The position numbers and the translations under genes are program-made. Source: Nitrospinae bacterium bin107 (GTDB lineage Bacteria > UBA8248). Taken from it: a stretch of DNA of 64,000 nucleotides. Position 1 is the stretch's first letter, and every line of letters begins with the position of its first letter. The DNA lies in contig MPNJ01000015.1 in the NCBI GenBank assembly GCA_002238965.1, positions 1 through 64,000 on the forward strand, written 5' to 3'. The notes beneath the pieces are model-generated. The model had not been told where the DNA came from. It made no database searches and saw nothing but the letters and a program-made list of their open reading frames with translations. Below are positions 1 through 64,000 of this stretch, in pieces.

Positions 1-507
1 GAAGCCATCCTGGCTTACGGGAAGGTTTTGGCTATCATCAACAGCCACCCCAGATTCCCCCGCGCTCGGCCTATAGATTACAGGGTCTATGAAAAATATC
101 ATCAAATGGAGTTGAGGGCTTATTATCATATACCTCAACTGTATATGACTAAATTTATAAAAGGATTTGAAGGTTTTCATAAGTACAGTTCTTACACTCA
201 GAACAGTTTAGAAAAAGTTATTGAATCAGCTAATCGTTGTATCAATCTTCAGCAAAAATCTCATTTTAACTTAAAACGCTATAAATACTCTAAGGAATCT
301 TGTCAGATTGTAAAAGACGCAGCTATAGCTTTCCAGCCTTTGGAAGAGAAACGATTGGTTTTACTGGCTACAGAATCTTGTAAAAGAGATTTACCTAACT
401 GTAAAGAGTATAATGAACTTCACCAGGAAATGAGAAATATTATGAGAAAACGCTCATCTAAGTGGATAAATTTATCAAGATCTTACGATATAGCTCTATT
501 TTATTAA
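1..507 (+). CDS. Unrecognised AT-rich ORF, 5' end outside the window
   Basis: The frame is open from the first base and stops at 505-507. An internal TTG at 28 would give 159 residues, but no start is convincing, so the gene is probably truncated by the window edge. The first ~24 codons are GC-rich like the surrounding genome; from about position 70 the sequence turns sharply AT-rich with codons such as aaa, tta and tat. The product is rich in Lys, Tyr, Ser and Cys with no motif, membrane segment or signal peptide I can name. The composition break suggests a chimeric ORF or an inserted foreign fragment. Function unknown. Confidence 0.4.
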   Translation, partial: EAILAYGKVLAIINSHPRFPRARPIDYRVYEKYHQMELRAYYHIPQLYMTKFIKGFEGFHKYSSYTQNSLEKVIESANRCINLQQKSHFNLKRYKYSKESCQIVKDAAIAFQPLEEKRLVLLATESCKRDLPNCKEYNELHQEMRNIMRKRSSKWINLSRSYDIALFY

Positions 508-1431
508 TTTTTACATCAATAAAATCAGCTAAGCTTTTAGGTATAGTGACCTTTAGTTAATCTGGCCTGCAAGATTTTATCCAAAAACCAAAAAACGAGT
601 TCCGGGCAAATCTGGTGTATGGCAGTCGTGAATCAAGCGACCTTCCTGCCCGTTTCTCTTTCATCAATCCCATCGATGAACTTCACGTCGGCGAGCACAC
701 AGGCCAGATGACGGAAGCCGCGTAGCCGGCGCCATCGTTTCTGGGCACTCATGGCGAGCTGATGCACGAGGCACAGCGCCGTTCGTTTTTACGGTTTCGT
801 TTTCGTAGGGGCGGCCCCCCGTGGCCGCCCGGCCCCGCTTGCGCGCCGTATCGAGGGACGAGGGGAGTCGAACGCCTCGCGCCGGGCGAGAATGCAATTC
901 CTCCTTCATTGGGTCTGTTGAAAAACCCTAATTTCCTCATTCGATATATGTAATCGAGCGATGTGAGAGAATAAACCACTCCCCCCCTTGAGGGAGGTAT
1001 TGAAAAAGCATTTGTCCAGAGAGCAACCCCCCCTACCCCCCCTTGTCAGGGGGGTAAAAAGGCGATGCGCCCCGCCGGGCACAGGGGGCTTTGCTTTTTC
1101 TTGCCCCCCTGACAAGGGGGGGTAGGGGGGGGTGGTTTTCCAGTCGAGCGGAGCGTCTCCTCTATCCCCTAAAATGGGGACTTTTTCAACAGCCCTTCAT
1201 TAGTCGGAATTGACCTTCGATACGCGGCTTCGCCGCTACTCAGGGTGAGGCGTATTCGGAGGCATGCAAGAAGAGGGTTTAACGCTCAAGGGGGAGTGGT
1301 TCCTGTTTTGCTTTTTCGGCATGCGCCGGAATGACGGCGGGGTGAACAACCTCGACCGGGGAGGAATGGGTTTGCCCTGTTGTTGTAGCGGACAGGCCCC
1401 TGCGCCAGTCCGGGGACCGGTGTGTCCGCCC
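508..1431. other. Intergenic region filled with palindromic repeats
   Basis: No convincing gene. The first ~80 bases continue the AT-rich composition of the preceding ORF. The rest holds a GGGGCGGCC/GGCCGCC palindrome near 808-835, a MITE-like block at 911-1195, and a REP-type sequence near 1215-1250 (gatacgcggcttcgccgc) that recurs near 54126. The ORFs here are short and come from GC-rich palindromes. Confidence 0.6.
911..1195. repeat. MITE-like element A with inverted ends
   Basis: The left end reads ctgttgaaaaa and the right end is its reverse complement, tttttcaacag, both flanked by GGG/CCC. Inside lie facing C-rich/G-rich repeats near 1024-1060 and 1104-1130, each built on ccccccttgtcag. 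It encodes nothing plausible. The same ends bound blocks at 4979-5284, 34327-34588, 47152-47405 and 53940-54187. Confidence 0.6.
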
Positions 1432-2583
1432 CTACCCCAACCTTTCCCTCAACCACCGGAAAGACTCCGGCGCCCACTCGGCGAAGTGCTTGAAGGCGCA
1501 GTGGCCATCATCCGGATAGACGCGCGCCTCCTTGCCGGTCACGGGGCCGTGTTCGAGCATGTAGTAGATGTTCCCGATGGGGGCGAGGTGGTCCTGTTTC
1601 CCGTTGATCATCAGGACGGGGCAGACGATTTTCTCCACCAGGCCTAACTCGCTCAGCGACCAGCGCTTGAAGAGCGCTTCTTCATGCTCGACCGTGGTGG
1701 GCGGGAAGGAGGGGCCGTCGCCCGGCGCGCCGAATATGTAGGCCGCCCGCCTGTTCCTGTTGGCGACGTAGTTCTCCATCTCCGCGTCGCTCATGCGGTA
1801 GCCGAAGTGATGGCCCGCGCTCGCCACGGCGGCTTGCACCTTTTCGGGATATGAACCCGCGAGCAGCATCACCGAATGCCCGCCCCGGCTGATGCCGAAC
1901 GCGCCGATGCGCCCCCCGTCCACCTCGGGCCGCGCGGCGAGATAGTCCACCGCCGCCTTCCACGCCAAGACGGACTCGGGCTCGTAGGGAAAGGGGTTCT
2001 CCCCGGTGCCGGGGCCGTCCATCACCAGGGTGGCAAGGCCGTGTTCCAGCGCCATCTCGCCCGCCCAGCCTCGGTCTTCCTTGAACATGTCCCCGCCGCA
2101 CATGATGAGGACGGCGGGCGCGGGGTTATCCGCGCTCGCGTCTTTCGGCGCGCGGAAATGGGATGTGATGTGCTCACCTTCGGACTCCACGCCTACGACT
2201 TCGAGCGGCGGGTCCAGGAACTCGCACGATTTCAGATACGCGCGAATGCAGTCGCGGTTGGCTTGTTCCTTGAGCGGTGTGAGGGGTCTGGGGAATCGCG
2301 AGATGCTGTAGTAGGTCTTGGCTATTAGAAACTTCTTTCTCGCGGCAGTCGTATCGCCGCCTGCGGCGAGTTCTTCCGCTTCTCGTTCATAGCGCGCGCC
2401 AATCCCGCTCCAGAGGGGGACCCAGAGGTCGTCCGTCGTGCCCTCTAGGGACGCGACGGCGCTCTTGAGTTCTTCTATGTCCTCGATCATGGAGAACCAC
2501 CGGCGGTAGAAACCGCCGTGCTCCACGACGAAGGGGTCTTCGCTGGGCGCGAAGGGGAGATTTTCGAGGGGCGTGTCGTTCAT
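1432..2583 (-). CDS. Alpha/beta hydrolase, FrsA/DUF1100-like
   Basis: 383 residues with an N-terminal helical region (about 1-130) before the alpha/beta hydrolase core. The nucleophile elbow is GISRGG with Ser232. The likely acid is Asp331 (NGKQD) and the base His361 (DDGHCAF), so the catalytic triad is complete. The layout matches the FrsA / 2,6-dihydroxypseudooxynicotine-hydrolase type, whose members cleave C-C or ester bonds in small acyl compounds; the substrate here is not readable. No signal peptide, so it is probably cytoplasmic. Its stop lies 45 bases from the DUF296-type gene upstream on the same strand, so the two may be co-transcribed. A paralogue at 22272-23495 lacks the serine. 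Confidence 0.8.
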   Translation of the reverse strand: MNDTPLENLPFAPSEDPFVVEHGGFYRRWFSMIEDIEELKSAVASLEGTTDDLWVPLWSGIGARYEREAEELAAGGDTTAARKKFLIAKTYYSISRFPRPLTPLKEQANRDCIRAYLKSCEFLDPPLEVVGVESEGEHITSHFRAPKDASADNPAPAVLIMCGGDMFKEDRGWAGEMALEHGLATLVMDGPGTGENPFPYEPESVLAWKAAVDYLAARPEVDGGRIGAFGISRGGHSVMLLAGSYPEKVQAAVASAGHHFGYRMSDAEMENYVANRNRRAAYIFGAPGDGPSFPPTTVEHEEALFKRWSLSELGLVEKIVCPVLMINGKQDHLAPIGNIYYMLEHGPVTGKEARVYPDDGHCAFKHFAEWAPESFRWLRERLG

Positions 2584-2628
2584 CGTTTCTTTCGGCGAAA
2601 ATCCGTCCGCAGCGGCGGACGAACCTCT

Positions 2629-3057
2629 CTAGGCGTCCAGGTGCTCGTAGATTTCGACAACCATTCCGCCCTTGATGGTGCCGTCGCTCAGGTGGCCCGC
2701 CAGAACCTTTTCCGACTCGCCCGGCCCGCCGCTGATGGCCATGTGCACGTGGACGTAGGGCTGGGGTTCGTCCCAGGTTACGTCGCCCAGAGCGAGGGGC
2801 GGCTCATCGGGCCAGGTGATGTTCCCGAGCGCCACGAGTTCGCGCCAGCCCTCGAAGTGCAGCCGGTCGACGTCGTAGCCGTCCATGCTCTTGAAGCCCG
2901 ATATCATGTCCGTCTCGGCGAGGGCGCCGATGAGGAAGACCGAACCCGCGCGGATGTTCTTCTCCTTCACGAGGTTGCATAAATTCGTATAAAAATTGTC
3001 TCCGGCCTCAAGCGTAACGCGGAAGATGCGGCCCAGTTTCCTCTCTTCTACTCTCAT
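2629..3057 (-). CDS. PPC/DUF296-domain protein
   Basis: 142 residues that are almost entirely one PPC (DUF296) domain. Visible hallmarks are the opening RVTLEAGDNFYTNL, the SVFLIGAL strand, and the HVHMAISG strand around residues 102-109 with the paired histidines typical of the prokaryotic family, which often bind metal. The fold is best known from plant AT-hook proteins; free-standing bacterial members have no settled function. An aggagact Shine-Dalgarno lies just upstream of the ATG. It sits between two hydrolase genes on the same strand, so a shared transcript is plausible. Confidence 0.8.
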   Translation of the reverse strand: MRVEERKLGRIFRVTLEAGDNFYTNLCNLVKEKNIRAGSVFLIGALAETDMISGFKSMDGYDVDRLHFEGWRELVALGNITWPDEPPLALGDVTWDEPQPYVHVHMAISGGPGESEKVLAGHLSDGTIKGGMVVEIYEHLDA

Positions 3058-3093
3058 TGAAGTCTCCTTTTCGGATGTTGGTGGAACAGGCTT

Positions 3094-3954
3094 CTAGCCC
3101 TGCGCGGCGACTTCGTCATACAGGCGCTCCAGTCCATCGCGGAAGGTTTCTTTTCTCTGCTGGAGCCAGTATTCGCCGCGCGTTTCGTCGGCGTGGAAAT
3201 ATTTCATGAATTTCGGGTCCTCCGTGGCTTCGGCTTTCTCTTTACCCCCGGAGACGACCTCGACCATGATCTCCATCATCCCGCTCAGGGTATTTTTGAG
3301 TTTCGTCGCCACTTCCTTGCCGCATATCTCGCCGTGACCGGGGACGATGGTCTCGATATCGAGGCCCTCCACCCAGGCGAGCGCGTCTATCCATTCCTGC
3401 ACGAAGGCGTCGCGCATGCCGGCCGAGGGGCCGTTGATGACGACGTCGCCGGCGAAGAGTACGCCCTCCTCGGGCACGAGGACGGACGTGCAGGCGGGTG
3501 AATGGCCGCCCTTGCGGTGAATCTCGAACGTGAGCGGCGGAAGATGGAGCGTGAGGCTGTCCTCGAAACAGAACTGGGGAAGCGGCACGGCGGCGTTTTC
3601 GATTTCATCCGCCTCCTCGGTGAAGCCGAGATCCCGGAGCGTCTTCACGAAAATTTCCTTGGAAAAAGCGTTATCGCCCTTCGATATTTCATCGTAGACG
3701 TATTGGGGGGCGATGCGGGCGACGTCCCCTTTGATGAACGAGGAGCCCGTCGTGTGGTCGCCGTGATAATCGGTGGCGATGAGGTAGCGCACGCCCAGCG
3801 GACTTAAAGAAGAGACTTCTTCCTGCCACTTGCGCGAATCGCTCGGCCGGACCGGGGAATCCAGGAGGACGACGCCGCTTTCCGTGACGGCGGCGCCCAC
3901 GTTCGCCCAGTCGTAGGCGGTCTCTGCGTACAGGTGTTCGGACAGACGATCCAT
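3094..3954 (-). CDS. MBL-fold metallo-hydrolase, SoxH-like, altered zinc motif
   Basis: 286 residues from the ATG at 3954. A longer reading to 4260 would overlap the divergent gene and adds low-complexity sequence, so I reject it. The MBL fold is clear: ATDYHGDHTTG (residues 60-70), the GGHSPA histidine loop, FAGDVV aspartate and VPGHGEI final histidine. The usual HxHxDH zinc motif reads DYHGDH here, so the first histidine is Asp62 while His64, Asp66 and His67 remain. Relatives hydrolyse thioesters, lactones or similar. It is divergently transcribed from another MBL gene at 4066. Confidence 0.82.
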   Translation of the reverse strand: MDRLSEHLYAETAYDWANVGAAVTESGVVLLDSPVRPSDSRKWQEEVSSLSPLGVRYLIATDYHGDHTTGSSFIKGDVARIAPQYVYDEISKGDNAFSKEIFVKTLRDLGFTEEADEIENAAVPLPQFCFEDSLTLHLPPLTFEIHRKGGHSPACTSVLVPEEGVLFAGDVVINGPSAGMRDAFVQEWIDALAWVEGLDIETIVPGHGEICGKEVATKLKNTLSGMMEIMVEVVSGGKEKAEATEDPKFMKYFHADETRGEYWLQQRKETFRDGLERLYDEVAAQG

Positions 3955-4065
3955 GGCGGCCTCTCTTCTGGTTGACGTGAGTGAGGATATTCGCGCAAGA
4001 ATACCTACAAGAATCCGTTCCGGCAAGACACATATCCACTTTCGTGAAGGGGAGGAAACCCTGTT

Positions 4066-4881
4066 TTGGAACTCATACTCCTGGGCGTGGGCGCGCCGCC
4101 GCCGACCCCTCAGAAAAGCGGCCCGTGCAACGCGGTCGTGAAAGACGGGAAACTCTACCTGGTGGACGCCGCCCGCCACGCCGCGACCCAGATCATGAAA
4201 TCGGGTTTTCACGTGAGCGGTGTGGACCACCTGTTTTTCACGCATTTTCACTCCGATCACTACACCGGCTTCGGCGAGTTCTTCATCTCGCGGTGGATCA
4301 TGGGCGCATCGACGCCGCTCAAGGTCTACGGGCCGTCACCCGTCGAGGAGATAGTCGAGCGGATGCTCCGCTATTACGAGTACGACATCGATCTCAGGGC
4401 GAACGAGGGAAAGCCCAGGGCGGGAACCGATATCGAGGTGTCCGTCCTCGAGCCCGGCGATTCGCTCGAGGTCGATGGCATCGCCATCCGCGCCGAGAAG
4501 GGCACGCGCCACGGGAACGTGGACGACATCATCTCCTACGCGTTCGAGGCGGAGGGGAGGAAGATCGTCATCGCGAGCGACGGCAGTCCCACGGATAAGC
4601 TGGTTCCCCTGGCGGAAGGGGCGGACGTGCTGGTCATGCACCCCTGCCTGCCGGAACTGATAGACGAGAGGTTCGGGAGTTTCAAAGCCACGGCGAAGAT
4701 TGTGGCGGCTCATCACGCCACGGCGGAGGAAGTCGGGAGAACGGCCGCCGAGGCCGGCGTCGGCAGGCTCGTTTTCGCCCATGTTGTCCCCCCATTGGCG
4801 CCGGACGACAAGGTGCGCGAGGCGATAGCGCCTCATTTCAACGGCCCCATCATCGCCGGTGAGGACTTGATGCGGCTTTGA
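4066..4881 (+). CDS. MBL-fold hydrolase, RNase Z/arylsulfatase-like
   Basis: 271 residues from a TTG start preceded by a strong ggggaggaaa Shine-Dalgarno. The intact zinc motif THFHSDH (His60, His62, Asp64, His65), the IASDGSPTD aspartate region, the AAHHAT segment and the FAHVVPP segment match the RNase Z / ElaC-like branch. Small bacterial members of this branch are often uncharacterised phosphodiesterases or arylsulfatase-like hydrolases rather than tRNA 3'-end nucleases. No exosite arm for tRNA is obvious, so a tRNA role is not claimed. It faces a second MBL gene across a 111-base divergent gap. Confidence 0.8.
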   Translation: MELILLGVGAPPPTPQKSGPCNAVVKDGKLYLVDAARHAATQIMKSGFHVSGVDHLFFTHFHSDHYTGFGEFFISRWIMGASTPLKVYGPSPVEEIVERMLRYYEYDIDLRANEGKPRAGTDIEVSVLEPGDSLEVDGIAIRAEKGTRHGNVDDIISYAFEAEGRKIVIASDGSPTDKLVPLAEGADVLVMHPCLPELIDERFGSFKATAKIVAAHHATAEEVGRTAAEAGVGRLVFAHVVPPLAPDDKVREAIAPHFNGPIIAGEDLMRL

Positions 4882-5488
4882 GCACTCGCTCTTCGCTCGC
4901 GTTCGACACCCCACCCTCATCCTGAGTAGTCGCGCTTGCGCGCCGTATCGAAGGATGGGAGGCAAACCCTCATTCATCGGGGCTGTAGAAAAAGTCCCGG
5001 CAAGCGAATTTGGGTTATGTGAACGCCTTTGAGGTTCACTCCCCCCTTGAGGGGGAGTCAGTGAACTGAGGGCGTAAGCCCGAAAGTGAACTGGTGGGGG
5101 GTATGATTCGGAATGGCGATAAAACGCATTTTACCCCCCACCGATTCAGCCTTCGCAAGTATCGCTCGGCTTCATCGTCTGGCTTTCCCCTCGGGAAGCC
5201 AGACCCTCAAGGGGGGAGTGAATTCCCTCTCTCATCGGTCAGTCAGATACGCCGATTCGCGAAATCAGGGTTTTCAACAACCCCCTCAAGGGGGGAGTCA
5301 TTTATCCCCTCTCTCCCCGGTCGGATCCGGCCTCATTCATCAGGATCATCCAACAACCCCGGCCAGGGCGCGCTTGTCGGATGCAACGAAAACTCGTCTG
5401 TGGCATACTTTGCCCATCCAGTTCAAATAAGCGTTCACGCTTTCGTGAGGTAAACGGTACATTTTCATTTTCCGAGAGGAGAAACGAG
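4882..5488. other. Repeat-filled intergenic region with leader of the binding protein gene
   Basis: No gene. It begins with a REP-type sequence at about 4918-4962 (cgcgcttgcgcgccgtatcgaa), then MITE-like block B at 4979-5284 containing two facing ccccccttgaggggg modules. The last ~100 bases are the leader of the binding protein gene, ending in the Shine-Dalgarno gagaggag. Confidence 0.55.
4979..5284. repeat. MITE-like element B with inverted ends
   Basis: The left end ggggctgtagaaaaag and the right end ttttcaacaacccc are inverted copies of the window-wide terminal repeat. The interior carries repeats of the cccccttgaggggg type and a stretch found in similar form in element C (near 34390-34545) and element D (near 47217-47365), so B, C and D share interior sequence as well as ends. 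Confidence 0.6.
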
Positions 5489-6499
5489 ATGAGAAAGTGG
5501 TTCGGATTCTTAAGTCTGTTTCTTGCATTGAGCCTCGTGCCGGTCGGCTTCCAGGCGACGGACGCCGAGGCGGCCAAGTTCCGCATCGGCATGCACCGCC
5601 AGACGTTCGGCTCCTTCACGGCGGTCGCCATGGGGATGGGCTATTTCGATGAGGAGTTCGGAAAAGGCAATTGGGACGTGAAAGTATTCGCGCAGGGCAA
5701 GCTCGTCATCGAGGCGCTGCTCTCGCGCAGTCTCGACGTGGGCCACGGCGCCACGCGGCCCTACGTGGACGGGGTGGCGAAAAAGGCGGGCCTGGTGATG
5801 GTTTCCGCCAGTTCCTCATGGTGTAAATCCATCTCGATCTGGGTGCCGCCCGATTCTCCGGTCAAGACGGTGGCCGATCTCAAGGGCAAGACCATCGCCG
5901 AGAAGAAGGGCACGTCCACCCACTTCGTGCTGGACAACGGCATCCTGCCCGCGTTCGGGATGAAGCCGAAAGACATCAAGATCATGAACACCACCACGGC
6001 GGAGCGGCTCTCCGCCTTCCGGGCAAAGGTGGTTTCCGCAATGGTCATCGGCGCGCCCACCTCGTTCCGTCTCGCGGACAAGAAATGGGGCCGTCCCATC
6101 GTGGATTACTGCAAATACGATAATCCGCCGGCGATGATCTTCATCGAACTCGCCAACCCCAGGACGCTCAAGAGCAACCCCGGGGGCGTGGTGAAGTACC
6201 TGCGCGCCTACCTCAAGTCCGCGAACCTCTGGAAGAAAGACCCCGACAAATTCGCCAAGGTCTATCACAAGTGGCTGACAGCGAAGGGCCGCAAGGTGGA
6301 TTACTCCATCGCCAGGCGCTCCATCAACGTGGTGCGTCCGCTGTACAAGATCACGCCGCGCATCATCAACGCGCTCAACGCGACGGCCAAGGTTCAGAAG
6401 GGCCGTGGCAAGATTCGGCGCCTGCCCGATTTCGCAGGGGGTGAAGGCATCGAGAGAGGCCCGCTTACCAAGGCGCTGGCCAGCATGAAGATGAACTAG
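5489..6499 (+). CDS. ABC-type substrate-binding protein (NrtA/SsuA-like), orphan
   Basis: 336 residues from the ATG at 5489, which follows gagaggagaaacg. The N-terminus is a classic signal peptide (MRKWF, a hydrophobic stretch, then ATDAEA before AKF), so the protein is periplasmic. The body has the nitrate/sulfonate/taurine-binding family layout: FRIGMHRQTFG strand, VADLKGKTIAEKKGTST hinge segment, and SAMVIGAP second-lobe strand. No ABC permease or ATPase gene lies nearby, so it either works with a distant transporter or is unpaired. A strong terminator follows at 6519-6561. The downstream catabolic genes suggest its ligand may be an organic acid. Confidence 0.8.
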   Translation: MRKWFGFLSLFLALSLVPVGFQATDAEAAKFRIGMHRQTFGSFTAVAMGMGYFDEEFGKGNWDVKVFAQGKLVIEALLSRSLDVGHGATRPYVDGVAKKAGLVMVSASSSWCKSISIWVPPDSPVKTVADLKGKTIAEKKGTSTHFVLDNGILPAFGMKPKDIKIMNTTTAERLSAFRAKVVSAMVIGAPTSFRLADKKWGRPIVDYCKYDNPPAMIFIELANPRTLKSNPGGVVKYLRAYLKSANLWKKDPDKFAKVYHKWLTAKGRKVDYSIARRSINVVRPLYKITPRIINALNATAKVQKGRGKIRRLPDFAGGEGIERGPLTKALASMKMN

Positions 6500-6518
6500 G
6501 TTATTTGGTTCGTTGCCT

Positions 6519-6561
6519 AAGGCTGCGGGGGCTTGCATTGAGCCTCCGCAGCCTTTGTTTT
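6519..6561 (+). terminator. Rho-independent terminator after the binding protein gene
   Basis: A perfect 10-bp stem AAGGCTGCGG (6519-6528) pairs with CCGCAGCCTT (6546-6555) and is followed by tgtttt. It lies 20 bases after the stop codon, and separates the binding protein from the enzyme genes downstream. Confidence 0.8.
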
Positions 6562-6598
6562 GCCGTATCGTAGCGAGAGCTTTCACGGAGTATGACGG

Positions 6599-7684
6599 GT
6601 GGCTGAACTCAAGATATCAGGGATAGAGGCGAAATCGCTCAAGGTGCCACTCGCCCGCGCGATAGGAAGCGCCAACAGCACGAAGTCGGAACTCGATTAC
6701 CTGGTGGTCTTTCTCCACACTGAAAACGGCCCGACGGGCTGCGGTTTCGTGATGGGCCTGGGCGGGGAGACATCGACGACCCTCGTTCCCTACATCGAAA
6801 AAGAACTGGCGCCCTTGGCGGTGGGGCAGGACGCCCTTGCGCCCGAGGCGCTCTGGGCGCGCCTCTGGGGGCCGAACAAGCCGAGGATGCGCGGCGGGCT
6901 GGGCGTGCAGGCGCTTTCCGCGGTGGATACCGCCTGCTGGGACGCGCTCGCCAAGGCGGCGGGGCTGCCTCTCTCCCGCGTTCTGGGCGGCTTCAGAAAT
7001 ACTGTTCCTGTATACGGCAGCGGGGGCTGGCTCACGTTCACCGACGCCGAGATGGTGGATGAGTGCATGGGCTTCATGGAGAAGGGCATCAGCGCGTACA
7101 AGCTGAAGCTGGGCACGAATCGGGATGAGGAGCGGGTCCGCCTCTTGCGCGATGAGGTGGGCGATTCGGTCGTCCTGTTCACGGACGCCAACCAGAAGTA
7201 CAACCCGCGCGAGGCGCTCGAGGTGGCCGCGATGCTCGCCGATTACGACGTGCGCTGGTTCGAGGAGCCCGTGCTCGCCGATTCGGTGGACGATCTGGCG
7301 GAAGTGGCCGAAAGAAGTCCCGTGCCCGTCGCCGCGGGAGAAAACGCCTACATGCGCTGGGGTTTCCGGGAGATTTGCGAGAGAAGGGCGGCGGCGTTCC
7401 TGCAGCCCGACGTGGGCCGATGCGGCGGGGTGACGGAATTTCGAAAAGCCGCTCATCTGGCGGAAGCCTACAACCTCTCGCTGTGCGCGCATCTCTTACA
7501 GGAGGTATCGTTAAGCCTTCTCGCGGCGACGCCGAGTGGCTACATGGTGGAGTACGTGGAGATGCTTCCTCCCGATATCCTGACGCGGGAATTTCCCGTT
7601 GTGAGCGGCTGCATGGAGGTTCCTGACGTCCCCGGACACGGAGTGGAATTTTCTGAGGAGGCCATACGGCGATATGGCGCTTGA
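6599..7684 (+). CDS. Enolase-superfamily (mandelate racemase/muconate lactonizing) enzyme
   Basis: 361 residues from a GTG start. The catalytic set is complete: the KxK pair in AYKLKLG (Lys168, Lys170), metal ligands Asp196 (FTDANQ), Glu222 region (WFEEP) and Glu248 (AAGEN), and His298 (CAHLL) on the opposite side. These enzymes abstract a proton alpha to a carboxylate, to racemise, dehydrate or cycloisomerise sugar acids or related acids. The specificity is not readable. It begins a tight run with the dehydrogenase (12-base gap), an MBL hydrolase and a sulfatase, which together look like a degradation pathway for a carboxylated or sulfated compound. Confidence 0.88.
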   Translation: MAELKISGIEAKSLKVPLARAIGSANSTKSELDYLVVFLHTENGPTGCGFVMGLGGETSTTLVPYIEKELAPLAVGQDALAPEALWARLWGPNKPRMRGGLGVQALSAVDTACWDALAKAAGLPLSRVLGGFRNTVPVYGSGGWLTFTDAEMVDECMGFMEKGISAYKLKLGTNRDEERVRLLRDEVGDSVVLFTDANQKYNPREALEVAAMLADYDVRWFEEPVLADSVDDLAEVAERSPVPVAAGENAYMRWGFREICERRAAAFLQPDVGRCGGVTEFRKAAHLAEAYNLSLCAHLLQEVSLSLLAATPSGYMVEYVEMLPPDILTREFPVVSGCMEVPDVPGHGVEFSEEAIRRYGA

Positions 7685-7696
7685 GGAGGAGCGGGT

Positions 7697-8581
7697 TTGG
7701 CGAAGAGAATCGCATTTCTAGGGCTCGGCAACATGGGCGGGGCCGTCGCCGCGAATATGAAGAAGGCGGGCTTCGAAGTCGTGGGCTGCGACCCGAGTCC
7801 GGCGGCGCAGGAGGCGGCGAAAGAAGCCGGCATCCCCGTTCACGATTCTCCCGCCGAGGCGGCCCGGGAGGCGGACTATGTGTGCAGTTCGGTCCCGAAA
7901 GGAGAGCACGTGCGCGACGCCTACCTGGGCGAGAAGGGCGCGTTGCTCACCGCGAAAGAAGGTGCTGTGTGTTTCGATTTTTCCACCATCCTGCCCGAGG
8001 AGAGCATTGCCGTCGCCGAAGAGGCCGCGAGCCGCGGCTTTCATTTCCTGGACGCCCCCATCAGCGGAAACGCCATCATCGCGCGCGATAAGAAAATCGG
8101 CTTCATGGTGGGGGGTGATAAGGAGATACTCGACGCGCACCGCGCGGTGCTTGATTCCGCGTGCGAGTTGCTCGATTATTTCGGCCCCAACGGCTCGGGA
8201 CTCAGGATGAAGCTCATCACGAACCACCTCGTCTCATCCCAGCTATGCGCTCTGGCGGAAGGGTTCACCCTCGGCGTGAAATCGGGCCTGGACCCGGACC
8301 AGATGATGGAATATCTCTATTCGAGCACGGTCTTTCGCGTGATGAACACGCGCGGCTGGGGGCTGAGGAAAAAGGAATATGAACCCGTGAAGTTCGCGCT
8401 CGCCCTCATGCACAAGGACCTGGGGCTGATCCGCGAGTTCGCCCGCGCAAACGGCGCTTCTGCGCCGGTGATCGACGCGGTCGGGAAGGCGTATCAGGGC
8501 GCGATGGATATGGGATTGGGCGATCTCGACCAGGGCGTCATACGAGAGTGGTTCGAGCGTGAGGCGGGTTTGCGTGATTAA
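7697..8581 (+). CDS. NAD(P)-dependent beta-hydroxyacid dehydrogenase (3-hydroxyisobutyrate dehydrogenase-like)
   Basis: 294 residues from a TTG start with gaggagg just upstream, overlapping the previous stop region. The N-terminal Rossmann motif is GLGNMG (residues 9-14). The substrate-binding signature DAPISG is at 119-124. The catalytic lysine is Lys172 in MKLITNHL, with Asn176 in the usual position. Members oxidise or reduce 3-hydroxyacids such as 3-hydroxyisobutyrate, tartronate semialdehyde or related sugar-acid products. Its position straight after the enolase-superfamily enzyme suggests that it acts on a product of that enzyme; that link is inference. Confidence 0.88.
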   Translation: MAKRIAFLGLGNMGGAVAANMKKAGFEVVGCDPSPAAQEAAKEAGIPVHDSPAEAAREADYVCSSVPKGEHVRDAYLGEKGALLTAKEGAVCFDFSTILPEESIAVAEEAASRGFHFLDAPISGNAIIARDKKIGFMVGGDKEILDAHRAVLDSACELLDYFGPNGSGLRMKLITNHLVSSQLCALAEGFTLGVKSGLDPDQMMEYLYSSTVFRVMNTRGWGLRKKEYEPVKFALALMHKDLGLIREFARANGASAPVIDAVGKAYQGAMDMGLGDLDQGVIREWFEREAGLRD

Positions 8582-8622
8582 GTAAGGCTATCTTACCGGA
8601 TGCCGTTCAGGAGGGTGGACGA

Positions 8623-9498
8623 TTGGAACAGTTGACCGACAACGTATTCTTTTATGATTGCTACCCGACGTTGGGCATGGTGGTGACGGATGACGGCGTC
8701 ATCGCGATAGACGGTCCCATGCGGCCCTCGGAAGCCATCGCCTGGCGCGATTTCATCGCCGAGAAGGGCCCGCTTCGCTATCTCGTCAATACCGAGCACC
8801 ATCAGGATCACATCGCGGCGAACTGGTTCTTGCGGCCCGAGCGGATCATTTCGAGCGAGATCACCTATGCGGACTTCTACACCTCCATCGCCACGCCGGA
8901 AGACGGCAAGGAGCGCATGCTCAAGTATGACCCCGAGAACGAGGCCCTGCTCGATGGCTTCGAACTCAGGCCTCCCGACATCACCTACAAGGGGCGGATG
9001 ACGATTCGCCTGGGCGGCAAGACGTTCATCCTCATCGAATCCCCCGGCCACACGCGCGGGCAGACGGTCGTCCACGCGGTGGATGATCGCGTCGCCTTCA
9101 CGGCGGACAACCTGACGCCCGCATTCAACGTGGCGTGCCATTCCGCCGACGTGTGGGGCTGGTTCCAGTCGCTGGGCGTGCTCGAAGCCCTGGACGTGGA
9201 CTGGTACGTGCCCGGGCACGGGAGGCCTTGTCAAAAAAACGAGATACCCCGCCAGCGCGAGAAGCTCCATGAGCTGATAGATAAGGTGAGGGTCCTGAGA
9301 AACGGAGGGCTCACACGCGAGGAGGTGCAGGACAAGGTGTTCGAGGTGTATGAGACCGACTTGAACAGCATGGATCACCTGGGCGAGCGCCTCACCATGC
9401 TGAGAAGGGGAGGGCTCGGCAACATCTACGATTACCTGGAAGAGCACCCCTCCGGTCCGCTCGGCAACCGGACGGACCCGGTGTGGCCGCACATGTGA
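8623..9498 (+). CDS. MBL-fold metallo-hydrolase, SoxH-like, altered zinc motif
   Basis: 291 residues from a TTG start with aggagggtgg upstream. MBL features are NTEHHQDHIAAN (57-68), ESPGHTRGQ, FTADNL and VPGHGRP. As in the gene at 3094-3954, the first histidine of HxHxDH is replaced by an acid: the motif here is Glu58-His59-His60-Gln61-Asp62-His63. The N-terminus (YDCYPTLGMVVTDDGVIAIDGP) matches the same SoxH-like subfamily. It belongs to the plus-strand catabolic run between the dehydrogenase and the sulfatase. Confidence 0.82.
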   Translation: MEQLTDNVFFYDCYPTLGMVVTDDGVIAIDGPMRPSEAIAWRDFIAEKGPLRYLVNTEHHQDHIAANWFLRPERIISSEITYADFYTSIATPEDGKERMLKYDPENEALLDGFELRPPDITYKGRMTIRLGGKTFILIESPGHTRGQTVVHAVDDRVAFTADNLTPAFNVACHSADVWGWFQSLGVLEALDVDWYVPGHGRPCQKNEIPRQREKLHELIDKVRVLRNGGLTREEVQDKVFEVYETDLNSMDHLGERLTMLRRGGLGNIYDYLEEHPSGPLGNRTDPVWPHM

Positions 9499-9553
9499 GG
9501 CGAAGCGCTGCGTTCCTCCTTCATATTCCCCATTCAATGAGAGATATTTTGCG

Positions 9554-11017
9554 ATGAAACCGATGAATTTGCTCGTCATCATGGCGGATGAATTGAGCGT
9601 CAGAACGCTCGGCTGCTACGGACACCCGATGGTGAAAACCCCGAACATCGACCGTCTGGCGGCCTCGGGCGCGCGGTTTACGAGCGCCTATACGAATTCC
9701 CCGATCTGCACGGCCGCGCGGGCGAGCTTCGCCACGGGCCGCTACGTGCACGAGATCGGCTGTTGGGACAACGCGAGCCCTTATACGGGCGAACCCACCG
9801 GTTGGGGGCATCGCTTGCAAGCCGAGGGCCACCGCGTCACATCCATCGGCAAGCTCCATTACAGGAACATCAACGACCCCACCGGATTCGATGAGCAGAT
9901 CGTGCCCATGCACGCGCGCGACGGCGGCGTGGGCAGCGTGCTCGGCTCCATCCGCGATGAGCTGATCGTCCAGAAGGCGGACAAGCTCGCGCGCGAGATC
10001 GGTCCGGGCGAGACGAGCTATTCGAACTACGACCTGGACATCGCCGAAAAAGCCTGCGCGTGGCTGGAGAACGAGGCGGAACAATATTGTGACGGCCGGA
10101 AGCCCTGGATGACCTTCGTCTCCTTCGTCTCGCCGCATTTCCCCCTGATGGCGCCGAAGAAGTATTTCGAGATGTATCCGACCGATGCCGTGCCCATGCC
10201 CAAGGCCCATGCGCTGGATGGACGCCCCCGGCATCCGTGGATAGAGGCGTACCGCAAATACGTGCCGTCTGACAGCTTTTTCGACGACGAGAAAAGGCGG
10301 GTCGCCATCGCCTCATACTTCGGGCTTTGCACGTTTCTGGACGATCTGGTGGGCCATGTGCTGGAAAGTCTCGATCGCTCGGGTCTCGCGGAATCCACCC
10401 GCGTCATCTTCGCGAGTGATCACGGCGAGAACCTGGGCGCGCGGGGGACCTGGGGCAAGGGCACGATGTACGAGGAATCGGCCGCCGTGCCGCTCATGAT
10501 GGCCGGGCCGGACGTCGAGGCGGGCGCTGTGGTCGAGACGCCCGTATCGCTGCTCGATTTTTATCCCACCATCCTCGAATCCGTGGGCGTTGCACCAGAT
10601 GATAATGACAAGACCCGCACGGGCCGTTCACTGTATGAGATTGCGCGCGCGCCTTATGACCCCGAACGGGCGGTATTCAGCGAATACCACGCTTCGGGCG
10701 CGGAGACGGCAGCCTACCTCATCCGGAAGGGCAAGAAGAAATTCATCTACTACGTGGGTTACCCGCCTGAGTTATATGATCTGGAAACGGATCCCGAGGA
10801 GCAGGACGACCTCGCAGGAAAACCCGGCTGGGAGGCGGTAATCCGTGAATTCGAAAGCGACTTGCGTGTTATTGTTGACCCGATAGAGGTGGATGCGCGC
10901 GCCAAGCGCGATCAGGCGGCTCTCATCGAACGGCTCGGCGGACGCGACCACGTTATCGAAACCGCAAAAATCGGCGCTACGCCCACGCCGGGCGATTACG
11001 CGGATGATGGGTATTAA
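9554..11017 (+). CDS. Sulfatase-family hydrolase (arylsulfatase/choline sulfatase type)
   Basis: 487 residues. The N-terminus has the metal-binding ADELSVRTLGCYG strand. The active-site signature is ICTAARASFATGRY, giving Cys52 as the residue that would be converted to formylglycine; alanine replaces the common proline in CxPxR, a variant seen in some family members. FASDHGENLG near residue 290 supplies the second metal-binding Asp-His pair, and the C-terminal LYDLETDPEEQDDLAG is typical of sulfatases and phosphonate monoester hydrolases. No export signal is visible, unlike many arylsulfatases. No sulfatase-maturing enzyme is encoded in the window. Confidence 0.87.
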   Translation: MKPMNLLVIMADELSVRTLGCYGHPMVKTPNIDRLAASGARFTSAYTNSPICTAARASFATGRYVHEIGCWDNASPYTGEPTGWGHRLQAEGHRVTSIGKLHYRNINDPTGFDEQIVPMHARDGGVGSVLGSIRDELIVQKADKLAREIGPGETSYSNYDLDIAEKACAWLENEAEQYCDGRKPWMTFVSFVSPHFPLMAPKKYFEMYPTDAVPMPKAHALDGRPRHPWIEAYRKYVPSDSFFDDEKRRVAIASYFGLCTFLDDLVGHVLESLDRSGLAESTRVIFASDHGENLGARGTWGKGTMYEESAAVPLMMAGPDVEAGAVVETPVSLLDFYPTILESVGVAPDDNDKTRTGRSLYEIARAPYDPERAVFSEYHASGAETAAYLIRKGKKKFIYYVGYPPELYDLETDPEEQDDLAGKPGWEAVIREFESDLRVIVDPIEVDARAKRDQAALIERLGGRDHVIETAKIGATPTPGDYADDGY

Positions 11018-11117
11018 AGTGGTGGGGTGGTAGGATGATGGAGTGATCGCATTTTTTTGTTGACTCCAAGGCCGCTAAGTTGTAATGTATTTGACATCAC
11101 AGTGAGGTGGACTCATT

Positions 11118-11339
11118 ATGACTCAAATAACCGCACGTTTGCCGAATGAGGTGGTCGATGCGCTGGATGAGGCGGCGAACCGACTCAAACGGAGCCGGGC
11201 TGAAATTATCCGGCAGGCGATCGAGCGTTATCTAGAAGAATTTGACGATCTTTCGGTAGCCGTGGATCGGCTGCGCGACCCGAACGATCCGGTGCTCGAC
11301 TGGGATCAGGTAAGGCGTGAATTTCTCGATACAAATTAA
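11118..11339 (+). CDS. Ribbon-helix-helix antitoxin (CopG/RelB-like)
   Basis: 73 residues. The first ~45 form a ribbon-helix-helix DNA-binding domain: the strand TQITARLPNEVVDALDE, then RSRAEIIRQAIERYL. The acidic C-terminal tail is the usual toxin-binding part. The 3' end overlaps the downstream toxin start by 23 bases, which is typical of a toxin-antitoxin operon in which the antitoxin dimer autoregulates the promoter. Confidence 0.85.
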   Translation: MTQITARLPNEVVDALDEAANRLKRSRAEIIRQAIERYLEEFDDLSVAVDRLRDPNDPVLDWDQVRREFLDTN

Positions 11340-11610
11340 ACAAAGCGCTGCCAGGGAGTTGGAACGCCTCGATATTGCGGATCGCAAGCGAATTGCAGAG
11401 GCCATCGACCGACTGGCGGAGCAGCCTTTGCTGGGCCACGCGCTCAAGGGGGATGCACGGGGGCTCAGGCGGCTCCTCGTCGGTGAATACCGGGTGATTT
11501 ATGAAGTGCAGGACGACGCCCTCGTCGTTCTGGTCATCCACATCACCCGCTGGCGCAGTGGTCGTAGTGGCGATGGACGCAGGAGCGGTGCGCGCAACAA
11601 CGGGGGCTGA
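11317..11610 (+). CDS. RelE/ParE-family toxin
   Basis: 97 residues from a GTG start inside the antitoxin gene. The RelE/ParE fold is visible: FSIQIKQSAARELERLD, then a helix, LKGDARGLRRLLVGEYRVIYEV and VLVIHI. RelE-type toxins cleave mRNA in the ribosome; ParE types hit gyrase. Family members usually end shortly after this last strand with a His/Arg-rich HRREVY-like motif. Here the strand runs instead into a Gly/Arg/Ser tail (RSGRSGDGRRSGARNNGG), so the last catalytic-type residues may be lost through an old frameshift. Confidence 0.75.
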   Translation: MNFSIQIKQSAARELERLDIADRKRIAEAIDRLAEQPLLGHALKGDARGLRRLLVGEYRVIYEVQDDALVVLVIHITRWRSGRSGDGRRSGARNNGG

Positions 11611-12592
11611 CTATTGAATATCGAAGATAAAGGGTTTCACGCCCTTTGATCCGGCAGCTTCGCTGAAGTACCCATGGAATCATTTCTTTGGAATTTCGAT
11701 GAATTGCGGGAATTTCTCGCCACTTTCGCGTGGGAGCGTTTCCGTGATTCTCCGCTGAGCCTGCCGGGCCATACTTCTGGCCTGGCGTCATCCCAATACT
11801 CCGATAGATGAAACGCGTGTGCTAAGGCGTAACGAGTGTTGCGCGCATGCGGAAGCGTACGGGCGGTGGCAAGAGGAGGAGTGAGGATCAGGGCTCCTGG
11901 ATTTATAAATTTATTCAACTTGAAGTAATGTAATTCGATTGGTATTTTAATGATTATGATTGGTATTTCAGTAATTGTGGGTCAACAGGGATATATGGGG
12001 CCCGCACAGTCAGGAAACCAGGGTTTCAATATCCTGAGATTCGGCGAAACAATCTCAGGCGAAAGCGAGGAACAAGCAAACCCCCGCCTTGAAGAGCGGG
12101 GCATGACGAAATGAGCATTGCGTAGGGTCGGCCTCTGCGTCAGTCTCCCAATGTACGACCTGCTCACGGACCGCACCTCCGTGTTCAGGATGTGCGCGGA
12201 GGACCGATCCTACGCAATCCTTTTCGGGTCAACTAACCATGAATGGTGGAGTGGAATTTCTCCGCTAAACTTGGTATTCTAGTTTCAAGAATGTTGCGAC
12301 GCAGAAGAATTACCACGGGGAAGGAATTGGCCAACCCCGAATACCGTAGGCCAGGACTGGATAGCTGGATACATGCGACTCCATCCTGGCAACGAGCACA
12401 CCGACACTGTTTGCCACGAGGGGCGGTTTCGTAAGCCTGCTTGATGATTCCCGAATCATGTCTCGTGGCGCGAGGGCTACCACGCCTTATCGTTAATTTG
12501 GGTTGATGCGCTTAAGCGGTCATTCGTATCGCAGGTTGGGACGCTCAGTTTTTACAATATGCTACGCCATTGCGCCTGTAAGGGAGGTTCTC
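11611..12592. other. Gene-poor intergenic region with an imperfect long inverted repeat
   Basis: I see no gene in these ~980 bases. Composition drifts AT-rich near 11900-11980. The ORFs present show no family features. The one clear structure is an imperfect inverted repeat at 12117-12218, listed separately. The region separates two toxin-antitoxin type genes and may be decayed accessory DNA. Confidence 0.5.
12117..12218. repeat. Imperfect inverted repeat
   Basis: attgcgtagggtcggcct at 12117 is matched by the inverted copy in 12195-12218 (gcgcggaggaccgatcctacgcaat region), arms of about 23 bases with a few mismatches around a ~55-base centre that itself contains cggaccgcacctccg. It could fold as a long hairpin or be the remnant of a small mobile element. 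Confidence 0.5.
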
Positions 12593-12820
12593 ATGCCACG
12601 GAATACATCGGTTTCGCTCGGGGATCATTTTATGGCTTTCATTTCCAAGCGGGTTAAATCGGGGCGCTACAACTCGGCAAGCGACGTGGTGCGCGCCGGG
12701 CTTCGGCTACTCGAAGAGCACGAGACGAAAGTAGAGGCCATGCGCGGCGCTGTTCTCAAAGGCGAGGAAGCGAATCAGGCGACGCCGCTTGATCCCGATT
12801 CGTCCTCTCTCCGGGAATAA
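12593..12820 (+). CDS. ParD-like antitoxin, no toxin partner visible
   Basis: 75 residues from the ATG at 12593 after gggaggttctc; the longer upstream reading lacks support. It is the ParD type: SVSLGDHFMAFISKRVKSGRYNSASDVVRAGLRLLEEHE, then an acidic tail. ParD binds its own promoter through the ribbon-helix-helix and neutralises a ParE gyrase poison. Normally parE overlaps or follows directly, but the 160 bases after this gene hold no ParE-like frame, so this looks like an orphan or a remnant. Confidence 0.8.
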   Translation: MPRNTSVSLGDHFMAFISKRVKSGRYNSASDVVRAGLRLLEEHETKVEAMRGAVLKGEEANQATPLDPDSSSLRE

Positions 12821-12983
12821 TCCACTTAAACCACGTGACACGCCATGCGTTATTGTCCGTGGTCCGGGCGGTTTTTCCCTGGCGAGAATCAATTGTGTTG
12901 ATGTTTTGCCCACCCACCTCAGGCCTCATTCGGCAATGCCTGATTCGTCGGAATTGAGTCCGGAATTGCCAACGACTTCTACT

Positions 12984-14330
12984 TCAAGGCGATTCCGTAA
13001 TCCAACGCGCGGATTCTGTAAGCTGCTCCTTCGCCCGGTCGATTTTACCTGAATCCACGAGCAGCTTTCCGCCCGCTTTCACTTTTTCCCCTGCGATGAA
13101 GACGGTATCCACGTTCGAGCGCTCCGCATAGAAGACGACGGCGCGGGCCAGGTCTCCGGCGGGCGTCATATTAAGATCTTCTTTTCGGATGAGTATGAGG
13201 TCGGCCTGCTTCCCGGGCGTGATGGAGCCGATTCTCTCCGCCATGCCCATGGCGTGCGCGTTGTTGATGGTGGCCCACGCGAGCGCGTCTCGCGCCGAGA
13301 ATGAAAGGGCAGGCGCGCGATAGGTGCTCTCGTCCAGGCGGCGGTTATCGAAAATCCGCTGGACCTGAAGAGCGTGGCGCATGGCGTGGAGCATGTTCCC
13401 GCTGACGTAGGTCTCGAGATCCACACCGAGGGACGGCCTGCCGCCCAGCGCGCTCACGCACCCGCAGACGGCCTCGCCCCGGTTCGTCTGCATCTCGGCG
13501 GAGGGCGTGGCCGTTATGGACGCGCCCGAGTCGATGATGATCTTCAACTCCTCATCGTCCACGTAGTTGCAGTGCACGAGGTTGTGATCGGGACCCAGAA
13601 CGCCCTCTTCGGCAAGTGTGTGGTACCCGCCCTGCACCTTCCTGCTCGCGTCGCCCCAGATGTGCGCGCTCGACAGGAGCCCGTATTCACGCGCCAGGCG
13701 CATGTCGTGAAGCGCCACCTCCAGGGGGGAGTAATCCGCCCCCAGAATGGCCATCGCCAGGGTGACGAGGCCATCGTCACTTGAGAGTCGGCCCGTCCGC
13801 AACCGTTTTATCTCGCTCACCGGATGCGGGATTAGCGAATAATGAGGCTCGCCCGCCCTGGGTTTCGGCTTGGGCGTTCCGTGCCCGAAAAGGGCGCGGA
13901 TGCCGGATTCCTCCAGAGCGTCGATGCCTGCGTCGGTGTGCTCGGGCGTGGGGTTGTTGTGGCACCAGTCGAAAAGCGTCGTGGCGCCCGCTTCGATCTG
14001 CGCCCACGCGCCCACGAGGGTCGCGATGTAGATGTCCTCGGGCCGGTAGCGCGGAGCCATGGTCTCATGCGCGATCTCGAAATAGCTGCGTCCGCCCCAG
14101 TCTCCGCCCAGGCCTCGAAGCGCGGTCTGCCAGGTGTGCATGTGGGCGTTGATGAGGCCGGGCAGGAGGATCATGCCGGCCGCGTCGATGGTCTCTGAAT
14201 CGGCTACCGGGAGACTCTCGTCGACCGCGGAAATTTGCGCACCCTCGATCAAGACGTCGCCGCACTCGATCTCCCCCACCTCGGGGTCCATCGAGAGAAT
14301 CGCGGCGTTTCGGATGAGGGTTTTCGTCAT
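12984..14330 (-). CDS. Amidohydrolase-family hydrolase (TrzN/AtzB/MtaD-like deaminase or chlorohydrolase)
   Basis: 448 residues. The metal motif LPGLINAHMHTW gives His63 and His65. Further metal-site segments follow: SSAHIWGD, LVHCNYVDD with its histidine, and GVDLETY with the aspartate. A C-terminal beta segment (GKQADLILIRKEDL) closes the composite sheet. The subfamily includes S-adenosylhomocysteine/methylthioadenosine deaminases, guanine/cytosine deaminases and atrazine-type hydrolases; I cannot pick the substrate. Its ATG overlaps the stop of the upstream selenoprotein-candidate gene as ATGA, so the two genes are translationally coupled and probably act in one pathway. Confidence 0.85.
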   Translation of the reverse strand: MTKTLIRNAAILSMDPEVGEIECGDVLIEGAQISAVDESLPVADSETIDAAGMILLPGLINAHMHTWQTALRGLGGDWGGRSYFEIAHETMAPRYRPEDIYIATLVGAWAQIEAGATTLFDWCHNNPTPEHTDAGIDALEESGIRALFGHGTPKPKPRAGEPHYSLIPHPVSEIKRLRTGRLSSDDGLVTLAMAILGADYSPLEVALHDMRLAREYGLLSSAHIWGDASRKVQGGYHTLAEEGVLGPDHNLVHCNYVDDEELKIIIDSGASITATPSAEMQTNRGEAVCGCVSALGGRPSLGVDLETYVSGNMLHAMRHALQVQRIFDNRRLDESTYRAPALSFSARDALAWATINNAHAMGMAERIGSITPGKQADLILIRKEDLNMTPAGDLARAVVFYAERSNVDTVFIAGEKVKAGGKLLVDSGKIDRAKEQLTESARWITESP

Positions 14331-14977
14331 GCGCGGCTACCCGCCTCAGGGAATTCATCCGGCCAGTCGGCGAGCAGGGCTTCGAGATAGGCCTTGAGAT
14401 CATCGGGGTTCTTGCGGCGGATCTTGTTCCTGTCGATCTCATCCTGCGCCTCGATGGGAATCCCCAGCGCGTCGTTGAACTTGTTTCTCATGTTGAAGTA
14501 GGTGATGACCATGGTGAGTTCCACGATTTCCGTGTCGTCGAAATGTTGCTTTACCTCCTCGAATACGTCGTCCCGCTCCCTGGCCGTATTGAGCGTGACG
14601 TGCTCCGCCCAGAGCAGGACGGCGCGCTCTATTTCGGTGAAGGAACTGTAATCGCCCGCGCTGATGGCGGCGATATCAGCCTCCGTGATGCCCACCGATT
14701 GACCAACCGGCGTGTTGTGCGCCAGTCAGTAGGCGCAGTTGTTGAGACGGCTGGTGTTGATGATGGCGAGTTCCTTCGTCCTGGTGTCGAGGGTCGAACC
14801 GAGACCCTGGCGCAGGAGAGACGAGGTGAGCGGCAGCATGAACTTCGTGATGAACGGCTGGTTCGCCATCACCCGCCAGGCGTTCGGGATTCGGTTCAGC
14901 AGGACGCCCGCATGGTCGAAGAGGTGGTTCACAACGGGGTCGTCGGCGCCTGATTCAAGCATGGGTACGCGGGACAC
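14327..14977 (-). CDS. Candidate selenoprotein: AhpD/carboxymuconolactone-decarboxylase family with CxxU motif
   Basis: Reading from the GTG at 14977 (Shine-Dalgarno aaaggag) gives 83 residues, then one TGA at 14728-14726, then an open frame without any shift to 14327, 216 residues in all if the TGA is decoded. The protein is a CMD/AhpD-type helical protein: MSRVPMLE start, KELAIINTSRLNNCAY, then [TGA] and LAHNTPVGQSVG. The family has a redox Cys-x-x-Cys preceded by Glu twelve residues before the first Cys. Here Glu69, Cys81 and the TGA at 84 keep exactly that spacing, so the stop sits on the second, more reactive cysteine. A hairpin downstream fits a bacterial SECIS. AhpD-like selenoproteins with such motifs are known from marine metagenomes. 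The alternative is a nonsense mutation. The gene overlaps the amidohydrolase by ATGA. Confidence 0.75.
14695..14710 (-). promoter_or_regulatory. Candidate bacterial SECIS hairpin
   Basis: In the mRNA sense, the stem CCGGUU (14710-14705) pairs with AAUCGG (14700-14695), including one G-U pair, around the loop GGUC (14704-14701). The stem can extend with a G-U and a C-G pair below. The loop begins 22 bases after the UGA at 14726 and opens with GG. Bacterial SECIS elements have a small apical loop with an early G, about 16-37 bases after the UGA, recognised by SelB. I folded this by eye only. Confidence 0.6.
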
Positions 14978-15185
14978 GGTTTCACTCCTTTCGGGCTTCG
15001 GGTTTCGTGAGATTGTTCCATTTTCCGATGAAACGCGATTTTTTGGAACCGCGGCGGTCTTTATGCCCCAGCTTGCGCTTGATGCCGTTCTTTATCGTGA
15101 GTTGTGCAGGAAGGTGGTTTGGTGAAGAATAGAAACTGTGAGCGCCTTTAATTCTCACTATTGCGCCGTGTTCAAGGAGTGTGCG

Positions 15186-15410
15186 ATGTCCGATACGCTT
15201 ATCGAGAGAAACCCGGATATCCTCGGAGGAACTCCGGTATTCGCAGGCACCAGGGTCCCTGTGCGCACTCTGATGGAGCATCTCGAAGCAGGCGACAGGC
15301 TCGACGATTTTCTGGAAGACTTCCCGACGGTGTCGCGAGAGCAGGCGCTCGGAGCGCTCGAACGCGCGAAGGGGATGCTCACCAGCGGCGCCGATGAAAC
15401 TGCTGCTTGA
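15186..15410 (+). CDS. DUF433-domain antitoxin
   Basis: 74 residues from the ATG at 15186, preceded by aaggag. It shows the DUF433 pattern: IERNPDILGGTPVFAGTRVPVRTLMEHLEAG, then DDFLEDFPTVSREQALGALE. This domain carries a winged-helix-like DNA-binding part and is usually the antitoxin partner of a PIN-like DUF5615 toxin. The downstream gene overlaps it by 17 bases and is exactly that partner. Confidence 0.88.
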   Translation: MSDTLIERNPDILGGTPVFAGTRVPVRTLMEHLEAGDRLDDFLEDFPTVSREQALGALERAKGMLTSGADETAA

Positions 15411-15720
15411 CGAGTCGGTTCCCAGGCGGCTCGGTTCGTTATTCTCTGGTTCATTCGAAGTGCGCACGGTCCAGCAGATGGACTGGGCGGGTAGCAAGAA
15501 CGGTGATTTGTTGCGCATGGCGGCCGAGAGTGGATTTGACGCTTTCATCACGGTGGATCAGGGGATCGAATACCAACAGAACCTCTCCGAACTGGCGATT
15601 CCCGTCATCATCATGATCGCCTCCAGAAACCGGTTACAGGAGCTACAGCCCCTCGTCTCTGAAGTAATCGCAACTCTTTCTGGAGAGTTGCAACCGGGTA
15701 TCTACCGCGTCCCGGTTTGA
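15394..15720 (+). CDS. DUF5615 PIN-like toxin
   Basis: 108 residues. The start MKLLLDESVPRRLG carries the first acidic residues of the PIN-like nuclease site, and DAFITVDQGIEYQQNL carries the later Asp. This is the DUF5615/Mut7-C-like branch of PIN-fold ribonucleases, paired with DUF433 antitoxins. The two genes overlap by 17 bases. The specific RNA target is unknown. Confidence 0.87.
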   Translation: MKLLLDESVPRRLGSLFSGSFEVRTVQQMDWAGSKNGDLLRMAAESGFDAFITVDQGIEYQQNLSELAIPVIIMIASRNRLQELQPLVSEVIATLSGELQPGIYRVPV

Positions 15721-15799
15721 ATCGAACCCCAGCTTGCGCCGCGAAGGGCCCGGGTGGGAAGATGCGCCCGTTTTGAATTAACGCTCTCCAATCAAAGGG

Positions 15800-16915
15800 A
15801 TGTTCATGAACGTATCGGTTAATGCGAGAAAACCCATCGGCCTCGCGGTGGTGGGATGCGGCAAAATCGGGCGCATCCGAGCGGAGTTCGCGCGGCAGAA
15901 CGCGGCGGTCGAATGGATGGGTCTGTGCGATATCGACGAGAAGGTGGGCCGAAAACTGGCCGAAGACGTCCAGGCCGATTTTTTCACCACCGATTACCGG
16001 GAACTCTTGAAGCGCGATGAGGTGAACGCCACCGTTCTGGCCACCTACGCGAACGAGCGGCTGGAGCCCATCCTCATCGGCGCCGAGCGAGGCCACCGGA
16101 TGCTGGTCGAAAAACCCCTGGCGGTGGACGCCGACGTATCCGCGAGGCTGGTGCGCGCGGTCGACGACGCAGGTATCGACGCCGTTCTGGGCTATACGCA
16201 GCGGTTCCGCCGACGTTTTCTGGTGGCGAAGGAGAAGATTCGCTCCGGCGAGTTGGGCGACGTCTCCTCCGTGACGGGCCGCGCCTTCCTGAACCGCATG
16301 AACCCGGTGGCGAATTCCACCAAAACCGAGTTCCCGACGAAGTTCACCCCCATGGTCATCTCCGGCACCCACAGCGTGGACTTGTGTTCCTGGCTCCTGG
16401 AGGGGCATCGTCCCGTCGAGGTCTACGCGCGCTCTGTGGACAAGGCGATGGCGCCATACCTCACGAAAGATTCCACGTTCGCCATCGTCACCTATGAGGA
16501 CGGGACGATATGGAGCATGAACGTGAGCTGGGCGCTGCCGCGCGTCTGGCCGGCGGAGGTCTATTCGCTCGAACTGGGTATCGTGGGTACGGGGGGCGTG
16601 CTCACGATAGACGACACGCACCGCGACATCGTCTTCGCCACCGCGGAGCCGCACGAATCCTCGCGTCTGAAGCAGGAGCGCAATGTCAGCTTCCTCACCA
16701 GCTATCCGCCGGGCGATCTCGTGTTCGACCAGCTCTGGGGGCCCATGCGCGAGGAGACGCGCTCGTGGTTCGACAGGATATATCTGGGTGTCCAAACGCC
16801 GCACACCACCGCGCGCGAAGCGCACGAGAACCTCATGCTGTGCCTGGCGATGGATCATTCGGCCAAAACCGGAAGGGCGGTATCGCTTCCGGTTCAGCCT
16901 GAGGATTTTGAATAG
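15800..16915 (+). CDS. Gfo/Idh/MocA-family oxidoreductase, copy 1
   Basis: 371 residues. The N-terminal Rossmann motif is VVGCGKIG (residues 18-24) with the second-strand acid in CDIDEK. The catalytic EKP is at 104-106 (MLVEKPLA), and the ISGTHSVDL segment gives His191 in the position expected of the active-site histidine. The family uses NAD(P) to oxidise or reduce sugars, inositols and related polyols. A close paralogue follows at 17396, sharing segments such as GYTQRFRRR and TPMVISGTH, so this is a tandem duplication separated by ~480 bases of repeats. Confidence 0.87.
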   Translation: MFMNVSVNARKPIGLAVVGCGKIGRIRAEFARQNAAVEWMGLCDIDEKVGRKLAEDVQADFFTTDYRELLKRDEVNATVLATYANERLEPILIGAERGHRMLVEKPLAVDADVSARLVRAVDDAGIDAVLGYTQRFRRRFLVAKEKIRSGELGDVSSVTGRAFLNRMNPVANSTKTEFPTKFTPMVISGTHSVDLCSWLLEGHRPVEVYARSVDKAMAPYLTKDSTFAIVTYEDGTIWSMNVSWALPRVWPAEVYSLELGIVGTGGVLTIDDTHRDIVFATAEPHESSRLKQERNVSFLTSYPPGDLVFDQLWGPMREETRSWFDRIYLGVQTPHTTAREAHENLMLCLAMDHSAKTGRAVSLPVQPEDFE

Positions 16916-17395
16916 GCGGACGCCGCTCCCCGCAGGTTCTCTCAAGGATGAGGCCGTCAAGGCCGCCCTCGCCGACACGGATGTCTATATGCGGGGTCTG
17001 CGGTAGGCTGCCCATTTCTATATGCGGGGTCTGCGGTAGGCTGCCCATTTCTCGAGGTGGGGGAGGGGTTTGTCGATTGTAGGGACAGGTCGCGACCTGT
17101 CCCTACGGGTTCGTTCAAATTATGAGGTTCCCGCAAGGGTGTTGAATTTCCCCGATAAGGGAAGTTCGAATGTGCCCGCTTCGCTATAGGACAGGCACGG
17201 GGGCCTGTCCCTACAGCGAGATTTCCTGTTTGTTGCGAAGGCGCAAGTCCTCCCATCGTCAAAATATCGCTCCTTACAAAGGCTCGAACCAAAGATGCGC
17301 CCTTTCCCTGAAGCTGGTATGAAGGGGAATCCAAAAGGCGTCGGGCCGGGCTCCGGCGCATTTTTTACGTCACGATGACTTAACGGGAGAAGAAG
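16916..17395. other. Intergenic region with tandem and palindromic repeats
   Basis: No gene. It contains the 33-bp tandem repeat at 16984-17049, a palindrome gtagggacaggtcgcgacct at 17080-17105, and a related palindromic repeat near 17190-17215 (aggacaggcacgggggcctg) that recurs near 29530 and 47985. The leader of the second Gfo/Idh/MocA gene lies at the end. Confidence 0.55.
16984..17049. repeat. 33-bp perfect tandem duplication
   Basis: Two identical adjacent copies of a 33-base unit starting tctatatgcggggtctgcgg, at 16984-17016 and 17017-17049. No spacer and only two copies, so it is not a CRISPR. It probably arose by slippage. Confidence 0.9.
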
Positions 17396-18526
17396 ATGGC
17401 GGCTTTGGGAGGTGAGAAGAATCCGATTGGTCTGGCGATAGTCGGCTGCGGCCGCGTGGGCCGCATTCGCGCGCGCTGCGCCAGGGAGTATCCGGGCACG
17501 GAGTGGCTCGGCTGCTGCGACATCGACGAGAAAAAAGGAAAGGCCATGGCCGAGGAGTTCGGGGCCGATTTTTTCACGACCGATTTCGCCGAGCTCATCC
17601 AGAGGCCCGAGGTCAACGCCGTCATCATTGCCACGGATGAGGAGTGGCACGCGAAGCCGCTCTGGGAATCGATAGCGCAGGGCCACAAAATACTAGTGGA
17701 AAAACCGCTGGCCACGAGCGTGGTGGAATCGGCGAAAATCGTGGAAGCCGCGGAGGCGGCGGGCGTGGAGTTGCTCGTGGGCTACACCCAGCGCTTCAGG
17801 AGGCGCTGGCTCACGGCGCGCGAGCACGTGCAGTCGGGGGTATTGGGCGAGGTGACCTCCGCGACGACGCGCGCGCTGCTGAACCGCCAGGTCGGCATCA
17901 CGCGGCTGTCGAAAAACGAGGACCGCTCCATGCTCACGCCCATGGTGATCTCCGGCACCCATGCGCTGGACGTCATGCTGTTCGTGATGGGGCCGGAGAA
18001 GCAGCCCGTCGAGGTCGTCTCGCGCTCCATCTCGCGCGTGATGACGGGCATCGGCACGCAGGACGCCACCTTCAGCATCTTCACCTTCGACGACGGGACC
18101 ATCTGGAGCATGGAGTGCAACTGGGGGATGCCCACCATCTGGCCCGCCTCGACGTACGGCGTGACCATCAGCGTGGTGGGAACCGACGGCGCGCTCACCA
18201 TCGACGACACCCATGCCGATTTCATCATGGCGTCCGAGAACCCGCTGGCCTCACACCGTGGGGAGGAGCGCCACGTTCACCTGCTCGAAAGCTACCCGGC
18301 GGGAGATATGTCCAAAGGGCAGTTCTGGGGCCCCATGCGCGATGAATCCATCGCCTGGCTCGCGCACGTCTATACGGGAACGGACATGCCCCACGCCACG
18401 GGGGCGGAGGGACACCGCAACCTCATGCTCTGCATGGCGTGTGATTTATCCGCCAAGCGAAAGGAAGTCGTGAAGCTGCCGATCGACCCCGAAGAGCTCC
18501 ATGCAAGGTTAAAAGCGAGAAACTAG
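17396..18526 (+). CDS. Gfo/Idh/MocA-family oxidoreductase, copy 2
   Basis: 376 residues, ATG after gggagaagaag. Rossmann GCGRVG at 18-23, CDIDEK, and catalytic EKP at 102-104 (LVEKPLA). It shares long collinear segments with the gene at 15800-16915, including FFTTD, GYTQRFRRRW, TPMVISGTHALD and DDGTIWSM, so it is a diverged tandem duplicate. Keeping both suggests two steps on related polyols or a heteromer. Its last four bases overlap the convergent cupin gene. Confidence 0.87.
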   Translation: MAALGGEKNPIGLAIVGCGRVGRIRARCAREYPGTEWLGCCDIDEKKGKAMAEEFGADFFTTDFAELIQRPEVNAVIIATDEEWHAKPLWESIAQGHKILVEKPLATSVVESAKIVEAAEAAGVELLVGYTQRFRRRWLTAREHVQSGVLGEVTSATTRALLNRQVGITRLSKNEDRSMLTPMVISGTHALDVMLFVMGPEKQPVEVVSRSISRVMTGIGTQDATFSIFTFDDGTIWSMECNWGMPTIWPASTYGVTISVVGTDGALTIDDTHADFIMASENPLASHRGEERHVHLLESYPAGDMSKGQFWGPMRDESIAWLAHVYTGTDMPHATGAEGHRNLMLCMACDLSAKRKEVVKLPIDPEELHARLKARN

Positions 18527-18873
18527 TCCATCGTCGCGGTCGGCGGGGGCCAGCCCTCCGATTTGTTCTTGAACGAGAGGTAGATGAATTCGCCGTCGCT
18601 ATCGTTCTTGAACTCGTGCTCGGTACCTTCGGGAACATGGATGATGTCGCCCGCGGTGACGGTTTTCGCCTCATCCCCCACCCGGAACCAGGCGGTTCCC
18701 TCGACGACGTTGATTAACTGCTCGCAGTCGTGCGTATGCGGGCGGGCCAGCTTGCCCGGCTGGCTCACCGAGCGGTTCAGGGTGACGTGCTCGCCGATGA
18801 TGATGCTGCCCTCTGAATCGGACGGCCTCGCCAGATTTTTTCGCTTCATTTCGTCCCAACGGTAAAACGGCAT
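18523..18873 (-). CDS. Cupin-domain protein
   Basis: 116 residues forming one small cupin barrel. Motif 1 is RPHTHDCEQ (His46, His48, Glu51) and motif 2 is GDIIHVPEGTEHEF (His86), so the usual metal-binding set is present. Small single-domain cupins act as isomerases, dioxygenases or sugar/ligand sensors. It ends convergently with the oxidoreductase, with a 4-base overlap. A link to the sugar oxidoreductases is possible but not shown. Confidence 0.85.
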   Translation of the reverse strand: MPFYRWDEMKRKNLARPSDSEGSIIIGEHVTLNRSVSQPGKLARPHTHDCEQLINVVEGTAWFRVGDEAKTVTAGDIIHVPEGTEHEFKNDSDGEFIYLSFKNKSEGWPPPTATMD

Positions 18874-19128
18874 GTTACGGCTCCTTGTCGAAGAAAACGG
18901 TTTTTTCGGGTCGTTCCGGATATCGAGACGGAAACGCTCGTTTTAGTCCTCAAGTTTCATTGACAGCGAAACGCTCCCGTCTGTAAGATTCACGCCCAAG
19001 CATACAGAAAAGAGCGCTCATTGAGAACGCATCGAGAGGGTTTGTTCTCACTAGATCGTCTCTTGGTGAGCGGGAACCGTTCGTTCCATGTAGTTAAGTC
19101 TTACATCACTTCATCAGGGAGAGGAAAA

Positions 19129-20112
19129 ATGAAGAGAATCGTCATGATGTTCGGAATTCTGGCTCTGACCCTGCCGTTCTTGACGGTGGGCGACGCCTAC
19201 GCCGCGCCCGCGAAGTACGACGTCGCGGTCGGCAGCCTTGGCGGTACGATGGGCAGGCTGGGCGCCGGCCTCAGCGAAATCGTCAACAGGAAACAGAAAA
19301 AGGTTATCTTAAGCGTGGTGCCCGGTGGCGGACGGGCGAACCCGGCCCGCGTGGGAGGAGGAGGCGCCGACTTCGGCTATACCTTCTCGAACTTCGCCGG
19401 CGCCGCGATGGCCGGAAAGACCCCTTTCAAGAAGTCCTACAAGAGCCTCCGGGGCATCGCCAGTTTCTGGCCTTCGTGTTACCACCAGTACGCCGCCAAG
19501 GAGCAGTATGACGCCGGCATCAAGACCTGGGGCGACATCATCAAGTCGAAAACGCCGCTCAAGGTAGGTGTGGCCAAGAAGGGAACCAGCACGGAGTACG
19601 TAGGGAGTCTGATCGTCAAGCATTACAAGACTAACTACAAGCAACTCAGGGAACGTGGTTACAAACTCAATTTCGCGGGTGTTAACGGCATGTCGCGCGC
19701 GATTAAAGCGAGACAGCTCGATTTCTACTTCCACAACTCGGGCGACCCCAATGGTGCGGGTATCCAGGCGGCCCTTGGCCGCAATCTCGTGTTCCTGGAC
19801 ATGTCCGATGACGTGAAAAAAATGCTGGCGGGCCACGGCTTCTCGTCCTGCCAGATTCCGGGCGGCATGTACAGGGGCAACCCCAAGCCCAAGGACTCGA
19901 TGGGGCTTTTCGGCGTGCTGCTCTCGACGACCAAGATGAGCGCCGACGTGGTCTACTCGATCCTTAAGATAGCGAGTCAGGAGAGGAAATTCCTCGGCGG
20001 CGTTCACAAGATCTACAAGAGTTGGGACCCCAAGAAGGCGGGAATGCATCTCGGAGTGCCGCTGCATGAGGGCGCCAAGCGCTTCTACAAGGAAATCGGG
20101 GGCTCGATGTAA
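19129..20112 (+). CDS. TAXI-family TRAP transporter solute-binding protein
   Basis: 327 residues from the ATG at 19129 with gggagaggaaaa upstream; the longer reading is rejected. A signal peptide ends at GDAYA before APAKYDVAVG. The TAXI-type features are the early VGSLGGTMGRLGAGLSEIVN segment and VVPGGGRANPARVGGGGADFGY, where these proteins grip carboxylated ligands such as glutamate or 2-oxoglutarate. It is followed after 24 bases by the fused TRAP permease, making a complete secondary uptake system driven by ion gradients. Confidence 0.87.
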   Translation: MKRIVMMFGILALTLPFLTVGDAYAAPAKYDVAVGSLGGTMGRLGAGLSEIVNRKQKKVILSVVPGGGRANPARVGGGGADFGYTFSNFAGAAMAGKTPFKKSYKSLRGIASFWPSCYHQYAAKEQYDAGIKTWGDIIKSKTPLKVGVAKKGTSTEYVGSLIVKHYKTNYKQLRERGYKLNFAGVNGMSRAIKARQLDFYFHNSGDPNGAGIQAALGRNLVFLDMSDDVKKMLAGHGFSSCQIPGGMYRGNPKPKDSMGLFGVLLSTTKMSADVVYSILKIASQERKFLGGVHKIYKSWDPKKAGMHLGVPLHEGAKRFYKEIGGSM

Positions 20113-20136
20113 CCGTCCCGGGGAAGAGGCGCAAGC

Positions 20137-22110
20137 GTGAACGATATACAGGAAAGAACCCCTCTGGATTGGCTCGTCCTGGCGATAGCCGTCGGCATGT
20201 CCTGGTTTCACATCCAGGTGGCCTACACGGGAGGTTATGAGCCGCTTACCCAGAGGGCGCTCTCGTACCTCTTCGGGATGACCCTGATTTTCATCGTCTA
20301 CAGAAAACCTGCGGGAGGCGGGTGGCGCGCCGTTGTTACGGCCGCCGTCTGCCTCCTGGCGGTCGCCTCCATCTCTTACCCGATACTGCGCATCGACTAT
20401 TACCTGAATCGTCTGCATTTCGTTGAACCGCTCGAAACCATGGATATGATACTGGGTTCGGTAGTTCTGGTGCTCGCCTTCGAGGCTGCGCGCAGGACCA
20501 TCAACCTGGCGCTCCCCGTGATATCGCTATTCTTCATCGTTTATTCGTATTTCGGCCCCTATTTCCCCGGGTTTCTTGCGCACAAAGGGGCAACCTACAT
20601 GCACATCGTGGACCATCAGTACATGACCTACGACGGCCTGTGGACGGCGCCTTTGAGCGTTTTTTCGGTCTATATCTTCCTGTTCATCCTCTTCGGCGCG
20701 TTTCTCGACCGCATGGGGGCAGCGGATTTCTACGTGAAACTCTCCATGTCGGCCGCGGGCAGGCTGCGCGGCGGGCCGGCGAAGGCGGCGGTTTTCGCCA
20801 GCGCCATGACGGGCACCATAATGGGCAGCGCGAACGCGAATGTGGTCACCACGGGTTCGTTCACCATCCCGATGATGAAGCGCACCGGCTTCAAGCCCGA
20901 GACAGCGGCGGCCATCGAGACGGCGGCTTCTACGGGAGGCCAAATCATGCCGCCCATCATGGGGGCGTCGGCGTTTCTGATCGTGGAGTTCACGGGCATT
21001 TCGTATTGGGAAATCGTGAAGGTTTCGATTCTGCCCGCAATTTTGTACTTTTTCTCCGTCTACGCGACCGTACACCTGGAGGCAAGAAAAGAGGGCCTGG
21101 TCGGCATGCCCCGGGATTTGATACCTCCCCTGGGGCCCATCATGAAGGAAGGGTGGTTCTACCTTCTGCCCCCCATCGTGATTCTGGCGATCCTCATGAC
21201 GGGGAGACCGGTGCCCTACGCGGGCCTTGTCGGTATTCTCTCCGTCGTGCTCCTGGCGGGCCTCAAGGGCGCCCTCGTCTTGCTGGAAAAAGCAAGAAGA
21301 GAGGGCACGAGCGTATCGGAAGTAGTGAGCGAAATCGGCCGCGGGCTTTGGAACATCGTCCTCGCGCTTGAGAAGGGCGCGATTCAGTCGCTTCCCATCT
21401 GCGCGGCGGTGGGCGCGGTGGGCCTCATCATGGGCGCGTTGTTCCAGACCGGCCTGGGGCTAAAGTTCTCCTCTTTGGTCACGAATCTGGCGAACGACAG
21501 CTTGTTCCTGGGCATCCTCCTGGTGGGCATTGCCTCATTCGTGCTGGGCATGGGCCTGCCGACGAGCGCGGCCTACATCGTCCTGTCCGTCATGGCCGTG
21601 CCCGCGCTACTGGAACTCGGCGAGCCGTTCAAGCTCTCGCTACTCGGCGCCCATCTCATCGTGTTCTGGTACAGCCTGGACAGTTGCTTCACGCCCCCTG
21701 TATGCGTGCCCGCCTATACGGCGGCGGGCATAGCGGACGCCAACCCGGCGAAGGCCGCCTGGGCGTCTTTCCGCACGGCGAAGGGCATGTACATCGTGCC
21801 CCTGATGTTCGCCTTCACACCGATTCTGCTCATCCGCCAGCCCTGGCTCTCGCTGGAGACTTTCGCCGCGGGGCTTTTAGGCTTCCAGGCGCTGGCCGCC
21901 GGTATGGTCGGGTTCATGTATTTCCGTTTCTCAACCCCGATGCGCGGGTACTTGTTCCTGGCGGCGGGCCTCCTGTTCTGGCCGGGTTACCTGAACCACC
22001 TGGCGGGCGCGATCATGCTGGGCGCGGTGTTCATCCTGCAGAGAAGACGCCTCGCCGAGGAGGGAGAACCCACGCCCGCCCCGGTGGCCGGAGGAGCCGC
22101 TTCCGCATAG
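20137..22110 (+). CDS. TRAP transporter fused permease (DctQM type)
   Basis: 657 residues from a GTG start after ggggaagagg. The many hydrophobic segments fit a fused 4TM (DctQ) plus 12TM (DctM) permease, as usual for TAXI systems. Diagnostic DctM stretches are SAMTGTIMGSANANVVTTGSFTIP split around residues 225-250, ETAASTGGQIMPPIMGASAF, and MGLPTSAAYIVLSV. It sits in the inner membrane and works with the binding protein encoded just upstream, using a cation gradient to import a carboxylate. The C-terminus ends in an Ala/Gly/Pro-rich cytoplasmic tail. Confidence 0.9.
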   Translation: MNDIQERTPLDWLVLAIAVGMSWFHIQVAYTGGYEPLTQRALSYLFGMTLIFIVYRKPAGGGWRAVVTAAVCLLAVASISYPILRIDYYLNRLHFVEPLETMDMILGSVVLVLAFEAARRTINLALPVISLFFIVYSYFGPYFPGFLAHKGATYMHIVDHQYMTYDGLWTAPLSVFSVYIFLFILFGAFLDRMGAADFYVKLSMSAAGRLRGGPAKAAVFASAMTGTIMGSANANVVTTGSFTIPMMKRTGFKPETAAAIETAASTGGQIMPPIMGASAFLIVEFTGISYWEIVKVSILPAILYFFSVYATVHLEARKEGLVGMPRDLIPPLGPIMKEGWFYLLPPIVILAILMTGRPVPYAGLVGILSVVLLAGLKGALVLLEKARREGTSVSEVVSEIGRGLWNIVLALEKGAIQSLPICAAVGAVGLIMGALFQTGLGLKFSSLVTNLANDSLFLGILLVGIASFVLGMGLPTSAAYIVLSVMAVPALLELGEPFKLSLLGAHLIVFWYSLDSCFTPPVCVPAYTAAGIADANPAKAAWASFRTAKGMYIVPLMFAFTPILLIRQPWLSLETFAAGLLGFQALAAGMVGFMYFRFSTPMRGYLFLAAGLLFWPGYLNHLAGAIMLGAVFILQRRRLAEEGEPTPAPVAGGAASA

Positions 22111-22271
22111 GGGAGTTGGCGGGTTCGAGGGCGGCTTTGTGGTTCGAACAAGGGCCGGGGATCATCACTCACCATCTGATTTCACTTCCGCTCGCGCGGG
22201 GGTAGATTCTTCCATCCCTTGACCGGGCGGACGCTCCACCATTCAGGCAGACTAACGGGGAGGGTTTTCTC

Positions 22272-23495
22272 ATGGAAGAGAAAGCGATCGACCGGATCGA
22301 CGAATCCCGGGGACCTCACTACGAACCCTACGGCTGGCACCACTGGCCCGAGCATCCCTGGATGTCCTATCAGTTCAGGCGCGCCCTGGGCGAGACGCAG
22401 GAGGGCGGCGGCTCGGTGAGCGAGTGCTTCCAGGCCGCGAGCCGCATGACGCCCGGCGACAACGAAAGCTGGCACACCGAGTGGACGCGCATGGGCGAGC
22501 GCAACCGCGCGCGAGGGGATGAGGCCGCCGCCACGGGGCGCATCCAGACGGCGCGCAACTGCTGGCTGCGCGCGGCGGATTACTACCGGAGTGCGGAGTT
22601 CTGGCTGGAATCCGACGATCCGCGCCGGCTAGAGACCTTCGAGAAGGTGGAAGCATGCTCCAAGGCGTTTCTCGCCCATCTCACACCTCCCGGCGAGGTG
22701 GTGCGGGTCCCCTATGAGAACGGCGCGCATCTGGACGCCTATTTCGTGCCAGCGCCCTTCAGGGTGGAAAGGCAGCCTGCCGTCATCAGCTTCGGCGGCC
22801 TGGACGCCTATAAGGATGAGATGTGGTTCATGGCGGGGCGGGGGTTCCTGCAGCGCGGCATATCGGTCTTGATGATCGACGGCCCCGGCCAGGGCGGCAC
22901 GCTCAGGAGAGGGGGCATCACCTGCCGCCACGACTACGAGGCGCCCGTAGGCCGCTGCATCGACTATCTGGAGGCGAGGGGAGACGTGGACGCCTCGCGG
23001 ATCGCCGTCTGCGGCGGGGGAATCGGGGGCCATTTCGCCGCCCGGGCGGCCTGCTACGAGCACAGGCTCGCCGCCGCGCTCTCCCACACCGCCGGGTGGA
23101 GCCTGCATGATACATGGCGCGACGCGGGCGAGGATCACCGCCTCGCCGATTCCATCAAGTGGGTGTTCGGGGCCGCGAGCATGAGAGAAGCCGTCGAGAA
23201 GCTCGCGCCCTTTACGCTGGAAGGACACATCGGGAGGATGGAGTGTCCCTACCTCATCGTCCACGGGGGATACGACGTGCTCGGCGTGGCCCAGGCGCGC
23301 AGGGTCTATGAGGCCGCCAAAGACGCCGGGGTGGACGTCACGCTCAGGCTCGTCGATGAGGAGGAGACGGGCGCCGATCACTGCCAGCACGACAACCCCA
23401 CCATCGGCCAGGAGGTTCTCGCCGACTGGCTGGCCGGGGTGTTCGGGATAGACGAGCGCGGATTGATGTCGAAAACCATAACGCCGATTCTTTGA
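22272..23495 (+). CDS. FrsA-like alpha/beta hydrolase homologue lacking the nucleophile serine
   Basis: 407 residues, ATG after ggggagggtttt. It shares the layout of the hydrolase at 1432-2583: a helical N-terminal part, a core with SFGGLDAYKDEMWF, MIDGPGQGG and a nucleophile elbow. The elbow reads CGGGIGGH where the paralogue has FGISRGGH, so Gly250 replaces the catalytic serine. The acid (GGYD) and a histidine (GADHCQHDN) are still present. It may be a non-catalytic binding protein, use another nucleophile, or be inactive. It follows the TRAP transporter and precedes a cytoplasmic binding-protein homologue by 10 bases, suggesting an operon. Confidence 0.8.
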   Translation: MEEKAIDRIDESRGPHYEPYGWHHWPEHPWMSYQFRRALGETQEGGGSVSECFQAASRMTPGDNESWHTEWTRMGERNRARGDEAAATGRIQTARNCWLRAADYYRSAEFWLESDDPRRLETFEKVEACSKAFLAHLTPPGEVVRVPYENGAHLDAYFVPAPFRVERQPAVISFGGLDAYKDEMWFMAGRGFLQRGISVLMIDGPGQGGTLRRGGITCRHDYEAPVGRCIDYLEARGDVDASRIAVCGGGIGGHFAARAACYEHRLAAALSHTAGWSLHDTWRDAGEDHRLADSIKWVFGAASMREAVEKLAPFTLEGHIGRMECPYLIVHGGYDVLGVAQARRVYEAAKDAGVDVTLRLVDEEETGADHCQHDNPTIGQEVLADWLAGVFGIDERGLMSKTITPIL

Positions 23496-23505
23496 GGAGA
23501 AACAC

Positions 23506-24432
23506 GTGAGCATCACGCTGCTGGAGAATTTCAGGGCCGTTTTCTACACGCCGTTCTACGCCGCCTTCTCTGCGGGCGCTTTCGTGGAGGAGGGCGTGGA
23601 CGTTCGTATCGAAACCTCGCCCGATCCCGCCCGGAACGCGGAGTTGCTCATGTCCGGCGAGGCGCAGGTGAGCTGGGGCGGTCCCATGCGCGTCCTGGTG
23701 GCGTATGACAAAAACCCCTATTGCAATCTCAAGGTGTTCTGCGAGGTCGTCTGCCGCGACCCGTTCTTTCTCATCGGCCGCGAGCCGAACCCGGCGTTCC
23801 GGATGGGCGATCTGGTGGGTCCCAAAGTCGCCACGGTGAGCGAGGTGCCCACCCCCTGGATGTGCCTGCAGCACGACCTGCAATTGGCGGGGCTCGACCC
23901 GCAAGCCTTGGACAGGGTCCCCGATAAGACGATGGACGAGAACGCAGAAGCCCTGCGCGCGGGCGCGGTGGACGTCGTACAGGTGTTTCAGCCATTCGCC
24001 GAGGAGTTGATCCTGGAAGGCGCGGGCCACATCTGGTATCAGGCGGCGGAGCGGGGGCTTACGACCTATACGGCGTTTTACGCGCCCGGCTCGTTCCTGC
24101 GGGATCACCCAGAATCCGCCCTCGGCATGACGCGCGCCATGGCGAAGACAGAACTCTGGCTCGCAGATAACGACGCGGAGGCGGTAACCGAGCTCGTGAA
24201 GCCCTGGTTCGAGGATATGGACTCATATATTCTGATGGATGCCATTGAGCGCTACAAGAGCCTCGGCCTCTGGAACCGGAACCCCCGCCTCGCGAAGGAG
24301 AGTTTCAATTGGCTGCGGGCCGCGTGCCTGAGTGGCGGGCTGATCACGACCGGCGTCTCCTACGAGAAAGCCGTGGATATGCGCTTCGTGGATAATGTGT
24401 GGCGTAGGGGTGGGTTCTCCGACTTTGGTTAA
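23506..24432 (+). CDS. NMT1/THI5-like periplasmic-binding-fold protein without signal peptide
   Basis: 308 residues from a GTG start after gaggagaaacac, 10 bases past the previous stop. The first residues MSITLLENFRAVFYTPFYAAFSAGAFVEEG fall directly into the ligand-binding fold of the NMT1/ThiY family, with no signal peptide or lipobox. Other family-type segments are WGGPMRVLVAYDKNP, and AGLDPQALDRVPDKTMDENA. Either the protein is cytoplasmic or it enters by another route. No ABC permease or ATPase lies nearby. Fusion-like coupling to the serine-less hydrolase suggests a shared ligand. Confidence 0.75.
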   Translation: MSITLLENFRAVFYTPFYAAFSAGAFVEEGVDVRIETSPDPARNAELLMSGEAQVSWGGPMRVLVAYDKNPYCNLKVFCEVVCRDPFFLIGREPNPAFRMGDLVGPKVATVSEVPTPWMCLQHDLQLAGLDPQALDRVPDKTMDENAEALRAGAVDVVQVFQPFAEELILEGAGHIWYQAAERGLTTYTAFYAPGSFLRDHPESALGMTRAMAKTELWLADNDAEAVTELVKPWFEDMDSYILMDAIERYKSLGLWNRNPRLAKESFNWLRAACLSGGLITTGVSYEKAVDMRFVDNVWRRGGFSDFG

Positions 24433-24947
24433 ATTTTACTCCTCCCATGAGTGGGTTCTTGAAATACTCTTCGTCGGGGTAGTAACCCCCCTTGTCAGGG
24501 GGGCTTTTTCAACAACCCCCTGACAGGTCGCGACCTGTGGGGCAGCCCCGAGGAGTCGATTCCGACTGAAGAGGGAGGATTCGTGCCACTACAAGAGGCG
24601 GAGCGGTTTGTTCGTCATTCCGGCGAAAGCCGGAATCCATTTTTACGCCTTTCGCATTTTTATCAGTGTTCCCGCACAACGGCGGGGAATGAAATGCCGC
24701 CGCTCGTTCACCCGCATCCGCAAATGGATTCCGGCTTTCGCCGGAATGACGGCAGTAGTGAATTCCGAGCGAAGAGGGGTTTTTCAACAACCCTTCAAGG
24801 GGGAGTGATTTTGACACTCTGTTTTGAATAATCCCGCTCTTCTCGTCAGAATCGCTCTCTCTCCTTCAATCCGCCTCCTTTGCGCTTCCCCGAACACATC
24901 TGGCAAGATGGCGGCTACTCTATGCTCCTGGAATAAGGAGGCTCCCC
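24433..24947. other. Repeat-filled intergenic region
   Basis: No gene. It contains ccccccttgtcaggggggctttttcaacaacccc near 24485-24521, a second tttttcaacaaccc near 24779, and between them a pair of inverted copies of a 24-base palindromic repeat (see 24614-24750). The last ~110 bases lead into the gamma-glutamyltransferase gene, with ataaggagg ahead of its ATG. Confidence 0.55.
24611..24751. repeat. Inverted pair of cattccggcgaaagccggaa repeats
   Basis: One copy, cattccggcgaaagccggaa, begins near 24614, and its inverted copy, ttccggctttcgccggaatg, begins near 24727, both followed or preceded by tcca/tgga. Each copy is itself a palindrome. Such extragenic repeats are common in some environmental bacteria and are usually moved by RAYT-type transposases; none is seen here. 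Confidence 0.75.
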
Positions 24948-26714
24948 ATGGCGTTTCGCCACACCACCCCCGAAGGCCGCGAATACATCGCCCACAGGCC
25001 GCAGGTGAGCGCGCGCGAGGCGATGGTCGCATCCGGCCATCATTACGCGAGCCAGGCGGGGCTGAGGATTCTGGAGAAAGGCGGAAACGCGATAGACGCA
25101 GGGGTAGCCGCGGGTATCTGCCTGAGCGTCCTTCACTCCGACATGGTGTCGTTCCTGGGCGTAGCGCCCACGATGATTTACCTGGCGAAAGAGCGCCGCG
25201 TGCTCACCATCAGCGGTCTGGGGCGCTGGCCCAAGGCGGCCTCTATCGAGTGGTTCGAGAAAAGCTGCGGCGGCGAGATTCCTCCCGGAGTCCGGCGCGC
25301 CGTCACCCCCGCGGCGATTGACGCATGGCTCACGGCGCTCGAGCGCTACGGCACAAAAAGCTTCGCGGAGGTCTCCCAGGACGCCATCTCCCTGGCACAA
25401 GATGGTTTCCCCATGCACCATTTCATGTACGACCACATCAAATCGGCGGAAGGAGACTACTACCGCTGGGAATCGACGCGGCCCGTCTATTTTCCGGGTG
25501 GCGAGCTCATCCCCGTGGGCGGGCGGGTGCGGGTGCCCGACCTGGCCGAGACGATGCGGCGCATGACGCGCGCGGAACAAAGAGCCGCAGGCGGACGCGC
25601 CGGTGGCGTGCGTGCGGCGCGCGATGAGGTCTACACCGGCGAGACGGCCCGCCTGATGGTCGATTTCATCCAGCGGGAAGGCGGGCTGATGACGATGGAC
25701 GACCTGGCCGATTTCCACGTTCTGGAAGAAGAACCCGTAATGACCGAGTTCCTGGGGCACCAGGTCTACGCCTGCGGCCCGTGGTGCCAGGGGCCGACGC
25801 TGCTGGAGGCGATGAACATTCTCTCGAACTTCGACATCCTCGCCCTGGGCCACAATTCCCCCGGCTACCTCCACGCCCTCATGGCCGCGCTCAATCTTGC
25901 CTTTGCGGACAGGGAGGCTTATATCGGGGACCCCGAGTTCGTGGACGTGCCGATAGACGGCCTTCTCTCAACGGAATACGCCGCAAAGCAGGCGGAGCGG
26001 ATTGATATGAATAAAGCGTTCGCCGATATGCCCGAGCCGGGCGACCCCTGGGCGCACCAGGGGGGCGCTCATCCGTGGCGTTACGACGGCGCGCACCGGG
26101 TCCCGCAAGCCTCTGAGGCCGAATACCAGCACGATACCTCCTATTGCACGGCGGTGGATTCGGAGGGAAACGCCTTTTCCTGCACGCCTTCGGACCCCGC
26201 GAACGCGATGCCCTTCGTCCCCGGCGTGGGCGCGACCGTCTCGGGGCGCGGCTCCCAAAGCTGGCTCGACCCGGCGCATCCGAGCTGCTTAGCACCCTGG
26301 AAGCGCCCGAGGCTCACGCCGAACCCCGCCCTCACGCTCAAGGACGGCGCGTTCTACATGACGCTGGGCACACCGGGCGGCGACGTCCAGCCCCAGGCCA
26401 TGCTGCAGGTGTTCCTGAACCACGCGCTCTTCGGCATGCCGCCCCAGATGGCGATCGAAGCGCCGAGGGCGGCCACCGCCAATTTCCCCAATTCCTTCTG
26501 GCCCCACGCCTATGAACCCGCGAGCGCTAAGGCGGAGGCGCGTCTTCTGAGCGACGCAGGCCCCGCGCTCTCCGGGATGGGCTACAAGATGGGTTCGTGG
26601 CCCGATTTCAGCTGGCCGCCCGGCAGCGTCTGCGCGATCGTGAAAGACCCCGAGACGGGCTTCCTGCTCGGCGGGGCCGACCCGAGGCGCGAGTCCTACG
26701 CAGTGGGGTGGTAG
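24948..26714 (+). CDS. Gamma-glutamyltransferase-family protein
   Basis: 588 residues. The family start pattern is REAMVASGHHYASQAGLRILEKGGNAIDA. The precursor would be cut before Thr397 in EYQHDTSYCTAVD, the usual catalytic threonine of the small subunit, and a later GxxGGD-like TLGTPGGDVQPQAMLQ supplies the oxyanion region. Members transfer or hydrolyse gamma-glutamyl groups of glutathione, or act as cephalosporin acylase-like amidases. There is no signal peptide, unlike the periplasmic E. coli enzyme, so a cytoplasmic role is likely. It stands alone. Confidence 0.87.
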   Translation: MAFRHTTPEGREYIAHRPQVSAREAMVASGHHYASQAGLRILEKGGNAIDAGVAAGICLSVLHSDMVSFLGVAPTMIYLAKERRVLTISGLGRWPKAASIEWFEKSCGGEIPPGVRRAVTPAAIDAWLTALERYGTKSFAEVSQDAISLAQDGFPMHHFMYDHIKSAEGDYYRWESTRPVYFPGGELIPVGGRVRVPDLAETMRRMTRAEQRAAGGRAGGVRAARDEVYTGETARLMVDFIQREGGLMTMDDLADFHVLEEEPVMTEFLGHQVYACGPWCQGPTLLEAMNILSNFDILALGHNSPGYLHALMAALNLAFADREAYIGDPEFVDVPIDGLLSTEYAAKQAERIDMNKAFADMPEPGDPWAHQGGAHPWRYDGAHRVPQASEAEYQHDTSYCTAVDSEGNAFSCTPSDPANAMPFVPGVGATVSGRGSQSWLDPAHPSCLAPWKRPRLTPNPALTLKDGAFYMTLGTPGGDVQPQAMLQVFLNHALFGMPPQMAIEAPRAATANFPNSFWPHAYEPASAKAEARLLSDAGPALSGMGYKMGSWPDFSWPPGSVCAIVKDPETGFLLGGADPRRESYAVGW

Positions 26715-27188
26715 CAGCGATCCTTCATGAAGTGAGGTTCGCAGCGAGCGGTGAAGTAGCCCCGAGGGCGGGTTGCCGTTAACAAATTCGATTCTGGCAA
26801 AGAGCCTACCAACTGCATAAATCCGATGCCTCGTGATGTTGAAATGTACTGGCTGAGACGTGTGTTTCATCTTAGCGAAGGTGGTGCGCGATGGAGCATA
26901 GCGTAACACCCGAAAGCGGAGATTTTGTTCCGTTTCCCGTCATTCCAGTTTTCAATAAATGTTTTCCTACGGATTTAAACAAGTAGATTGAAGGCGGACT
27001 GATAAATAATTACAGTAATTTAATTTGATTCTAAACGAATTGAATCAATTTATATCACTGTATATAATGATTCTGTCTGAACTATGCCCATTTTATTGTG
27101 ATGACATCCTAAACGTTTCGAGTCGGTTTGAATTTTAGTGAACACCTAAATTCGATGCCTGCTCTTATCTTAAAGGAGGAGAAGTGTC
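26715..27188. other. AT-rich intergenic region, left border of a compositional island
   Basis: No gene seen. GC content falls markedly from about 26930 onwards, with runs such as aataattacagtaatttaattt. The AT-rich stretch probably carries the promoter of the methyltransferase gene, whose Shine-Dalgarno aaaggaggagaag ends at about 27184. Confidence 0.5.
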
Positions 27189-28031
27189 ATGAGCGATATG
27201 ACATCTCCGATGAGTGATCCTTCTAAGCAGAAATCACCACGATTTCCAAAAGATGATATTCTGGCTATCTGGAATCGCATTATGCAATACCAGGTTGATT
27301 TCAGCTTTCCTTTGGAATTGCAATTTTACTTATCTCTTGGATCATGGCTTGAGGCGAGGAACGTCGTTGATTTAGGAACTGGCAACGGCTACTACCTGCG
27401 ACAGTTGGCATCTTACTTCCGTAATAAATTCTACACCGGCATTGATTTCGACGAGCGGTTGGTGAAAGAGGCGCAAGCCCTCTCAGACGAAGAGGCAGTG
27501 AATCCCAATGATGAGCGAATCTCATATGATGTGGCGGATGTCCTCAGTTACACAGGAGAATTTTCGGTTGGCGTAGCGAGACTGCTCGTACAGCACCTGG
27601 ACTCGAGCGAGGACCTCTTCATCGCCGCCAGAAACTTCCTGAAACAAGACGGAACACTTGTTGTCATCGACTCGAACGACAATGCGCGGTTTTTTTGGCC
27701 AACCGATTCGTGCCGGCAAATTGACGCCTTTTTTCGGAAATTCTCCGAATTTCAGCCGGGTCGAAACTACAGCGACTCAATGATGCAATCGTCGAAAAAC
27801 TACGGTTTTGAAATCGAAAAGAGTCAGTTGCTTCTGATACCGTCATCCCTGCCTACCTATAAAAACCTGTTTCATGAATCCTATCACCTTTTCTTCGATA
27901 TCGTTCAAGGACACTACGGAATGCCTTTCGATTACGAAAGTCTGAGACTTGAGTTGGACGATTGGGCGCGGAACGAAGGTTCTTACTCGCAGATCGGCGT
28001 AAATCTATGCTCCTATCGGAGAGTAGGTTAG
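27189..28031 (+). CDS. SAM-dependent class I methyltransferase
   Basis: 280 residues after a very strong Shine-Dalgarno. The SAM-binding motif I is VVDLGTGNGYYL (residues 59-70), the acidic end of strand 2 is GIDFDE, and DVADVLSY and LLVQHLDSSEDLF mark motifs II and III. GTLVVIDSND resembles the methyltransferase-11/25 type of post-strand-4 loop. The substrate is unknown. Codon use and GC content differ from the neighbours, which suggests recent acquisition. It is followed after 28 bases by a membrane-anchored protein of similar composition. Confidence 0.8.
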   Translation: MSDMTSPMSDPSKQKSPRFPKDDILAIWNRIMQYQVDFSFPLELQFYLSLGSWLEARNVVDLGTGNGYYLRQLASYFRNKFYTGIDFDERLVKEAQALSDEEAVNPNDERISYDVADVLSYTGEFSVGVARLLVQHLDSSEDLFIAARNFLKQDGTLVVIDSNDNARFFWPTDSCRQIDAFFRKFSEFQPGRNYSDSMMQSSKNYGFEIEKSQLLLIPSSLPTYKNLFHESYHLFFDIVQGHYGMPFDYESLRLELDDWARNEGSYSQIGVNLCSYRRVG

Positions 28032-28059
28032 AAAGCAGCCAGCACTGGAGGAAACGGAA

Positions 28060-28638
28060 ATGTCTAATCCAAGTTCATTTTTCAGCATAAATATAGATAT
28101 AGGGCATCTAGTAGTGTTGATCACAGGATTAGGCGTTTGGGGTGCGCAACGAATCTTCGGTAAACCGAATATCCTTAGGAAACTTGATTCATATCATGCG
28201 AATACAATCGTTATGGCAGTAAAGAGGGATGGCAAATTAGCGGATGCGGAATTGTTGGATGTTAGCAACAAGGCGAATGAATTCTTCGGGAAAAGTGCGA
28301 ATGCCAAAGAACTGTACCGCGTGAAAGCATCACAATTATTACCACTACTTAAAGATTGGATGGACAAAGACAAATTCGAGGCTTTTGCCGAAGATCAGGA
28401 TCGGCTGTTCAAAGAATACGAAGCTGGAAAAGAAATGCATGCGAAGGTTCCTGTAATATTCAACGACAAACACCCTCACTACCAGTATCGGAATCGTGCA
28501 TTCCTGCCGGTGATCGTGAGCCTCTCTGGAGAACGTGTAAAGGCGAAACACGGGGAAAAGAAGCAGGATTTACAGATTGTTTATCTCGATCTTGAGCCTA
28601 TCGTTCCTGTCGTGGAAAAATACACATCACCAGCCTGA
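28060..28638 (+). CDS. Membrane-anchored protein of unknown function, possibly PAS-like
   Basis: 192 residues. One hydrophobic segment near residues 10-28 (IDIGHLVVLITGLGVWGAQ) would anchor it in the membrane. The soluble part contains DAELLDVSNKANEFFGKSA and, later, YQYRNRAFLPVIVSLSGE, an order that recalls a PAS domain with the usual short motif about the bound ligand; I offer this only as a fold guess. GC content matches the methyltransferase gene upstream and differs from the genome average. Neither gene is a family I can tie to a pathway. Confidence 0.6.
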   Translation: MSNPSSFFSINIDIGHLVVLITGLGVWGAQRIFGKPNILRKLDSYHANTIVMAVKRDGKLADAELLDVSNKANEFFGKSANAKELYRVKASQLLPLLKDWMDKDKFEAFAEDQDRLFKEYEAGKEMHAKVPVIFNDKHPHYQYRNRAFLPVIVSLSGERVKAKHGEKKQDLQIVYLDLEPIVPVVEKYTSPA

Positions 28639-28997
28639 CGGAAATAATTATGAGCCACTCAATGACTGAATGTTGGAAATTCCGACTTCATATCCAAGCT
28701 TGCAAGCACCCCGATCAACAGTTTGCTCATTCAATCAACGTCAACGTGGAATTGCGTGGGGATAATCACTCGTGATGAGGTAGCGGCGACGGAAGATTCT
28801 CTCAAACCACCTCTCATGAACGAATTCACGTAGACTCAAACCTTATCTGGCCGCTTCCTTCCTACATCGGTCGAGGATTTCCCCCTCTTTCGTAAAAACT
28901 AGCCTTCAGCGCATAAATAGCCGCCGCGCAACAGCTATCACTTGCTTTGGCGCTTTTCCACGCGGAGAATGAGCACGTTGAAACGGAGGAAACGTTT
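28639..28997. other. Intergenic region, right border of the AT-rich island
   Basis: I see no gene, terminator or named repeat. Composition returns towards the genome average by about 28950, where acggaggaaac precedes the DCC-family gene. Confidence 0.5.
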
Positions 28998-29417
28998 ATG
29001 ACTTCGCAAGAGGCCGAGCGCAGTGAACCCACAGGCGCATCCGAGCAGGACGACTTTCTGCTCTATGACGGCGAGTGTCCGTTCTGCCGCTTCTATGCGC
29101 GAAAATCGGGGTTTCAGACGCCGGACGGTCGGCCACTGGCGCTCATCGACGCGAACCGGGCGCTCGAACGCATCAGTGAGTTGCGGGAGGCTGGCTGCGA
29201 GGTCGATGAGGGGATGGTTCTCGTCCTGGATGGCCGAAGTTATCAGGGCGCAGATGCGATGACGGCGCTCGAAGCGATGACGAGCGGAACCGGCTGGTTT
29301 GGGGGGCTCGCCAAGTGGTTCGCCTCGAACCCAAAGCGCGCCCGCGCGTTCTATCCCTGGTTCCGCCGCCTGAGGCGCGTGGCGCTGCGGGTGAAGGGGA
29401 GGAGGGGGCTTGAGTGA
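28998..29417 (+). CDS. DUF393 / DCC-family thiol-disulfide protein
   Basis: 139 residues from the ATG at 28998, chosen because ggaggaaac lies 6-14 bases upstream; the reading from 28947 has no such site. The DCC signature is LLYDGECPFCRFYAR, giving the Cys27-x-x-Cys30 redox pair. ALIDANR and DGRSYQGADAM are the other conserved pieces of the family. Members are thought to be thiol-disulfide oxidoreductases, but most are untested. The C-terminus ends in a basic, Arg-rich segment. Confidence 0.87.
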   Translation: MTSQEAERSEPTGASEQDDFLLYDGECPFCRFYARKSGFQTPDGRPLALIDANRALERISELREAGCEVDEGMVLVLDGRSYQGADAMTALEAMTSGTGWFGGLAKWFASNPKRARAFYPWFRRLRRVALRVKGRRGLE

Positions 29418-29818
29418 GGAGGGCTTGTTGAAAACCCCTCGTCGGTCGGGGTTGCGGTTGTAGGGACAACCCCTCCTCGGGGTTGTCCTGCCCCTCTGTG
29501 GTTGTCCTTTTGCAGGATGGTTCGAATCAGGACTGGCACGGAGGCCTGTCCCTACGGCGATTGATCTCGCAAGTCAGGCAAGGCTTTTCGACAATCTCCT
29601 GGAGGAGGGTGGGGGGATGGCCCTCCCGGTCAGGAAACGCACCTAAGGGCCGGATCTGCGTGTCCCGGGTAGACGCCCGCGAACATGCGAGCGTTATCTG
29701 ATACCGCTCGTGATTTCTTGGTTCCCGAAATTTCTCGTTTGGTTTATTCTTGCGCGGACCCGCAGCGATAAATTCCGCTACGGTCTCGTTTCCTCCCGCC
29801 CCGGAACAGCATCGCCAC
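29418..29818. other. Palindromic repeat region upstream of the MmgE/PrpD gene
   Basis: No gene. Repeats include gggcttgttgaaaa (29421), gtagggacaacccctcctcgg with its inverted half gggttgtcc (29459-29490), and cacggaggcctgtccctac (29536-29554), all also found elsewhere in the window. The rest is unremarkable. Confidence 0.55.
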
Positions 29819-31159
29819 ATGAAAACACCATCAATCGCCCGGCGATTCGCGGGGTTCGCCTGCGGTCTGGAGCGGGTCGATTCCGAGGTCAGGACGGCTG
29901 CGAACAGGGCCATGCTCGACACCCTGGGCGTCATTCTCGCGGGGGGCGCGCATCCATCTGCCCGCGCCCTGGCCGAGGCGACGCGCGGGGAAGGGCGGGC
30001 GGCGCTCGCGACCGGCGGGCGGGCGGATGCCGAAGCCGCGGCGCTCGTGAACGGAACGGCGGCGCACGTCTGGGACTTCGACGATACGTCCTACACGGGG
30101 ATCATGCACGGCTCGGCGGTGGTGCTGCCCGCCGCCATGGCCCTCGCGCAGGAACTCGGATCCGGCGCCGACGCGCTTCGCCGCGCCTTCATCGCGGGTT
30201 CCGAGGTGGCGTACGCCCTCGCCGATCTCTGCACGCACGAGCACTACTTTCGCGGCTGGTGGAGCACGGTCACCTTAGGGCTCACGGGCGCGACCGCCGC
30301 CGCGGGATGCCTGCTGGCGCTTGATGAGGACGCGATGACGAGCGCTATCGGACTGGCCGCGGCCGCCTCAGGCGGCGGGAAGGCCGTGCTGGGCACGGAC
30401 GCCAAGCCCCTCCTCGTCGGCGAGACCGCGCGCCGTGCCGTTACGTTCGCCCGGGCGGCCCGGGCCGGGCTGAGCGGGCCGGAAGACGCGTTCGAGGACG
30501 AGCGGGGTTTCCTGAAACTGCTCAATCAGGGCGCAGCCGTAGAAGCCGAACTCGAGACCATTGGGAGGCGCTGGCGCCTTTGCGACCCGGGCCTGCTGTT
30601 CAAGACCAGTCCGGTCTGCTCGGCGGCGCTCGCGGCCATCGAGCAGATGAACGCGCTCATGGCGGAACTCGGCGCGAGCGCGGATGAGGTCGCAGGAGTT
30701 CATTCCGAAGTACCACAGCTTGTGTATGAGAGTCTCGTCTTCCCGAATCCGGCCACGCCGCAGGAGATGCAGTTCAGCCTGCCTTACGCCCTGGCCTGCG
30801 CCGCGCTTCACGGCCGGGTGCGCTTCGAGGACCTGGCGCCCGGCGCCGTCAGCCCCGAGAAGGCCGCCATCATGGCGCGGGTGAGCGTGAAGCGCGCCCC
30901 GGACCTTTCCACCGACGCCATGCGCCGGAAATACCCCGAAAGCATCCGCCTCACGCTGACCTTGAAGGATGGCCGCTCCGCCGCCGGGTTCTGCGGCGCG
31001 GCCCGCGGGATGCCGGAGAGGCCGCTGAGCGATGAGGAGTTGCTGGAGAAATTCCGTGCGGCGGGAGCGTATGCGGGCGTCTCGTTGCACGAGGTCGAGA
31101 TTGAGGATTTCGATCCGGTGGCGGTGTTCGAGCAGGCGGTGGGGGTCAAACGCGACTGA
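29819..31159 (+). CDS. MmgE/PrpD-family protein
   Basis: 446 residues from the ATG at 29819. The family's N-terminal pattern is present (FACGLERVDSEVRTAANRAMLDTLGVILAGG), as are LVNGTAAHVWDFDD and the later GVHSEVPQLVYESLVFPNP and AQFSLPYALACA-like segment. The best known member, PrpD, dehydrates 2-methylcitrate; others are iminodisuccinate epimerases, aconitate isomerase-like or cis-aconitate decarboxylases. No methylcitrate genes are near, so the substrate is open. It is a single-gene unit between repeat blocks. Confidence 0.85.
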   Translation: MKTPSIARRFAGFACGLERVDSEVRTAANRAMLDTLGVILAGGAHPSARALAEATRGEGRAALATGGRADAEAAALVNGTAAHVWDFDDTSYTGIMHGSAVVLPAAMALAQELGSGADALRRAFIAGSEVAYALADLCTHEHYFRGWWSTVTLGLTGATAAAGCLLALDEDAMTSAIGLAAAASGGGKAVLGTDAKPLLVGETARRAVTFARAARAGLSGPEDAFEDERGFLKLLNQGAAVEAELETIGRRWRLCDPGLLFKTSPVCSAALAAIEQMNALMAELGASADEVAGVHSEVPQLVYESLVFPNPATPQEMQFSLPYALACAALHGRVRFEDLAPGAVSPEKAAIMARVSVKRAPDLSTDAMRRKYPESIRLTLTLKDGRSAAGFCGAARGMPERPLSDEELLEKFRAAGAYAGVSLHEVEIEDFDPVAVFEQAVGVKRD

Positions 31160-31536
31160 TGAGGGGTTGTTGAAAAAGACCCCTCTTTAGAGAGTAGAGG
31201 GGACATCCCTCTCGACTGGTAAAACCAACCCCCCCTACCCCCCCTTGTCAGGGTCAAAACCGACCGAAGAGGGAGGTTTTGCGAGCCGATGTGTTTCTGT
31301 CAATGGCTTATGCAAACGCTCGTTCCTCACTCGCGTTTGACCCCTGACAAGGGGGGTTGGGACGAACGCAACCTGAGAGGGAGCGTTCGCTCCCTCAAGG
31401 GGGAGTGGTTCTCATCTCTCGTCGGTTGGCGATGTGTTCAAGGGCGAAGATCGAAGACTCATCTCTGCATCCCCGCGCGGAGCCGACCCTCCGGGACGCT
31501 TTCTGCGGTGGCCGGGCCGTCCGGCACCTCGTCCGG
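31160..31536. other. Repeat-filled intergenic region
   Basis: No gene. gaggggttgttgaaaaagac at 31161-31180 is a solo copy of the terminal repeat of the MITE-like family. ccccccttgtcagg near 31240 and its inverted partner ctgacaaggggggt near 31345 bracket ~100 bases. Confidence 0.55.
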
Positions 31537-34089
31537 CTATGCTTTCATGCGGGCGCCCTCGGGGTCGAACATCTCAGAGGGCGAAGCCACGGTCACGGGG
31601 AAGCGCTCGTTCATGTACTGCACCTGCAACCTGTTGCCGGCCGCCGACTGATCGATCGGCAGATAGGCCAGCAGGAGGTATTGGCCGAGGGAAGGTCCCG
31701 CGCCGGCCGAGGTGACGAAGGACTCCCGTCCGCGGGCGTCGACGAGGCGCTCGCCTTCAAGCGTCAGGATCGGTTCGCTGCCGCCAGCGGGGAACCGATC
31801 CGCACCGGATTCGCCGGCGTGACTATCAACCGTCAGCGTACACAGCTTCGTCGCCGGACCTTCGTCGCGCGCCTGGAGGTAGGCCTGCTTCCCGATGAAT
31901 TCCGCCGCCTTCACGCGGGGCCGCGCCAGGCCCGCCTCCACCGGCGAGTATTCGGAGGTGAGATCGGCGCCCATGAGCGCGTATCCCTTTTCCAGGCGTC
32001 CCGTTGTGCCGTAGACGCCGATGCCGACGGGCCGGGCGTCGAAGGCGCGGCCCGCCTCCCGGATCGCGTCCCACAGGCGCGCGCCGTGCGAGGTGGGCGT
32101 GTAGATCTCCCATCCGCTCTCGCCCACGTAGGAAATGCGCAGCATCGTCGCCGGAACGCCGTCGATAATCACCTCCCGGGCCGCCCCGTACGGAAACGCT
32201 TCCTGCGTCAGCGGGGCGTCGGCGATCTCTGAGAGCAGCGCGCGGGCATCCGGCCCCCATACCCCGATGGTGCAGAACGCCGACGATTGGTTCTCGAACT
32301 GAACCGAGCCGTCATTGGGCAGATGGCGGCGGAACCAGACCTCGTCGCGCGCGCCGTCGAAGACGCCGGTCACGATGCGGAACCGATCTTCCGCCAGCCT
32401 CTGAATGGTGAGGTCGGCGCGGATCCCGCCTTCCGGCGTCAGCAGCGGGGTGTAGATCGAGGAGCCCACCGGACGGTCGCAGGGGTTGACCGTCAACCGC
32501 TCCAGGTAGGGCACGACGCCGGGGCCTGAGGCGTCGAAGATCTGAAAGGCGCTCAAATCCACGATCCCGACTTTCTCCCGCATGTGGAGATGCTCCGCGT
32601 TGATGATCGGCGACCACCAGCGGCGATCCCATTCGTGCGGACGATCCGGAACGCCGTAGCGGGTGACCAGGTCCTCGTTCGACGCGTACCACTGGGGCCG
32701 CTCCCAGCCGTGCGCTTCGAAGAATTCCGCGCCCAGGTTCGCGGTGCGATCGTGGAACGGCGCCCGGTGCATGCCGCGATCGGACGCCCACTGCTCACGC
32801 GGATGCACGATTCCGTACGTCTTGTTGAAGTGTTCGCGGCATCGCTGATGAATGTGCCGCTCGGTTCGCTCGTGCGGGTAGAACCGCGTGATGTCCGAGC
32901 CGTGCGGATCGCAAAGGCGCGGATAGCCGTGGGTGATCCACTCGGCGATCAGGCGCGCGGTGCCGGGGCCCTCCTTGATCCAGACGGCGGCCGCCGACCA
33001 GAGCTTCTCCACCTCGGCGGTCTCGCCCAGCACCTGCATCGCATCCGGGGTCAGGGAGAGCAGCCCGTTCACCGAATACTGCATTTCGGAACCGGCGAGC
33101 AACTCGCCCATAATCGCCCGGGCGTGCTCGAGCTGCGGAGCGAAGTCATCGCCGGTGAAGGGCAGCTCGGTGGGTGTCCGCTCCGCCTCCGCATTGGAAG
33201 GAATGTCATCGGGATGCACCAGGATGGGGCGGTGGGCGTACGAGCCGATCTCCATCGCCCCGTGACTCTGCCGCTCGTACATGAAGGTGTCCATGTCGCG
33301 GACGATCGGATAGTCGATCTCGTTTCCCGTCCTTCGCAGCAGGTCGATCGATCCCATGTCGGCCATCTGGTGCACCGCCGGGGTGAGCGGGATGGTCGCT
33401 CCGGCGAGCGCGGCGACCCTCGGGCTCCAGACGCCGCACGCGATCACCACCTGTTCCACCTCGATCACGCCGCGCGTCGTCGCCACGGCCCGGACCCGCG
33501 GACGGCCGAACGGCGGGCGTGATACCTCGAACCCGGTGACCTCGGTGCCCTCCAGCACGGTCAGCACACCCCTGGCCTGCGCCCCCTCGCGCATGATGGC
33601 GCCCGCCTGGACCGGGTCGACCACCGAGACGCTCGGCGTGTAGAAGCCGCCCAGGATCACGTCACCGTTCACGAACGGCACCCTGGCGACCACTTCGGCG
33701 GGATTGAGCAGCTCGGCCTCGATGCCCCAGCACAGGGCCGAGGTCATCCGCCGGCGCAGCTCTTCCATGCGGGCATCCGTGCGCGCCACTTCGATGCCGC
33801 CGCACGTGGTGTTGACGCCGAGCGCGGCGTACTGGCGCTGGCTCTCCAGCGTCAGCATCGTGATTTCGCGGTTGTGGTCGGTGGGGAAGATGAAGTTCGA
33901 CGCGTGGCCGGTCGAACCGCCGGGGTCGGGCAGCGGCCCCTTTTCGATCAGCAGCAGGTCCTCCCAGCCCAGATCCGCCAGGTGTCCCACCAGGCAATTC
34001 CCGACGATACCGGCGCCGATCACGGCAATCGTCGCCCGCGCAGGCGGCGGCGAAGCGCTCTCGGCTGGGCTGGTGACGGCGTCTTTCAG
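31537..34089 (-). CDS. FAD-dependent oxidoreductase with C-terminal GcvT domains (dimethylglycine/sarcosine dehydrogenase-like)
   Basis: About 850 residues. The N-terminal FAD-binding DAO domain begins TIAVIGAGIVGNCLVGHL, with EKGPLPDPGGSTGHAS following. The second half is a GcvT-type folate-binding region (EKVGIVDLSAFQIFDASGP and GESGWEIYTPTSHG). Such enzymes demethylate N-methyl amines such as dimethylglycine or sarcosine and pass the methyl group to tetrahydrofolate. The only ATG/GTG/TTG start is GTG at 34023, but the first FAD strand (RATIA) lies before it in an open frame. A CTG at 34089 with gggggaac upstream is a better start and is used here. The GcvT-like gene at 34647 is divergent. 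Confidence 0.82.
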   Translation of the reverse strand: MKDAVTSPAESASPPPARATIAVIGAGIVGNCLVGHLADLGWEDLLLIEKGPLPDPGGSTGHASNFIFPTDHNREITMLTLESQRQYAALGVNTTCGGIEVARTDARMEELRRRMTSALCWGIEAELLNPAEVVARVPFVNGDVILGGFYTPSVSVVDPVQAGAIMREGAQARGVLTVLEGTEVTGFEVSRPPFGRPRVRAVATTRGVIEVEQVVIACGVWSPRVAALAGATIPLTPAVHQMADMGSIDLLRRTGNEIDYPIVRDMDTFMYERQSHGAMEIGSYAHRPILVHPDDIPSNAEAERTPTELPFTGDDFAPQLEHARAIMGELLAGSEMQYSVNGLLSLTPDAMQVLGETAEVEKLWSAAAVWIKEGPGTARLIAEWITHGYPRLCDPHGSDITRFYPHERTERHIHQRCREHFNKTYGIVHPREQWASDRGMHRAPFHDRTANLGAEFFEAHGWERPQWYASNEDLVTRYGVPDRPHEWDRRWWSPIINAEHLHMREKVGIVDLSAFQIFDASGPGVVPYLERLTVNPCDRPVGSSIYTPLLTPEGGIRADLTIQRLAEDRFRIVTGVFDGARDEVWFRRHLPNDGSVQFENQSSAFCTIGVWGPDARALLSEIADAPLTQEAFPYGAAREVIIDGVPATMLRISYVGESGWEIYTPTSHGARLWDAIREAGRAFDARPVGIGVYGTTGRLEKGYALMGADLTSEYSPVEAGLARPRVKAAEFIGKQAYLQARDEGPATKLCTLTVDSHAGESGADRFPAGGSEPILTLEGERLVDARGRESFVTSAGAGPSLGQYLLLAYLPIDQSAAGNRLQVQYMNERFPVTVASPSEMFDPEGARMKA

Positions 34090-34646
34090 AACGGTTCCCC
34101 CGCGTACGCATGATGGCGCGACCCGCGACGTGCCCGGCCCCGGAGTCGAGAGCGCCGGTTTCCGGTCCTGCCCCCGTGAGCGGGGTCGGCGTCCACGTCA
34201 CGCCCCGGCCGGAAGGTCAGCCTTGAAACATGGCATATACGGCATATATGGCATATAATCAGCGTTATTTTCAAGGGTCGCGAGAGTCGGGAGCGCCCCG
34301 GTAGCGGCGGCGAACTCGCCCCGCGAGGGGCTGTTGAAAAAGTTCAGGCCCCGAGACCGGGCGTATATTACCTACCGGTGAGAGAGAAGAATCACTCCCC
34401 CCTTGAGGGGGAGTCAACGAGACAAGGGCGAAGCCCGCAGGCGAGTTGGTGGGGGGAGTTTTTTATCCGTGGCATGTCCCCCCACCGAATCGGCCTTCGC
34501 ATAAACCGCTCGGCCTCTTCGACTCCCCCTCAAGGGGGGAGTGAAATTCAGCGCGCTCCCTCTGTGAGAGGGCTTTTTCATCAGCCCCGAGGAGCGAGCG
34601 TTTGCCGTGCCGGAAAGCCTCAAGGCGCGGCGGAGCAGGAGAAGCC
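34090..34646. other. Divergent intergenic region with MITE-like element C
   Basis: No gene. A threefold ggcatatacggcatatatgg repeat lies near 34232-34257, followed by MITE-like element C (34327-34588) and the leader of the GcvT-like gene (gcaggagaagcc before the ATG). Confidence 0.55.
34327..34588. repeat. MITE-like element C with inverted ends
   Basis: Left end ggggctgttgaaaaag and right end ctttttcatcagcccc are near-perfect inverted repeats at 34327 and 34573. The interior has facing cccccttgagggggagtc and gactccccctcaaggggg modules (near 34398 and 34520), as in elements B and D. Non-coding. Confidence 0.7.
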
Positions 34647-35951
34647 ATGAGTGGCCAGCCGCACAGCGTCGACCAGTCCGACCGAATCATTCCCGTCAAC
34701 CTGCGCCAGAGCGGCCGGACGCCCGTGGAGATGCTCATCTCCACGCGGGTGCGGAAGTCGCCCTACTGGCATCTCTCCCACGAGGCGGGCTGCTGGCGGG
34801 CCACGGTCTACAATCGCGTCTACCATCCGCGCGGCTACGTGAGGCCGGAGGCGGGCGGCGCAGCCGTCGAGCACGAGGCGCTGACGAACCACGTAACGCT
34901 CTGGAACGTCGCGGTCGAGCGGCAGATCCAGGTCAGGGGACCGGATGCGGAGCGGTTCGTCGACTACGTCATCACCCGCGACGCGACCCGCATCAGGCCG
35001 ATGCAGGCGAAGTACGTCATTCTCTGCAACGAGAAGGGCGGGATTCTGAACGACCCGGTCCTGTTGCGCCTGGCCGAGGAGGAGTTCTGGTTCTCGCTGG
35101 CGGACTCCGACCTGCTGTTCTGGCTGCAAGGGGTCAACGTCGGGAAGCGGATGGACGTGGAGATCAACGAGATCGACGTCTGCCCGCTGCAGATCCAGGG
35201 GCCGAAGTCGCTCGCGCTGATGGTCGATCTGCTGGGCGAGGGCGTCCGGGACATCCCCTACTACGGCGTCCTCGAAGGCGAGGTCGCGGGCTGCCCGGTG
35301 GTCGTCACCCAGACCGGCTTCTCGGGAGAGAAGGGTTATGAGATCTATCTGCGCGACGCCACCCTGCACGCCGAGAAGCTCTGGCGCGCGGTGATTGACG
35401 CGGGCGAGCCGCACCGGCTCATGGTCACCGCCCCCGGCCATCAGCGCCGCATCCAGGCCGGCATCCTCTCCTGGGGGCAGGACATCGACCACGAGACGGC
35501 GCCTTTTCAGTGCAACCTGGCCTATCAGGTGCCGCGCAGGAAGAAGGGCGACTACATCGGCCGGGCGGCCCTCGAACGGATGCGGGACGAGATCGACGCG
35601 GGGCGTCCGCCGTTCTCGATGGTGATGGTGGGCATGAAGCTGGGCGGCAAGCCGATCGACGACTACGCGCCCGACTTCTGGCTGGTCTCGGATACAGACG
35701 GAGGCGACCCGATCGGCTACCTGACTTCGCCGTGGCACGCCCCGGAGCTGGGGTGCAACATCGCGCTGGGTTACGTGCCGGTCGGCAAGTCGGCGGTCGG
35801 GACCGAGCTGCTGGTCTGGCTGCCGGACGAGTACGCCGGCGAGCCGGGGCGACCCGACCGCGCGGAGGTCTGCGAGGTCCCCTTCCGCCCGTCGGTCAAC
35901 CCGAGCGCGCGCGAACTGGCGCACGCCCGGGGCGAGGACGCGGCCGACTAG
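34647..35951 (+). CDS. GcvT-like aminomethyltransferase-family protein
   Basis: 434 residues from the ATG at 34647 after gcaggagaag. The folate-binding GcvT fold is recognisable in NHVTLWNVAVERQIQVRGPDA, GFSGEKGYEIYLRD, and LSWGQDIDHETAPFQCNL near residue 290. C-terminal GcvT-C type strands include DPIGYLTSPWHAPELG and NIALGYVPV. It could be a free-standing demethylase for a methylated amine or sulfur compound (the DMSP demethylase DmdA is a relative), or a partner of the divergent FAD/GcvT enzyme. Its last ~30 codons plus ~80 bases beyond the stop are repeated at 36943 and 38928. Confidence 0.82.
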   Translation: MSGQPHSVDQSDRIIPVNLRQSGRTPVEMLISTRVRKSPYWHLSHEAGCWRATVYNRVYHPRGYVRPEAGGAAVEHEALTNHVTLWNVAVERQIQVRGPDAERFVDYVITRDATRIRPMQAKYVILCNEKGGILNDPVLLRLAEEEFWFSLADSDLLFWLQGVNVGKRMDVEINEIDVCPLQIQGPKSLALMVDLLGEGVRDIPYYGVLEGEVAGCPVVVTQTGFSGEKGYEIYLRDATLHAEKLWRAVIDAGEPHRLMVTAPGHQRRIQAGILSWGQDIDHETAPFQCNLAYQVPRRKKGDYIGRAALERMRDEIDAGRPPFSMVMVGMKLGGKPIDDYAPDFWLVSDTDGGDPIGYLTSPWHAPELGCNIALGYVPVGKSAVGTELLVWLPDEYAGEPGRPDRAEVCEVPFRPSVNPSARELAHARGEDAAD

Positions 35952-36021
35952 CCCCGGCGATCATCACCCTGCTGTTCAGCTTTCTGCTCAACCAGTATCC
36001 CTGCAATTCCTCAGCGATCCC
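35858..36021. repeat. Repeat R, copy 1 (3' end of the GcvT-like gene)
   Basis: This is the parental copy: the last ~31 codons of the GcvT-like gene, its stop, and about 70 downstream bases ending near aattcctcagcgatcccgg. Copies 2 and 3 lie at 36943-37070 and 38928-39090 in the same orientation. Identity is high in the coding part (gcgaggtccccttccgcccg is nearly unchanged). Confidence 0.88.
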
Positions 36022-36114
36022 GGGTCTTGCGGGGTGATGGGAGATGTAGGGTTTTGTAGGGGTGTCGAGCTTCCTGAGGAAGAGAAGCTCGACCGTGTCC
36101 ACCCGCGCCGGGCA

Positions 36115-36309
36115 TTACGGCGATGGTGAATCGTCGGGTATGGCGGCGACGCGGCGCGCGGGACGGCGGACGTATTCGGAACCGGATGCGTCCTGCATGG
36201 CCCGAATGTCCCGGAAAATATCCGCCACGTCGTAACCGAAGCGCGCCGCGTGCGCATCCCGCGCGGCCCGGACCTCGGCGATTATGGGGTCAGTCTGCGT
36301 TGTCCGCAC
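36115..36309 (-). CDS. Small antitoxin-like protein paired with the PIN-domain gene
   Basis: 64 residues from a GTG start inside the 3' end of the PIN gene (20-base overlap). The sequence DPIIAEVRAARDAHAARFGYD followed by VADIFRDIRAMQ is a small helical type often found next to VapC-like toxins. There is no obvious DNA-binding domain. The order is toxin first, antitoxin second on the minus strand. Confidence 0.72.
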   Translation of the reverse strand: MRTTQTDPIIAEVRAARDAHAARFGYDVADIFRDIRAMQDASGSEYVRRPARRVAAIPDDSPSP

Positions 36310-36784
36310 GATCGGCCTCCATCAGTTCGTTGGGCGTGCATATTACGGGCGGTTCATAGCCCGACTCTCTGCATACGCGCTCGATCCGGCCTCGCATTGC
36401 GGCGTTCGCAATGTGCCGGAAATTCCATGTTACCAGATAATCGACGCCATTCGTAACGGCAATGGCGATGTGCGCGGCATCATCGACGGCTTGACGCGGA
36501 AGCGTCCCGAAATCAAGCAGGTTCCGGGTGAGTTCCTCGGCGTCCAGGGTTGCATCAAGAAGCGCAACGCCTTCGAGGGCCATCATGCGGGAGTGGGCCG
36601 TATCCTTGTCGCCCGCTCCGGCTTCCGCAACGACGAGCGCCGAGGCGACGAGAGCGAATCTGTCCGGCGCATCTCGCCACCACTCGCGTGTTATTTCCTG
36701 ATACGCTGCGACCACGACATCGCGGGATGGTCGCGCAGTGAGATAGCTGATAACCGATGTTTCGATGTATGCGGTGGGCTTCAT
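36290..36784 (-). CDS. PIN-domain toxin (VapC-like)
   Basis: 164 residues. AYIETSVISYLTARPSRD at the N-terminus carries the first acidic site of PIN ribonucleases, VVAEAGAGD the second, and DDAAHIAIAVTNGVDYLVTWNF the third and fourth, with the usual TWNF-type strand. These proteins cleave tRNA or rRNA when free of antitoxin. It lies between repeat R copies 1 and 2, downstream of the GcvT-like gene and on the opposite strand. Confidence 0.85.
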   Translation of the reverse strand: MKPTAYIETSVISYLTARPSRDVVVAAYQEITREWWRDAPDRFALVASALVVAEAGAGDKDTAHSRMMALEGVALLDATLDAEELTRNLLDFGTLPRQAVDDAAHIAIAVTNGVDYLVTWNFRHIANAAMRGRIERVCRESGYEPPVICTPNELMEADRADNAD

Positions 36785-36942
36785 GGCGCGAGTCTCTCAA
36801 CGCTTTGCATCGTCCGTTTTCCTTGTGGGGTCTGGAATGGAGCCTCGCGGAGCGACCCATCCTATCATTTCCCCGACGCGGCTCCAATTCTCCGCGTCGC
36901 AGGGATGAACCTCGCAATCCTTATCGCCGTGTCGGGGAAACC

Positions 36943-37070
36943 CGACCGCGCGGCGGGTCTGCGAGGTCCCCTTCCGCCCGTCGGCCAACCCGAGCGCGGG
37001 CGATCATCACCTCGCTGTTTTGCTTTACTCTCGACCGACCTACTGGCAGATCCTCACCGAGATTGGATCT
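36943..37070. repeat. Repeat R, copy 2 (deleted internally)
   Basis: Matches copy 1 from cccgaccgcgcgg through gcgaggtccccttccgcccg and cccgagcgcg, then skips about 50 bases including the stop codon region, and resumes at ggcgatcatcacc, continuing to tcctcaccgagattgg. The surrounding sequence holds no gene between 36785 and 37333 apart from an AT-rich leader for the Fic gene. Confidence 0.85.
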
Positions 37071-37239
37071 TGGGGAGTTTGATCGGCTCCGGGCGGGTGG
37101 GGGCAACCCCGAGGAGTGAGTGTTTATCAAAACCATATCGGTAAACATCTCGGACGACAGGAACCCTGGATCCGTCGCCGATGCGCGACGAGGTCTTCCG
37201 GAGTGCGACGATACAAGCAGAACACCTCCGTATAATTCC

Positions 37240-37333
37240 AGCGCAACAAATAATCGTTTTTCATTTTAATCCGTCTGTGTTATCAATATTCATAGATAAA
37301 TATCGATTTTTACAGACAGGGAACAGTTTTGAA
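37240..37333 (+). promoter_or_regulatory. AT-rich leader of the Fic gene
   Basis: About 90 strongly AT-rich bases precede the Fic ATG, against a GC-rich background. They contain short inverted arms gtctgt (37273-37278) and acagac (37312-37317) around ttatcaatattcatagataa. This probably holds the promoter and possibly an operator; no exact -35/-10 call is made. Confidence 0.4.
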
Positions 37334-38884
37334 ATGAACGCCCCCGATAAGAATCGTTTTTCAGGGCCAGTTACCGTTTTTCAGGAAAGGCGGCTCCCGG
37401 AGAGGGCCACGCCGGCCGGATACGCCGCGCTCATCAAAGCCTACGGGCTGCGCGTGCCGCTCCCTCGCCTGCTGAGCGCCACGGGTGAGCGACACAGGCG
37501 TATCGAGGATGGCGGCTGGCGCATCTACTCGCCTCGCTATGCGCCGGATGCGAGCCTCGAAGGCCACCTCACCTTCGCGCTGAAGCACGAGGGGCTTCAT
37601 CTCTCCGTCCTGAAGCGCCTGTTCGCCGCGAGCGGCCCCGCGCCCATCGAAAACATCGTCAAGGCCAGGCCGACGGGCGCCTACGCCAGGCGTATCTGGT
37701 TCCTCTATGAGTGGCTGAGCGGGACGCGGCTCGATTTGCCGAACGCCGATCGCGGCGCCTACGCGCAAGTCGTCGATCCGGACCTGCAATTTGCGGTCCA
37801 GGCGGAAACCTCGTCACGGCACCGGGTAAAGAACAACCTGCCCGGCACGCCGGAATTCTGTCCGCTGGCGTTCCGCACCGAGGCGCTGGAGCGCTTCATC
37901 GCCTTGGACCTGGGCGCGCGCGCGCGGGATGCCGTCGCGGCGGTCTCGCGCGACCTGCTGGCGCGCACGGCGGCCTTCCTGTTGCTGAAAGACTCCCGGT
38001 CCAGCTTCGCCATCGAGGGTGAGCATCCGCCCCAGGACCGCATCCAGCGGTGGGGCCGCGCCATCGGCCAGGCCGGCAGGCAGGCGCTCGATCTCGACGA
38101 ACTGCTGCGCTTGCAAAGCATCGTGATCGGCGACGCCCGGTTCGTCCGCCTCGGTCTGCGGGGCGAGGGCGGTTTCGTCGGTGAACGGGACCGCGAGTCG
38201 GGCACCCCGATACCGGTCCACATCAGCGCCCGGCCGGACAGTCTGGCCCGGCTCGTGGAGGGCATGATCGATTTCGCCCGGGGGGCCGCGCAACAGCTCG
38301 ATCCGGTCGTGGCGGCGTCGGCTCTCGCGTTCGGCTTCGTCTACATCCACCCTTTCGAGGACGGAAACGGACGGCTGCACCGCTATCTGGTCCACCATGT
38401 CCTGGCCCGGCGCGGCTTCAACCCGCCCGGCGTCGTCTTTCCCGTATCGGCGGCCATCCTGGACCGGGTCGACGACTACCGCCTCGCGCTCGAAGACTAT
38501 TCGCAGCGACTGCTGCCGGCGGTGGCCTGGGAGCCGACGAACAGCGGCAACATTCAAGTGTTGAACGATACGGACGATTTCTACCGGTTCTTCGATGCGA
38601 CGCCGCAAACCGAGTTTCTGTATGGATGCGTGCAACGGACCGTCGAGCGCGATCTGCCGGGAGAAGTCTCCTTCCTGGAGCGCTACGACGAATTTCGCAG
38701 GGAACTGAACCTGGTGGTCGACATGCCGGAGAGGCTGTCCGACCTTCTGTTCCGGTTTCTGCGCCGCAACGGCGGCAGCCTTTCCCGCCGGGGCCGGGAA
38801 AAGGAATTCGCCGCGCTGACGGATGACGAGGCGACGCGAATCGAAACGATTTACCATGAAGTGTTCGCCGATGCCGGGGCCTGA
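37334..38884 (+). CDS. Fic-domain protein with intramolecular inhibitory helix
   Basis: 516 residues from the ATG at 37334, at the end of an AT-rich leader; the reading from 37181 runs through non-coding sequence. The Fic core is IHPFEDGNGRLHR with catalytic His339 and Arg350. Upstream, SSFAIEGE (Ser224 to Gly229) fits the inhibitory (S/T)xxxE(G/N) motif, so this is a class II Fic whose Glu228 would block ATP. Fic enzymes attach AMP or other groups to Ser, Thr or Tyr of target proteins. The N-terminal ~200 residues are the DUF4172-like/long Fic type. It sits between repeat R copies 2 and 3. Confidence 0.9.
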   Translation: MNAPDKNRFSGPVTVFQERRLPERATPAGYAALIKAYGLRVPLPRLLSATGERHRRIEDGGWRIYSPRYAPDASLEGHLTFALKHEGLHLSVLKRLFAASGPAPIENIVKARPTGAYARRIWFLYEWLSGTRLDLPNADRGAYAQVVDPDLQFAVQAETSSRHRVKNNLPGTPEFCPLAFRTEALERFIALDLGARARDAVAAVSRDLLARTAAFLLLKDSRSSFAIEGEHPPQDRIQRWGRAIGQAGRQALDLDELLRLQSIVIGDARFVRLGLRGEGGFVGERDRESGTPIPVHISARPDSLARLVEGMIDFARGAAQQLDPVVAASALAFGFVYIHPFEDGNGRLHRYLVHHVLARRGFNPPGVVFPVSAAILDRVDDYRLALEDYSQRLLPAVAWEPTNSGNIQVLNDTDDFYRFFDATPQTEFLYGCVQRTVERDLPGEVSFLERYDEFRRELNLVVDMPERLSDLLFRFLRRNGGSLSRRGREKEFAALTDDEATRIETIYHEVFADAGA

Positions 38885-38927
38885 AGCCGATGGTCCTGTG
38901 TTAGCTGTAATCGGGGAACCTCAGCGG

Positions 38928-39090
38928 CGGCGGGTCTGCGAGGTCCCCTTCCACCCGTCGATCAACCCGAGCGCGCGCGAGCTGGCGCACGCCCGAGGCG
39001 AGGACGCGGCCGACTAGCCCCGGCGATCGTCACCCTGCTGTTTTGCTGTCCGCTCAACCGAACTCCCGGCGAATCCTCACCGAGATCGGG
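38928..39090. repeat. Repeat R, copy 3
   Basis: Full-length copy of the 3' end of the GcvT-like gene, in frame with its original stop (gcggccgactag), extended to tcctcaccgagatcgg. It starts 44 bases after the Fic stop. A short open frame here (38823-39017) encodes only the copied C-terminus and is not a gene. Confidence 0.88.
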
Positions 39091-39125
39091 TCGAACGCCT
39101 GGATTTCCACCGACGCTGTTTCCTC

Positions 39126-39272
39126 TCACGCCGGTTGCGGCTCGTAGCGCTCGACCTCGATTTCATCCTCGCGCTCCAGCGCCTGGACGATGTCGTAGGC
39201 CGTCTGGAGGCGTATCCAGGTTTCCGTCGTCGAGCCGAAGGCCTTGGCGAGGCGAATCGCCACGGCGTTGCT
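39126..39272 (-). pseudogene. HigA-type antitoxin C-terminal fragment
   Basis: The last ~48 codons of the minus-strand ORF read AIRLAKAFGSTTETWIRLQT and then AYDIVQALER, the typical C-terminus of HigA/XRE antitoxins (MALRLAKAFG..PE.WL..Q..YDL). The helix-turn-helix part is missing and the sequence before it belongs to the decayed caspase-MORN gene in a wrong frame, so it is a remnant. Regular HigA start and the HigB toxin are absent. Confidence 0.65.
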
Positions 39273-39329
39273 CCGAAACTGCGTCTGGACTACCAAGTGC
39301 CTCGACGCCGTTAATTGGGTCATTGCCGT

Positions 39330-39985
39330 CGCCGCGCGCTTGAGCTTACTTGAACCCGCATTCCGCTCTGGAAGCGCCGGAAGTAACCGTATGGCCGCCT
39401 CGTCTGCCGAAATAGCCGTTCCTCGCGTCGCCCGACGCGACACTCCTTCCGGACTTGTCGAACTTGACCCCCGGGCCATGGATCTTGTCGTCCACCTAAA
39501 CGCCCTCGTAGTGTCTGCCGCTGGGGAAGTAGAGGATGCCGCGGCCGTTCCTATTGCTATCTCCCCACTCACCCTCGTAATGAGTTCCGTCATCCCAAGT
39601 AAAAGTACCGTGGCCAGGCCGCGCCCGATGGAGCGCTTTGCGCCCGAGCGCTTCATCGCCGCGTCGAAGGGGTTGTCCCGGCAGGCGTCGAGGATCACCA
39701 GGCCCAGGCCCGAGGCCCCCTCCACCGCGCGCGAGACCAGATCCAGCGAGACCGTCTCGAACTCCACCTCCCGGTCGCTTTGCAGCCGCGTGTCCACCGG
39801 GATCAGGAAGTTTCTCTTGTCCACCTCGATGCCGTGGCCCGCGTCGTAAGCGGATTCGCCAGCGCAGGCGCGTGCGCGTATTTGGCGTTGCCGATCACGA
39901 GCGCGACCCACTGGCTCGCCCGGACTGGTGTGGCGAGAACCAGGAGCGAGATTCCCGCCACTATCAGTATGATAAGTTTTCGCAT
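39330..39985 (-). pseudogene. Decayed caspase-MORN protein gene
   Basis: From the ATG at 39985 comes a signal peptide (MRKLIILIVAGISLLVLATP), then SQWVALVIGNAKYAHAPALANPL, the start of a caspase p20 domain. At about 39850 the frame is lost and ~50 codons appear deleted; the other frame continues YDAGHGIEVDKRNFLIPVD with the catalytic His, and ILDACRDNPF with the catalytic Cys. Near 39625 another frame is needed, giving MORN repeats (GTFTWDDGTHYEGEWGD, GRGILYFPSGRHYEGV) with an in-frame TAG. At least two frameshifts, one deletion and one stop make it a pseudogene. Confidence 0.78.
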
Positions 39986-40068
39986 GGCGGTCTCTCCAAT
40001 ACTTTGAGGAGCAAAACCCTTGTCAATTACCTTCCGGCAAGCGCTAATGTCTCAAACAAAGCGGGCCG

Positions 40069-40614
40069 TCAGGGCGTCTGCGTGATGTTGCGAATCTCGA
40101 CCCGCCGGTTCGCCGCGGATTCGGGATTGTCTTTATCCAGAGGTTCTCTCTCGCCCATTCCCTTCGACGAGATGAGCGAGTCGTCCAGCTTGAAATTTTG
40201 GACGATGTAGCTCACGACGGCCGCCGCCCGCCGCTGCGAGAGCGCCTCGTTGTACTCGGCCGTCCCCTTCGCGTCCGTGTGGCCCACGATTTCGATACGT
40301 TGGCCCTTGAGCACAGGGCTGGCGAGCGCGCGTCCTAAAACGTCGAGCGTGAGCAGGGACTCGTTGTCCAGTTTTGCGGAGTCGAACGCGAAACTCACCT
40401 TTAAGTCGATGGACGGCGCCGCCTTCGCAGCGCCCGATACCTTGACCCCTCTCGCGCCTTTGAAACTGCGCGTTTTGGCGAATCCGCCGCCCGCGCGCGG
40501 CGACAAGGCTCGGATGATCTCTTTCTCCGTGGGAATCGACTGGGCATGGGCGCCTGCGGCGAACGCCTTCCATGCGGCGGCGGAAAGCCCGAATAGGGTG
40601 CGTGATGTTTTCAT
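40069..40614 (-). CDS. OmpA-family C-terminal domain protein
   Basis: 181 residues from the ATG at 40614, just after the stop of the upstream peptidase gene. A signal peptide ends near GAHAQS. The OmpA/Pal peptidoglycan-binding domain fills the C-terminus: VSFAFDSAKLDNESLLTLD, IEIVGHTDAKGTAEYNEALS, SQRRAAAVVSYIV, and NRRVEI at the end. It should be exported and tethered to peptidoglycan. The tight spacing behind the papain-like peptidase suggests one operon. Confidence 0.87.
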   Translation of the reverse strand: MKTSRTLFGLSAAAWKAFAAGAHAQSIPTEKEIIRALSPRAGGGFAKTRSFKGARGVKVSGAAKAAPSIDLKVSFAFDSAKLDNESLLTLDVLGRALASPVLKGQRIEIVGHTDAKGTAEYNEALSQRRAAAVVSYIVQNFKLDDSLISSKGMGEREPLDKDNPESAANRRVEIRNITQTP

Positions 40615-40618
40615 GGCG

Positions 40619-42196
40619 TCAGTCCCCCTTTTTGGTCTCGAGCGCAACGAAGGCCGCGCTCACGACGCGTTCGGGTTGTGTGGGATCGGGCCGGGCGATG
40701 ATGGTTCCCCTTAACGCCGTCAGGAACTCGCGCTCGGTCTCGACGAGCGGCCGGTCTTTCGAGAAGAGCGGACTCTTCGAAGCGATGGCGACAATCATCT
40801 CGTTTCCGAAAGGCGCCCCCACTGTGAATTTTTGCCGCCCCTCCTTCCCGTCGCCAAACCTGAGGGCGGCGTTTGCAGACAAGGTGGATAGCGTCAAAGG
40901 GTCCGATTCCACCGGATTGACCACGTTGCCGTCCGCCTGAATGTAGGAGACGTGCAGGTATCCCCGATGACCCGGCATTTTCACTTCGAACGCAAGTGTT
41001 TCGGACGCTTTGTAAGTCCGCTTCGGAAGCATTATGTAAGGCCCATCGGCGCGGGCGAGGGGTTTTTCGATGGTCATGAGCGTCTCGCACTGCGGCCAGG
41101 GGCGGAGCGCCACGTCCAACTGCGCCTTCGTTCCCGCAACGGCCTTTTTCAATTTGTCGAGATATTCACCGGTACCCACGAAGCCCCTGATGAACTTCTT
41201 CGCGTTTTTCTCCACGATCTGAAGCCTTCCGCATCCGATCTCAGGTAGCTTTATATCATTGACGACCGGCGGCGGTTCTGGTTTGGGAATCACCGGTTTC
41301 GGCTTGGGTTTCGGCGGCTCGGGCGGGGGTGGAGGGGGAGTCGCCATGAGTCGCATGGAGAAGCCGTACTTCACTCGTCTCTCGAACGTGTCGTACGATA
41401 TCCGCCCGAAACCCCGCGATCCCCAGCCCATGCCCCAGGAATTCATCACCTTGAAGTACCGGCTGCGCTCCGAATAGCCGACCACCGTGACCGCATGGTG
41501 CCCGTCTTTCTCCTTAGGGTACCCGGCGTGCCATACCCGGCGGCCTCTCAGGCGGTGAAACGCCCTGTTATCCCGCATGCCGATCACGACCGGATGGCCG
41601 CTCGCAAGCTCCGCCTTCACCTGATCGAGTCGATCGGTGTCGACCACCTGCAATTCCGCAATTTTGAATCTCGAAGCGCGGGCGACCAAGCGCGGTCCCG
41701 GTCGCCTGCAAAGGTCTGGGTCGTAGCGATAATCGGCGTGGGCCACGGCACCCTTCATGAGAAGGTTCAGGGCGTCGGAGATTCTCGCGCCCCTGTCGCA
41801 GGAGTAGCCGGGCCTTCGGATGGAGTCGTAGATGTAGGCGGGGCTTGGAATCTCATCGGCCGTCAGCCGCGGACCGCCTTCTGGCGCGCTGTTGTAGTAG
41901 GAGCGCGCCGCGTAGCCCACCGCCCAGCCCACGCAGGAACCCTGTTTGCCCTGGTGGCCGACGACGGGGAACCGATCGCTGAGGTCGACGTATACGGGAA
42001 GAAACGCCCGGAAAAGGGGCGTTCTGGGCTTGCCGGCGAGTTCTTCTTCCGTCTCGAAGACCGCGCCTGACGCATAAACCGTGTCCACCGGGTCCTGCGC
42101 CTGTTGGGCCCAGGCGCCGACCGGCAGTGCGGAAACGACAATCGCCCAAGTGAAGAGGAATACCAATATCTTGGAAACAGACATTCGATCGCTCAT
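40619..42196 (-). CDS. Exported papain-like (C1) cysteine peptidase with C-terminal DUF4384-like domain
   Basis: 525 residues. A signal peptide ends at GAWAQ. The papain domain is clear: oxyanion Gln82 and Cys88 in HQGKQGSCVGWAVGYAARSY, His234 in KDGHHAVTVVGYS and Asn252 in MNSWGMGWG. A Pro/Lys linker (about 288-315, PPPPPPEPPKPKPKP) joins it to a C-terminal domain with YKASETLAFEVKMPGHRGYL and DGNVVNPV, which fits DUF4384. There is no clear inhibitory propeptide. It would act in the periplasm or outside. DUF4384 often occurs with caspase-like or peptidase domains, and here the OmpA-domain gene and a dead caspase gene are adjacent. Confidence 0.85.
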   Translation of the reverse strand: MSDRMSVSKILVFLFTWAIVVSALPVGAWAQQAQDPVDTVYASGAVFETEEELAGKPRTPLFRAFLPVYVDLSDRFPVVGHQGKQGSCVGWAVGYAARSYYNSAPEGGPRLTADEIPSPAYIYDSIRRPGYSCDRGARISDALNLLMKGAVAHADYRYDPDLCRRPGPRLVARASRFKIAELQVVDTDRLDQVKAELASGHPVVIGMRDNRAFHRLRGRRVWHAGYPKEKDGHHAVTVVGYSERSRYFKVMNSWGMGWGSRGFGRISYDTFERRVKYGFSMRLMATPPPPPPEPPKPKPKPVIPKPEPPPVVNDIKLPEIGCGRLQIVEKNAKKFIRGFVGTGEYLDKLKKAVAGTKAQLDVALRPWPQCETLMTIEKPLARADGPYIMLPKRTYKASETLAFEVKMPGHRGYLHVSYIQADGNVVNPVESDPLTLSTLSANAALRFGDGKEGRQKFTVGAPFGNEMIVAIASKSPLFSKDRPLVETEREFLTALRGTIIARPDPTQPERVVSAAFVALETKKGD

Positions 42197-43465
42197 GTAA
42201 TGATAGTTTGTGATCTACATTTGCTATCGGTCGCGCGATCCCTGCCTTACTCGGCAAGGTGGGGAAGCAATGCCAGCGAACCTCAACCATATCTCCATAG
42301 CAGGTGGTATTACGGATCCTATTTGAGAGTGTAGAAAATCGCACGCTACTTCGCGTCCCCAAAATTGGGGTGATTTTGGAGAATTTTTAGCTATATTTTT
42401 GGAATTTCCGGATTACGAACGACATCAGCGCTGGCCTAGGACTGTTGGAGATTCAGACGGTTCGCATAAGAAGTGATTTGACCACTTCTCCGGTGTAGAG
42501 GCCAACGCCCTCTATTTTCCTTTCAGGATTTTCTAACCCCCCCTCCCCCTCAGAATCGGCGTAGTGCTGAAAGCAGGCGAGGGCGGCGCAGGCCTTTGTT
42601 TCTACGGCGTCGCCCTAGTTGGACAGCTTGAAGTGGTTGATTCCCTTGTATAGGGTGGACATGCTCTTTTTCCCCGAAGAGCCGCTCGATTCCCGGGATG
42701 GCGCGTAAGCGGGCTTATGCCTTTGTCATGCCTGCTTCTCAAGGAGGGAGTGAAAACCTCCGAACACGCGGGCGGCTCGCGAGTTCCCCTTCATCAGGGA
42801 AGCTCGACACCCCTACGGTATGGTTACCCTCTAACGCCATCGGGCGCATACTTTCGAACTCCCCCTACTCGGGGAAGTCCGACACCCCTACGAAGTCTTA
42901 AATCTCTCACAAACCAGCAATCCTCACTCGCGTTTGGCGCGCATTTCCCCGCAATTGCTGTACGCCCCGGAACCACAGACTCGGCTATCGTGCGCGCGGC
43001 GCGGGAAAGTGATTTCTCCCGCATTGGTCGGCCAATTCCTTCTTCCTCAGTCGGAATTGATCAAAAGGAAAGGCGTATTCTCATGGGAATCAGTGATGCG
43101 GCGGGAATGGAGACAGCGAGTCTTCTTTCTGCGCTCGGAAATCTCCTGTCATCGGTCGGGAAATTCCTCATTCTTCAGTTGGAGTGGATTCTCGCTCCTC
43201 GCCCGGGTTTGGCCGTCGCAGCCGGAGGGGAGGGGGCGATGGATTCAGGGATACAATTGATAATGAAAGTAATGATATTTTCGATAAAATCAGATAAATT
43301 CACGGGGTTTTTCGATAAATTTCTGAAATGTAATACCCCGGCAAGTGGTTGTAATCAAAAGGGATTCCATGTGAATCTTAGCGTACTGCACTCAGATCTG
43401 GCGGCAAAAAAAGTTTTTCGCTTACCACGCATCTCCCCGCAACTGCCCGCAATTGCGCGCGGGCG
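42197..43465. other. Long gene-free region
   Basis: About 1.27 kb without a credible gene. An open frame across 42717-43988 mixes repeats, AT-rich DNA and the antisense of the glycosyltransferase gene. Two direct repeats, gaagctcgacacccctacgg (42802) and gaagtccgacacccctacga (42876), also match in reverse near 36054-36076. 43260-43420 is AT-rich. It may be decayed accessory DNA. Confidence 0.5.
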
Positions 43466-44530
43466 TCAGGGCGCGCCGCCCAGGCAGGGAGCGACCTCCC
43501 GGATGAAGCGCCCGGCCACGGCGCGCCAGGCGCAGGCGGCGGCGCGCTCGATTCCGCGCCGGCCGAGTTCTTCGCGCAAGGCCGGGTTCTTCAGCAGGTC
43601 GATGAGCGCGTCGGCCAGGGCGGCCTCATCCACAGGCGGCGGCAGCAGGACGCCCGCCTCTCCCACAATCTCGGGCGCCGCCGCCACGTCGAGCGCCACC
43701 ACGGGCAGGCCCGCCGCCATGGCTTCGAGGAAAGCGATGCCGAAGCCCTCCTGGAGCGAGGGCAGGCAGAAAACGTCCGCCGCCCCGTATTCACGGCGCA
43801 CGGCCTCGTCGCCGGGCACCTCGCCCAGAAGCGTCACGGCGGTCTCGAGGCCCAGCCTGTCTACCTGTTTTTCCAGGCTCTTCCATTCCGGGCCGCCGCC
43901 CACGACGCGCAACTTCGCATCGGGCACGGCCGCGAGCACCCTCGGCATGGCCCCCACGAGGCTCCTGGTGTTCTTCCTGGGGTATTGACGCGCCACCGAG
44001 AGGATGGTGCGGCCTGCCGGACGCCTCGACTCACTCACGCGCTCCCAATGGGTCGGATGGATTCCGTTTCCCACGACGCCGACCTTCTCCGCCGGCAGTC
44101 CATACGCCTCACAGGCCACGCCCCGGCTGTATTCGCTGGTGACGATGACCCTGTCGGCGCGATGCGCGTTGGCGCGTTCGAGATGGGAGAGCGCGCGCAG
44201 ATACTGGCGCGGCGCGCCGCGCTCGAATCGCATCTCGTCGGCCGAGATTCCGTGCAGATAGACGATGAAGGGGACTGCCATGCTCAGGTCGAAGCCGTCG
44301 ATGTCGAAGCCCACGATGAGGTCGAAATCATCGGGTGAAATGCGGTCCTTCAACTCCAGATTGTACAGGAGCCTCTGAAGCAGAAGGCTGGATGCGCGCT
44401 CGTCCGGGCCGATGATCTCCACCGTATGCCCGTTTGCTTCCAGCCCGCCCGCCAGGCCCGTGATGGCCGCCGCCGTGCCCGAGCCTTTCGCGACGTCGAG
44501 GGTCCAGGAGTTCAGAAAAGCGATTCGCAA
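43466..44530 (-). CDS. Glycosyltransferase family 4 (GT-B fold)
   Basis: 354 residues from a TTG start after caggggaaac. The GT4 nucleotide-sugar site is LPSLQEGFGIAFLEAMAAGL with the EX7E pair Glu261 and Glu269. Earlier pieces are VGNGIHPTHWE, LSVARQYPRKNTRSL and RVVGGGPEW. Such enzymes transfer a sugar from a nucleotide donor in glycan or glycolipid synthesis at the cytoplasmic face of the membrane. No other glycan genes are adjacent, so acceptor and donor are open. Confidence 0.88.
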   Translation of the reverse strand: MRIAFLNSWTLDVAKGSGTAAAITGLAGGLEANGHTVEIIGPDERASSLLLQRLLYNLELKDRISPDDFDLIVGFDIDGFDLSMAVPFIVYLHGISADEMRFERGAPRQYLRALSHLERANAHRADRVIVTSEYSRGVACEAYGLPAEKVGVVGNGIHPTHWERVSESRRPAGRTILSVARQYPRKNTRSLVGAMPRVLAAVPDAKLRVVGGGPEWKSLEKQVDRLGLETAVTLLGEVPGDEAVRREYGAADVFCLPSLQEGFGIAFLEAMAAGLPVVALDVAAAPEIVGEAGVLLPPPVDEAALADALIDLLKNPALREELGRRGIERAAACAWRAVAGRFIREVAPCLGGAP

Positions 44531-44544
44531 GTTTCCCCTGCCCC

Positions 44545-44577
44545 GAAAAGAAAAAGAGGACGCGGCTTCACGTCCTC
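44545..44577 (-). terminator. Rho-independent terminator after the PhhB gene
   Basis: On the minus strand GAGGACG (44577-44571) pairs with CGTCCTC (44562-44556) around an 8-base loop, followed by tttttcttttc (44555-44545). It lies just past the stop of the pterin dehydratase gene at 44609 and before the glycosyltransferase start. Confidence 0.75.
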
Positions 44578-44608
44578 CTCGTGCGCCCTCACGATAAGAA
44601 TGCGTTCT

Positions 44609-44941
44609 CTACAATGCCTGGTCCGATTTGGCCGCGAAGACGAAATCGCTCTCCGTCAAGCCGTTTATCTTGTGCGTCCACACGGTGACCTTCACCTTCC
44701 CCCACGCCAGATAGATGTCGGGATGATGGCCCTGCTCCTCGGCCATCTCACCCACCCGGTTCGTGAAATCAAGCGCCGTCCGGAAGTCGGGGAAGCGGTA
44801 TTCTTTTTCCAGGTGATGCTCGTCCACCACCTGCCAATCGCCGCCCAGCTGCTCCTGCAGGGCGGAGAGGGCCTCTCCCTCAAGCGGGGGCACGCCGCCT
44901 TTGCAAGGCACGCATTCCTTGGCCGCCAGCTCGCTGCTCAT
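44609..44941 (-). CDS. phhB: Pterin-4a-carbinolamine dehydratase
   Basis: 110 residues from the ATG at 44941 after aaaggagcgg. The family core is present: EYRFPDFRTALDFTNRVGEMAEEQGHHPDIYL and WGKVKVTVWTH, with the His-His pair and the later histidine of the active site. It dehydrates 4a-hydroxytetrahydrobiopterin made by aromatic amino acid hydroxylases, recycling the cofactor. No hydroxylase gene is in the window, but this protein is usually encoded alone. Length is normal. Confidence 0.92.
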   Translation of the reverse strand: MSSELAAKECVPCKGGVPPLEGEALSALQEQLGGDWQVVDEHHLEKEYRFPDFRTALDFTNRVGEMAEEQGHHPDIYLAWGKVKVTVWTHKINGLTESDFVFAAKSDQAL

Positions 44942-45182
44942 GGGTTTTCCGCTCCTTTGTATGGAGGATGAAATAACCTGTTTTTGACTCATTTAGAGGT
45001 TCATCATCGCGCTTTTCCCGGAAACCCGCAAGGCCGCACCGGGCGGAGCGACGCGCGAGCGGTCCTGCTATCCGGCGCCAAGGGATTTGCTCACCGCTGT
45101 CGGTCGGACCGCATATATGCGTGGGACAATCACTCCCACGACTCGTTTGTCGCCCGGCCCCAACCCTTTTCCCCCGCCCCGC

Positions 45183-47033
45183 TCAAAACACCATCCTCAA
45201 GGCGAGCGAGAACTGGTGGCTGCGGCGCGAGTCTTCGCCGAAGCGTCCGGAGTAGTTCAAGAGGCCGCTCGTGCGCTCGCCCAGTTTCGCGCTCACGCCC
45301 AAGTCGGTGCTCACGATGCTGCTCGCAGGCTCGAAGCCCGGGATGCTGAAGCGCCCCGGCATGGTGTTCGACCCCGCCGAGACGAGGATGGGATCGTCTT
45401 CGAGTTCGTGCTCATAGGCGATGCGGGCGTAGGGGCGGAGTCCGCCCACGCTCCAGCCGAAGCGGTAACCGCCGCGCGCGATGAGCGAGTTGCGCGAGAA
45501 ATCGGAAAAATTCATCGCGGTCGAGGAATTCCCGCTCTCCCGGTAGCCCTTGACCTCCTGGTTGAGCAGCGAGAGTCCGAAAAACGGGCCGTGCCGGAGC
45601 GTTTCCGAAGCGCCCAGCATACACTCCAGCTCGAATTCGCCCCCGAACTGGGCGGCTTCGGTGGAGCCGCGCTCGGTGCGCGTGAACGCCGCGAGGGTGA
45701 CCGGACGCTCGACGTCTATCGACGACTGTCCCAGGGTCAGGGCGACGCTCACCTGCAGGCCGCCACTGCGCCACGCGCCGTGCAGCGAGCCGAGCACGAC
45801 GTCGCCCTCCAGGTTCGCGCCCGCGAGTTCGTTCCCGTGGCGGACGAAGCTGAGGGCGGCGCCCCAGGTGAGTTCCGACCCGGCGCGATGGCCTGCGCCC
45901 AGTGTAATGCCGGTCACCTCGGATTCGATTTCCCCGAGACGCGGCAGAGCGCCTGCGTCGTTCCTGCCGAACTGCCCCCGCGCATAACCGCGCCAGCTCC
46001 CCTCGGGCAGTGCGAAGTCGGCGTCCCGCTCCGCCGTAATGGCGCCGTGGTGAGCGGCCGCCGCATCTGCGCCCGCCTCGCCAGCGAGAGATACCTGCAG
46101 CGGAGCCGCGAGCGTGGAGGTGACCATGTTCGCGAGCATCGCGTGGACAGCGCCGCTCGGATGGCTGCGGTCCGCGAACAGATACGTCTCGTTCGCGCCG
46201 GGCGCATAGGTTACGGGAAAGGGAGAACCCGCAGGCCCGCATTGGATGGAGACCGCGCTGCCTGCATTCGGCACTCCGCATGCCGTTCCGGTGGTGTTGG
46301 TAATGCCGTACCTCCCCGGGTTCGCGGCGAGCGCGCCCAGCGCGGCATGGATGTTGATGGGAACGACGCCCCCCTCGTTCTCGCGAATTCCGGCGTAGAG
46401 TTTCTGGTTGTATTGGTCGACCAGCGCTCTGAGCCCTGCTTGATTGGCTGGACCCAGGGCGACGGCGAAAGGCGCCAGAGAGGCGTCGGGCATGTTGAAC
46501 ACCACGACGTGGCGGGCGCCCGCTTCGCGGAGGCGGCGTATCTGCGCGGCGTTCACGTCCGCGGCCGCGATAACGTGGCCCAGCGCGGTAGCCGGATTGC
46601 TCAACGCGGAGTCGGCGATGTCGTTCAGGCCGCCCCAGATGGTATAGAGCGCATTCGGGTCGAGGTTGCCGCCCCGTGCGGCGAGATGCATGCCGATTTG
46701 CTCCGTCACCGTCGGCGAATCGTCGACATCACAGGGCGTGGCCGGGTTCATGCACGCTCCGGCGAAGGCGTAGTTCGGCCCGCCCGCGAGCGAGTATGCA
46801 CCGGATGCGCCGAAGGCCTCCGCGACTATTTCGGCCCAGACGGGGTCGGGGTTCGTGGTGAAGCTGGTGCCGGGCGGCAGCGGCAGCCCCGATGCGGCGG
46901 CCGCGTTGCCCGAATCGCTCAGGCTGTCGCCGAAGACGACGACGTTGCTGAAGCTCTGCGCCTGAGCGCTTCCGGCGAATCCAAGTGCGAGAACGAAAAT
47001 AATGGCGCCAAGCAGACGAAAATGATGCGGCAT
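45183..47033 (-). CDS. Autotransporter SGNH/GDSL esterase
   Basis: 616 residues from the ATG at 47033 after aaaaaggag; upstream codons are rejected. A signal peptide ends at GSAQAQ. The SGNH lipase domain begins VVVFGDSLSDSGNAA with Ser37, has the GGLNDIA Asn block, and FADRSHPSG with the Asp-x-x-His pair. The last ~270 residues are beta-rich and end in FSLALRMVF, a typical outer-membrane autotransporter barrel with a terminal aromatic. The esterase is probably displayed on the cell surface, like EstA. The gene stands alone. Confidence 0.9.
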   Translation of the reverse strand: MPHHFRLLGAIIFVLALGFAGSAQAQSFSNVVVFGDSLSDSGNAAAASGLPLPPGTSFTTNPDPVWAEIVAEAFGASGAYSLAGGPNYAFAGACMNPATPCDVDDSPTVTEQIGMHLAARGGNLDPNALYTIWGGLNDIADSALSNPATALGHVIAAADVNAAQIRRLREAGARHVVVFNMPDASLAPFAVALGPANQAGLRALVDQYNQKLYAGIRENEGGVVPINIHAALGALAANPGRYGITNTTGTACGVPNAGSAVSIQCGPAGSPFPVTYAPGANETYLFADRSHPSGAVHAMLANMVTSTLAAPLQVSLAGEAGADAAAAHHGAITAERDADFALPEGSWRGYARGQFGRNDAGALPRLGEIESEVTGITLGAGHRAGSELTWGAALSFVRHGNELAGANLEGDVVLGSLHGAWRSGGLQVSVALTLGQSSIDVERPVTLAAFTRTERGSTEAAQFGGEFELECMLGASETLRHGPFFGLSLLNQEVKGYRESGNSSTAMNFSDFSRNSLIARGGYRFGWSVGGLRPYARIAYEHELEDDPILVSAGSNTMPGRFSIPGFEPASSIVSTDLGVSAKLGERTSGLLNYSGRFGEDSRRSHQFSLALRMVF

Positions 47034-47534
47034 GTGAAAGACTCCTTTTTCGGGAGAGAGTTTATGTCGATGTAGCGAAAAGATTCGCGCGTCGAATGAG
47101 AGCAACATATCAAATTCACGGCGCAAACGGCAATGAAAAACGCCCCGCGCCGGTGTAGTTGAAAAGTCCTGATTTCGTGGTTCGAAGTATATAAGCGACT
47201 GACGAGAGAGGAGACATCACTCCCCCTCGAGGAGGAGTCGAAGAGGCCAAGCTCTTGGGCGAAGGCCGATTCGGTGGGGGGACATGCCACAGAATTAATC
47301 TCCCCCACCGATTCGGTTTCGGGTTTACACCCTCACCTCATCGACTCCCCCCCCAAGGGTGGAGTGAAATTTTCGCGCTCCTTCTGAGTACTTTTCAACA
47401 ACCCCGGTGAAGGAGCGCTTGCGCGCCTGCTCAGGATGAGGCCCCGATACGGCGTTTTCGCAAGGATCGGGCCTGAAGGAATGAAACCGCCGCGAATCGT
47501 GGTATAATCGCGTATCTGTTTTCACTAAGCTCAA
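47034..47534. other. Intergenic region with MITE-like element D
   Basis: No gene. It holds the leader of the autotransporter gene (minus), MITE-like element D (47152-47405), a REP-type ttgcgcgcctgctcaggatg near 47418-47440, and about 95 bases of leader for the chorismate mutase gene. Confidence 0.55.
47152..47405. repeat. MITE-like element D with inverted ends
   Basis: Left end ggtgtagttgaaaagtcc and right end gtacttttcaacaacccc are imperfect inverted repeats of the common type. The interior has cactccccctcgaggaggag near 47218 and its inverted relative ctccccccccaagggtggag near 47344, plus ccgattcggtggggggacat, also seen in elements B and C. Confidence 0.6.
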
Positions 47535-47810
47535 ATGGAGTTCCGCATGGCGGATAGTTTGTCCGGGTTCAGGGAGCGGATAGATGCGTGCGATGCGCAG
47601 ATCATCCGCCTCATCAACGAGCGGCTCAAAATCTGCCTCGAAGTCGGCGAATACAAGAGCGCGCAAGGCATCGCCGTCAGGGACGAGGCGCGTGAGAACG
47701 AGGTGATCGCCAGGATATTGGACGGCAATGAAGGTCCGTGCCCGCCCGAGGTCCTCGAGCGGATATACCGCATCCTCATCGACACCGCCGTCCGCCTAGA
47801 AGAAAAATGA
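47535..47810 (+). CDS. Chorismate mutase, AroQ type
   Basis: 91 residues, the size of a free-standing AroQ mutase. Helix 1 has LSGFRERIDACDAQIIRLIN, followed by ERLKICLEVGEYKS, RDEARENEVIARI and a third helix ending in DTAVRLEEK. The Arg near the N-terminus, the Lys of EYK and the RDEARE acid/base group match the active-site residues of the family. It converts chorismate to prephenate for Phe and Tyr synthesis in the cytoplasm. No fused dehydratase or dehydrogenase domain is present. Confidence 0.9.
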   Translation: MEFRMADSLSGFRERIDACDAQIIRLINERLKICLEVGEYKSAQGIAVRDEARENEVIARILDGNEGPCPPEVLERIYRILIDTAVRLEEK

Positions 47811-48176
47811 GTTCATAGGGGCGGGGAGGAGGGGTTCCCTGGTGCCTTGTAGCCCGGACGAGCCGTTTCTTGCGGGCAGAGAGTGGTTGTTGAAAAGGTC
47901 CCCTGAAGCGGTGGGGTACGTTGGTTTTTAGCCGGACAACCCCTCTACGGGGTTGTCCGGCCCTCCGTGGTCGTCCTTCGTCAGGACAGGCACAGGGGCC
48001 TGTCCCTACGCCTCGTTTCGGGCGCAGTGTTCCGTAGGGGCGGCCCCCCGTGGCTGCCCGTTTTCATGACCAAAATCCGCCAGTGAGCATATTTGCGCGA
48101 ATCCTGATACAATAGCCGCAGAACTTGCCGAACCCCGCCCGCCACGAAAAATCACCGCCCCCGGGAGAATCCCCGC
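47811..48176. other. Palindromic repeat region
   Basis: No gene. gtggttgttgaaaaggtccc at 47882, ggacaacccctctacggggt near 47936, ggacaggcacaggggcctgt near 47984 and gtaggggcggccccccgtgg near 48033 are members of repeat families seen elsewhere in the window. The leader of rmuC follows. Confidence 0.6.
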
Positions 48177-49709
48177 ATGGAAATCTGGCACGTCGCCTTG
48201 GGAGCCGCAGTTCTCGTATTGTGCTGCTGGTTCGCCATGAGAACGCGGATTTCGAGCCTGTCCCAGATGCTACGCAACTCCGAGATGGAAAAGGCCGACG
48301 CCCAGGCGTCCCACGCCGCAGAACTGGAGAAGAGCATGAGCCTGCGCGAGGACGTGGCGCGCCTCGAGTCCGATCTGGCGCACGAGCGAAAATCGGCGCA
48401 GGAAAAACTCGATCTGCTTCGCCGCGCGACGGAGGAGATGCGTGAGAGCTTCGGCGCGCTGAGCGCCGACGCCTTAAAGAGCAACAACGCTTCCTTCCTC
48501 GACCTGGCCAAGTCGACCCTCGAGAAATTTCAGAGCGAGGCGAAGGGCGACCTCGAAGCGCGCCAGAAGGCGGTGGAGACCCTCGTTACTCCCATCCGGG
48601 AATCGCTCGACAAGGTGGGCACCCAGGTAGAAGACCTCGAACGAGCCAGGCGGGAGGCCTATGGTTCTCTCACCGAGCAGGTGAAATCCCTCGCGAGCAG
48701 CCAGAAAGAGCTTCAATCGGAGACGGGGAATCTCGTAAAGGCCCTGCGTGCGCCGAACGTGCGCGGCCGCTGGGGAGAGATGCAGCTTCGGCGCGTGGTG
48801 GAGATGGCCGGAATGGTGGCGCATTGCGACTTCGTGGAGCAGCAGACACTCGAGGGCGAGGAGGCGCGCCTGCGCCCCGACCTCATCGTGAAGCTGCCCG
48901 GCGGGAAGAACGTGGTGGTCGACGCCAAGGCGCCGCTCGACGCCTATCTCAACTCGCTCGAAGCGGATGATGAGGAGGCGCGCCGCGCCTTGTTGGGAGA
49001 TCACGCGCGCCAGATTCGCGATCACATGAACCGCCTGAGTTCGAAGGCGTATTGGGATCAGTGCGAGTCAACGCCCGAGTTCGTGGCGATGTTCCTGCCC
49101 GGCGAAAGTTTCTTCAGCGCGGCGCTCGAACAGGAACCCGGACTGATAGAGGAGGGTGTGAGCCGGCAGGTGATTCTGGCGACGCCCACGACGCTCATCG
49201 CCCTGTTGCGCGCGGTGGCCTACGGCTGGCGGCAGGAGAAGGTAGCCGAGAGCGCCCAGGCGGTAAGCGCGCTCGGTCAGGAACTCCATGCGCGCTTGAA
49301 GACGCTGGCGAAGCATTTCGACGCCATGGGCCGGGGTCTGGACCGCGTCGTCGAAGCCTACAACAAGGCGGTGGGTTCGTATGAATCACGCGTGCTGGTG
49401 TCGGCGAGAAAATTCGGCGAGTACGGCAGCGCGCCGGGAGGGGAGATCGGCGTGGTCTCTCCCGTGGAGAAAACCCCGCGCGCGCTGCAGGCGCGTGAGG
49501 CGGGCGAGGAGGATGACGGCACGCAAATCTTCTCCGCGGATGACTCACCCGAGCTGCTGGAAGCAGATGACGCGAACGAGGCAGAGGAGAGCGAGCGCGC
49601 CACTCCCGAGGAGGACCCCCCCCGAGCGGGCGACACGGAGGATGCGGGCGAGCCGCTCGAAGCTTATGGGGATGAGAGCGACCCGAACTTCCTGAAGATC
49701 AGTCCCTGA
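48177..49709 (+). CDS. rmuC: DNA recombination protein RmuC
   Basis: 510 residues. One N-terminal transmembrane segment (ALGAAVLVLCCWFAM) is followed by a long coiled coil to about residue 180, then the RmuC nuclease-fold domain with RAPNVRGRWGEMQLRRVVE, FVEQQTLEGEEARLRPDLIV and VVDAKAPLDAYL. The Asp-x-Lys of VVDAK resembles a restriction-nuclease site. RmuC limits inversions at short inverted repeats, which is notable in a genome this rich in them. The C-terminal ~70 residues are strongly acidic and probably disordered. It stands as a single gene. Confidence 0.92.
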   Translation: MEIWHVALGAAVLVLCCWFAMRTRISSLSQMLRNSEMEKADAQASHAAELEKSMSLREDVARLESDLAHERKSAQEKLDLLRRATEEMRESFGALSADALKSNNASFLDLAKSTLEKFQSEAKGDLEARQKAVETLVTPIRESLDKVGTQVEDLERARREAYGSLTEQVKSLASSQKELQSETGNLVKALRAPNVRGRWGEMQLRRVVEMAGMVAHCDFVEQQTLEGEEARLRPDLIVKLPGGKNVVVDAKAPLDAYLNSLEADDEEARRALLGDHARQIRDHMNRLSSKAYWDQCESTPEFVAMFLPGESFFSAALEQEPGLIEEGVSRQVILATPTTLIALLRAVAYGWRQEKVAESAQAVSALGQELHARLKTLAKHFDAMGRGLDRVVEAYNKAVGSYESRVLVSARKFGEYGSAPGGEIGVVSPVEKTPRALQAREAGEEDDGTQIFSADDSPELLEADDANEAEESERATPEEDPPRAGDTEDAGEPLEAYGDESDPNFLKISP

Positions 49710-49727
49710 TTCGCTTCACCGAGTCAC

Positions 49728-50201
49728 CTAGAGACGCCTCAAGTAGGGGTGCTTTCTGCGCATCCCGTCCTGGAACCAGCGCGGGAAGTCGGGCCAGCGA
49801 GCCTCGATGTGGTCGAGGTCCTCCGCGTCGGGGTCCAGGTCGTTGAGCAGGAGCGTGGGCGGAAGCCGTAGCGGTAGTGTGACGACTTCGCCTCTCAGCG
49901 CGAGTATCTTTTGGGCCTTCACGAGTCGGACTCGGGCGTCTTCCGCCTCTTCGACGGCGTGAAAGCCCTTGACCACCTGGTGGAGATAGGCGCTGAAAGC
50001 CTCCAGGTTTTTCGGGAATTCCTCGAGAGGCTCTAGGCTTTCGTGCTCGAAGTGGAGGTGTCCCTCGCGGATTTTTTCCGCAATCTCCCAGATGGGCATT
50101 TGCGCGGTGAGGGGCAGGTATTCGTCCACGATGCAGTCGGCGAGGTTGTATTTGTCCATACCCTCGAGTATGAGGTCGAAATAATAGCGGTGACAGCGCA
50201 A
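49728..50201 (-). CDS. Conserved-looking hypothetical protein
   Basis: 157 residues from a TTG start preceded by gaggggaggagttcc, which makes it a credible gene. It is acidic, helical and cytoplasmic, with no signal peptide or metal motif I recognise. The opening MRCHRYYFDLILEGMDKYNLA and the C-terminal WPDFPRWFQDGMRRKHP stand out. It ends 19 bases from the convergent rmuC stop. Function unknown. Confidence 0.65.
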   Translation of the reverse strand: MRCHRYYFDLILEGMDKYNLADCIVDEYLPLTAQMPIWEIAEKIREGHLHFEHESLEPLEEFPKNLEAFSAYLHQVVKGFHAVEEAEDARVRLVKAQKILALRGEVVTLPLRLPPTLLLNDLDPDAEDLDHIEARWPDFPRWFQDGMRRKHPYLRRL

Positions 50202-50370
50202 GTGGAACTCCTCCCCTCCCGAATTTCTCGCCGAGAATGTGTTTCGAGGTGGATTTTGTCAAGAGATGGGTTCATAATCTTGTAAGATTCAATGTGGGGG
50301 CCTTCCGGTGAACCCGCTTCGTATGAATACATGGTATTTGATGGGCACAGCAATGAAGGAGAAACAAAAA

Positions 50371-50664
50371 ATGCGCAAGACCCTCGGCATGGGATGGGCG
50401 CTTCTCGCCGCCTTTCTCGTTTTGAGCGGATGCGGCGACATGGTGCCGCGCGGCGTGGAGGTGATCACGGAGCCTCCGGGCGCTACGGTCAAGCTCGGCA
50501 AGGAGAAGATAGGCAAATCGCCGGTCCTCATCCCCTGGAAAAAGATAAAGGATCATTACGCCGATACGTTCACGGTCGAAATTCTCAAGGAAGGGTATCG
50601 CCCCCATCACCTGGTGGCCGCGCAGTACGGGGGGACGATACGGGTGGCTCTCCAGAAGGAATAG
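50371..50664 (+). CDS. Lipoprotein with PEGA-like domain
   Basis: 97 residues from the ATG at 50371, chosen because aaggagaaac lies 6-15 bases before it; starts at 50308 or 50353 would put extra polar residues before the signal. The signal ends in LVLSGC, a lipobox with Cys at about residue 21. GVEVITEPPGATVKLGKEKIGKSP is a PEGA-type beta repeat, a small surface domain related to S-layer and cell-envelope proteins. It should be anchored in the inner or outer membrane. No Asp follows the Cys directly, so outer-membrane sorting is possible. Confidence 0.82.
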   Translation: MRKTLGMGWALLAAFLVLSGCGDMVPRGVEVITEPPGATVKLGKEKIGKSPVLIPWKKIKDHYADTFTVEILKEGYRPHHLVAAQYGGTIRVALQKE

Positions 50665-50713
50665 TGTAGACTCTCCTTATTCTATTTCCCGTCGTCAAAG
50701 AGGCAAGACTGTT

Positions 50714-51379
50714 TTGGTACGCACACATGGCATGGGTTTGCTCGCCGAGTTGTTCGACTTCGCGGAAGGCGAGGAGGCGGAAGCAAGCGCGTGGCTCAAT
50801 GAGGTTCGCCTATCGCGGATGCTCGAAGTCCCGGGCGTGAGCGGAGGGGCGAGCTATGAGGTGATAGACGGCGCGCCGCGCTTTCTGAACCTCGTGGAGG
50901 CGGAGAACGTCCACGTATACTATGGCGAGGAGTTCGCCTCGCTCATGGATTCGGCCGAGATGGGCTCCTCCGTCGCTCCGACGATCCATATCCGCCTCGT
51001 CAGCGCGCAGGTCTATCCCGGCTTGCCGGGCCGGCCGCCGGATTTCCCCTCGGTGGAGGCGGCGGGTCTCGGCCCCGTTATTCAGTTCGGCAGAATCAAC
51101 GTGCCCCAGGACAGGCTCGCCGATTTCAACGGCTGGTATTCACGGGATCGCGGCCCCCTTTGCGAGAAGGTGCCGGGGGTGAGGCGCATGCGCCGCTACA
51201 GCCCCGTGGAGGGGGAGCGGCTCATGATCGTCCTCTATGAGATGGAGGATGAATCCGTGCGCGAAACGCCGGAGTGGAAGCACATGAACGCCTCCGAGTG
51301 GACGTCGCGCGTGAGGAGCTACTACCGCCAGGAGCCGGGCTCCCCCGGCGTCTACAGGCGAATGGGCTACGCCCGATAG
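50714..51379 (+). CDS. Dimeric alpha-beta barrel (EthD-like) protein
   Basis: 221 residues from a TTG start. Two halves each resemble a ferredoxin-like dimeric alpha-beta barrel unit. The second is clearer: IQFGRINVPQDRLADFNGWY, then LCEKVPGVRRMRRYSP and MIVLYEMEDE. The first has NEVRLSRMLEVPGVSGGASY. A duplicated fold of this kind is seen in EthD and related small oxygenases or isomerases, but no catalytic residues can be assigned. Its last 13 bases overlap the convergent S24-type gene. Confidence 0.6.
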   Translation: MVRTHGMGLLAELFDFAEGEEAEASAWLNEVRLSRMLEVPGVSGGASYEVIDGAPRFLNLVEAENVHVYYGEEFASLMDSAEMGSSVAPTIHIRLVSAQVYPGLPGRPPDFPSVEAAGLGPVIQFGRINVPQDRLADFNGWYSRDRGPLCEKVPGVRRMRRYSPVEGERLMIVLYEMEDESVRETPEWKHMNASEWTSRVRSYYRQEPGSPGVYRRMGYAR

Positions 51380-51870
51380 CGGCCCAGCGGCTCTTCTCCG
51401 GCGTTATTCTTCAAGCGAAGGGCGCACCAGACGACCCTGCCGATAATTTTATCTTCCATTGTTTCTCCGGTCGCCAGTTCCCATAATTCTGCACGAAACG
51501 CCGCGCGATTCGCCGGGATGAGGGCCATGCGCCTCGCGTCGATCACCTCGACGTGTTTGACCGCGCACTGCCCGTCCGCCCCGTGCAGAGCGTAAAGGCC
51601 GTTTCGGCGCGGCGTCTTGTCGCTCAAATCGATGAGGACGAAGCAGCCCTCCGGAAGCAGCGGCTCCATGCTGTCGTCCTGAATCTCGGCCCCGGCGTAA
51701 TTTTCCGCGTCGAAGCCGAACGCATCGCGCGGGAGCAGCAGCAAGTCCAGGGCTTCCGCATCCACGAAGCGCGCATTTACGCCCGCACCGCTACGTACAT
51801 GACCGGGGCGTGGCCCGACTTTCTCGCGCGCCACCCATTTTCCTCCGGTGGACATCGAGTGAAGCGGCAT
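51367..51870 (-). CDS. S24/LexA-type peptidase domain protein without DNA-binding domain
   Basis: 167 residues. The LexA/CI/UmuD self-cleavage site is visible: IQDDSMEPLLPEG with Ser67 and CAVKHVEV with Lys105. The C-terminal beta strands IIGRVVWCALRL fit the family. The N-terminal ~60 residues show no helix-turn-helix, so it is not a full repressor; it resembles a UmuD-like or repressor C-terminal protein. It may respond to RecA filaments, be an immunity regulator fragment, or act as a small signal peptidase relative. No SOS polymerase genes are adjacent. Confidence 0.78.
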   Translation of the reverse strand: MPLHSMSTGGKWVAREKVGPRPGHVRSGAGVNARFVDAEALDLLLLPRDAFGFDAENYAGAEIQDDSMEPLLPEGCFVLIDLSDKTPRRNGLYALHGADGQCAVKHVEVIDARRMALIPANRAAFRAELWELATGETMEDKIIGRVVWCALRLKNNAGEEPLGRYRA

Positions 51871-51951
51871 GGTACGTGAACCGGCGGACGCGCAGGGCGC
51901 ACGTCCGCCGGGGTCGTAATAAATTCTCTTCGCCAGATTTCTCCGTCGTCC

Positions 51952-52734
51952 CTAGCGGGGGAAGCGGCTGAAGTCGGGCGGCCTTTTCTCCTTGAACGCG
52001 TTCATTCCCTCGACGGATTGCTCGTTGTTCCACACAGCGTTCAGTAGTTCGCTGCCGTGCATCCAGGAGGGGTAGTGGAGGTCGCCCAGGAAGTTCAGGT
52101 TCGTCTTCATGTAGCGCAGGGTGGCCGGGGCGTGGGAGTTGATGGTGGCGCACCACTCCTCGGTCGTCTTCTCGAGTTTGTCATCCGGCACGACTTCGTT
52201 GATGAGGCCGACTTCCTTGGCCTCCTGCGCCGGGTAGCGCTTGGCCAGGAACAGCATCTCGCGCGCCCTGCGATCGCCCATCAGAAGCGGGAGGTACTGC
52301 GTGGCGCCCACCACGGGCAGCGCGCCCACGCGCGCGCCCGATTGGCCGAATGTCGCGTTCTCGCTCGCGATGCAGAGGTCGCAGTAGAGCTGCCACTCGT
52401 TGCCGCCGCCGATGCACCAGCCGCGCACCATGGCGATGGTGGGCTTGCCCGAGTTCCTGAGCGTCATGCACAGACGCCGCATCTTGTTGTTCCAGATGTG
52501 GCCCGTCTGGTAGTTCAGCCCCAGCATCATGTCCATGTCGCCGCCCGAGGAGAAGTTCCCGTTCAGGCCGTACATGACGCCCACGCCGATATCGGGGTCC
52601 TCATCGAGCCGCGTGAAGGCTTCGATGACTTCGTTGATCATCTGGAAATTCATCGCATTCAGCGTTTTGGGGCGGTTGAGCCCCACCCAGAGGGTTTTGT
52701 CCCTGACCTCTACGACGGTTACTCTTTCCGACAT
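51952..52734 (-). CDS. Enoyl-CoA hydratase/isomerase (crotonase) family protein
   Basis: 260 residues from the ATG at 52734, with aaggagatttt upstream; a TTG six bases earlier is possible. Oxyanion-hole segments are NFSSGGDMDMM and GWCIGGGNEWQLYCDL. NATFGQSGARVGALPVVG is the second active-site strand, and the C-terminal FKEKRPPDF is typical. The GGGNE/GQ pattern resembles the naphthoate-synthase/dihydroxynaphthoyl or ring-hydrolase branch as much as short-chain enoyl-CoA hydratase, so the reaction is open. It acts on acyl-CoA in the cytoplasm. It is read away from the TauE-type exporter gene. Confidence 0.85.
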   Translation of the reverse strand: MSERVTVVEVRDKTLWVGLNRPKTLNAMNFQMINEVIEAFTRLDEDPDIGVGVMYGLNGNFSSGGDMDMMLGLNYQTGHIWNNKMRRLCMTLRNSGKPTIAMVRGWCIGGGNEWQLYCDLCIASENATFGQSGARVGALPVVGATQYLPLLMGDRRAREMLFLAKRYPAQEAKEVGLINEVVPDDKLEKTTEEWCATINSHAPATLRYMKTNLNFLGDLHYPSWMHGSELLNAVWNNEQSVEGMNAFKEKRPPDFSRFPR

Positions 52735-52861
52735 GTTCAAAATCTCCTTCTTGTCCGCCGCTCCGTGCGGACGCCTTGTTGAATGGAATTGTCCCGGTGG
52801 TCTTTGACCAGAGTCCTTATTTTCACATACGCCGCATCGATTTTCCAGGTCGGCGCGACAT

Positions 52862-53698
52862 CTACCAGAACCACTCGCTCGCCCCCTTGTAGAGAAGCTG
52901 TAGAGAGACGAGCGTCATCAGTACCGCCAGAATCCGCGTGAGGGTGAGGGATTTCACCCGGTGCGAGATGGCGGCTCCCGCCTGCGCGCCAACGATTATC
53001 CCGATCGCGAGGGGAAGAATCACGCTCTTCATCGCGTGGAGGTTGCCGAGGATGAAATGAAACGCCACAGCGAGCGCGGTGGTGAAGAGAAGCTCGCACT
53101 GCGAGGTGGCGGTGGCGATGTGGGGAGGAATCCTCAAGATTCGTATCATCAGCGGCACGTGCATGGGGCCGCCCCCGATGCCCAGAAACGTCGCCAGAAA
53201 GCCCACGATGGAGCTTAAGGCTGCGCCGAGCCGGAAGCGGAAGGCGTATTCATAGACTTTGCCATGGCTGTCCACGATGCGCCTGTGCGCCAGCGCGCCG
53301 ATGCCGCCGGGGCTCTCGCGCGTCGCCTCGAAGGGAGGCGGCGGGTTGATGATGGAGATGCAAAGGATCAGCAAGGCCATTCCCAGCAGGAAGTCGAACG
53401 GCCCCCGCGCGACCTCGCTCGTGGCGAAGACGCCGATTATCGCCCCGACCGAACCGGCCAGCGCGAAAGAGACGCTCGTCTTGATGTCGATTCGCTTTTG
53501 GCGGTAATAGGCGACCGAGCCGGAAAGGGCGTTCAGGCAGACCACGCTGAGTGAAGTGGCAGCGATGACTTCCGAGGGCTGGTCGGTGAAGATCAGCAGG
53601 AGAAGGGGAGTGAGGATGAAGCCGCCGCCCGCGCCCACCAGCGTGCCCAGCACGCCTACCCCTAAGCCCATCGCCAGGAACTGAATGAAAAAAAGCAT
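52862..53698 (-). CDS. TauE/SafE-family sulfite/anion exporter
   Basis: 278 residues from the ATG at 53698 with aggaaggtt upstream. About eight hydrophobic segments and the family's GVLGTLVGAGGGFILTPLLL motif near the N-terminus, repeated as GFLATFLGIGGGPMHVPLMI in the second half, identify a TauE/SafE (TSUP) inner-membrane permease. Relatives export sulfite, sulfoacetate or related anions. With a sulfatase and sulfonate-type binding proteins elsewhere in the window, sulfur-anion export is plausible but the ligand is not shown. Confidence 0.88.
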   Translation of the reverse strand: MLFFIQFLAMGLGVGVLGTLVGAGGGFILTPLLLLIFTDQPSEVIAATSLSVVCLNALSGSVAYYRQKRIDIKTSVSFALAGSVGAIIGVFATSEVARGPFDFLLGMALLILCISIINPPPPFEATRESPGGIGALAHRRIVDSHGKVYEYAFRFRLGAALSSIVGFLATFLGIGGGPMHVPLMIRILRIPPHIATATSQCELLFTTALAVAFHFILGNLHAMKSVILPLAIGIIVGAQAGAAISHRVKSLTLTRILAVLMTLVSLQLLYKGASEWFW

Positions 53699-54334
53699 CA
53701 AAAACCTTCCTAAAGGTTCATTATCTTCGTCGAGGCGCTTTGGGAGGCTTCGGGAGGCGATGCGTCTTTGGGACTCGCTTGTCCTGCCTTGCGCTGGTGG
53801 GGCAAGAGTCTAATACAGGATAAAGGCGAAAGACAATTTCATCCGGTCAAAATCTCTTGCCTCTCGGGTTTCGTTCCGGCCTCGCCGGACGAGTGAAATC
53901 ATAATCATGGAAGAATGGTTACGCCATAAATGCCTTCAAGGGCTGTTGAAAAAGCCTCGTCAAAGGCAGCGAACGCTCCCTCCCCGGTCGCGTTCGACCC
54001 ACGCAAACCGCCAACGCCTCTTTCCTCACCCTGAGTAGCCGCCGAAGGTAGAACGCGGCTGAGAAAGGAGCGTTTGTATCGAAGGGCGAGGGGAGTCGAA
54101 CGCCTCGCGCCGGGGCGAGAGGGCATCCTTCGATACGCGGCTTCGCCGCTATTCAGGATGAGGCGGAGAGGTCTTTTTCAACGACCCCAAAAGGGGGAGT
54201 GGTTCTTTTTCATCAGATGTCATTGACCCTCAAGGAATGAGAGAGGCCCTGGCAGTTTCGCAAATCAGCCCTTCGGGGTAGAATCAATTTCTTTGGGAAA
54301 TGAGGATTACCATCTTCTTCGGGAGGATGTGAAG
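53699..54334. other. Intergenic region with MITE-like element E
   Basis: No gene. Apart from element E (53940-54187), which itself contains two REP-type sequences with gatacgcggcttcgccgc and accctgagtagccgccgaag, I see only the leader of the DUF362 gene, ending in gggaggatgtgaag. Confidence 0.55.
53940..54187. repeat. MITE-like element E with inverted ends
   Basis: Left end gggctgttgaaaaagcc and right end gtctttttcaacgacccc are inverted copies of the common terminal repeat. Its interior differs from elements B-D and carries REP-type hairpins instead, as if different cargoes share one set of ends. Confidence 0.65.
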
Positions 54335-55414
54335 ATGATCGTTCCACTCGATACCCCCGTGGAGACGCGGGCCGAGAATTTCAGGAATGTTCTTGATTTC
54401 GATGAATCGGCGGCCTACCGCGCGCTCCAGGAGACGAAACAGGTTTACCCCGAAGCGGAAGCCCCGCCCCTTCGCCCGCCCAGGCTCAAGCGAGAGGGCA
54501 GGAGCCTCGTGGCCATGGTGCGCGGGGAGACGCGCGATGAGGCCATACGCCTGGCGGTGGAAAAACTGGGCGGGGTCCGGCATATCATCGATTCGGCAGC
54601 ACCCGCTCTCCTGAAACCCAACTTCAATTCCGCCGATCCGTTCCCGGCCTCGACTCATCCCGATACGCTCGAGACCGTCGTCGCGCTCCTGAAAGATGCG
54701 GGTTGTGAGGAACTGGCCGTGGGCGAGATGGGCGGACTCCTCTCCCTGCCTGCGCGCGGGAACTTCGAGCGCTGGGGGATGAACGATTTTCAGGAGCGAA
54801 CCGGCGTGAGCCTCCTTCGCTTCGACGAGGAGCCCTGGGTGAAGGCCCGCGTTCCTGAGGCGATTCGCTGGGGCGGCTGGGTGCACTGCATCGAGCGCCT
54901 CATGACGCCCGGTCAGCACGTCGTCAACCTGCCCACCATGAAGAGTCACGGCGGCGGGCCGCGCTTCAGTCTCTCGCTCAAGAACGTCTACGGGTTCGTG
55001 CATCCGAGGGATCGCGTTCGCGCGCATTTCGTCTCCCAGATGGCGGAGATGATCATGGAGACGAACCTGCTCTACTCGCCCTCCCTCATCGTGCTCGACG
55101 GCACGAAGTGCTGGATATCGGGCGGTCCCTACACCGGGGAGGAGCGCGAACCGAACGTGATCATCGCAGGGGATGACCGGGTCGCCGTGGACGTCGTGGG
55201 CGCATCGGTGGTGCGCGCCATGGGGTCCGAACTCCTGCGCGATTACCCCGTCTGGTCGCACCGCCAGATCAGGCGCGCGGTCGAACTCGGGCTCGGAGCG
55301 AGCGGACCCGAAGAGGTGGAAGTCATTACCGAGGATACGACGGGCGCCGCCGATTTCTCGGAACTTGCGGATCAGGTGCAGGCGTTTGCAGAGGAGCCGG
55401 ATCCGGGCGGTTGA
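54335..55414 (+). CDS. DUF362-domain protein
   Basis: 359 residues from the ATG at 54335 with gggaggatg at the right distance; an earlier TTG is less likely. DUF362 pieces are ALLKPNFNSADPFPASTHPD, TVVALLKDAGCEELAVGEM, LPTMKSHGGGPRFSLSLKNV and IVLDGTKCWISGGP. The family is widespread in anaerobes and deltaproteobacteria-like lineages, often with ferredoxin domains; none is fused here. Function not established. The gene precedes the tRNA-Ala and the prophage. Confidence 0.82.
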   Translation: MIVPLDTPVETRAENFRNVLDFDESAAYRALQETKQVYPEAEAPPLRPPRLKREGRSLVAMVRGETRDEAIRLAVEKLGGVRHIIDSAAPALLKPNFNSADPFPASTHPDTLETVVALLKDAGCEELAVGEMGGLLSLPARGNFERWGMNDFQERTGVSLLRFDEEPWVKARVPEAIRWGGWVHCIERLMTPGQHVVNLPTMKSHGGGPRFSLSLKNVYGFVHPRDRVRAHFVSQMAEMIMETNLLYSPSLIVLDGTKCWISGGPYTGEEREPNVIIAGDDRVAVDVVGASVVRAMGSELLRDYPVWSHRQIRRAVELGLGASGPEEVEVITEDTTGAADFSELADQVQAFAEEPDPGG

Positions 55415-55513
55415 GACGCTTCATTCCTCTCACTCCAGCGTTGACGAGGGCGCGCGGTTTCCGCTACATTCCTTCGCGCACCCTTCGGGGGTTTCAGGAA
55501 AATCCTCCTGTAT

Positions 55514-55589
55514 GGGGCTGTAGCTCAGCTGGGAGAGCGCATGACTGGCAGTCATGAGGTCAGGGGTTCGATCCCCCTCAGCTCCACCA
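55514..55589 (+). tRNA. tRNA-Ala (anticodon GGC)
   Basis: 76 bases with encoded CCA. Acceptor stem GGGGCTG pairs with CAGCTCC and has the G3:U70 pair that marks alanine tRNAs. D arm GCTC/GAGC, anticodon stem CATGA/TCATG with loop CTGGCAG (anticodon GGC), T arm AGGGG-TTCGATC-CCCCT. All arms pair fully. Its 3' end is the likely attachment site of the prophage whose integrase begins 181 bases downstream. Confidence 0.97.
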
Positions 55590-55770
55590 CCAACCATCCC
55601 AGCAACCCATTGAAAAGACACCATCTTCCACCAAAACACCTTGATTTACAGTCATTTAGCCTTGTCGCCCATTGTCTTGTATTGTCCCCTATGGTTTGCT
55701 AGCATAGCCTTGAAAGTGGCATTTTTTGTGGGCAGGGTGGGCAGATTGTGGGCATACAGGGGGGCAGGGC

Positions 55771-56907
55771 ATGAAATTAACACACACCAAAATCAGGAAT
55801 CTTTCCCAGCCGGGCAGGTACACCGACGCCGCAGGGTTACACCTTCGCGTGAACAAGGGCGGCTCCAAGGTCTTCATTCTCCGCAAGGTAGTGCGGGGAA
55901 AAAGGAAAGATATACCGCTCGGGCAATGGCCCGATCTCACCTTGGCCGAAGCGAGGGTGAAGGCCTCTGAACTGCGCCTTTCGATCCTGCAAGGCGAATT
56001 CAAGCAAGAGAGAAAACGCGAGACGCCGACATTCAGGGAAGCGGCGGCGGAAGTGTACGACCTCTACAAGCCGCGCTGGAAAAATGAAAAGCACACAAAA
56101 AATTGGTGGCAATCGATGGAAAAATACGCCTTCGCTTCTATAGGCGATATGCGAGTGGATGAAGTAGCACGGGCGGACATTATCAGAATCTTAAAGCCGA
56201 TCTGGGTGAGCCGTGCGGAGCGAGCGCGGAGACTACGCCAACGGATGCGATCTGTTTTCAGGTGGTGCGAGGGCAACGATTACATTTCATCGAATCCATG
56301 CGGCGAAGGGCTGGACGGCGTACTGCCACAGGTACCACGTTCTCAAAATCGTTTCCGTTCGCTTCCCTATCAGGAACTTCCCGGAGCCTTGGCGAAGGTG
56401 GAAGCATCGGGTGCCAGCTTATCGGCGAGGCTTTGTTTCCAGTTTCTCGCTCTCCTCGCTCTCCGGTCAGGCGAGGCAAGGAATTTGACGTGGAACATGG
56501 TCGATGAGGAGCGAGCCTTGCTCATCATTCCGGGAGAGTCGATGAAGATGAATCAGGAATATCGCTCGCCCTTGAGCGATGAGGTTCTCAGCATACTCGC
56601 AAGGGCGCGGGAACTCGGCGATGAGGGCCTATGCTTCCCAAGTCCGCACGGGCGCGAGCGTCCGCTTTCGGATATGTCCTTGATGGCGATGCTCCGCCGC
56701 GTCGGCCTTCGGGAGCGCATGACGGCGCACGGATGCAGGCACTCCTTCAAAAGCTGGGCGAGCGAACAGGGCTACGACTGGCAACTCTCAGAACTGCAGC
56801 TTGCGCATCGACTGCCGGGACTTCAGGAGGTCTACATGACGACCGACCTACTCGATAGGCGCCGCGAAATGATGGCCGCGTGGGGAAAATTTTTGGCCGA
56901 AAATTGA
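55771..56907 (+). CDS. int: P4-type tyrosine integrase
   Basis: 378 residues from the ATG at 55771; the upstream reading is an AT/GC leader. The N-terminus is the arm-binding DUF4102 domain (TKIRNLSQPGRYTDAAGLHL, RKDIPLGQWPDLTLAEAR). The catalytic set is Arg232 (LRSGEARNL), His320 and Arg323 (HGCRHSFK), His346 (QLAHRL) and Tyr355 (EVYMTT). Integrases of this group recombine phage or island DNA into the 3' end of tRNA genes, here tRNA-Ala just upstream. Length is typical. Confidence 0.92.
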   Translation: MKLTHTKIRNLSQPGRYTDAAGLHLRVNKGGSKVFILRKVVRGKRKDIPLGQWPDLTLAEARVKASELRLSILQGEFKQERKRETPTFREAAAEVYDLYKPRWKNEKHTKNWWQSMEKYAFASIGDMRVDEVARADIIRILKPIWVSRAERARRLRQRMRSVFRWCEGNDYISSNPCGEGLDGVLPQVPRSQNRFRSLPYQELPGALAKVEASGASLSARLCFQFLALLALRSGEARNLTWNMVDEERALLIIPGESMKMNQEYRSPLSDEVLSILARARELGDEGLCFPSPHGRERPLSDMSLMAMLRRVGLRERMTAHGCRHSFKSWASEQGYDWQLSELQLAHRLPGLQEVYMTTDLLDRRREMMAAWGKFLAEN

Positions 56908-57063
56908 GAGGCTTAGTAAAATATCTTCAATCGAAGCGGTTGATTTTCCTTCCGCTGTAATTTTCACCACACAAAGTTAAAGAAATAATACTAACAATAT
57001 CAATGACTTATGAGATATTTTTTGTTGACACTTCGTGTCGCTTCGCATATCATCGCGCTCATT

Positions 57064-57279
57064 ATGTTGATCTCAGCGAACGAAATTGCAAAAAGAATCG
57101 GCGTCCACCGGCAGACCTTGTACAAGTGGCTGAATGACTCAAGGAGCGATTTTCCACGTCCCTATAAAATCGGCATCGGGCCGACTGGCTACGTTCGCTG
57201 GGACGAGGATGAGGTCAAGCACTGGATCGAATCTAGGCGGGTGGGAACAGATCCCGCCGAGGATAAAATGACGGCATAA
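57064..57279 (+). CDS. AlpA/MerR-like helix-turn-helix regulator
   Basis: 71 residues from the ATG at 57064. MLISANEIAKRIGVHRQTLY is the helix-turn-helix, with KWLNDSRSDFPRPYKIG and YVRWDEDEVKHWIESR completing an AlpA/excisionase-like winged helix. Such proteins start excision or control integrase expression in P4-like elements, in line with its place after int. A terminator-like hairpin follows. Confidence 0.85.
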   Translation: MLISANEIAKRIGVHRQTLYKWLNDSRSDFPRPYKIGIGPTGYVRWDEDEVKHWIESRRVGTDPAEDKMTA

Positions 57280-57282
57280 TAG

Positions 57283-57328
57283 AAAATCGCCGCGTCGTAG
57301 GGTTGCAGCCCTCGGCGGCGATTTTCAG
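57283..57328 (+). terminator. Terminator after the AlpA-like gene
   Basis: AAAATCGCCGC (57283-57293) pairs with GCGGCGATTTT (57315-57325), followed by C and further A/T bases. The arms are 11 bp and perfect, and lie 3 bases past the stop codon. The T-run is inside the stem, so termination strength is uncertain. Confidence 0.65.
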
Positions 57329-57392
57329 AAAATGGAATGATGCGAACCTACCACAAAGAAAAATCAAATTCAACATTTACATTACAGAATCA

Positions 57393-57430
57393 GCCCCCGG
57401 CGCCTTTGCGCGTCCGGGGCGTTTTTGTTT
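57393..57430 (+). terminator. Second terminator-like hairpin
   Basis: gcccccggcgc and cgcgtccggggc form a stem with a small bulge around ctttg, followed by gtttttgttt. It is a good rho-independent terminator candidate in the plus direction. Confidence 0.7.
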
Positions 57431-57817
57431 GTTCGCCGGTGCAGGGAAGCTCTGCACGTGACGCGCGCGAAGCCGACGCGGTAGCACTAAATATCGGCGA
57501 GCCGAGCCGTAGCAAGCGAGGCGTGACAATTCCGGGCGCTACTGGAAACCACCCCGTCGGGCTTTGCAACCCGGCGACCTTGTATCCCGGTGCGCCGCCT
57601 TCGGGCGGCAAATGGCAAATGTTTGGCCGTGAGGCAGCGCACGTCTGGGGTTGATGGCCTGGGCGTGGCCTCGTCGGGTGGCGAGGAAAGGGACCGGATT
57701 ACGCGGTTGCCATGGTGGCAACTCCCCATCATCCGGGGAAAAGGCAGACGGGGAAAGCAATAGTCCCACTGCCTTTAGCGGAAAGGGTTTTCTTGTGCCC
57801 GAAACCCGGATTCGTGA

Positions 57818-57839
57818 AATTATTTTCATGAAAATAATT
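57818..57839. promoter_or_regulatory. Perfect 22-bp palindrome before a small prophage gene
   Basis: The 22 bases from 57818 to 57839 are fully palindromic (centre tttcatgaaa). They end 13 bases before the ATG at 57853. This is a candidate operator for a dimeric phage regulator, or a hairpin over the ribosome-binding site. Confidence 0.55.
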
Positions 57840-57852
57840 ATTTCGCGCCGCA

Positions 57853-58050
57853 ATGACGCGGCACGATGACAAGGAGGGCAGACCGATCAAACGGATAGAT
57901 GAAAAGCACGTGGTCAACGAAAAGGTTGTTTCATATTTGGTGAAGACGCACGAAAACAGGACCCGCGTTTTCTTCGTGGGTGGTCATGGCATCACGCTGG
58001 AAATGAGCATGGCCGAGGTCATGGACAAGCTGGGCTACGGCGGCAGGTAG
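57853..58050 (+). CDS. Small hypothetical prophage protein
   Basis: 65 residues, basic. MTRHDDKEGRPIKRIDEKHV is followed by a compact beta-like part, VSYLVKTHENRTRVFFVGGH, and EMSMAEVMDKLGYGGR. No family recognised. It lies between the integrase/AlpA region and the minus-strand HNH gene, right after a palindromic operator-like sequence. Its role is unknown. Confidence 0.5.
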   Translation: MTRHDDKEGRPIKRIDEKHVVNEKVVSYLVKTHENRTRVFFVGGHGITLEMSMAEVMDKLGYGGR

Positions 58051-58126
58051 GCGGCGGGACCCTGCCAGTGATTCGGCGAATCCCGTACGAACCGACGGAG
58101 AAACCGTCTGTGTAAAATTAGGACCC

Positions 58127-58192
58127 CCCTGCAGGGCGGCCATTAGTGAAACGCGACCGCCCGCGTCAGCAGTATATCGCCGCCCTGCAGGG
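58127..58192. terminator. Perfect 14-bp inverted repeat between convergent genes
   Basis: CCCTGCAGGGCGGC (58127-58140) and GCCGCCCTGCAGGG (58179-58192) are perfect inverted arms around 38 bases. They lie between the plus-strand small ORF and the stop of the minus-strand HNH gene, so they may end transcription from both sides or act as a regulatory hairpin; there is no T-run. Confidence 0.5.
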
Positions 58193-58194
58193 CC

Positions 58195-58482
58195 TCAAGT
58201 AAGCTCCACAAGGATTCTCTCGAACGCGGCAACTTCCGGGGGATCGTCGGGGCGGTGGTGGTCCAGGTGGCATGCCCGACACCAAACCTTGCAATTCTCG
58301 GGATCGTAAATTAAGCGCAGGCGCTCGGCTTCATCCTTCGCCGTGTTGATCTCTACAGGGTGATGAATCTCGAAACGCGCAACCCGCCCGCATTTCTCGC
58401 AACGCCAGCCCGCCGCATCAATCAGCGAACGCCGAAAGCGCGCCCACCGGGGCGAACGCATGGGGGCGTGGTGGCGGCTCAC
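58195..58482 (-). CDS. Phage HNH endonuclease
   Basis: 95 residues from a GTG that shares one base with the terminase stop (TAGTG). WRCEKCGRVARFEIHHPVEI carries the first zinc pair and the His-His catalytic group, and CKVWCRACHLDHH the second zinc pair and last histidine. HNH proteins next to the large terminase help cut the phage DNA concatemer at cos or pac in HK97-like phages. The gene is on the minus strand downstream of the terminase, forming one operon. Confidence 0.87.
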   Translation of the reverse strand: MSRHHAPMRSPRWARFRRSLIDAAGWRCEKCGRVARFEIHHPVEINTAKDEAERLRLIYDPENCKVWCRACHLDHHRPDDPPEVAAFERILVELT

Positions 58483-59897
58483 TACGTCATGCCCAAATAA
58501 ACCGGCCCTCGTGGCCGCGAGGCGAGGCGCTGCCACGCCCCAGCCCCGAGAATCAGCGCGGCGGCCACGTCATCGCGCCCGCAGTTATTCACGTTCTTGA
58601 TCATCCGCACGTTGCCGCTTTTATCGTTCTCCACCTTGGCGACTTGAAGGCTGGCCGTAAGCAAGGCGGCACTCTCCGGGGCCACGCTCAAAGGGCCGTC
58701 GGCGACAAGGCGACGTAGGGCCCGGATATCTTCGGCGGATTCACTCCACAACGTGCGGCGAAATTCGATTGCCGCCCGGTGTTCGGTTGCGTCAAGCAGG
58801 CGAGGCGCCGCGAAGCGATCCGCCACGATATGGGCGGGCCAGCCCCACGATTCGAGAACGAAACCCCAGAGAAGGGCGGGCGGCGGGTAGGCCAAACCAT
58901 CGGCAACGCGAAGGCGGCCGGCATCCACCAAGGCTTGATAACGGCCCCGTTGAACACGATCTCTTCGCTCTTGATCGGCGATATCGGGAAGGCCGGGGGC
59001 GTATGCAATCGCCTCACACCTACCGGACGGCCACAGCGCCACCGCGGCACTCCATGCCCGGTTTGCGCCAAGGTCGAGACCTACGATCGGTGCCTCGCCT
59101 TCGGTTGGCGCGGGCGTTCTTTTCAGGGCGGCCCGCCACTCATCCGGTCGCAACAAAATGCGGTTTTGATCCTCGCTTGGGAGATTCAATCTGTATGACA
59201 AAAACCGGGCTTTCAATCGTGGATCGTGGCGAGCTTCCGCCCGCTCAATTTTCAGCTTTTCGCGCAACTCGGGAAAGTGTTTTGCCAGTGGATTGACGCG
59301 CAGAATTTCCGGCCATTGATCCCACCGCTCGGGGTCGCCTTGCAAGCAAACCGCGTGAACGTGCGGCGCATGATTCACCCCGGTGGCCAGTCCATGCCAC
59401 CAGTGACTTTCATCCGTCGCCATGGGAGCCAAGGTTCCTATGTAGATCGCCCGCAAGGGACTGCCCGGTTTCCCCATGGCCGTCTCAATGGCGTCATGTA
59501 GCAACTGCCCGCCGTTGATCTCCCAGCTTCCCGGCTCATCCGCCACCACAAGGGGCGTATTCACCAGACCCATGGCCGTCTTTCCGTTCGACCCCACAAC
59601 GCGCAACCGCCCGCCCTTTTGCTTCGTGATGCCCGCCCTCGTGGCGCTGTCGATATAGCGGTATCCCGCCTCGCCAAGCATCGACCGGACGAAGCGAAAA
59701 ACGATCCTCGCCTGTTCGATTGACGCGGCCATGAGCACGATTTCTTCATGGGGCGCAATCGACTGGAGCGCGTCGGCACATATCCGGGCGGCCAGCCATG
59801 ACTTGCCATTTCCTCGTGGGAGACTCAGCGCCGCCGTCATGGTCGTGGGGGACGTCGCCGCCTTGATGAACCTGCGCTGAAATGGGAACAACTCCAT
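58482..59897 (-). CDS. Phage terminase large subunit
   Basis: 471 residues from the ATG at 59897 with aaggagatcc upstream. ATPase motifs are LPRGNGKSWLAARI (Walker A near 28-33) and LVVADEPGSW (Walker B, Asp120-Glu121). The nuclease half has GLDLGANRAWSA and, near the C-terminus, NNCGRDDVAAALILG, which supply the acidic metal site. It packages DNA into the head. No small terminase gene is seen. It is on the strand opposite to the head genes. Confidence 0.88.
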   Translation of the reverse strand: MELFPFQRRFIKAATSPTTMTAALSLPRGNGKSWLAARICADALQSIAPHEEIVLMAASIEQARIVFRFVRSMLGEAGYRYIDSATRAGITKQKGGRLRVVGSNGKTAMGLVNTPLVVADEPGSWEINGGQLLHDAIETAMGKPGSPLRAIYIGTLAPMATDESHWWHGLATGVNHAPHVHAVCLQGDPERWDQWPEILRVNPLAKHFPELREKLKIERAEARHDPRLKARFLSYRLNLPSEDQNRILLRPDEWRAALKRTPAPTEGEAPIVGLDLGANRAWSAAVALWPSGRCEAIAYAPGLPDIADQERRDRVQRGRYQALVDAGRLRVADGLAYPPPALLWGFVLESWGWPAHIVADRFAAPRLLDATEHRAAIEFRRTLWSESAEDIRALRRLVADGPLSVAPESAALLTASLQVAKVENDKSGNVRMIKNVNNCGRDDVAAALILGAGAWQRLASRPRGPVYLGMT

Positions 59898-59909
59898 GGA
59901 TCGGATCTC

Positions 59910-59929
59910 CTTGTGCAATTATTCACAAG
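59910..59929. promoter_or_regulatory. Inverted repeat in the divergent terminase-capsid region
   Basis: cttgtg (59910-59915) and cacaag (59924-59929) are perfect 6-base arms around an AT-rich 8-base centre, between the divergent terminase and capsid genes. It may be an operator, and the following ttatcatg could be part of a promoter; this is weak evidence. Confidence 0.35.
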
Positions 59930-59960
59930 GGCATGTTATCATGTTTGAAATTGAAAGCTG

Positions 59961-59992
59961 GAGGGGCGAGAAATCCGCCCCTCTTTTTTTTT
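59961..59992 (+). terminator. Strong rho-independent terminator upstream of the capsid gene
   Basis: GAGGGGCG (59961-59968) pairs perfectly with CGCCCCTC (59976-59983), followed by nine T (59984-59992). It lies between the divergent start of the terminase gene and the capsid gene (ATG 60015), in the plus direction. It would stop plus-strand transcripts before the head genes, so it may be an attenuator or antitermination site. Confidence 0.8.
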
Positions 59993-60014
59993 CCACCACC
60001 AAGGAGATCGCAAA

Positions 60015-61202
60015 ATGACCGCAGGCCAAAAGCTGGCGCTTCGCGCCTCAGAAATCCGATCCCGCCTCGCCGAACTCGCCGACCTGGACGAACAGACGGA
60101 CGAAACCAGATCGGAAATTTCCACGCTTCGCAACGAATATAAAGACGTGGAGACCAGGGCGCAGGCGGCCATGATCGCCGAAGATGAACCCGTGGTAACC
60201 CGCCACCGCAACGATGCCGAAGGGCGCGAAATGCGGGGCCTCATCGAGCGGTGCAACGTGGGGGAAATCTTCGCCGCCACACTCGAAAACCGCAGCATGA
60301 CCGAAGGGCCCGAGCACGAGCTACAAAAGCATCACGGCCTTAACTCAAACCAAATTCCGCTTGCCTTGCTGGAAACGCGGGCCGTCACCCCGGCGCCTTC
60401 CGACGTGGCCCAGACGCAGAGCGAGATCGTCCCGTACGTTTTCCCGCAGGCTTGCGCCGCTTTCCTCTCGATTGATCAACCGACCGTCGGCGTCGGTGAG
60501 GCGGTTTTCCCCGTGCTCACTTCGGAGCTTTCCGTCGAAGCCTTGGCGGAGAACGGCGGCGGGACGGAAACGACCGGCGCATTTTCCGCCGACGTACTTT
60601 CCCCCTCGCGCTTGCAGGCCAGCTTCTTCTACAGCCGAGAGGATCGGGCGCGCTTCCGGGGGATGGACGAATCGCTCCGCCAGAACTTGAGCGATGGTCT
60701 GGCGGACGGGCTGGACAAGGCGATTCTGGCGGGAACCAACGGGCTTCTCACCGGGACGAATCTACCCAACAACAACGTCAACGCCGTCACCGACTACGCC
60801 GCCTATATCAAGGAATTTGGATATGGCCGGGTGGAGGGACGATACGCCAGCATGACGGGCGACCTCCGGGCCGTCATGGGCGCGGCGACTTACGCCCACG
60901 CGGGCGCGACGTACCGGAACAACTCCGTCGACCGCAACGCCGTGGATCGCCTCATGGAAATCACCGGGGGCGTCAAGGTCTCGGCTCACGTGCCGGCCGT
61001 CGCCGGGAACAAGCAGAACGCGATCGTGCGGCTCGGTGCGCGTAGGGATATGGTCGCGCCGGTTTGGGAAGGTGTCACCATCATACCGGACGAAGTGACC
61101 AAGGCATCTACCGGCCAGATCGTGATAACGGCGGTCATGCTTTACGCGGTCAAGATTCTCCGCACGGCGGGCTTCCACAAGCAGCAGACCCAACACGCCT
61201 AG
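60015..61202 (+). CDS. HK97-type major capsid protein
   Basis: 395 residues, ATG after aaggagatcg. The first ~80 residues are a coiled coil (ELADLDEQTDETRSEISTLR) that would act as the scaffold and be removed by the protease. The body has the HK97 fold pieces VFPVLTSELSVEALAENGGG, RLQASFFYSREDRARF and WEGVTIIPDEVTKASTGQIV. It forms the icosahedral shell. It precedes the protease gene, the reverse of the usual order. Confidence 0.87.
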   Translation: MTAGQKLALRASEIRSRLAELADLDEQTDETRSEISTLRNEYKDVETRAQAAMIAEDEPVVTRHRNDAEGREMRGLIERCNVGEIFAATLENRSMTEGPEHELQKHHGLNSNQIPLALLETRAVTPAPSDVAQTQSEIVPYVFPQACAAFLSIDQPTVGVGEAVFPVLTSELSVEALAENGGGTETTGAFSADVLSPSRLQASFFYSREDRARFRGMDESLRQNLSDGLADGLDKAILAGTNGLLTGTNLPNNNVNAVTDYAAYIKEFGYGRVEGRYASMTGDLRAVMGAATYAHAGATYRNNSVDRNAVDRLMEITGGVKVSAHVPAVAGNKQNAIVRLGARRDMVAPVWEGVTIIPDEVTKASTGQIVITAVMLYAVKILRTAGFHKQQTQHA

Positions 61203-61215
61203 AAGGGGCCGGGCC

Positions 61216-61881
61216 ATGACAGATTTTCCGGTCTACCTGGGCGGTCTTGAAATTCGCCAACGGGGCGGCGCTCGTGTTCTATCCGGGCGCTTCCCTTACG
61301 GCAAACTCGCCACCACGAGCAACACGGGCAGACGCCGAAAAGAGCGCATCCGCTCCGGGGCCTTCCGGTATCAGGTGAAAGAATTTGATCGCGTTCAAGA
61401 AGAACTGCAGGGCCTTATGGCCGAAGGTGCGGATCAAGTGCGCATCGAGGCGGCGCAGGAAACGCTTGAGCGTCGCAATATCCACATTCTACACGGACAC
61501 GATTTCAACAAACCGCTCGGGGATCGCCTTCGGGGAACTGCCCGAGTCATCGAGGATGATGCCGCCGTTGCCTTCGAGGTCGATCTACCGGATGAAAATC
61601 TCATGCCCACCTACATGGCCGACGCGGTGAAGGAAATCGAGATCAACCGGGCCGGGGGAATAAGTCCCGGTTTCAACGTGGGGCCACGCGGTGGCGAGCG
61701 CCTTGTCCGGGAGCCTTCGGCCCTTGGTGATGCCGACGTGCGCGAAGTAACCGACGCGGTGCTTTTCGAGCTTTCGATTGTCTCCCGGCCGGTCTATGCG
61801 CAAACCGATCTAAGCCTTCGGGGCGACGCCGTACACGGCGAGGATAAGCATATTCACGGGGGGGCCATAGGTTGGCTATAA
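61216..61881 (+). CDS. HK97-type prohead protease
   Basis: 221 residues. The S78-type serine protease core is clear: NIHILHGHDFNKPLGDRLRG (His93 area), GGISPGFNVGPRGG with Ser150, and LFELSIVSRPVYAQTDL. It cuts the scaffold part of the capsid protein and itself during head maturation. Fourteen bases separate it from the capsid gene. Confidence 0.88.
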   Translation: MTDFPVYLGGLEIRQRGGARVLSGRFPYGKLATTSNTGRRRKERIRSGAFRYQVKEFDRVQEELQGLMAEGADQVRIEAAQETLERRNIHILHGHDFNKPLGDRLRGTARVIEDDAAVAFEVDLPDENLMPTYMADAVKEIEINRAGGISPGFNVGPRGGERLVREPSALGDADVREVTDAVLFELSIVSRPVYAQTDLSLRGDAVHGEDKHIHGGAIGWL

Positions 61882-62519
61882 CGCTCACCATTGACGAACT
61901 ACTGCCCGCCCTACGGATGGGCGGGAGCACCGAGGAAAGGGCCGAAGTAACCCGGCTTCTCGCCTATGCGACGGCGGCGATCGAGCAGCACCTGGGCGAC
62001 GCATACGCCACGACGCCCGAAGTGGTGCTCAACGAAGCGGCGATTCGCCTTTGCGGATATCTCTTTGATAAACCCTATGCGAACGGAGGCGTCGCATTCG
62101 CCAACGCGCTCCAAAATAGCGGCGCGGCGGCCATCCTGCTGCCCTACCGCGTGCACCGGGCCGGTAGCGTTTCGGATGCCGAAGCAACGGAAAACACGCC
62201 AAGCGTCGGCGGCCTTCGCGAGATCGGTATGGAAGTGGTCACAATCACCGAAACCGCCACGTGGACGGCGACCACGCTGCCCGTCCCGACTTCGGAAATC
62301 GCCGGCATATTGACGCGCGACCCGGACGGAAACGAAACCCCGATCAACCTGTTCCGAACCGAAACGCTCGGCGGATCCGCGGTCATCGGCGACCCGAGCG
62401 GACAAGGTACGGGCGAGTATTCCATTGCTACGGATTCGGGCGGCGTCGTGGTCTTTTCTTCTTTGGCGCTCGGCGACCACGTTGTACGTCTTTACGAGGT
62501 ACAAAATGCCTTTGGATAG
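61872..62519 (+). CDS. Head-tail connector (gp6-like) protein
   Basis: 215 residues from a TTG start inside the end of the protease gene. The N-terminal ~85 residues match gp6-type connectors: LLAYATAAIEQHLGDAYATT and NEAAIRLCGYLFDKPYA. The C-terminal ~120 residues are beta-rich with PVPTSEIAGILTRDPDGNET, an unusual extension. It should join the portal ring to the tail. It overlaps the next gene by 14 bases. Confidence 0.78.
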   Translation: MAITLTIDELLPALRMGGSTEERAEVTRLLAYATAAIEQHLGDAYATTPEVVLNEAAIRLCGYLFDKPYANGGVAFANALQNSGAAAILLPYRVHRAGSVSDAEATENTPSVGGLREIGMEVVTITETATWTATTLPVPTSEIAGILTRDPDGNETPINLFRTETLGGSAVIGDPSGQGTGEYSIATDSGGVVVFSSLALGDHVVRLYEVQNAFG

Positions 62520-63189
62520 ACGGATCACCCTCACCATTACCGACGCCCAAGACGACGTGCTTGAGCTTTACTTGTGGGCCGAAGAACAGAGCGCGGGATC
62601 ATCGGATATCGAATCGGGCGGCGTGGTCCGGACTTCGGCGGTGCAGAATTTTCTTGTCCGCCATGATGAACGAATTGCAAGGGCGGCGGTCTCGCAACTG
62701 GCAATCCGGGACCGCTTCGGCCACGCTTGGCAAGTCGATTCGGTTTCCTTGTCGAATGCGCGGGATCGGTTTATTTCCATACAGGCGATCCGCGAAGTAA
62801 CGGACATCGTTGACGTTGACCCCGGCGACCAGGCGCCGCCCGCCTTGACGTTCACCCAAGGGGCGGCGCTCTTTGATTCCGGCTCCCGGGAATGGCGGTG
62901 GTTTGTTTCTCAGGAAGTAGCGCCCGACGCCTACCAGGGCGAACTCTACGACGTGGAGAGCACCCCCGATATTGAGGGCGGCATATTCGCTTCGTGGAAT
63001 CCCGACGCTGATATAGACTTGCAAATCTTCATCAACCGGGCCGACGTGCAGGACTACTCTTTCGGCGAGCAAGTCATAAGACTACCGGCCACGGAACTGA
63101 CAACCGGCCACCTGTTCGTTTTCTTCTACGATGACAACTTGAGAAGCAACCCGGACGCCGCCACGTTCGCGCCCAGGGGGGACGCCTGA
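62506..63189 (+). CDS. Phage structural protein, unknown
   Basis: 227 residues from the ATG at 62506, inside the connector gene. It is acidic and beta-rich, with FLVRHDERIARAAVSQLAIR, a repeated SWNPDADIDLQIFINRADVQ-type segment and no signal peptide. Its place among head and tail genes suggests a structural or head-closure role. Not recognised as a named family. Confidence 0.6.
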   Translation: MPLDRRITLTITDAQDDVLELYLWAEEQSAGSSDIESGGVVRTSAVQNFLVRHDERIARAAVSQLAIRDRFGHAWQVDSVSLSNARDRFISIQAIREVTDIVDVDPGDQAPPALTFTQGAALFDSGSREWRWFVSQEVAPDAYQGELYDVESTPDIEGGIFASWNPDADIDLQIFINRADVQDYSFGEQVIRLPATELTTGHLFVFFYDDNLRSNPDAATFAPRGDA

Positions 63190-63191
63190 CC

Positions 63192-63590
63192 ATGCCCATG
63201 ACGGCAAGAGCGAGCGGCGGCGGTTTGCGGATCAATTTCAACACGAAGGGCGGACGCAAGCTCCAAAAGTTTTTGAGACTTGCCGAGGATACGGCGCGTC
63301 AAAAAGAAATCTCCGCTCGGGCCACGGCCAGGGTGCTACGGCGGCGCCTCATCCCCCAGCTAAAGTCTCGTGTCCCGAACCGGACGGGCAAGCTGGCCAA
63401 CTCGCTCCGCCTACAGGAAACACGGGATAACGTCCAGCTTCGGGGCGTGTTCTACGCAAGGATGGTCCGGTTCCCAAAGGGCGAATTAAACCAAAGCGTG
63501 GCGTCTGTTGCATTCGAGATCATTGATAAATCGCGGCGGGAAATAAAGGCAGAAATCCGGCGCGAAATCAGACGGGAGCTTTCAATATGA
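63192..63590 (+). CDS. HK97 gp10-like head-tail joining protein
   Basis: 132 residues. RRRLIPQLKSRVPNRTGKLA followed by NSLRL is the signature of the HK97 gp10 / minor structural family, which closes the head-tail joint. Basic throughout, with a charged C-terminal helix. It overlaps the portal start by four bases (ATGA-type). Confidence 0.82.
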   Translation: MPMTARASGGGLRINFNTKGGRKLQKFLRLAEDTARQKEISARATARVLRRRLIPQLKSRVPNRTGKLANSLRLQETRDNVQLRGVFYARMVRFPKGELNQSVASVAFEIIDKSRREIKAEIRREIRRELSI

Positions 63591-64000
63591 TCAACGGCTT
63601 GATGCGCCGCCTTGGCTATGAGAAGCGAATGGCGGATTCGTCTTATACCGACGCCCTGGTCGCCGCCATCACGGCGAACGCCCGAGGCGAGCAAACCGCC
63701 TTCCCGACGGCAACGGCCGCCCTTGAAGCGTGCGCCGGACTGGTAGGTAGATCATTCAGCGCGGCGGAGATCAAAAACGCGCCCGACCACGTGGGCGAAG
63801 CCTTGACCCCGGACGTGCTGAACATGATCGGGCGGAGTCTCATCCGCAAGGGTGAAATTATTTTCGGCATCGAGATCATGGGCGGCCAAGTGAAACTATG
63901 GCCGGCCGCTTTCCATGACGTGGACGGCGAACACGATCCCGCCTCGTGGCGCTACAGGTTGAACCTTGCCGGGCCGGATTTTCAGCACACTTGGAACATG
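63587..64000 (+). CDS. Phage portal protein, HK97 type (3' end outside the window)
   Basis: Open frame from the ATG at 63587 to the window edge with no stop, 138 codons. MADSSYTDALVAAITANARG and TAALEACAGLVGRSFSAAEI are the N-terminal pattern of HK97-type portal proteins, followed by ALTPDVLNMIGRSLIRKGEI and VKLWPAAFHDVDGEHDP. The portal is the dodecameric DNA channel of the head. It lies after the capsid, protease and connector genes, whereas in HK97 it comes before them. Confidence 0.85.
   Translation, partial: MINGLMRRLGYEKRMADSSYTDALVAAITANARGEQTAFPTATAALEACAGLVGRSFSAAEIKNAPDHVGEALTPDVLNMIGRSLIRKGEIIFGIEIMGGQVKLWPAAFHDVDGEHDPASWRYRLNLAGPDFQHTWNM

Follow-up and report, generated by a model that had tools for sequence, protein, structure and literature searches.

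The window analysed here, 64,000 nucleotides of a contig from Nitrospinae bacterium bin107, very probably contains a gene for an AhpD/CMD-fold selenoprotein on its minus strand (14327–14977). Judging from the sequence, the in-frame UGA at codon 84 would be read as Sec with the help of a downstream SECIS hairpin, and the product would be a redox enzyme built around Cys81 and Sec84. The features involved are as follows.

14327–14977, minus strand: predicted selenoprotein gene of the AhpD/CMD fold; 216 codons with Sec84 counted, starting at GTG 14977 and closed by the TGA at 14329–14327; assigned by PF02627 and an AlphaFold2 fold
14771–14773, minus strand: codon of Glu69, by its spacing the counterpart of the AhpD catalytic Glu; invariant in a 22-row alignment
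14735–14737, minus strand: codon of Cys81, the partner Cys of the CxxU pair; invariant in the 22-row alignment
14726–14728, minus strand: in-frame UGA predicted to be read as Sec, residue 84, second position of CxxU; TGA in 95 of 100 homologous alignments
14717–14719, minus strand: codon of His87, the third residue past Sec (+3); in remote Cys homologues the His is the fourth (+4)
14693–14712, minus strand: predicted bacterial SECIS hairpin, an 8-bp stem pairing nt 14–21 with nt 26–33 after the UGA, loop GGUC at nt 22–25 (14704–14701)
12984–14330, minus strand: amidohydrolase (TRZ/ATZ-type), its ATG overlapping the selenoprotein stop as ATGA; PF01979 at 110.6 bits

The frame contains a single internal TGA (14728–14726, codon 84 of the 216-codon minus-strand frame) followed by 132 sense codons without a shift, as the original prediction had described. 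The translated protein reads ...KELAIINTSRLNNCAY-U-LAHNTPVGQSVG..., with the motif CAY-U-LAHNT around the TGA. The TGA takes the place of the second Cys in CxxC, and Glu69 precedes Cys81 by twelve residues; the claimed positions of Sec, first Cys and Glu were all recovered. The canonical active site, that of M. tuberculosis AhpD, has a Glu twelve residues before the first Cys and a His at +4 after the second. The window protein shares the Glu spacing (E69/C81), and on this basis we take Glu69 to match the AhpD catalytic Glu, with the role presumed for that residue in AhpD. It differs in the position of the His, which in its subfamily stands at +3 with Asn at +4. The frame past the TGA was found to be under purifying selection, with dN/dS of 0.151 after the TGA and 0.057 before it (seven orthologues of the genus, all pairs summed, the pairs being non-independent), and values after the TGA rose to 0.27 in pairs with the window gene.

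To place the codon among its relatives, 146 genomes were searched at the protein level, with E of 1e-20 or better counted as a match. Matches were found in 18 genomes, namely 17 of the window's family (its own included) and one distant genome, G102; G014 was the only family genome without a match at that threshold. We took 95 loci, comprising every listed match and weaker ones of the window's own genome, and evaluated 100 alignments, the window gene included. The Sec-site codon was TGA in 95 of these, TGC in 2, TGT in 1 and TTC in 1, while one fragment ended short of the site; neither TAA nor TAG was observed there in the 100 alignments. Nearly all of the TGA alignments (94/95) belong to the window's family, all seven genomes of the genus carry TGA at this codon, and 10 of 12 copies have it both in the window's own genome and in G012. 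The four non-TGA copies are two degenerate ones from G012, with Ser for the first Cys, and two remote paralogues of the own genome. A further set of sequence records (L055–L075), which largely overlaps the genome set and includes one SAR324 cluster bacterium, had TGA at the site in 21 of 21.

Alternation of TGA with TGC or TGT, which had been proposed as a check, was hardly observed within the subfamily. Cys at the Sec site was confined to the two degenerate SxxC copies, to one of the remote paralogues and to distant homologues from other phyla, the last reading CAYCLAAH, CAYCLAMH or similar and mostly having His at +4. Within the family, His at +3 and Asn at +4 were found in 87 of 88 distinct downstream sequences, the exception being that of G102. 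This G102 locus (L188, contig C28) has TGA at the Sec site and His at +4 (UTRAH), and the kinship of its genome to that of the window is given as "same domain" only. We also observed two G012 loci, L165 and L159 (contigs C104 and C49), in which the frame runs on from a CxxU-bearing Sec AhpD domain to more than 450 residues, next to a degenerate second domain that reads Ser-x-x-Cys.

The hairpin downstream of the UGA was compared with a bacterial SECIS model set out in passages of PMC13188914, which has a loop of 3–9 nt, a stem of 4–16 bp, a G in the first two loop positions, a distance of 16–37 nt from the UGA and an energy of -7.5 kcal/mol or below. The window hairpin lies within all of these limits (loop 4 nt, stem 8 bp, spacing 21 nt, -9.7 to -10.0 kcal/mol), in agreement with the earlier claim of a GGUC loop beginning 22 bases past the UGA. 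It is the minimum-energy fold (-9.7 kcal/mol) of nt 6–45, 9–45, 11–45, 12–40 and 13–36, while another structure is preferred when the RNA is folded from the UGA (UGA plus 50 nt) or from nt 1 (1–45). The first five nucleotides after the UGA would lie inside the ribosome, and without them the hairpin is the best fold. An Rfam scan of 14100–15200 returned a single match, of 13.8 bits on the opposite strand, which is at chance level.

Hairpin energy was found to be a weak criterion. The best hairpin of the window gene is no more stable than those of synonymous shuffles (-10.0 against a mean of -11.1), and its energy test gave 0.24 against other codons of the gene and 0.59 against synonymous shuffles. 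Among 50 representatives of the 95 genes, values of 0.05 or below were obtained for 14 against other codons of the same gene and for 9 against synonymous shuffles. The -7.5 kcal/mol limit was reached by 46 of the 50 genes, by 77% of synonymous shuffles and by 43% of other codon positions; GC-rich coding RNA forms hairpins by chance, which makes the per-gene energy test uninformative. The only discriminators are the position of the loop, its sequence and covariation.

In the window gene, the loop fell exactly on nt 22–25 in 7 of 1000 synonymous shuffles. Across the family, the minimum-energy fold of nt 11–42 placed it there in 59 of 88 distinct sequences, compared with 232 of 4400 synonymous shuffles (5%); the exact loop was absent from the predicted fold in 29 of 88 members and in 3 of 10 own-genome paralogues. 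The loop itself reads GGTC in 67 of the 88 distinct downstream sequences, GGCC in 12, GGGC in 5 and GGAC in 1. Paired cells amounted to 0.816. Shuffling the columns 1000 times gave 0.685 (sd 0.012), and slid controls did not exceed 0.574. Kinship among the sequences leaves them non-independent, so the shuffle figures overstate certainty. The closing pair is T-A in 50 of 89 distinct sequences, C-G in 34 and T-G in 3, and is unpaired in 2. It pairs the third base of codon seven past the UGA (mostly Leu/Val/Phe) with the middle base of codon nine (mostly Gln/Arg), and whether Gln or Arg is used goes with a base two codons earlier that is for the most part silent. On the tree, both sides changed together in an average of 4.9 of 5 supported independent contrasts and never in opposite directions (p 0.0625, five contrasts on supported branches being too few to reach p 0.05). 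GGUC hairpins at a fixed place in many paralogues offer a natural data set on what bacterial SECIS elements require.

The genome holding the window (4.37 Mb in 60 contigs, 95.92% complete, 3.23% contaminated; the window is part of contig 35) was searched for selA, selB, selC and selD, as the original prediction had recommended, and the full set was present. SelA scored 513 bits and lies near SelB (386 bits, cut-off 242). SelD scored 334 bits (cut-off 125) and itself has one in-frame TGA, reading GGUGSK. A tRNA-Sec was found at 75.9 bits over a cut-off of 47, with anticodon UCA and an encoded CCA according to ARAGORN. SelB was above its cut-off in 14 of the 18 family genomes. The four others, G004 (79% complete), G013 (91%), G014 (70%, with a partial selB match at a contig end) and G015 (67%), are the three least complete bins plus the one of 91%. 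Passages of PMC10839748 treat UBA8248 as a phylum and, in GTDB r207, group it with Tectomicrobia.

These results bear on three other explanations of the internal TGA. Internal stops in draft-genome ORFs frequently reflect error or decay, and the bin is 3.23% contaminated, so the codon could have been a nonsense mutation or a sequencing error, leaving a pseudogene or an artefactual TGA. However, all seven genomes of the genus have TGA here, as do 95 of the 100 alignments, and the frame beyond it is under purifying selection, which makes this extremely unlikely. A genetic code in which UGA specifies a standard amino acid throughout the genome, as codes 4 and 25 do, would fit the many family genes in which TGA is read through. 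We give it a negligible probability, since TGA is a common terminal stop: it closes 11 of the 26 window genes with high scores, 42 of 98 genes over everything scanned, and 40 of the 94 selenoprotein genes whose stop is visible. When codon usage was scanned crudely over the 64 kb window, codon 84 was also the only in-frame TGA with coding scores above threshold on both sides, and tRNA-Sec and SelABD are present.

Two genes, or a regulated truncation, were also considered, with the N-terminal 83 residues followed by a downstream ORF translated by reinitiation from the GTG at 14695. Both halves are conserved and this GTG-started ORF of 122 aa is present, but a single CMD domain (residues 60–125) extends across the TGA, the stop is TGA in all 95 copies and never TAA or TAG, and the SECIS evidence points the other way, so that we regard this explanation as very improbable. 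Conservation of the TGA, selection, the use of TGA as a stop and the spanning CMD domain led us to reject the readings as a pseudogene, a sequencing error, a reassigned code or two genes. Under the selenoprotein reading, SelB carrying Sec-tRNA would bind the hairpin and insert Sec at UGA84, giving a protein of 216 residues with a Cys81/Sec84 redox pair and Glu69 as the likely general base. The selenolate would attack a peroxide or disulfide, Cys81 would close a selenenylsulfide, and a cellular thiol donor would then reset the enzyme.

The PF02627 (CMD domain) match, at 39.3 bits over a gathering cut-off of 23, covers residues 60–125. The AlphaFold2 model has a mean pLDDT of 79.5 with weak ends, and its best matches, nearly tied, are AhpD-type structures, peroxidase-related proteins and Bmp8. 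AhpD of Deinococcus radiodurans (PDB 6k40) ranks first, with Z 18.7 and rmsd 3.0 over 179 aligned residues at 22% identity. The debrominase Bmp8 (PDB 6ohi, 6ohj) has the same fold (Z 17.9–18.0, rmsd 2.5 over 169 residues) at 18–19% identity. The window protein scored under the cut-off of all five NCBIfam models that it matched, so its function can be read from fold and motif only. Among them, TIGR01926 (peroxidase-related enzyme) reached 56 bits, below its cut-off of 81.8. Two of the best matches have names that admit Sec, the YciW-related (seleno)protein NF053654 (70.8 bits against 310) and the AhpD-related (seleno)protein NF041238 (41.4 against 175), and the window protein is a member of neither.

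Fold and family point to an AhpD-like redox protein, and as a class of chemistry we moderately favour a thiol/selenol peroxidase or disulfide reductase. A selenoprotein acting instead as a reductive dehalogenase, with Sec attacking a halogenated substrate, was weighed against this. Deiodinases use Sec, sponges are rich in organobromines, and TRZ/ATZ-type amidohydrolases include hydrolytic dechlorinases. One of the highest-ranking structures is Bmp8, whose Z of 18.0 puts it level with the AhpDs, and the family profile picks it up at E 6.1e-9; the neighbouring gene encodes an amidohydrolase of the TRZ/ATZ type, and a group of the name UBA8248 is reported from Ircinia sponges in passages of PMC9531527. 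PA0269 and AhpD-type proteins match better than Bmp8 by sequence, and no dehalogenase over cut-off was found among the part of the neighbours that was searched; we consider dehalogenation improbable for the window protein.

The original prediction had called this a new selenoprotein and had pointed to reports of AhpD-like selenoproteins in marine metagenomes. Such proteins are indeed on record there, and the claim of novelty stands for the gene and its subfamily while failing for the kind, because AhpD-like CxxU selenoproteins have been known since 2005. Passages of the Sargasso Sea survey of that year give AhpD-like CxxU and CMD CxxU selenoproteins with 27 and 4 sequences (PMC1088965), and those of the GOS survey give AhpD-like 1 and 2 with 299 and 70 (PMC2398784). 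In a later marine set AhpD-like proteins made up 9.5% of selenoprotein genes (PMC9402790), a 2006 genome survey tabulates AhpD-like and distant AhpD selenoproteins, two of each in all (PMC1794560), and a 2026 review lists AhpD-like/CMD CxxU selenoproteins, each according to passages of the source. The marine AhpD-like (COG2128/TIGR01926) and CMD-domain selenoproteins belong to the same family, with Sec second in CxxU and hairpins downstream (PMC1088965, PMC2398784, in passages); the window subfamily differs from them in its U-x-x-H-N motif, its nearly exclusive use of Sec and its roughly one dozen relatives within one genome. Within titles, abstract openings and passages of the literature, we found no account of the subfamily, its +3 His, near-exclusive Sec use or multiplication, none of an expansion of AhpD selenoproteins, and none of selenoproteins from UBA8248, Nitrospinota or Tectomicrobia. 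A clear Sec-dependent subfamily, unnamed in the model libraries used, is added here.

In the window's own genome, ~13 AhpD/CMD-type genes have TGA in a CxxU motif. Ten came from the protein search and three more from a Pfam search with reading of the frames: on C35 near 89.1 kb (CDYU), on C14 near 13.9 kb (CNYU) and on C24 near 17.4 kb (CQPU), the last being short and the weakest of the three. Of the 21 CMD matches from Pfam in the genome, 9 contain a TGA. The other four of the 13 are absent from those matches and were assigned by resemblance to the window protein (E 1.7e-24 to 5.8e-6); the copy on C51, the weakest of the four by similarity, also matches TIGR01926 at 106.9 bits over 81.8. With SelD included, about 14 selenoprotein genes are predicted, which makes the genome selenoprotein-rich by the rule of six or more given in passages of PMC5029168. 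Ordinary annotation would cut each of these genes at its TGA and so hide an active-site family. Multiplied selenoprotein families within one organism are known, as in the case of HdrA, FrhD and FrhA in Syntrophobacter (passages of PMC1794560).

In a quick tree, with many deep forks open, the paralogues of one genome were scattered among groups common to several genera, which suggests that the ~13 CxxU genes go back mostly to duplications older than the divergence of the family's genera. Two copies were observed in distinctive settings. On C35 (L214), the CMD-type frame at 89054–89281 has CDYU in its first half and adjoins genes that by eye resemble a molybdenum hydroxylase. On C8 (L211, 20000–33000), a Sec-AhpD copy stands ~2 kb from an ORF of 1198 aa in a region nearly devoid of typical genes by the codon-usage scan; this copy was perhaps acquired.

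Neighbourhoods were examined in wide stretches of 6 of the 18 family genomes, mostly the window's own with one or two each from G001, G004, G009, G010 and G017, and gene calls were available for all of these except G009. The amidohydrolase whose ATG overlaps the selenoprotein stop scored 528.6 bits on NCBIfam NF006056 (cut-off 391). It was found downstream on the same strand in all six named records of the genus, abutting in three and 0.4–0.8 kb away in three, and was not found in eight stretches around homologues of other genera, some of which were short. It is a probable operon partner in the window's genus and no general partner of the family. An identity as SsnA was rejected (71 of 455.5 bits), and the N-ethylammeline chlorohydrolase model was also below cut-off (120.6 of 609).

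Upstream in the window there are two Gfo/Idh/MocA-type dehydrogenases. The neighbours of other paralogues include an amidase, a nitroreductase and a metallo-beta-lactamase-fold protein, with Gfo/Idh/MocA-like dehydrogenases, TctA/TctC-like transporters and luciferase-like monooxygenases recognised by eye. As these neighbourhoods differ and look catabolic, they suggest that the paralogues serve different substrates or pathways. A bolder proposal would have a candidate phylum of uncultured bacteria develop ~13 paralogous Sec enzymes from the AhpD/CMD fold, the majority with an altered active site (CxxU-x-x-H-N) and each in a different catabolic cluster. These would carry out substrate-specific chemistry (for example reductive removal of halogen or cleavage of activated rings) and not general peroxide defence; we hold this to be rather unlikely.

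Several smaller observations were made in the same stretches. Three Sec-AhpD paralogues share a recurrent neighbour (L205:7002–7736, L207:5295–6017, L209:7075–7812), a protein of 241–246 aa starting MDR[SG]IWA[TVS]WYDLP; none of the three had a Pfam match, and the two compared with NCBIfam had none there either. Within the window, overlapping small ORFs on the plus strand at 15138–15410 and 15394–15720 resemble a toxin-antitoxin pair (DUF433-like and PIN-like by eye). This pair is divergent from the selenoprotein gene, and its first ORF is also present in G001 (L224). Two further small plus-strand ORFs, at 11317–11610 and 12503–12820, resemble by eye a ParE/RelE-type toxin and a ParD-type antitoxin.
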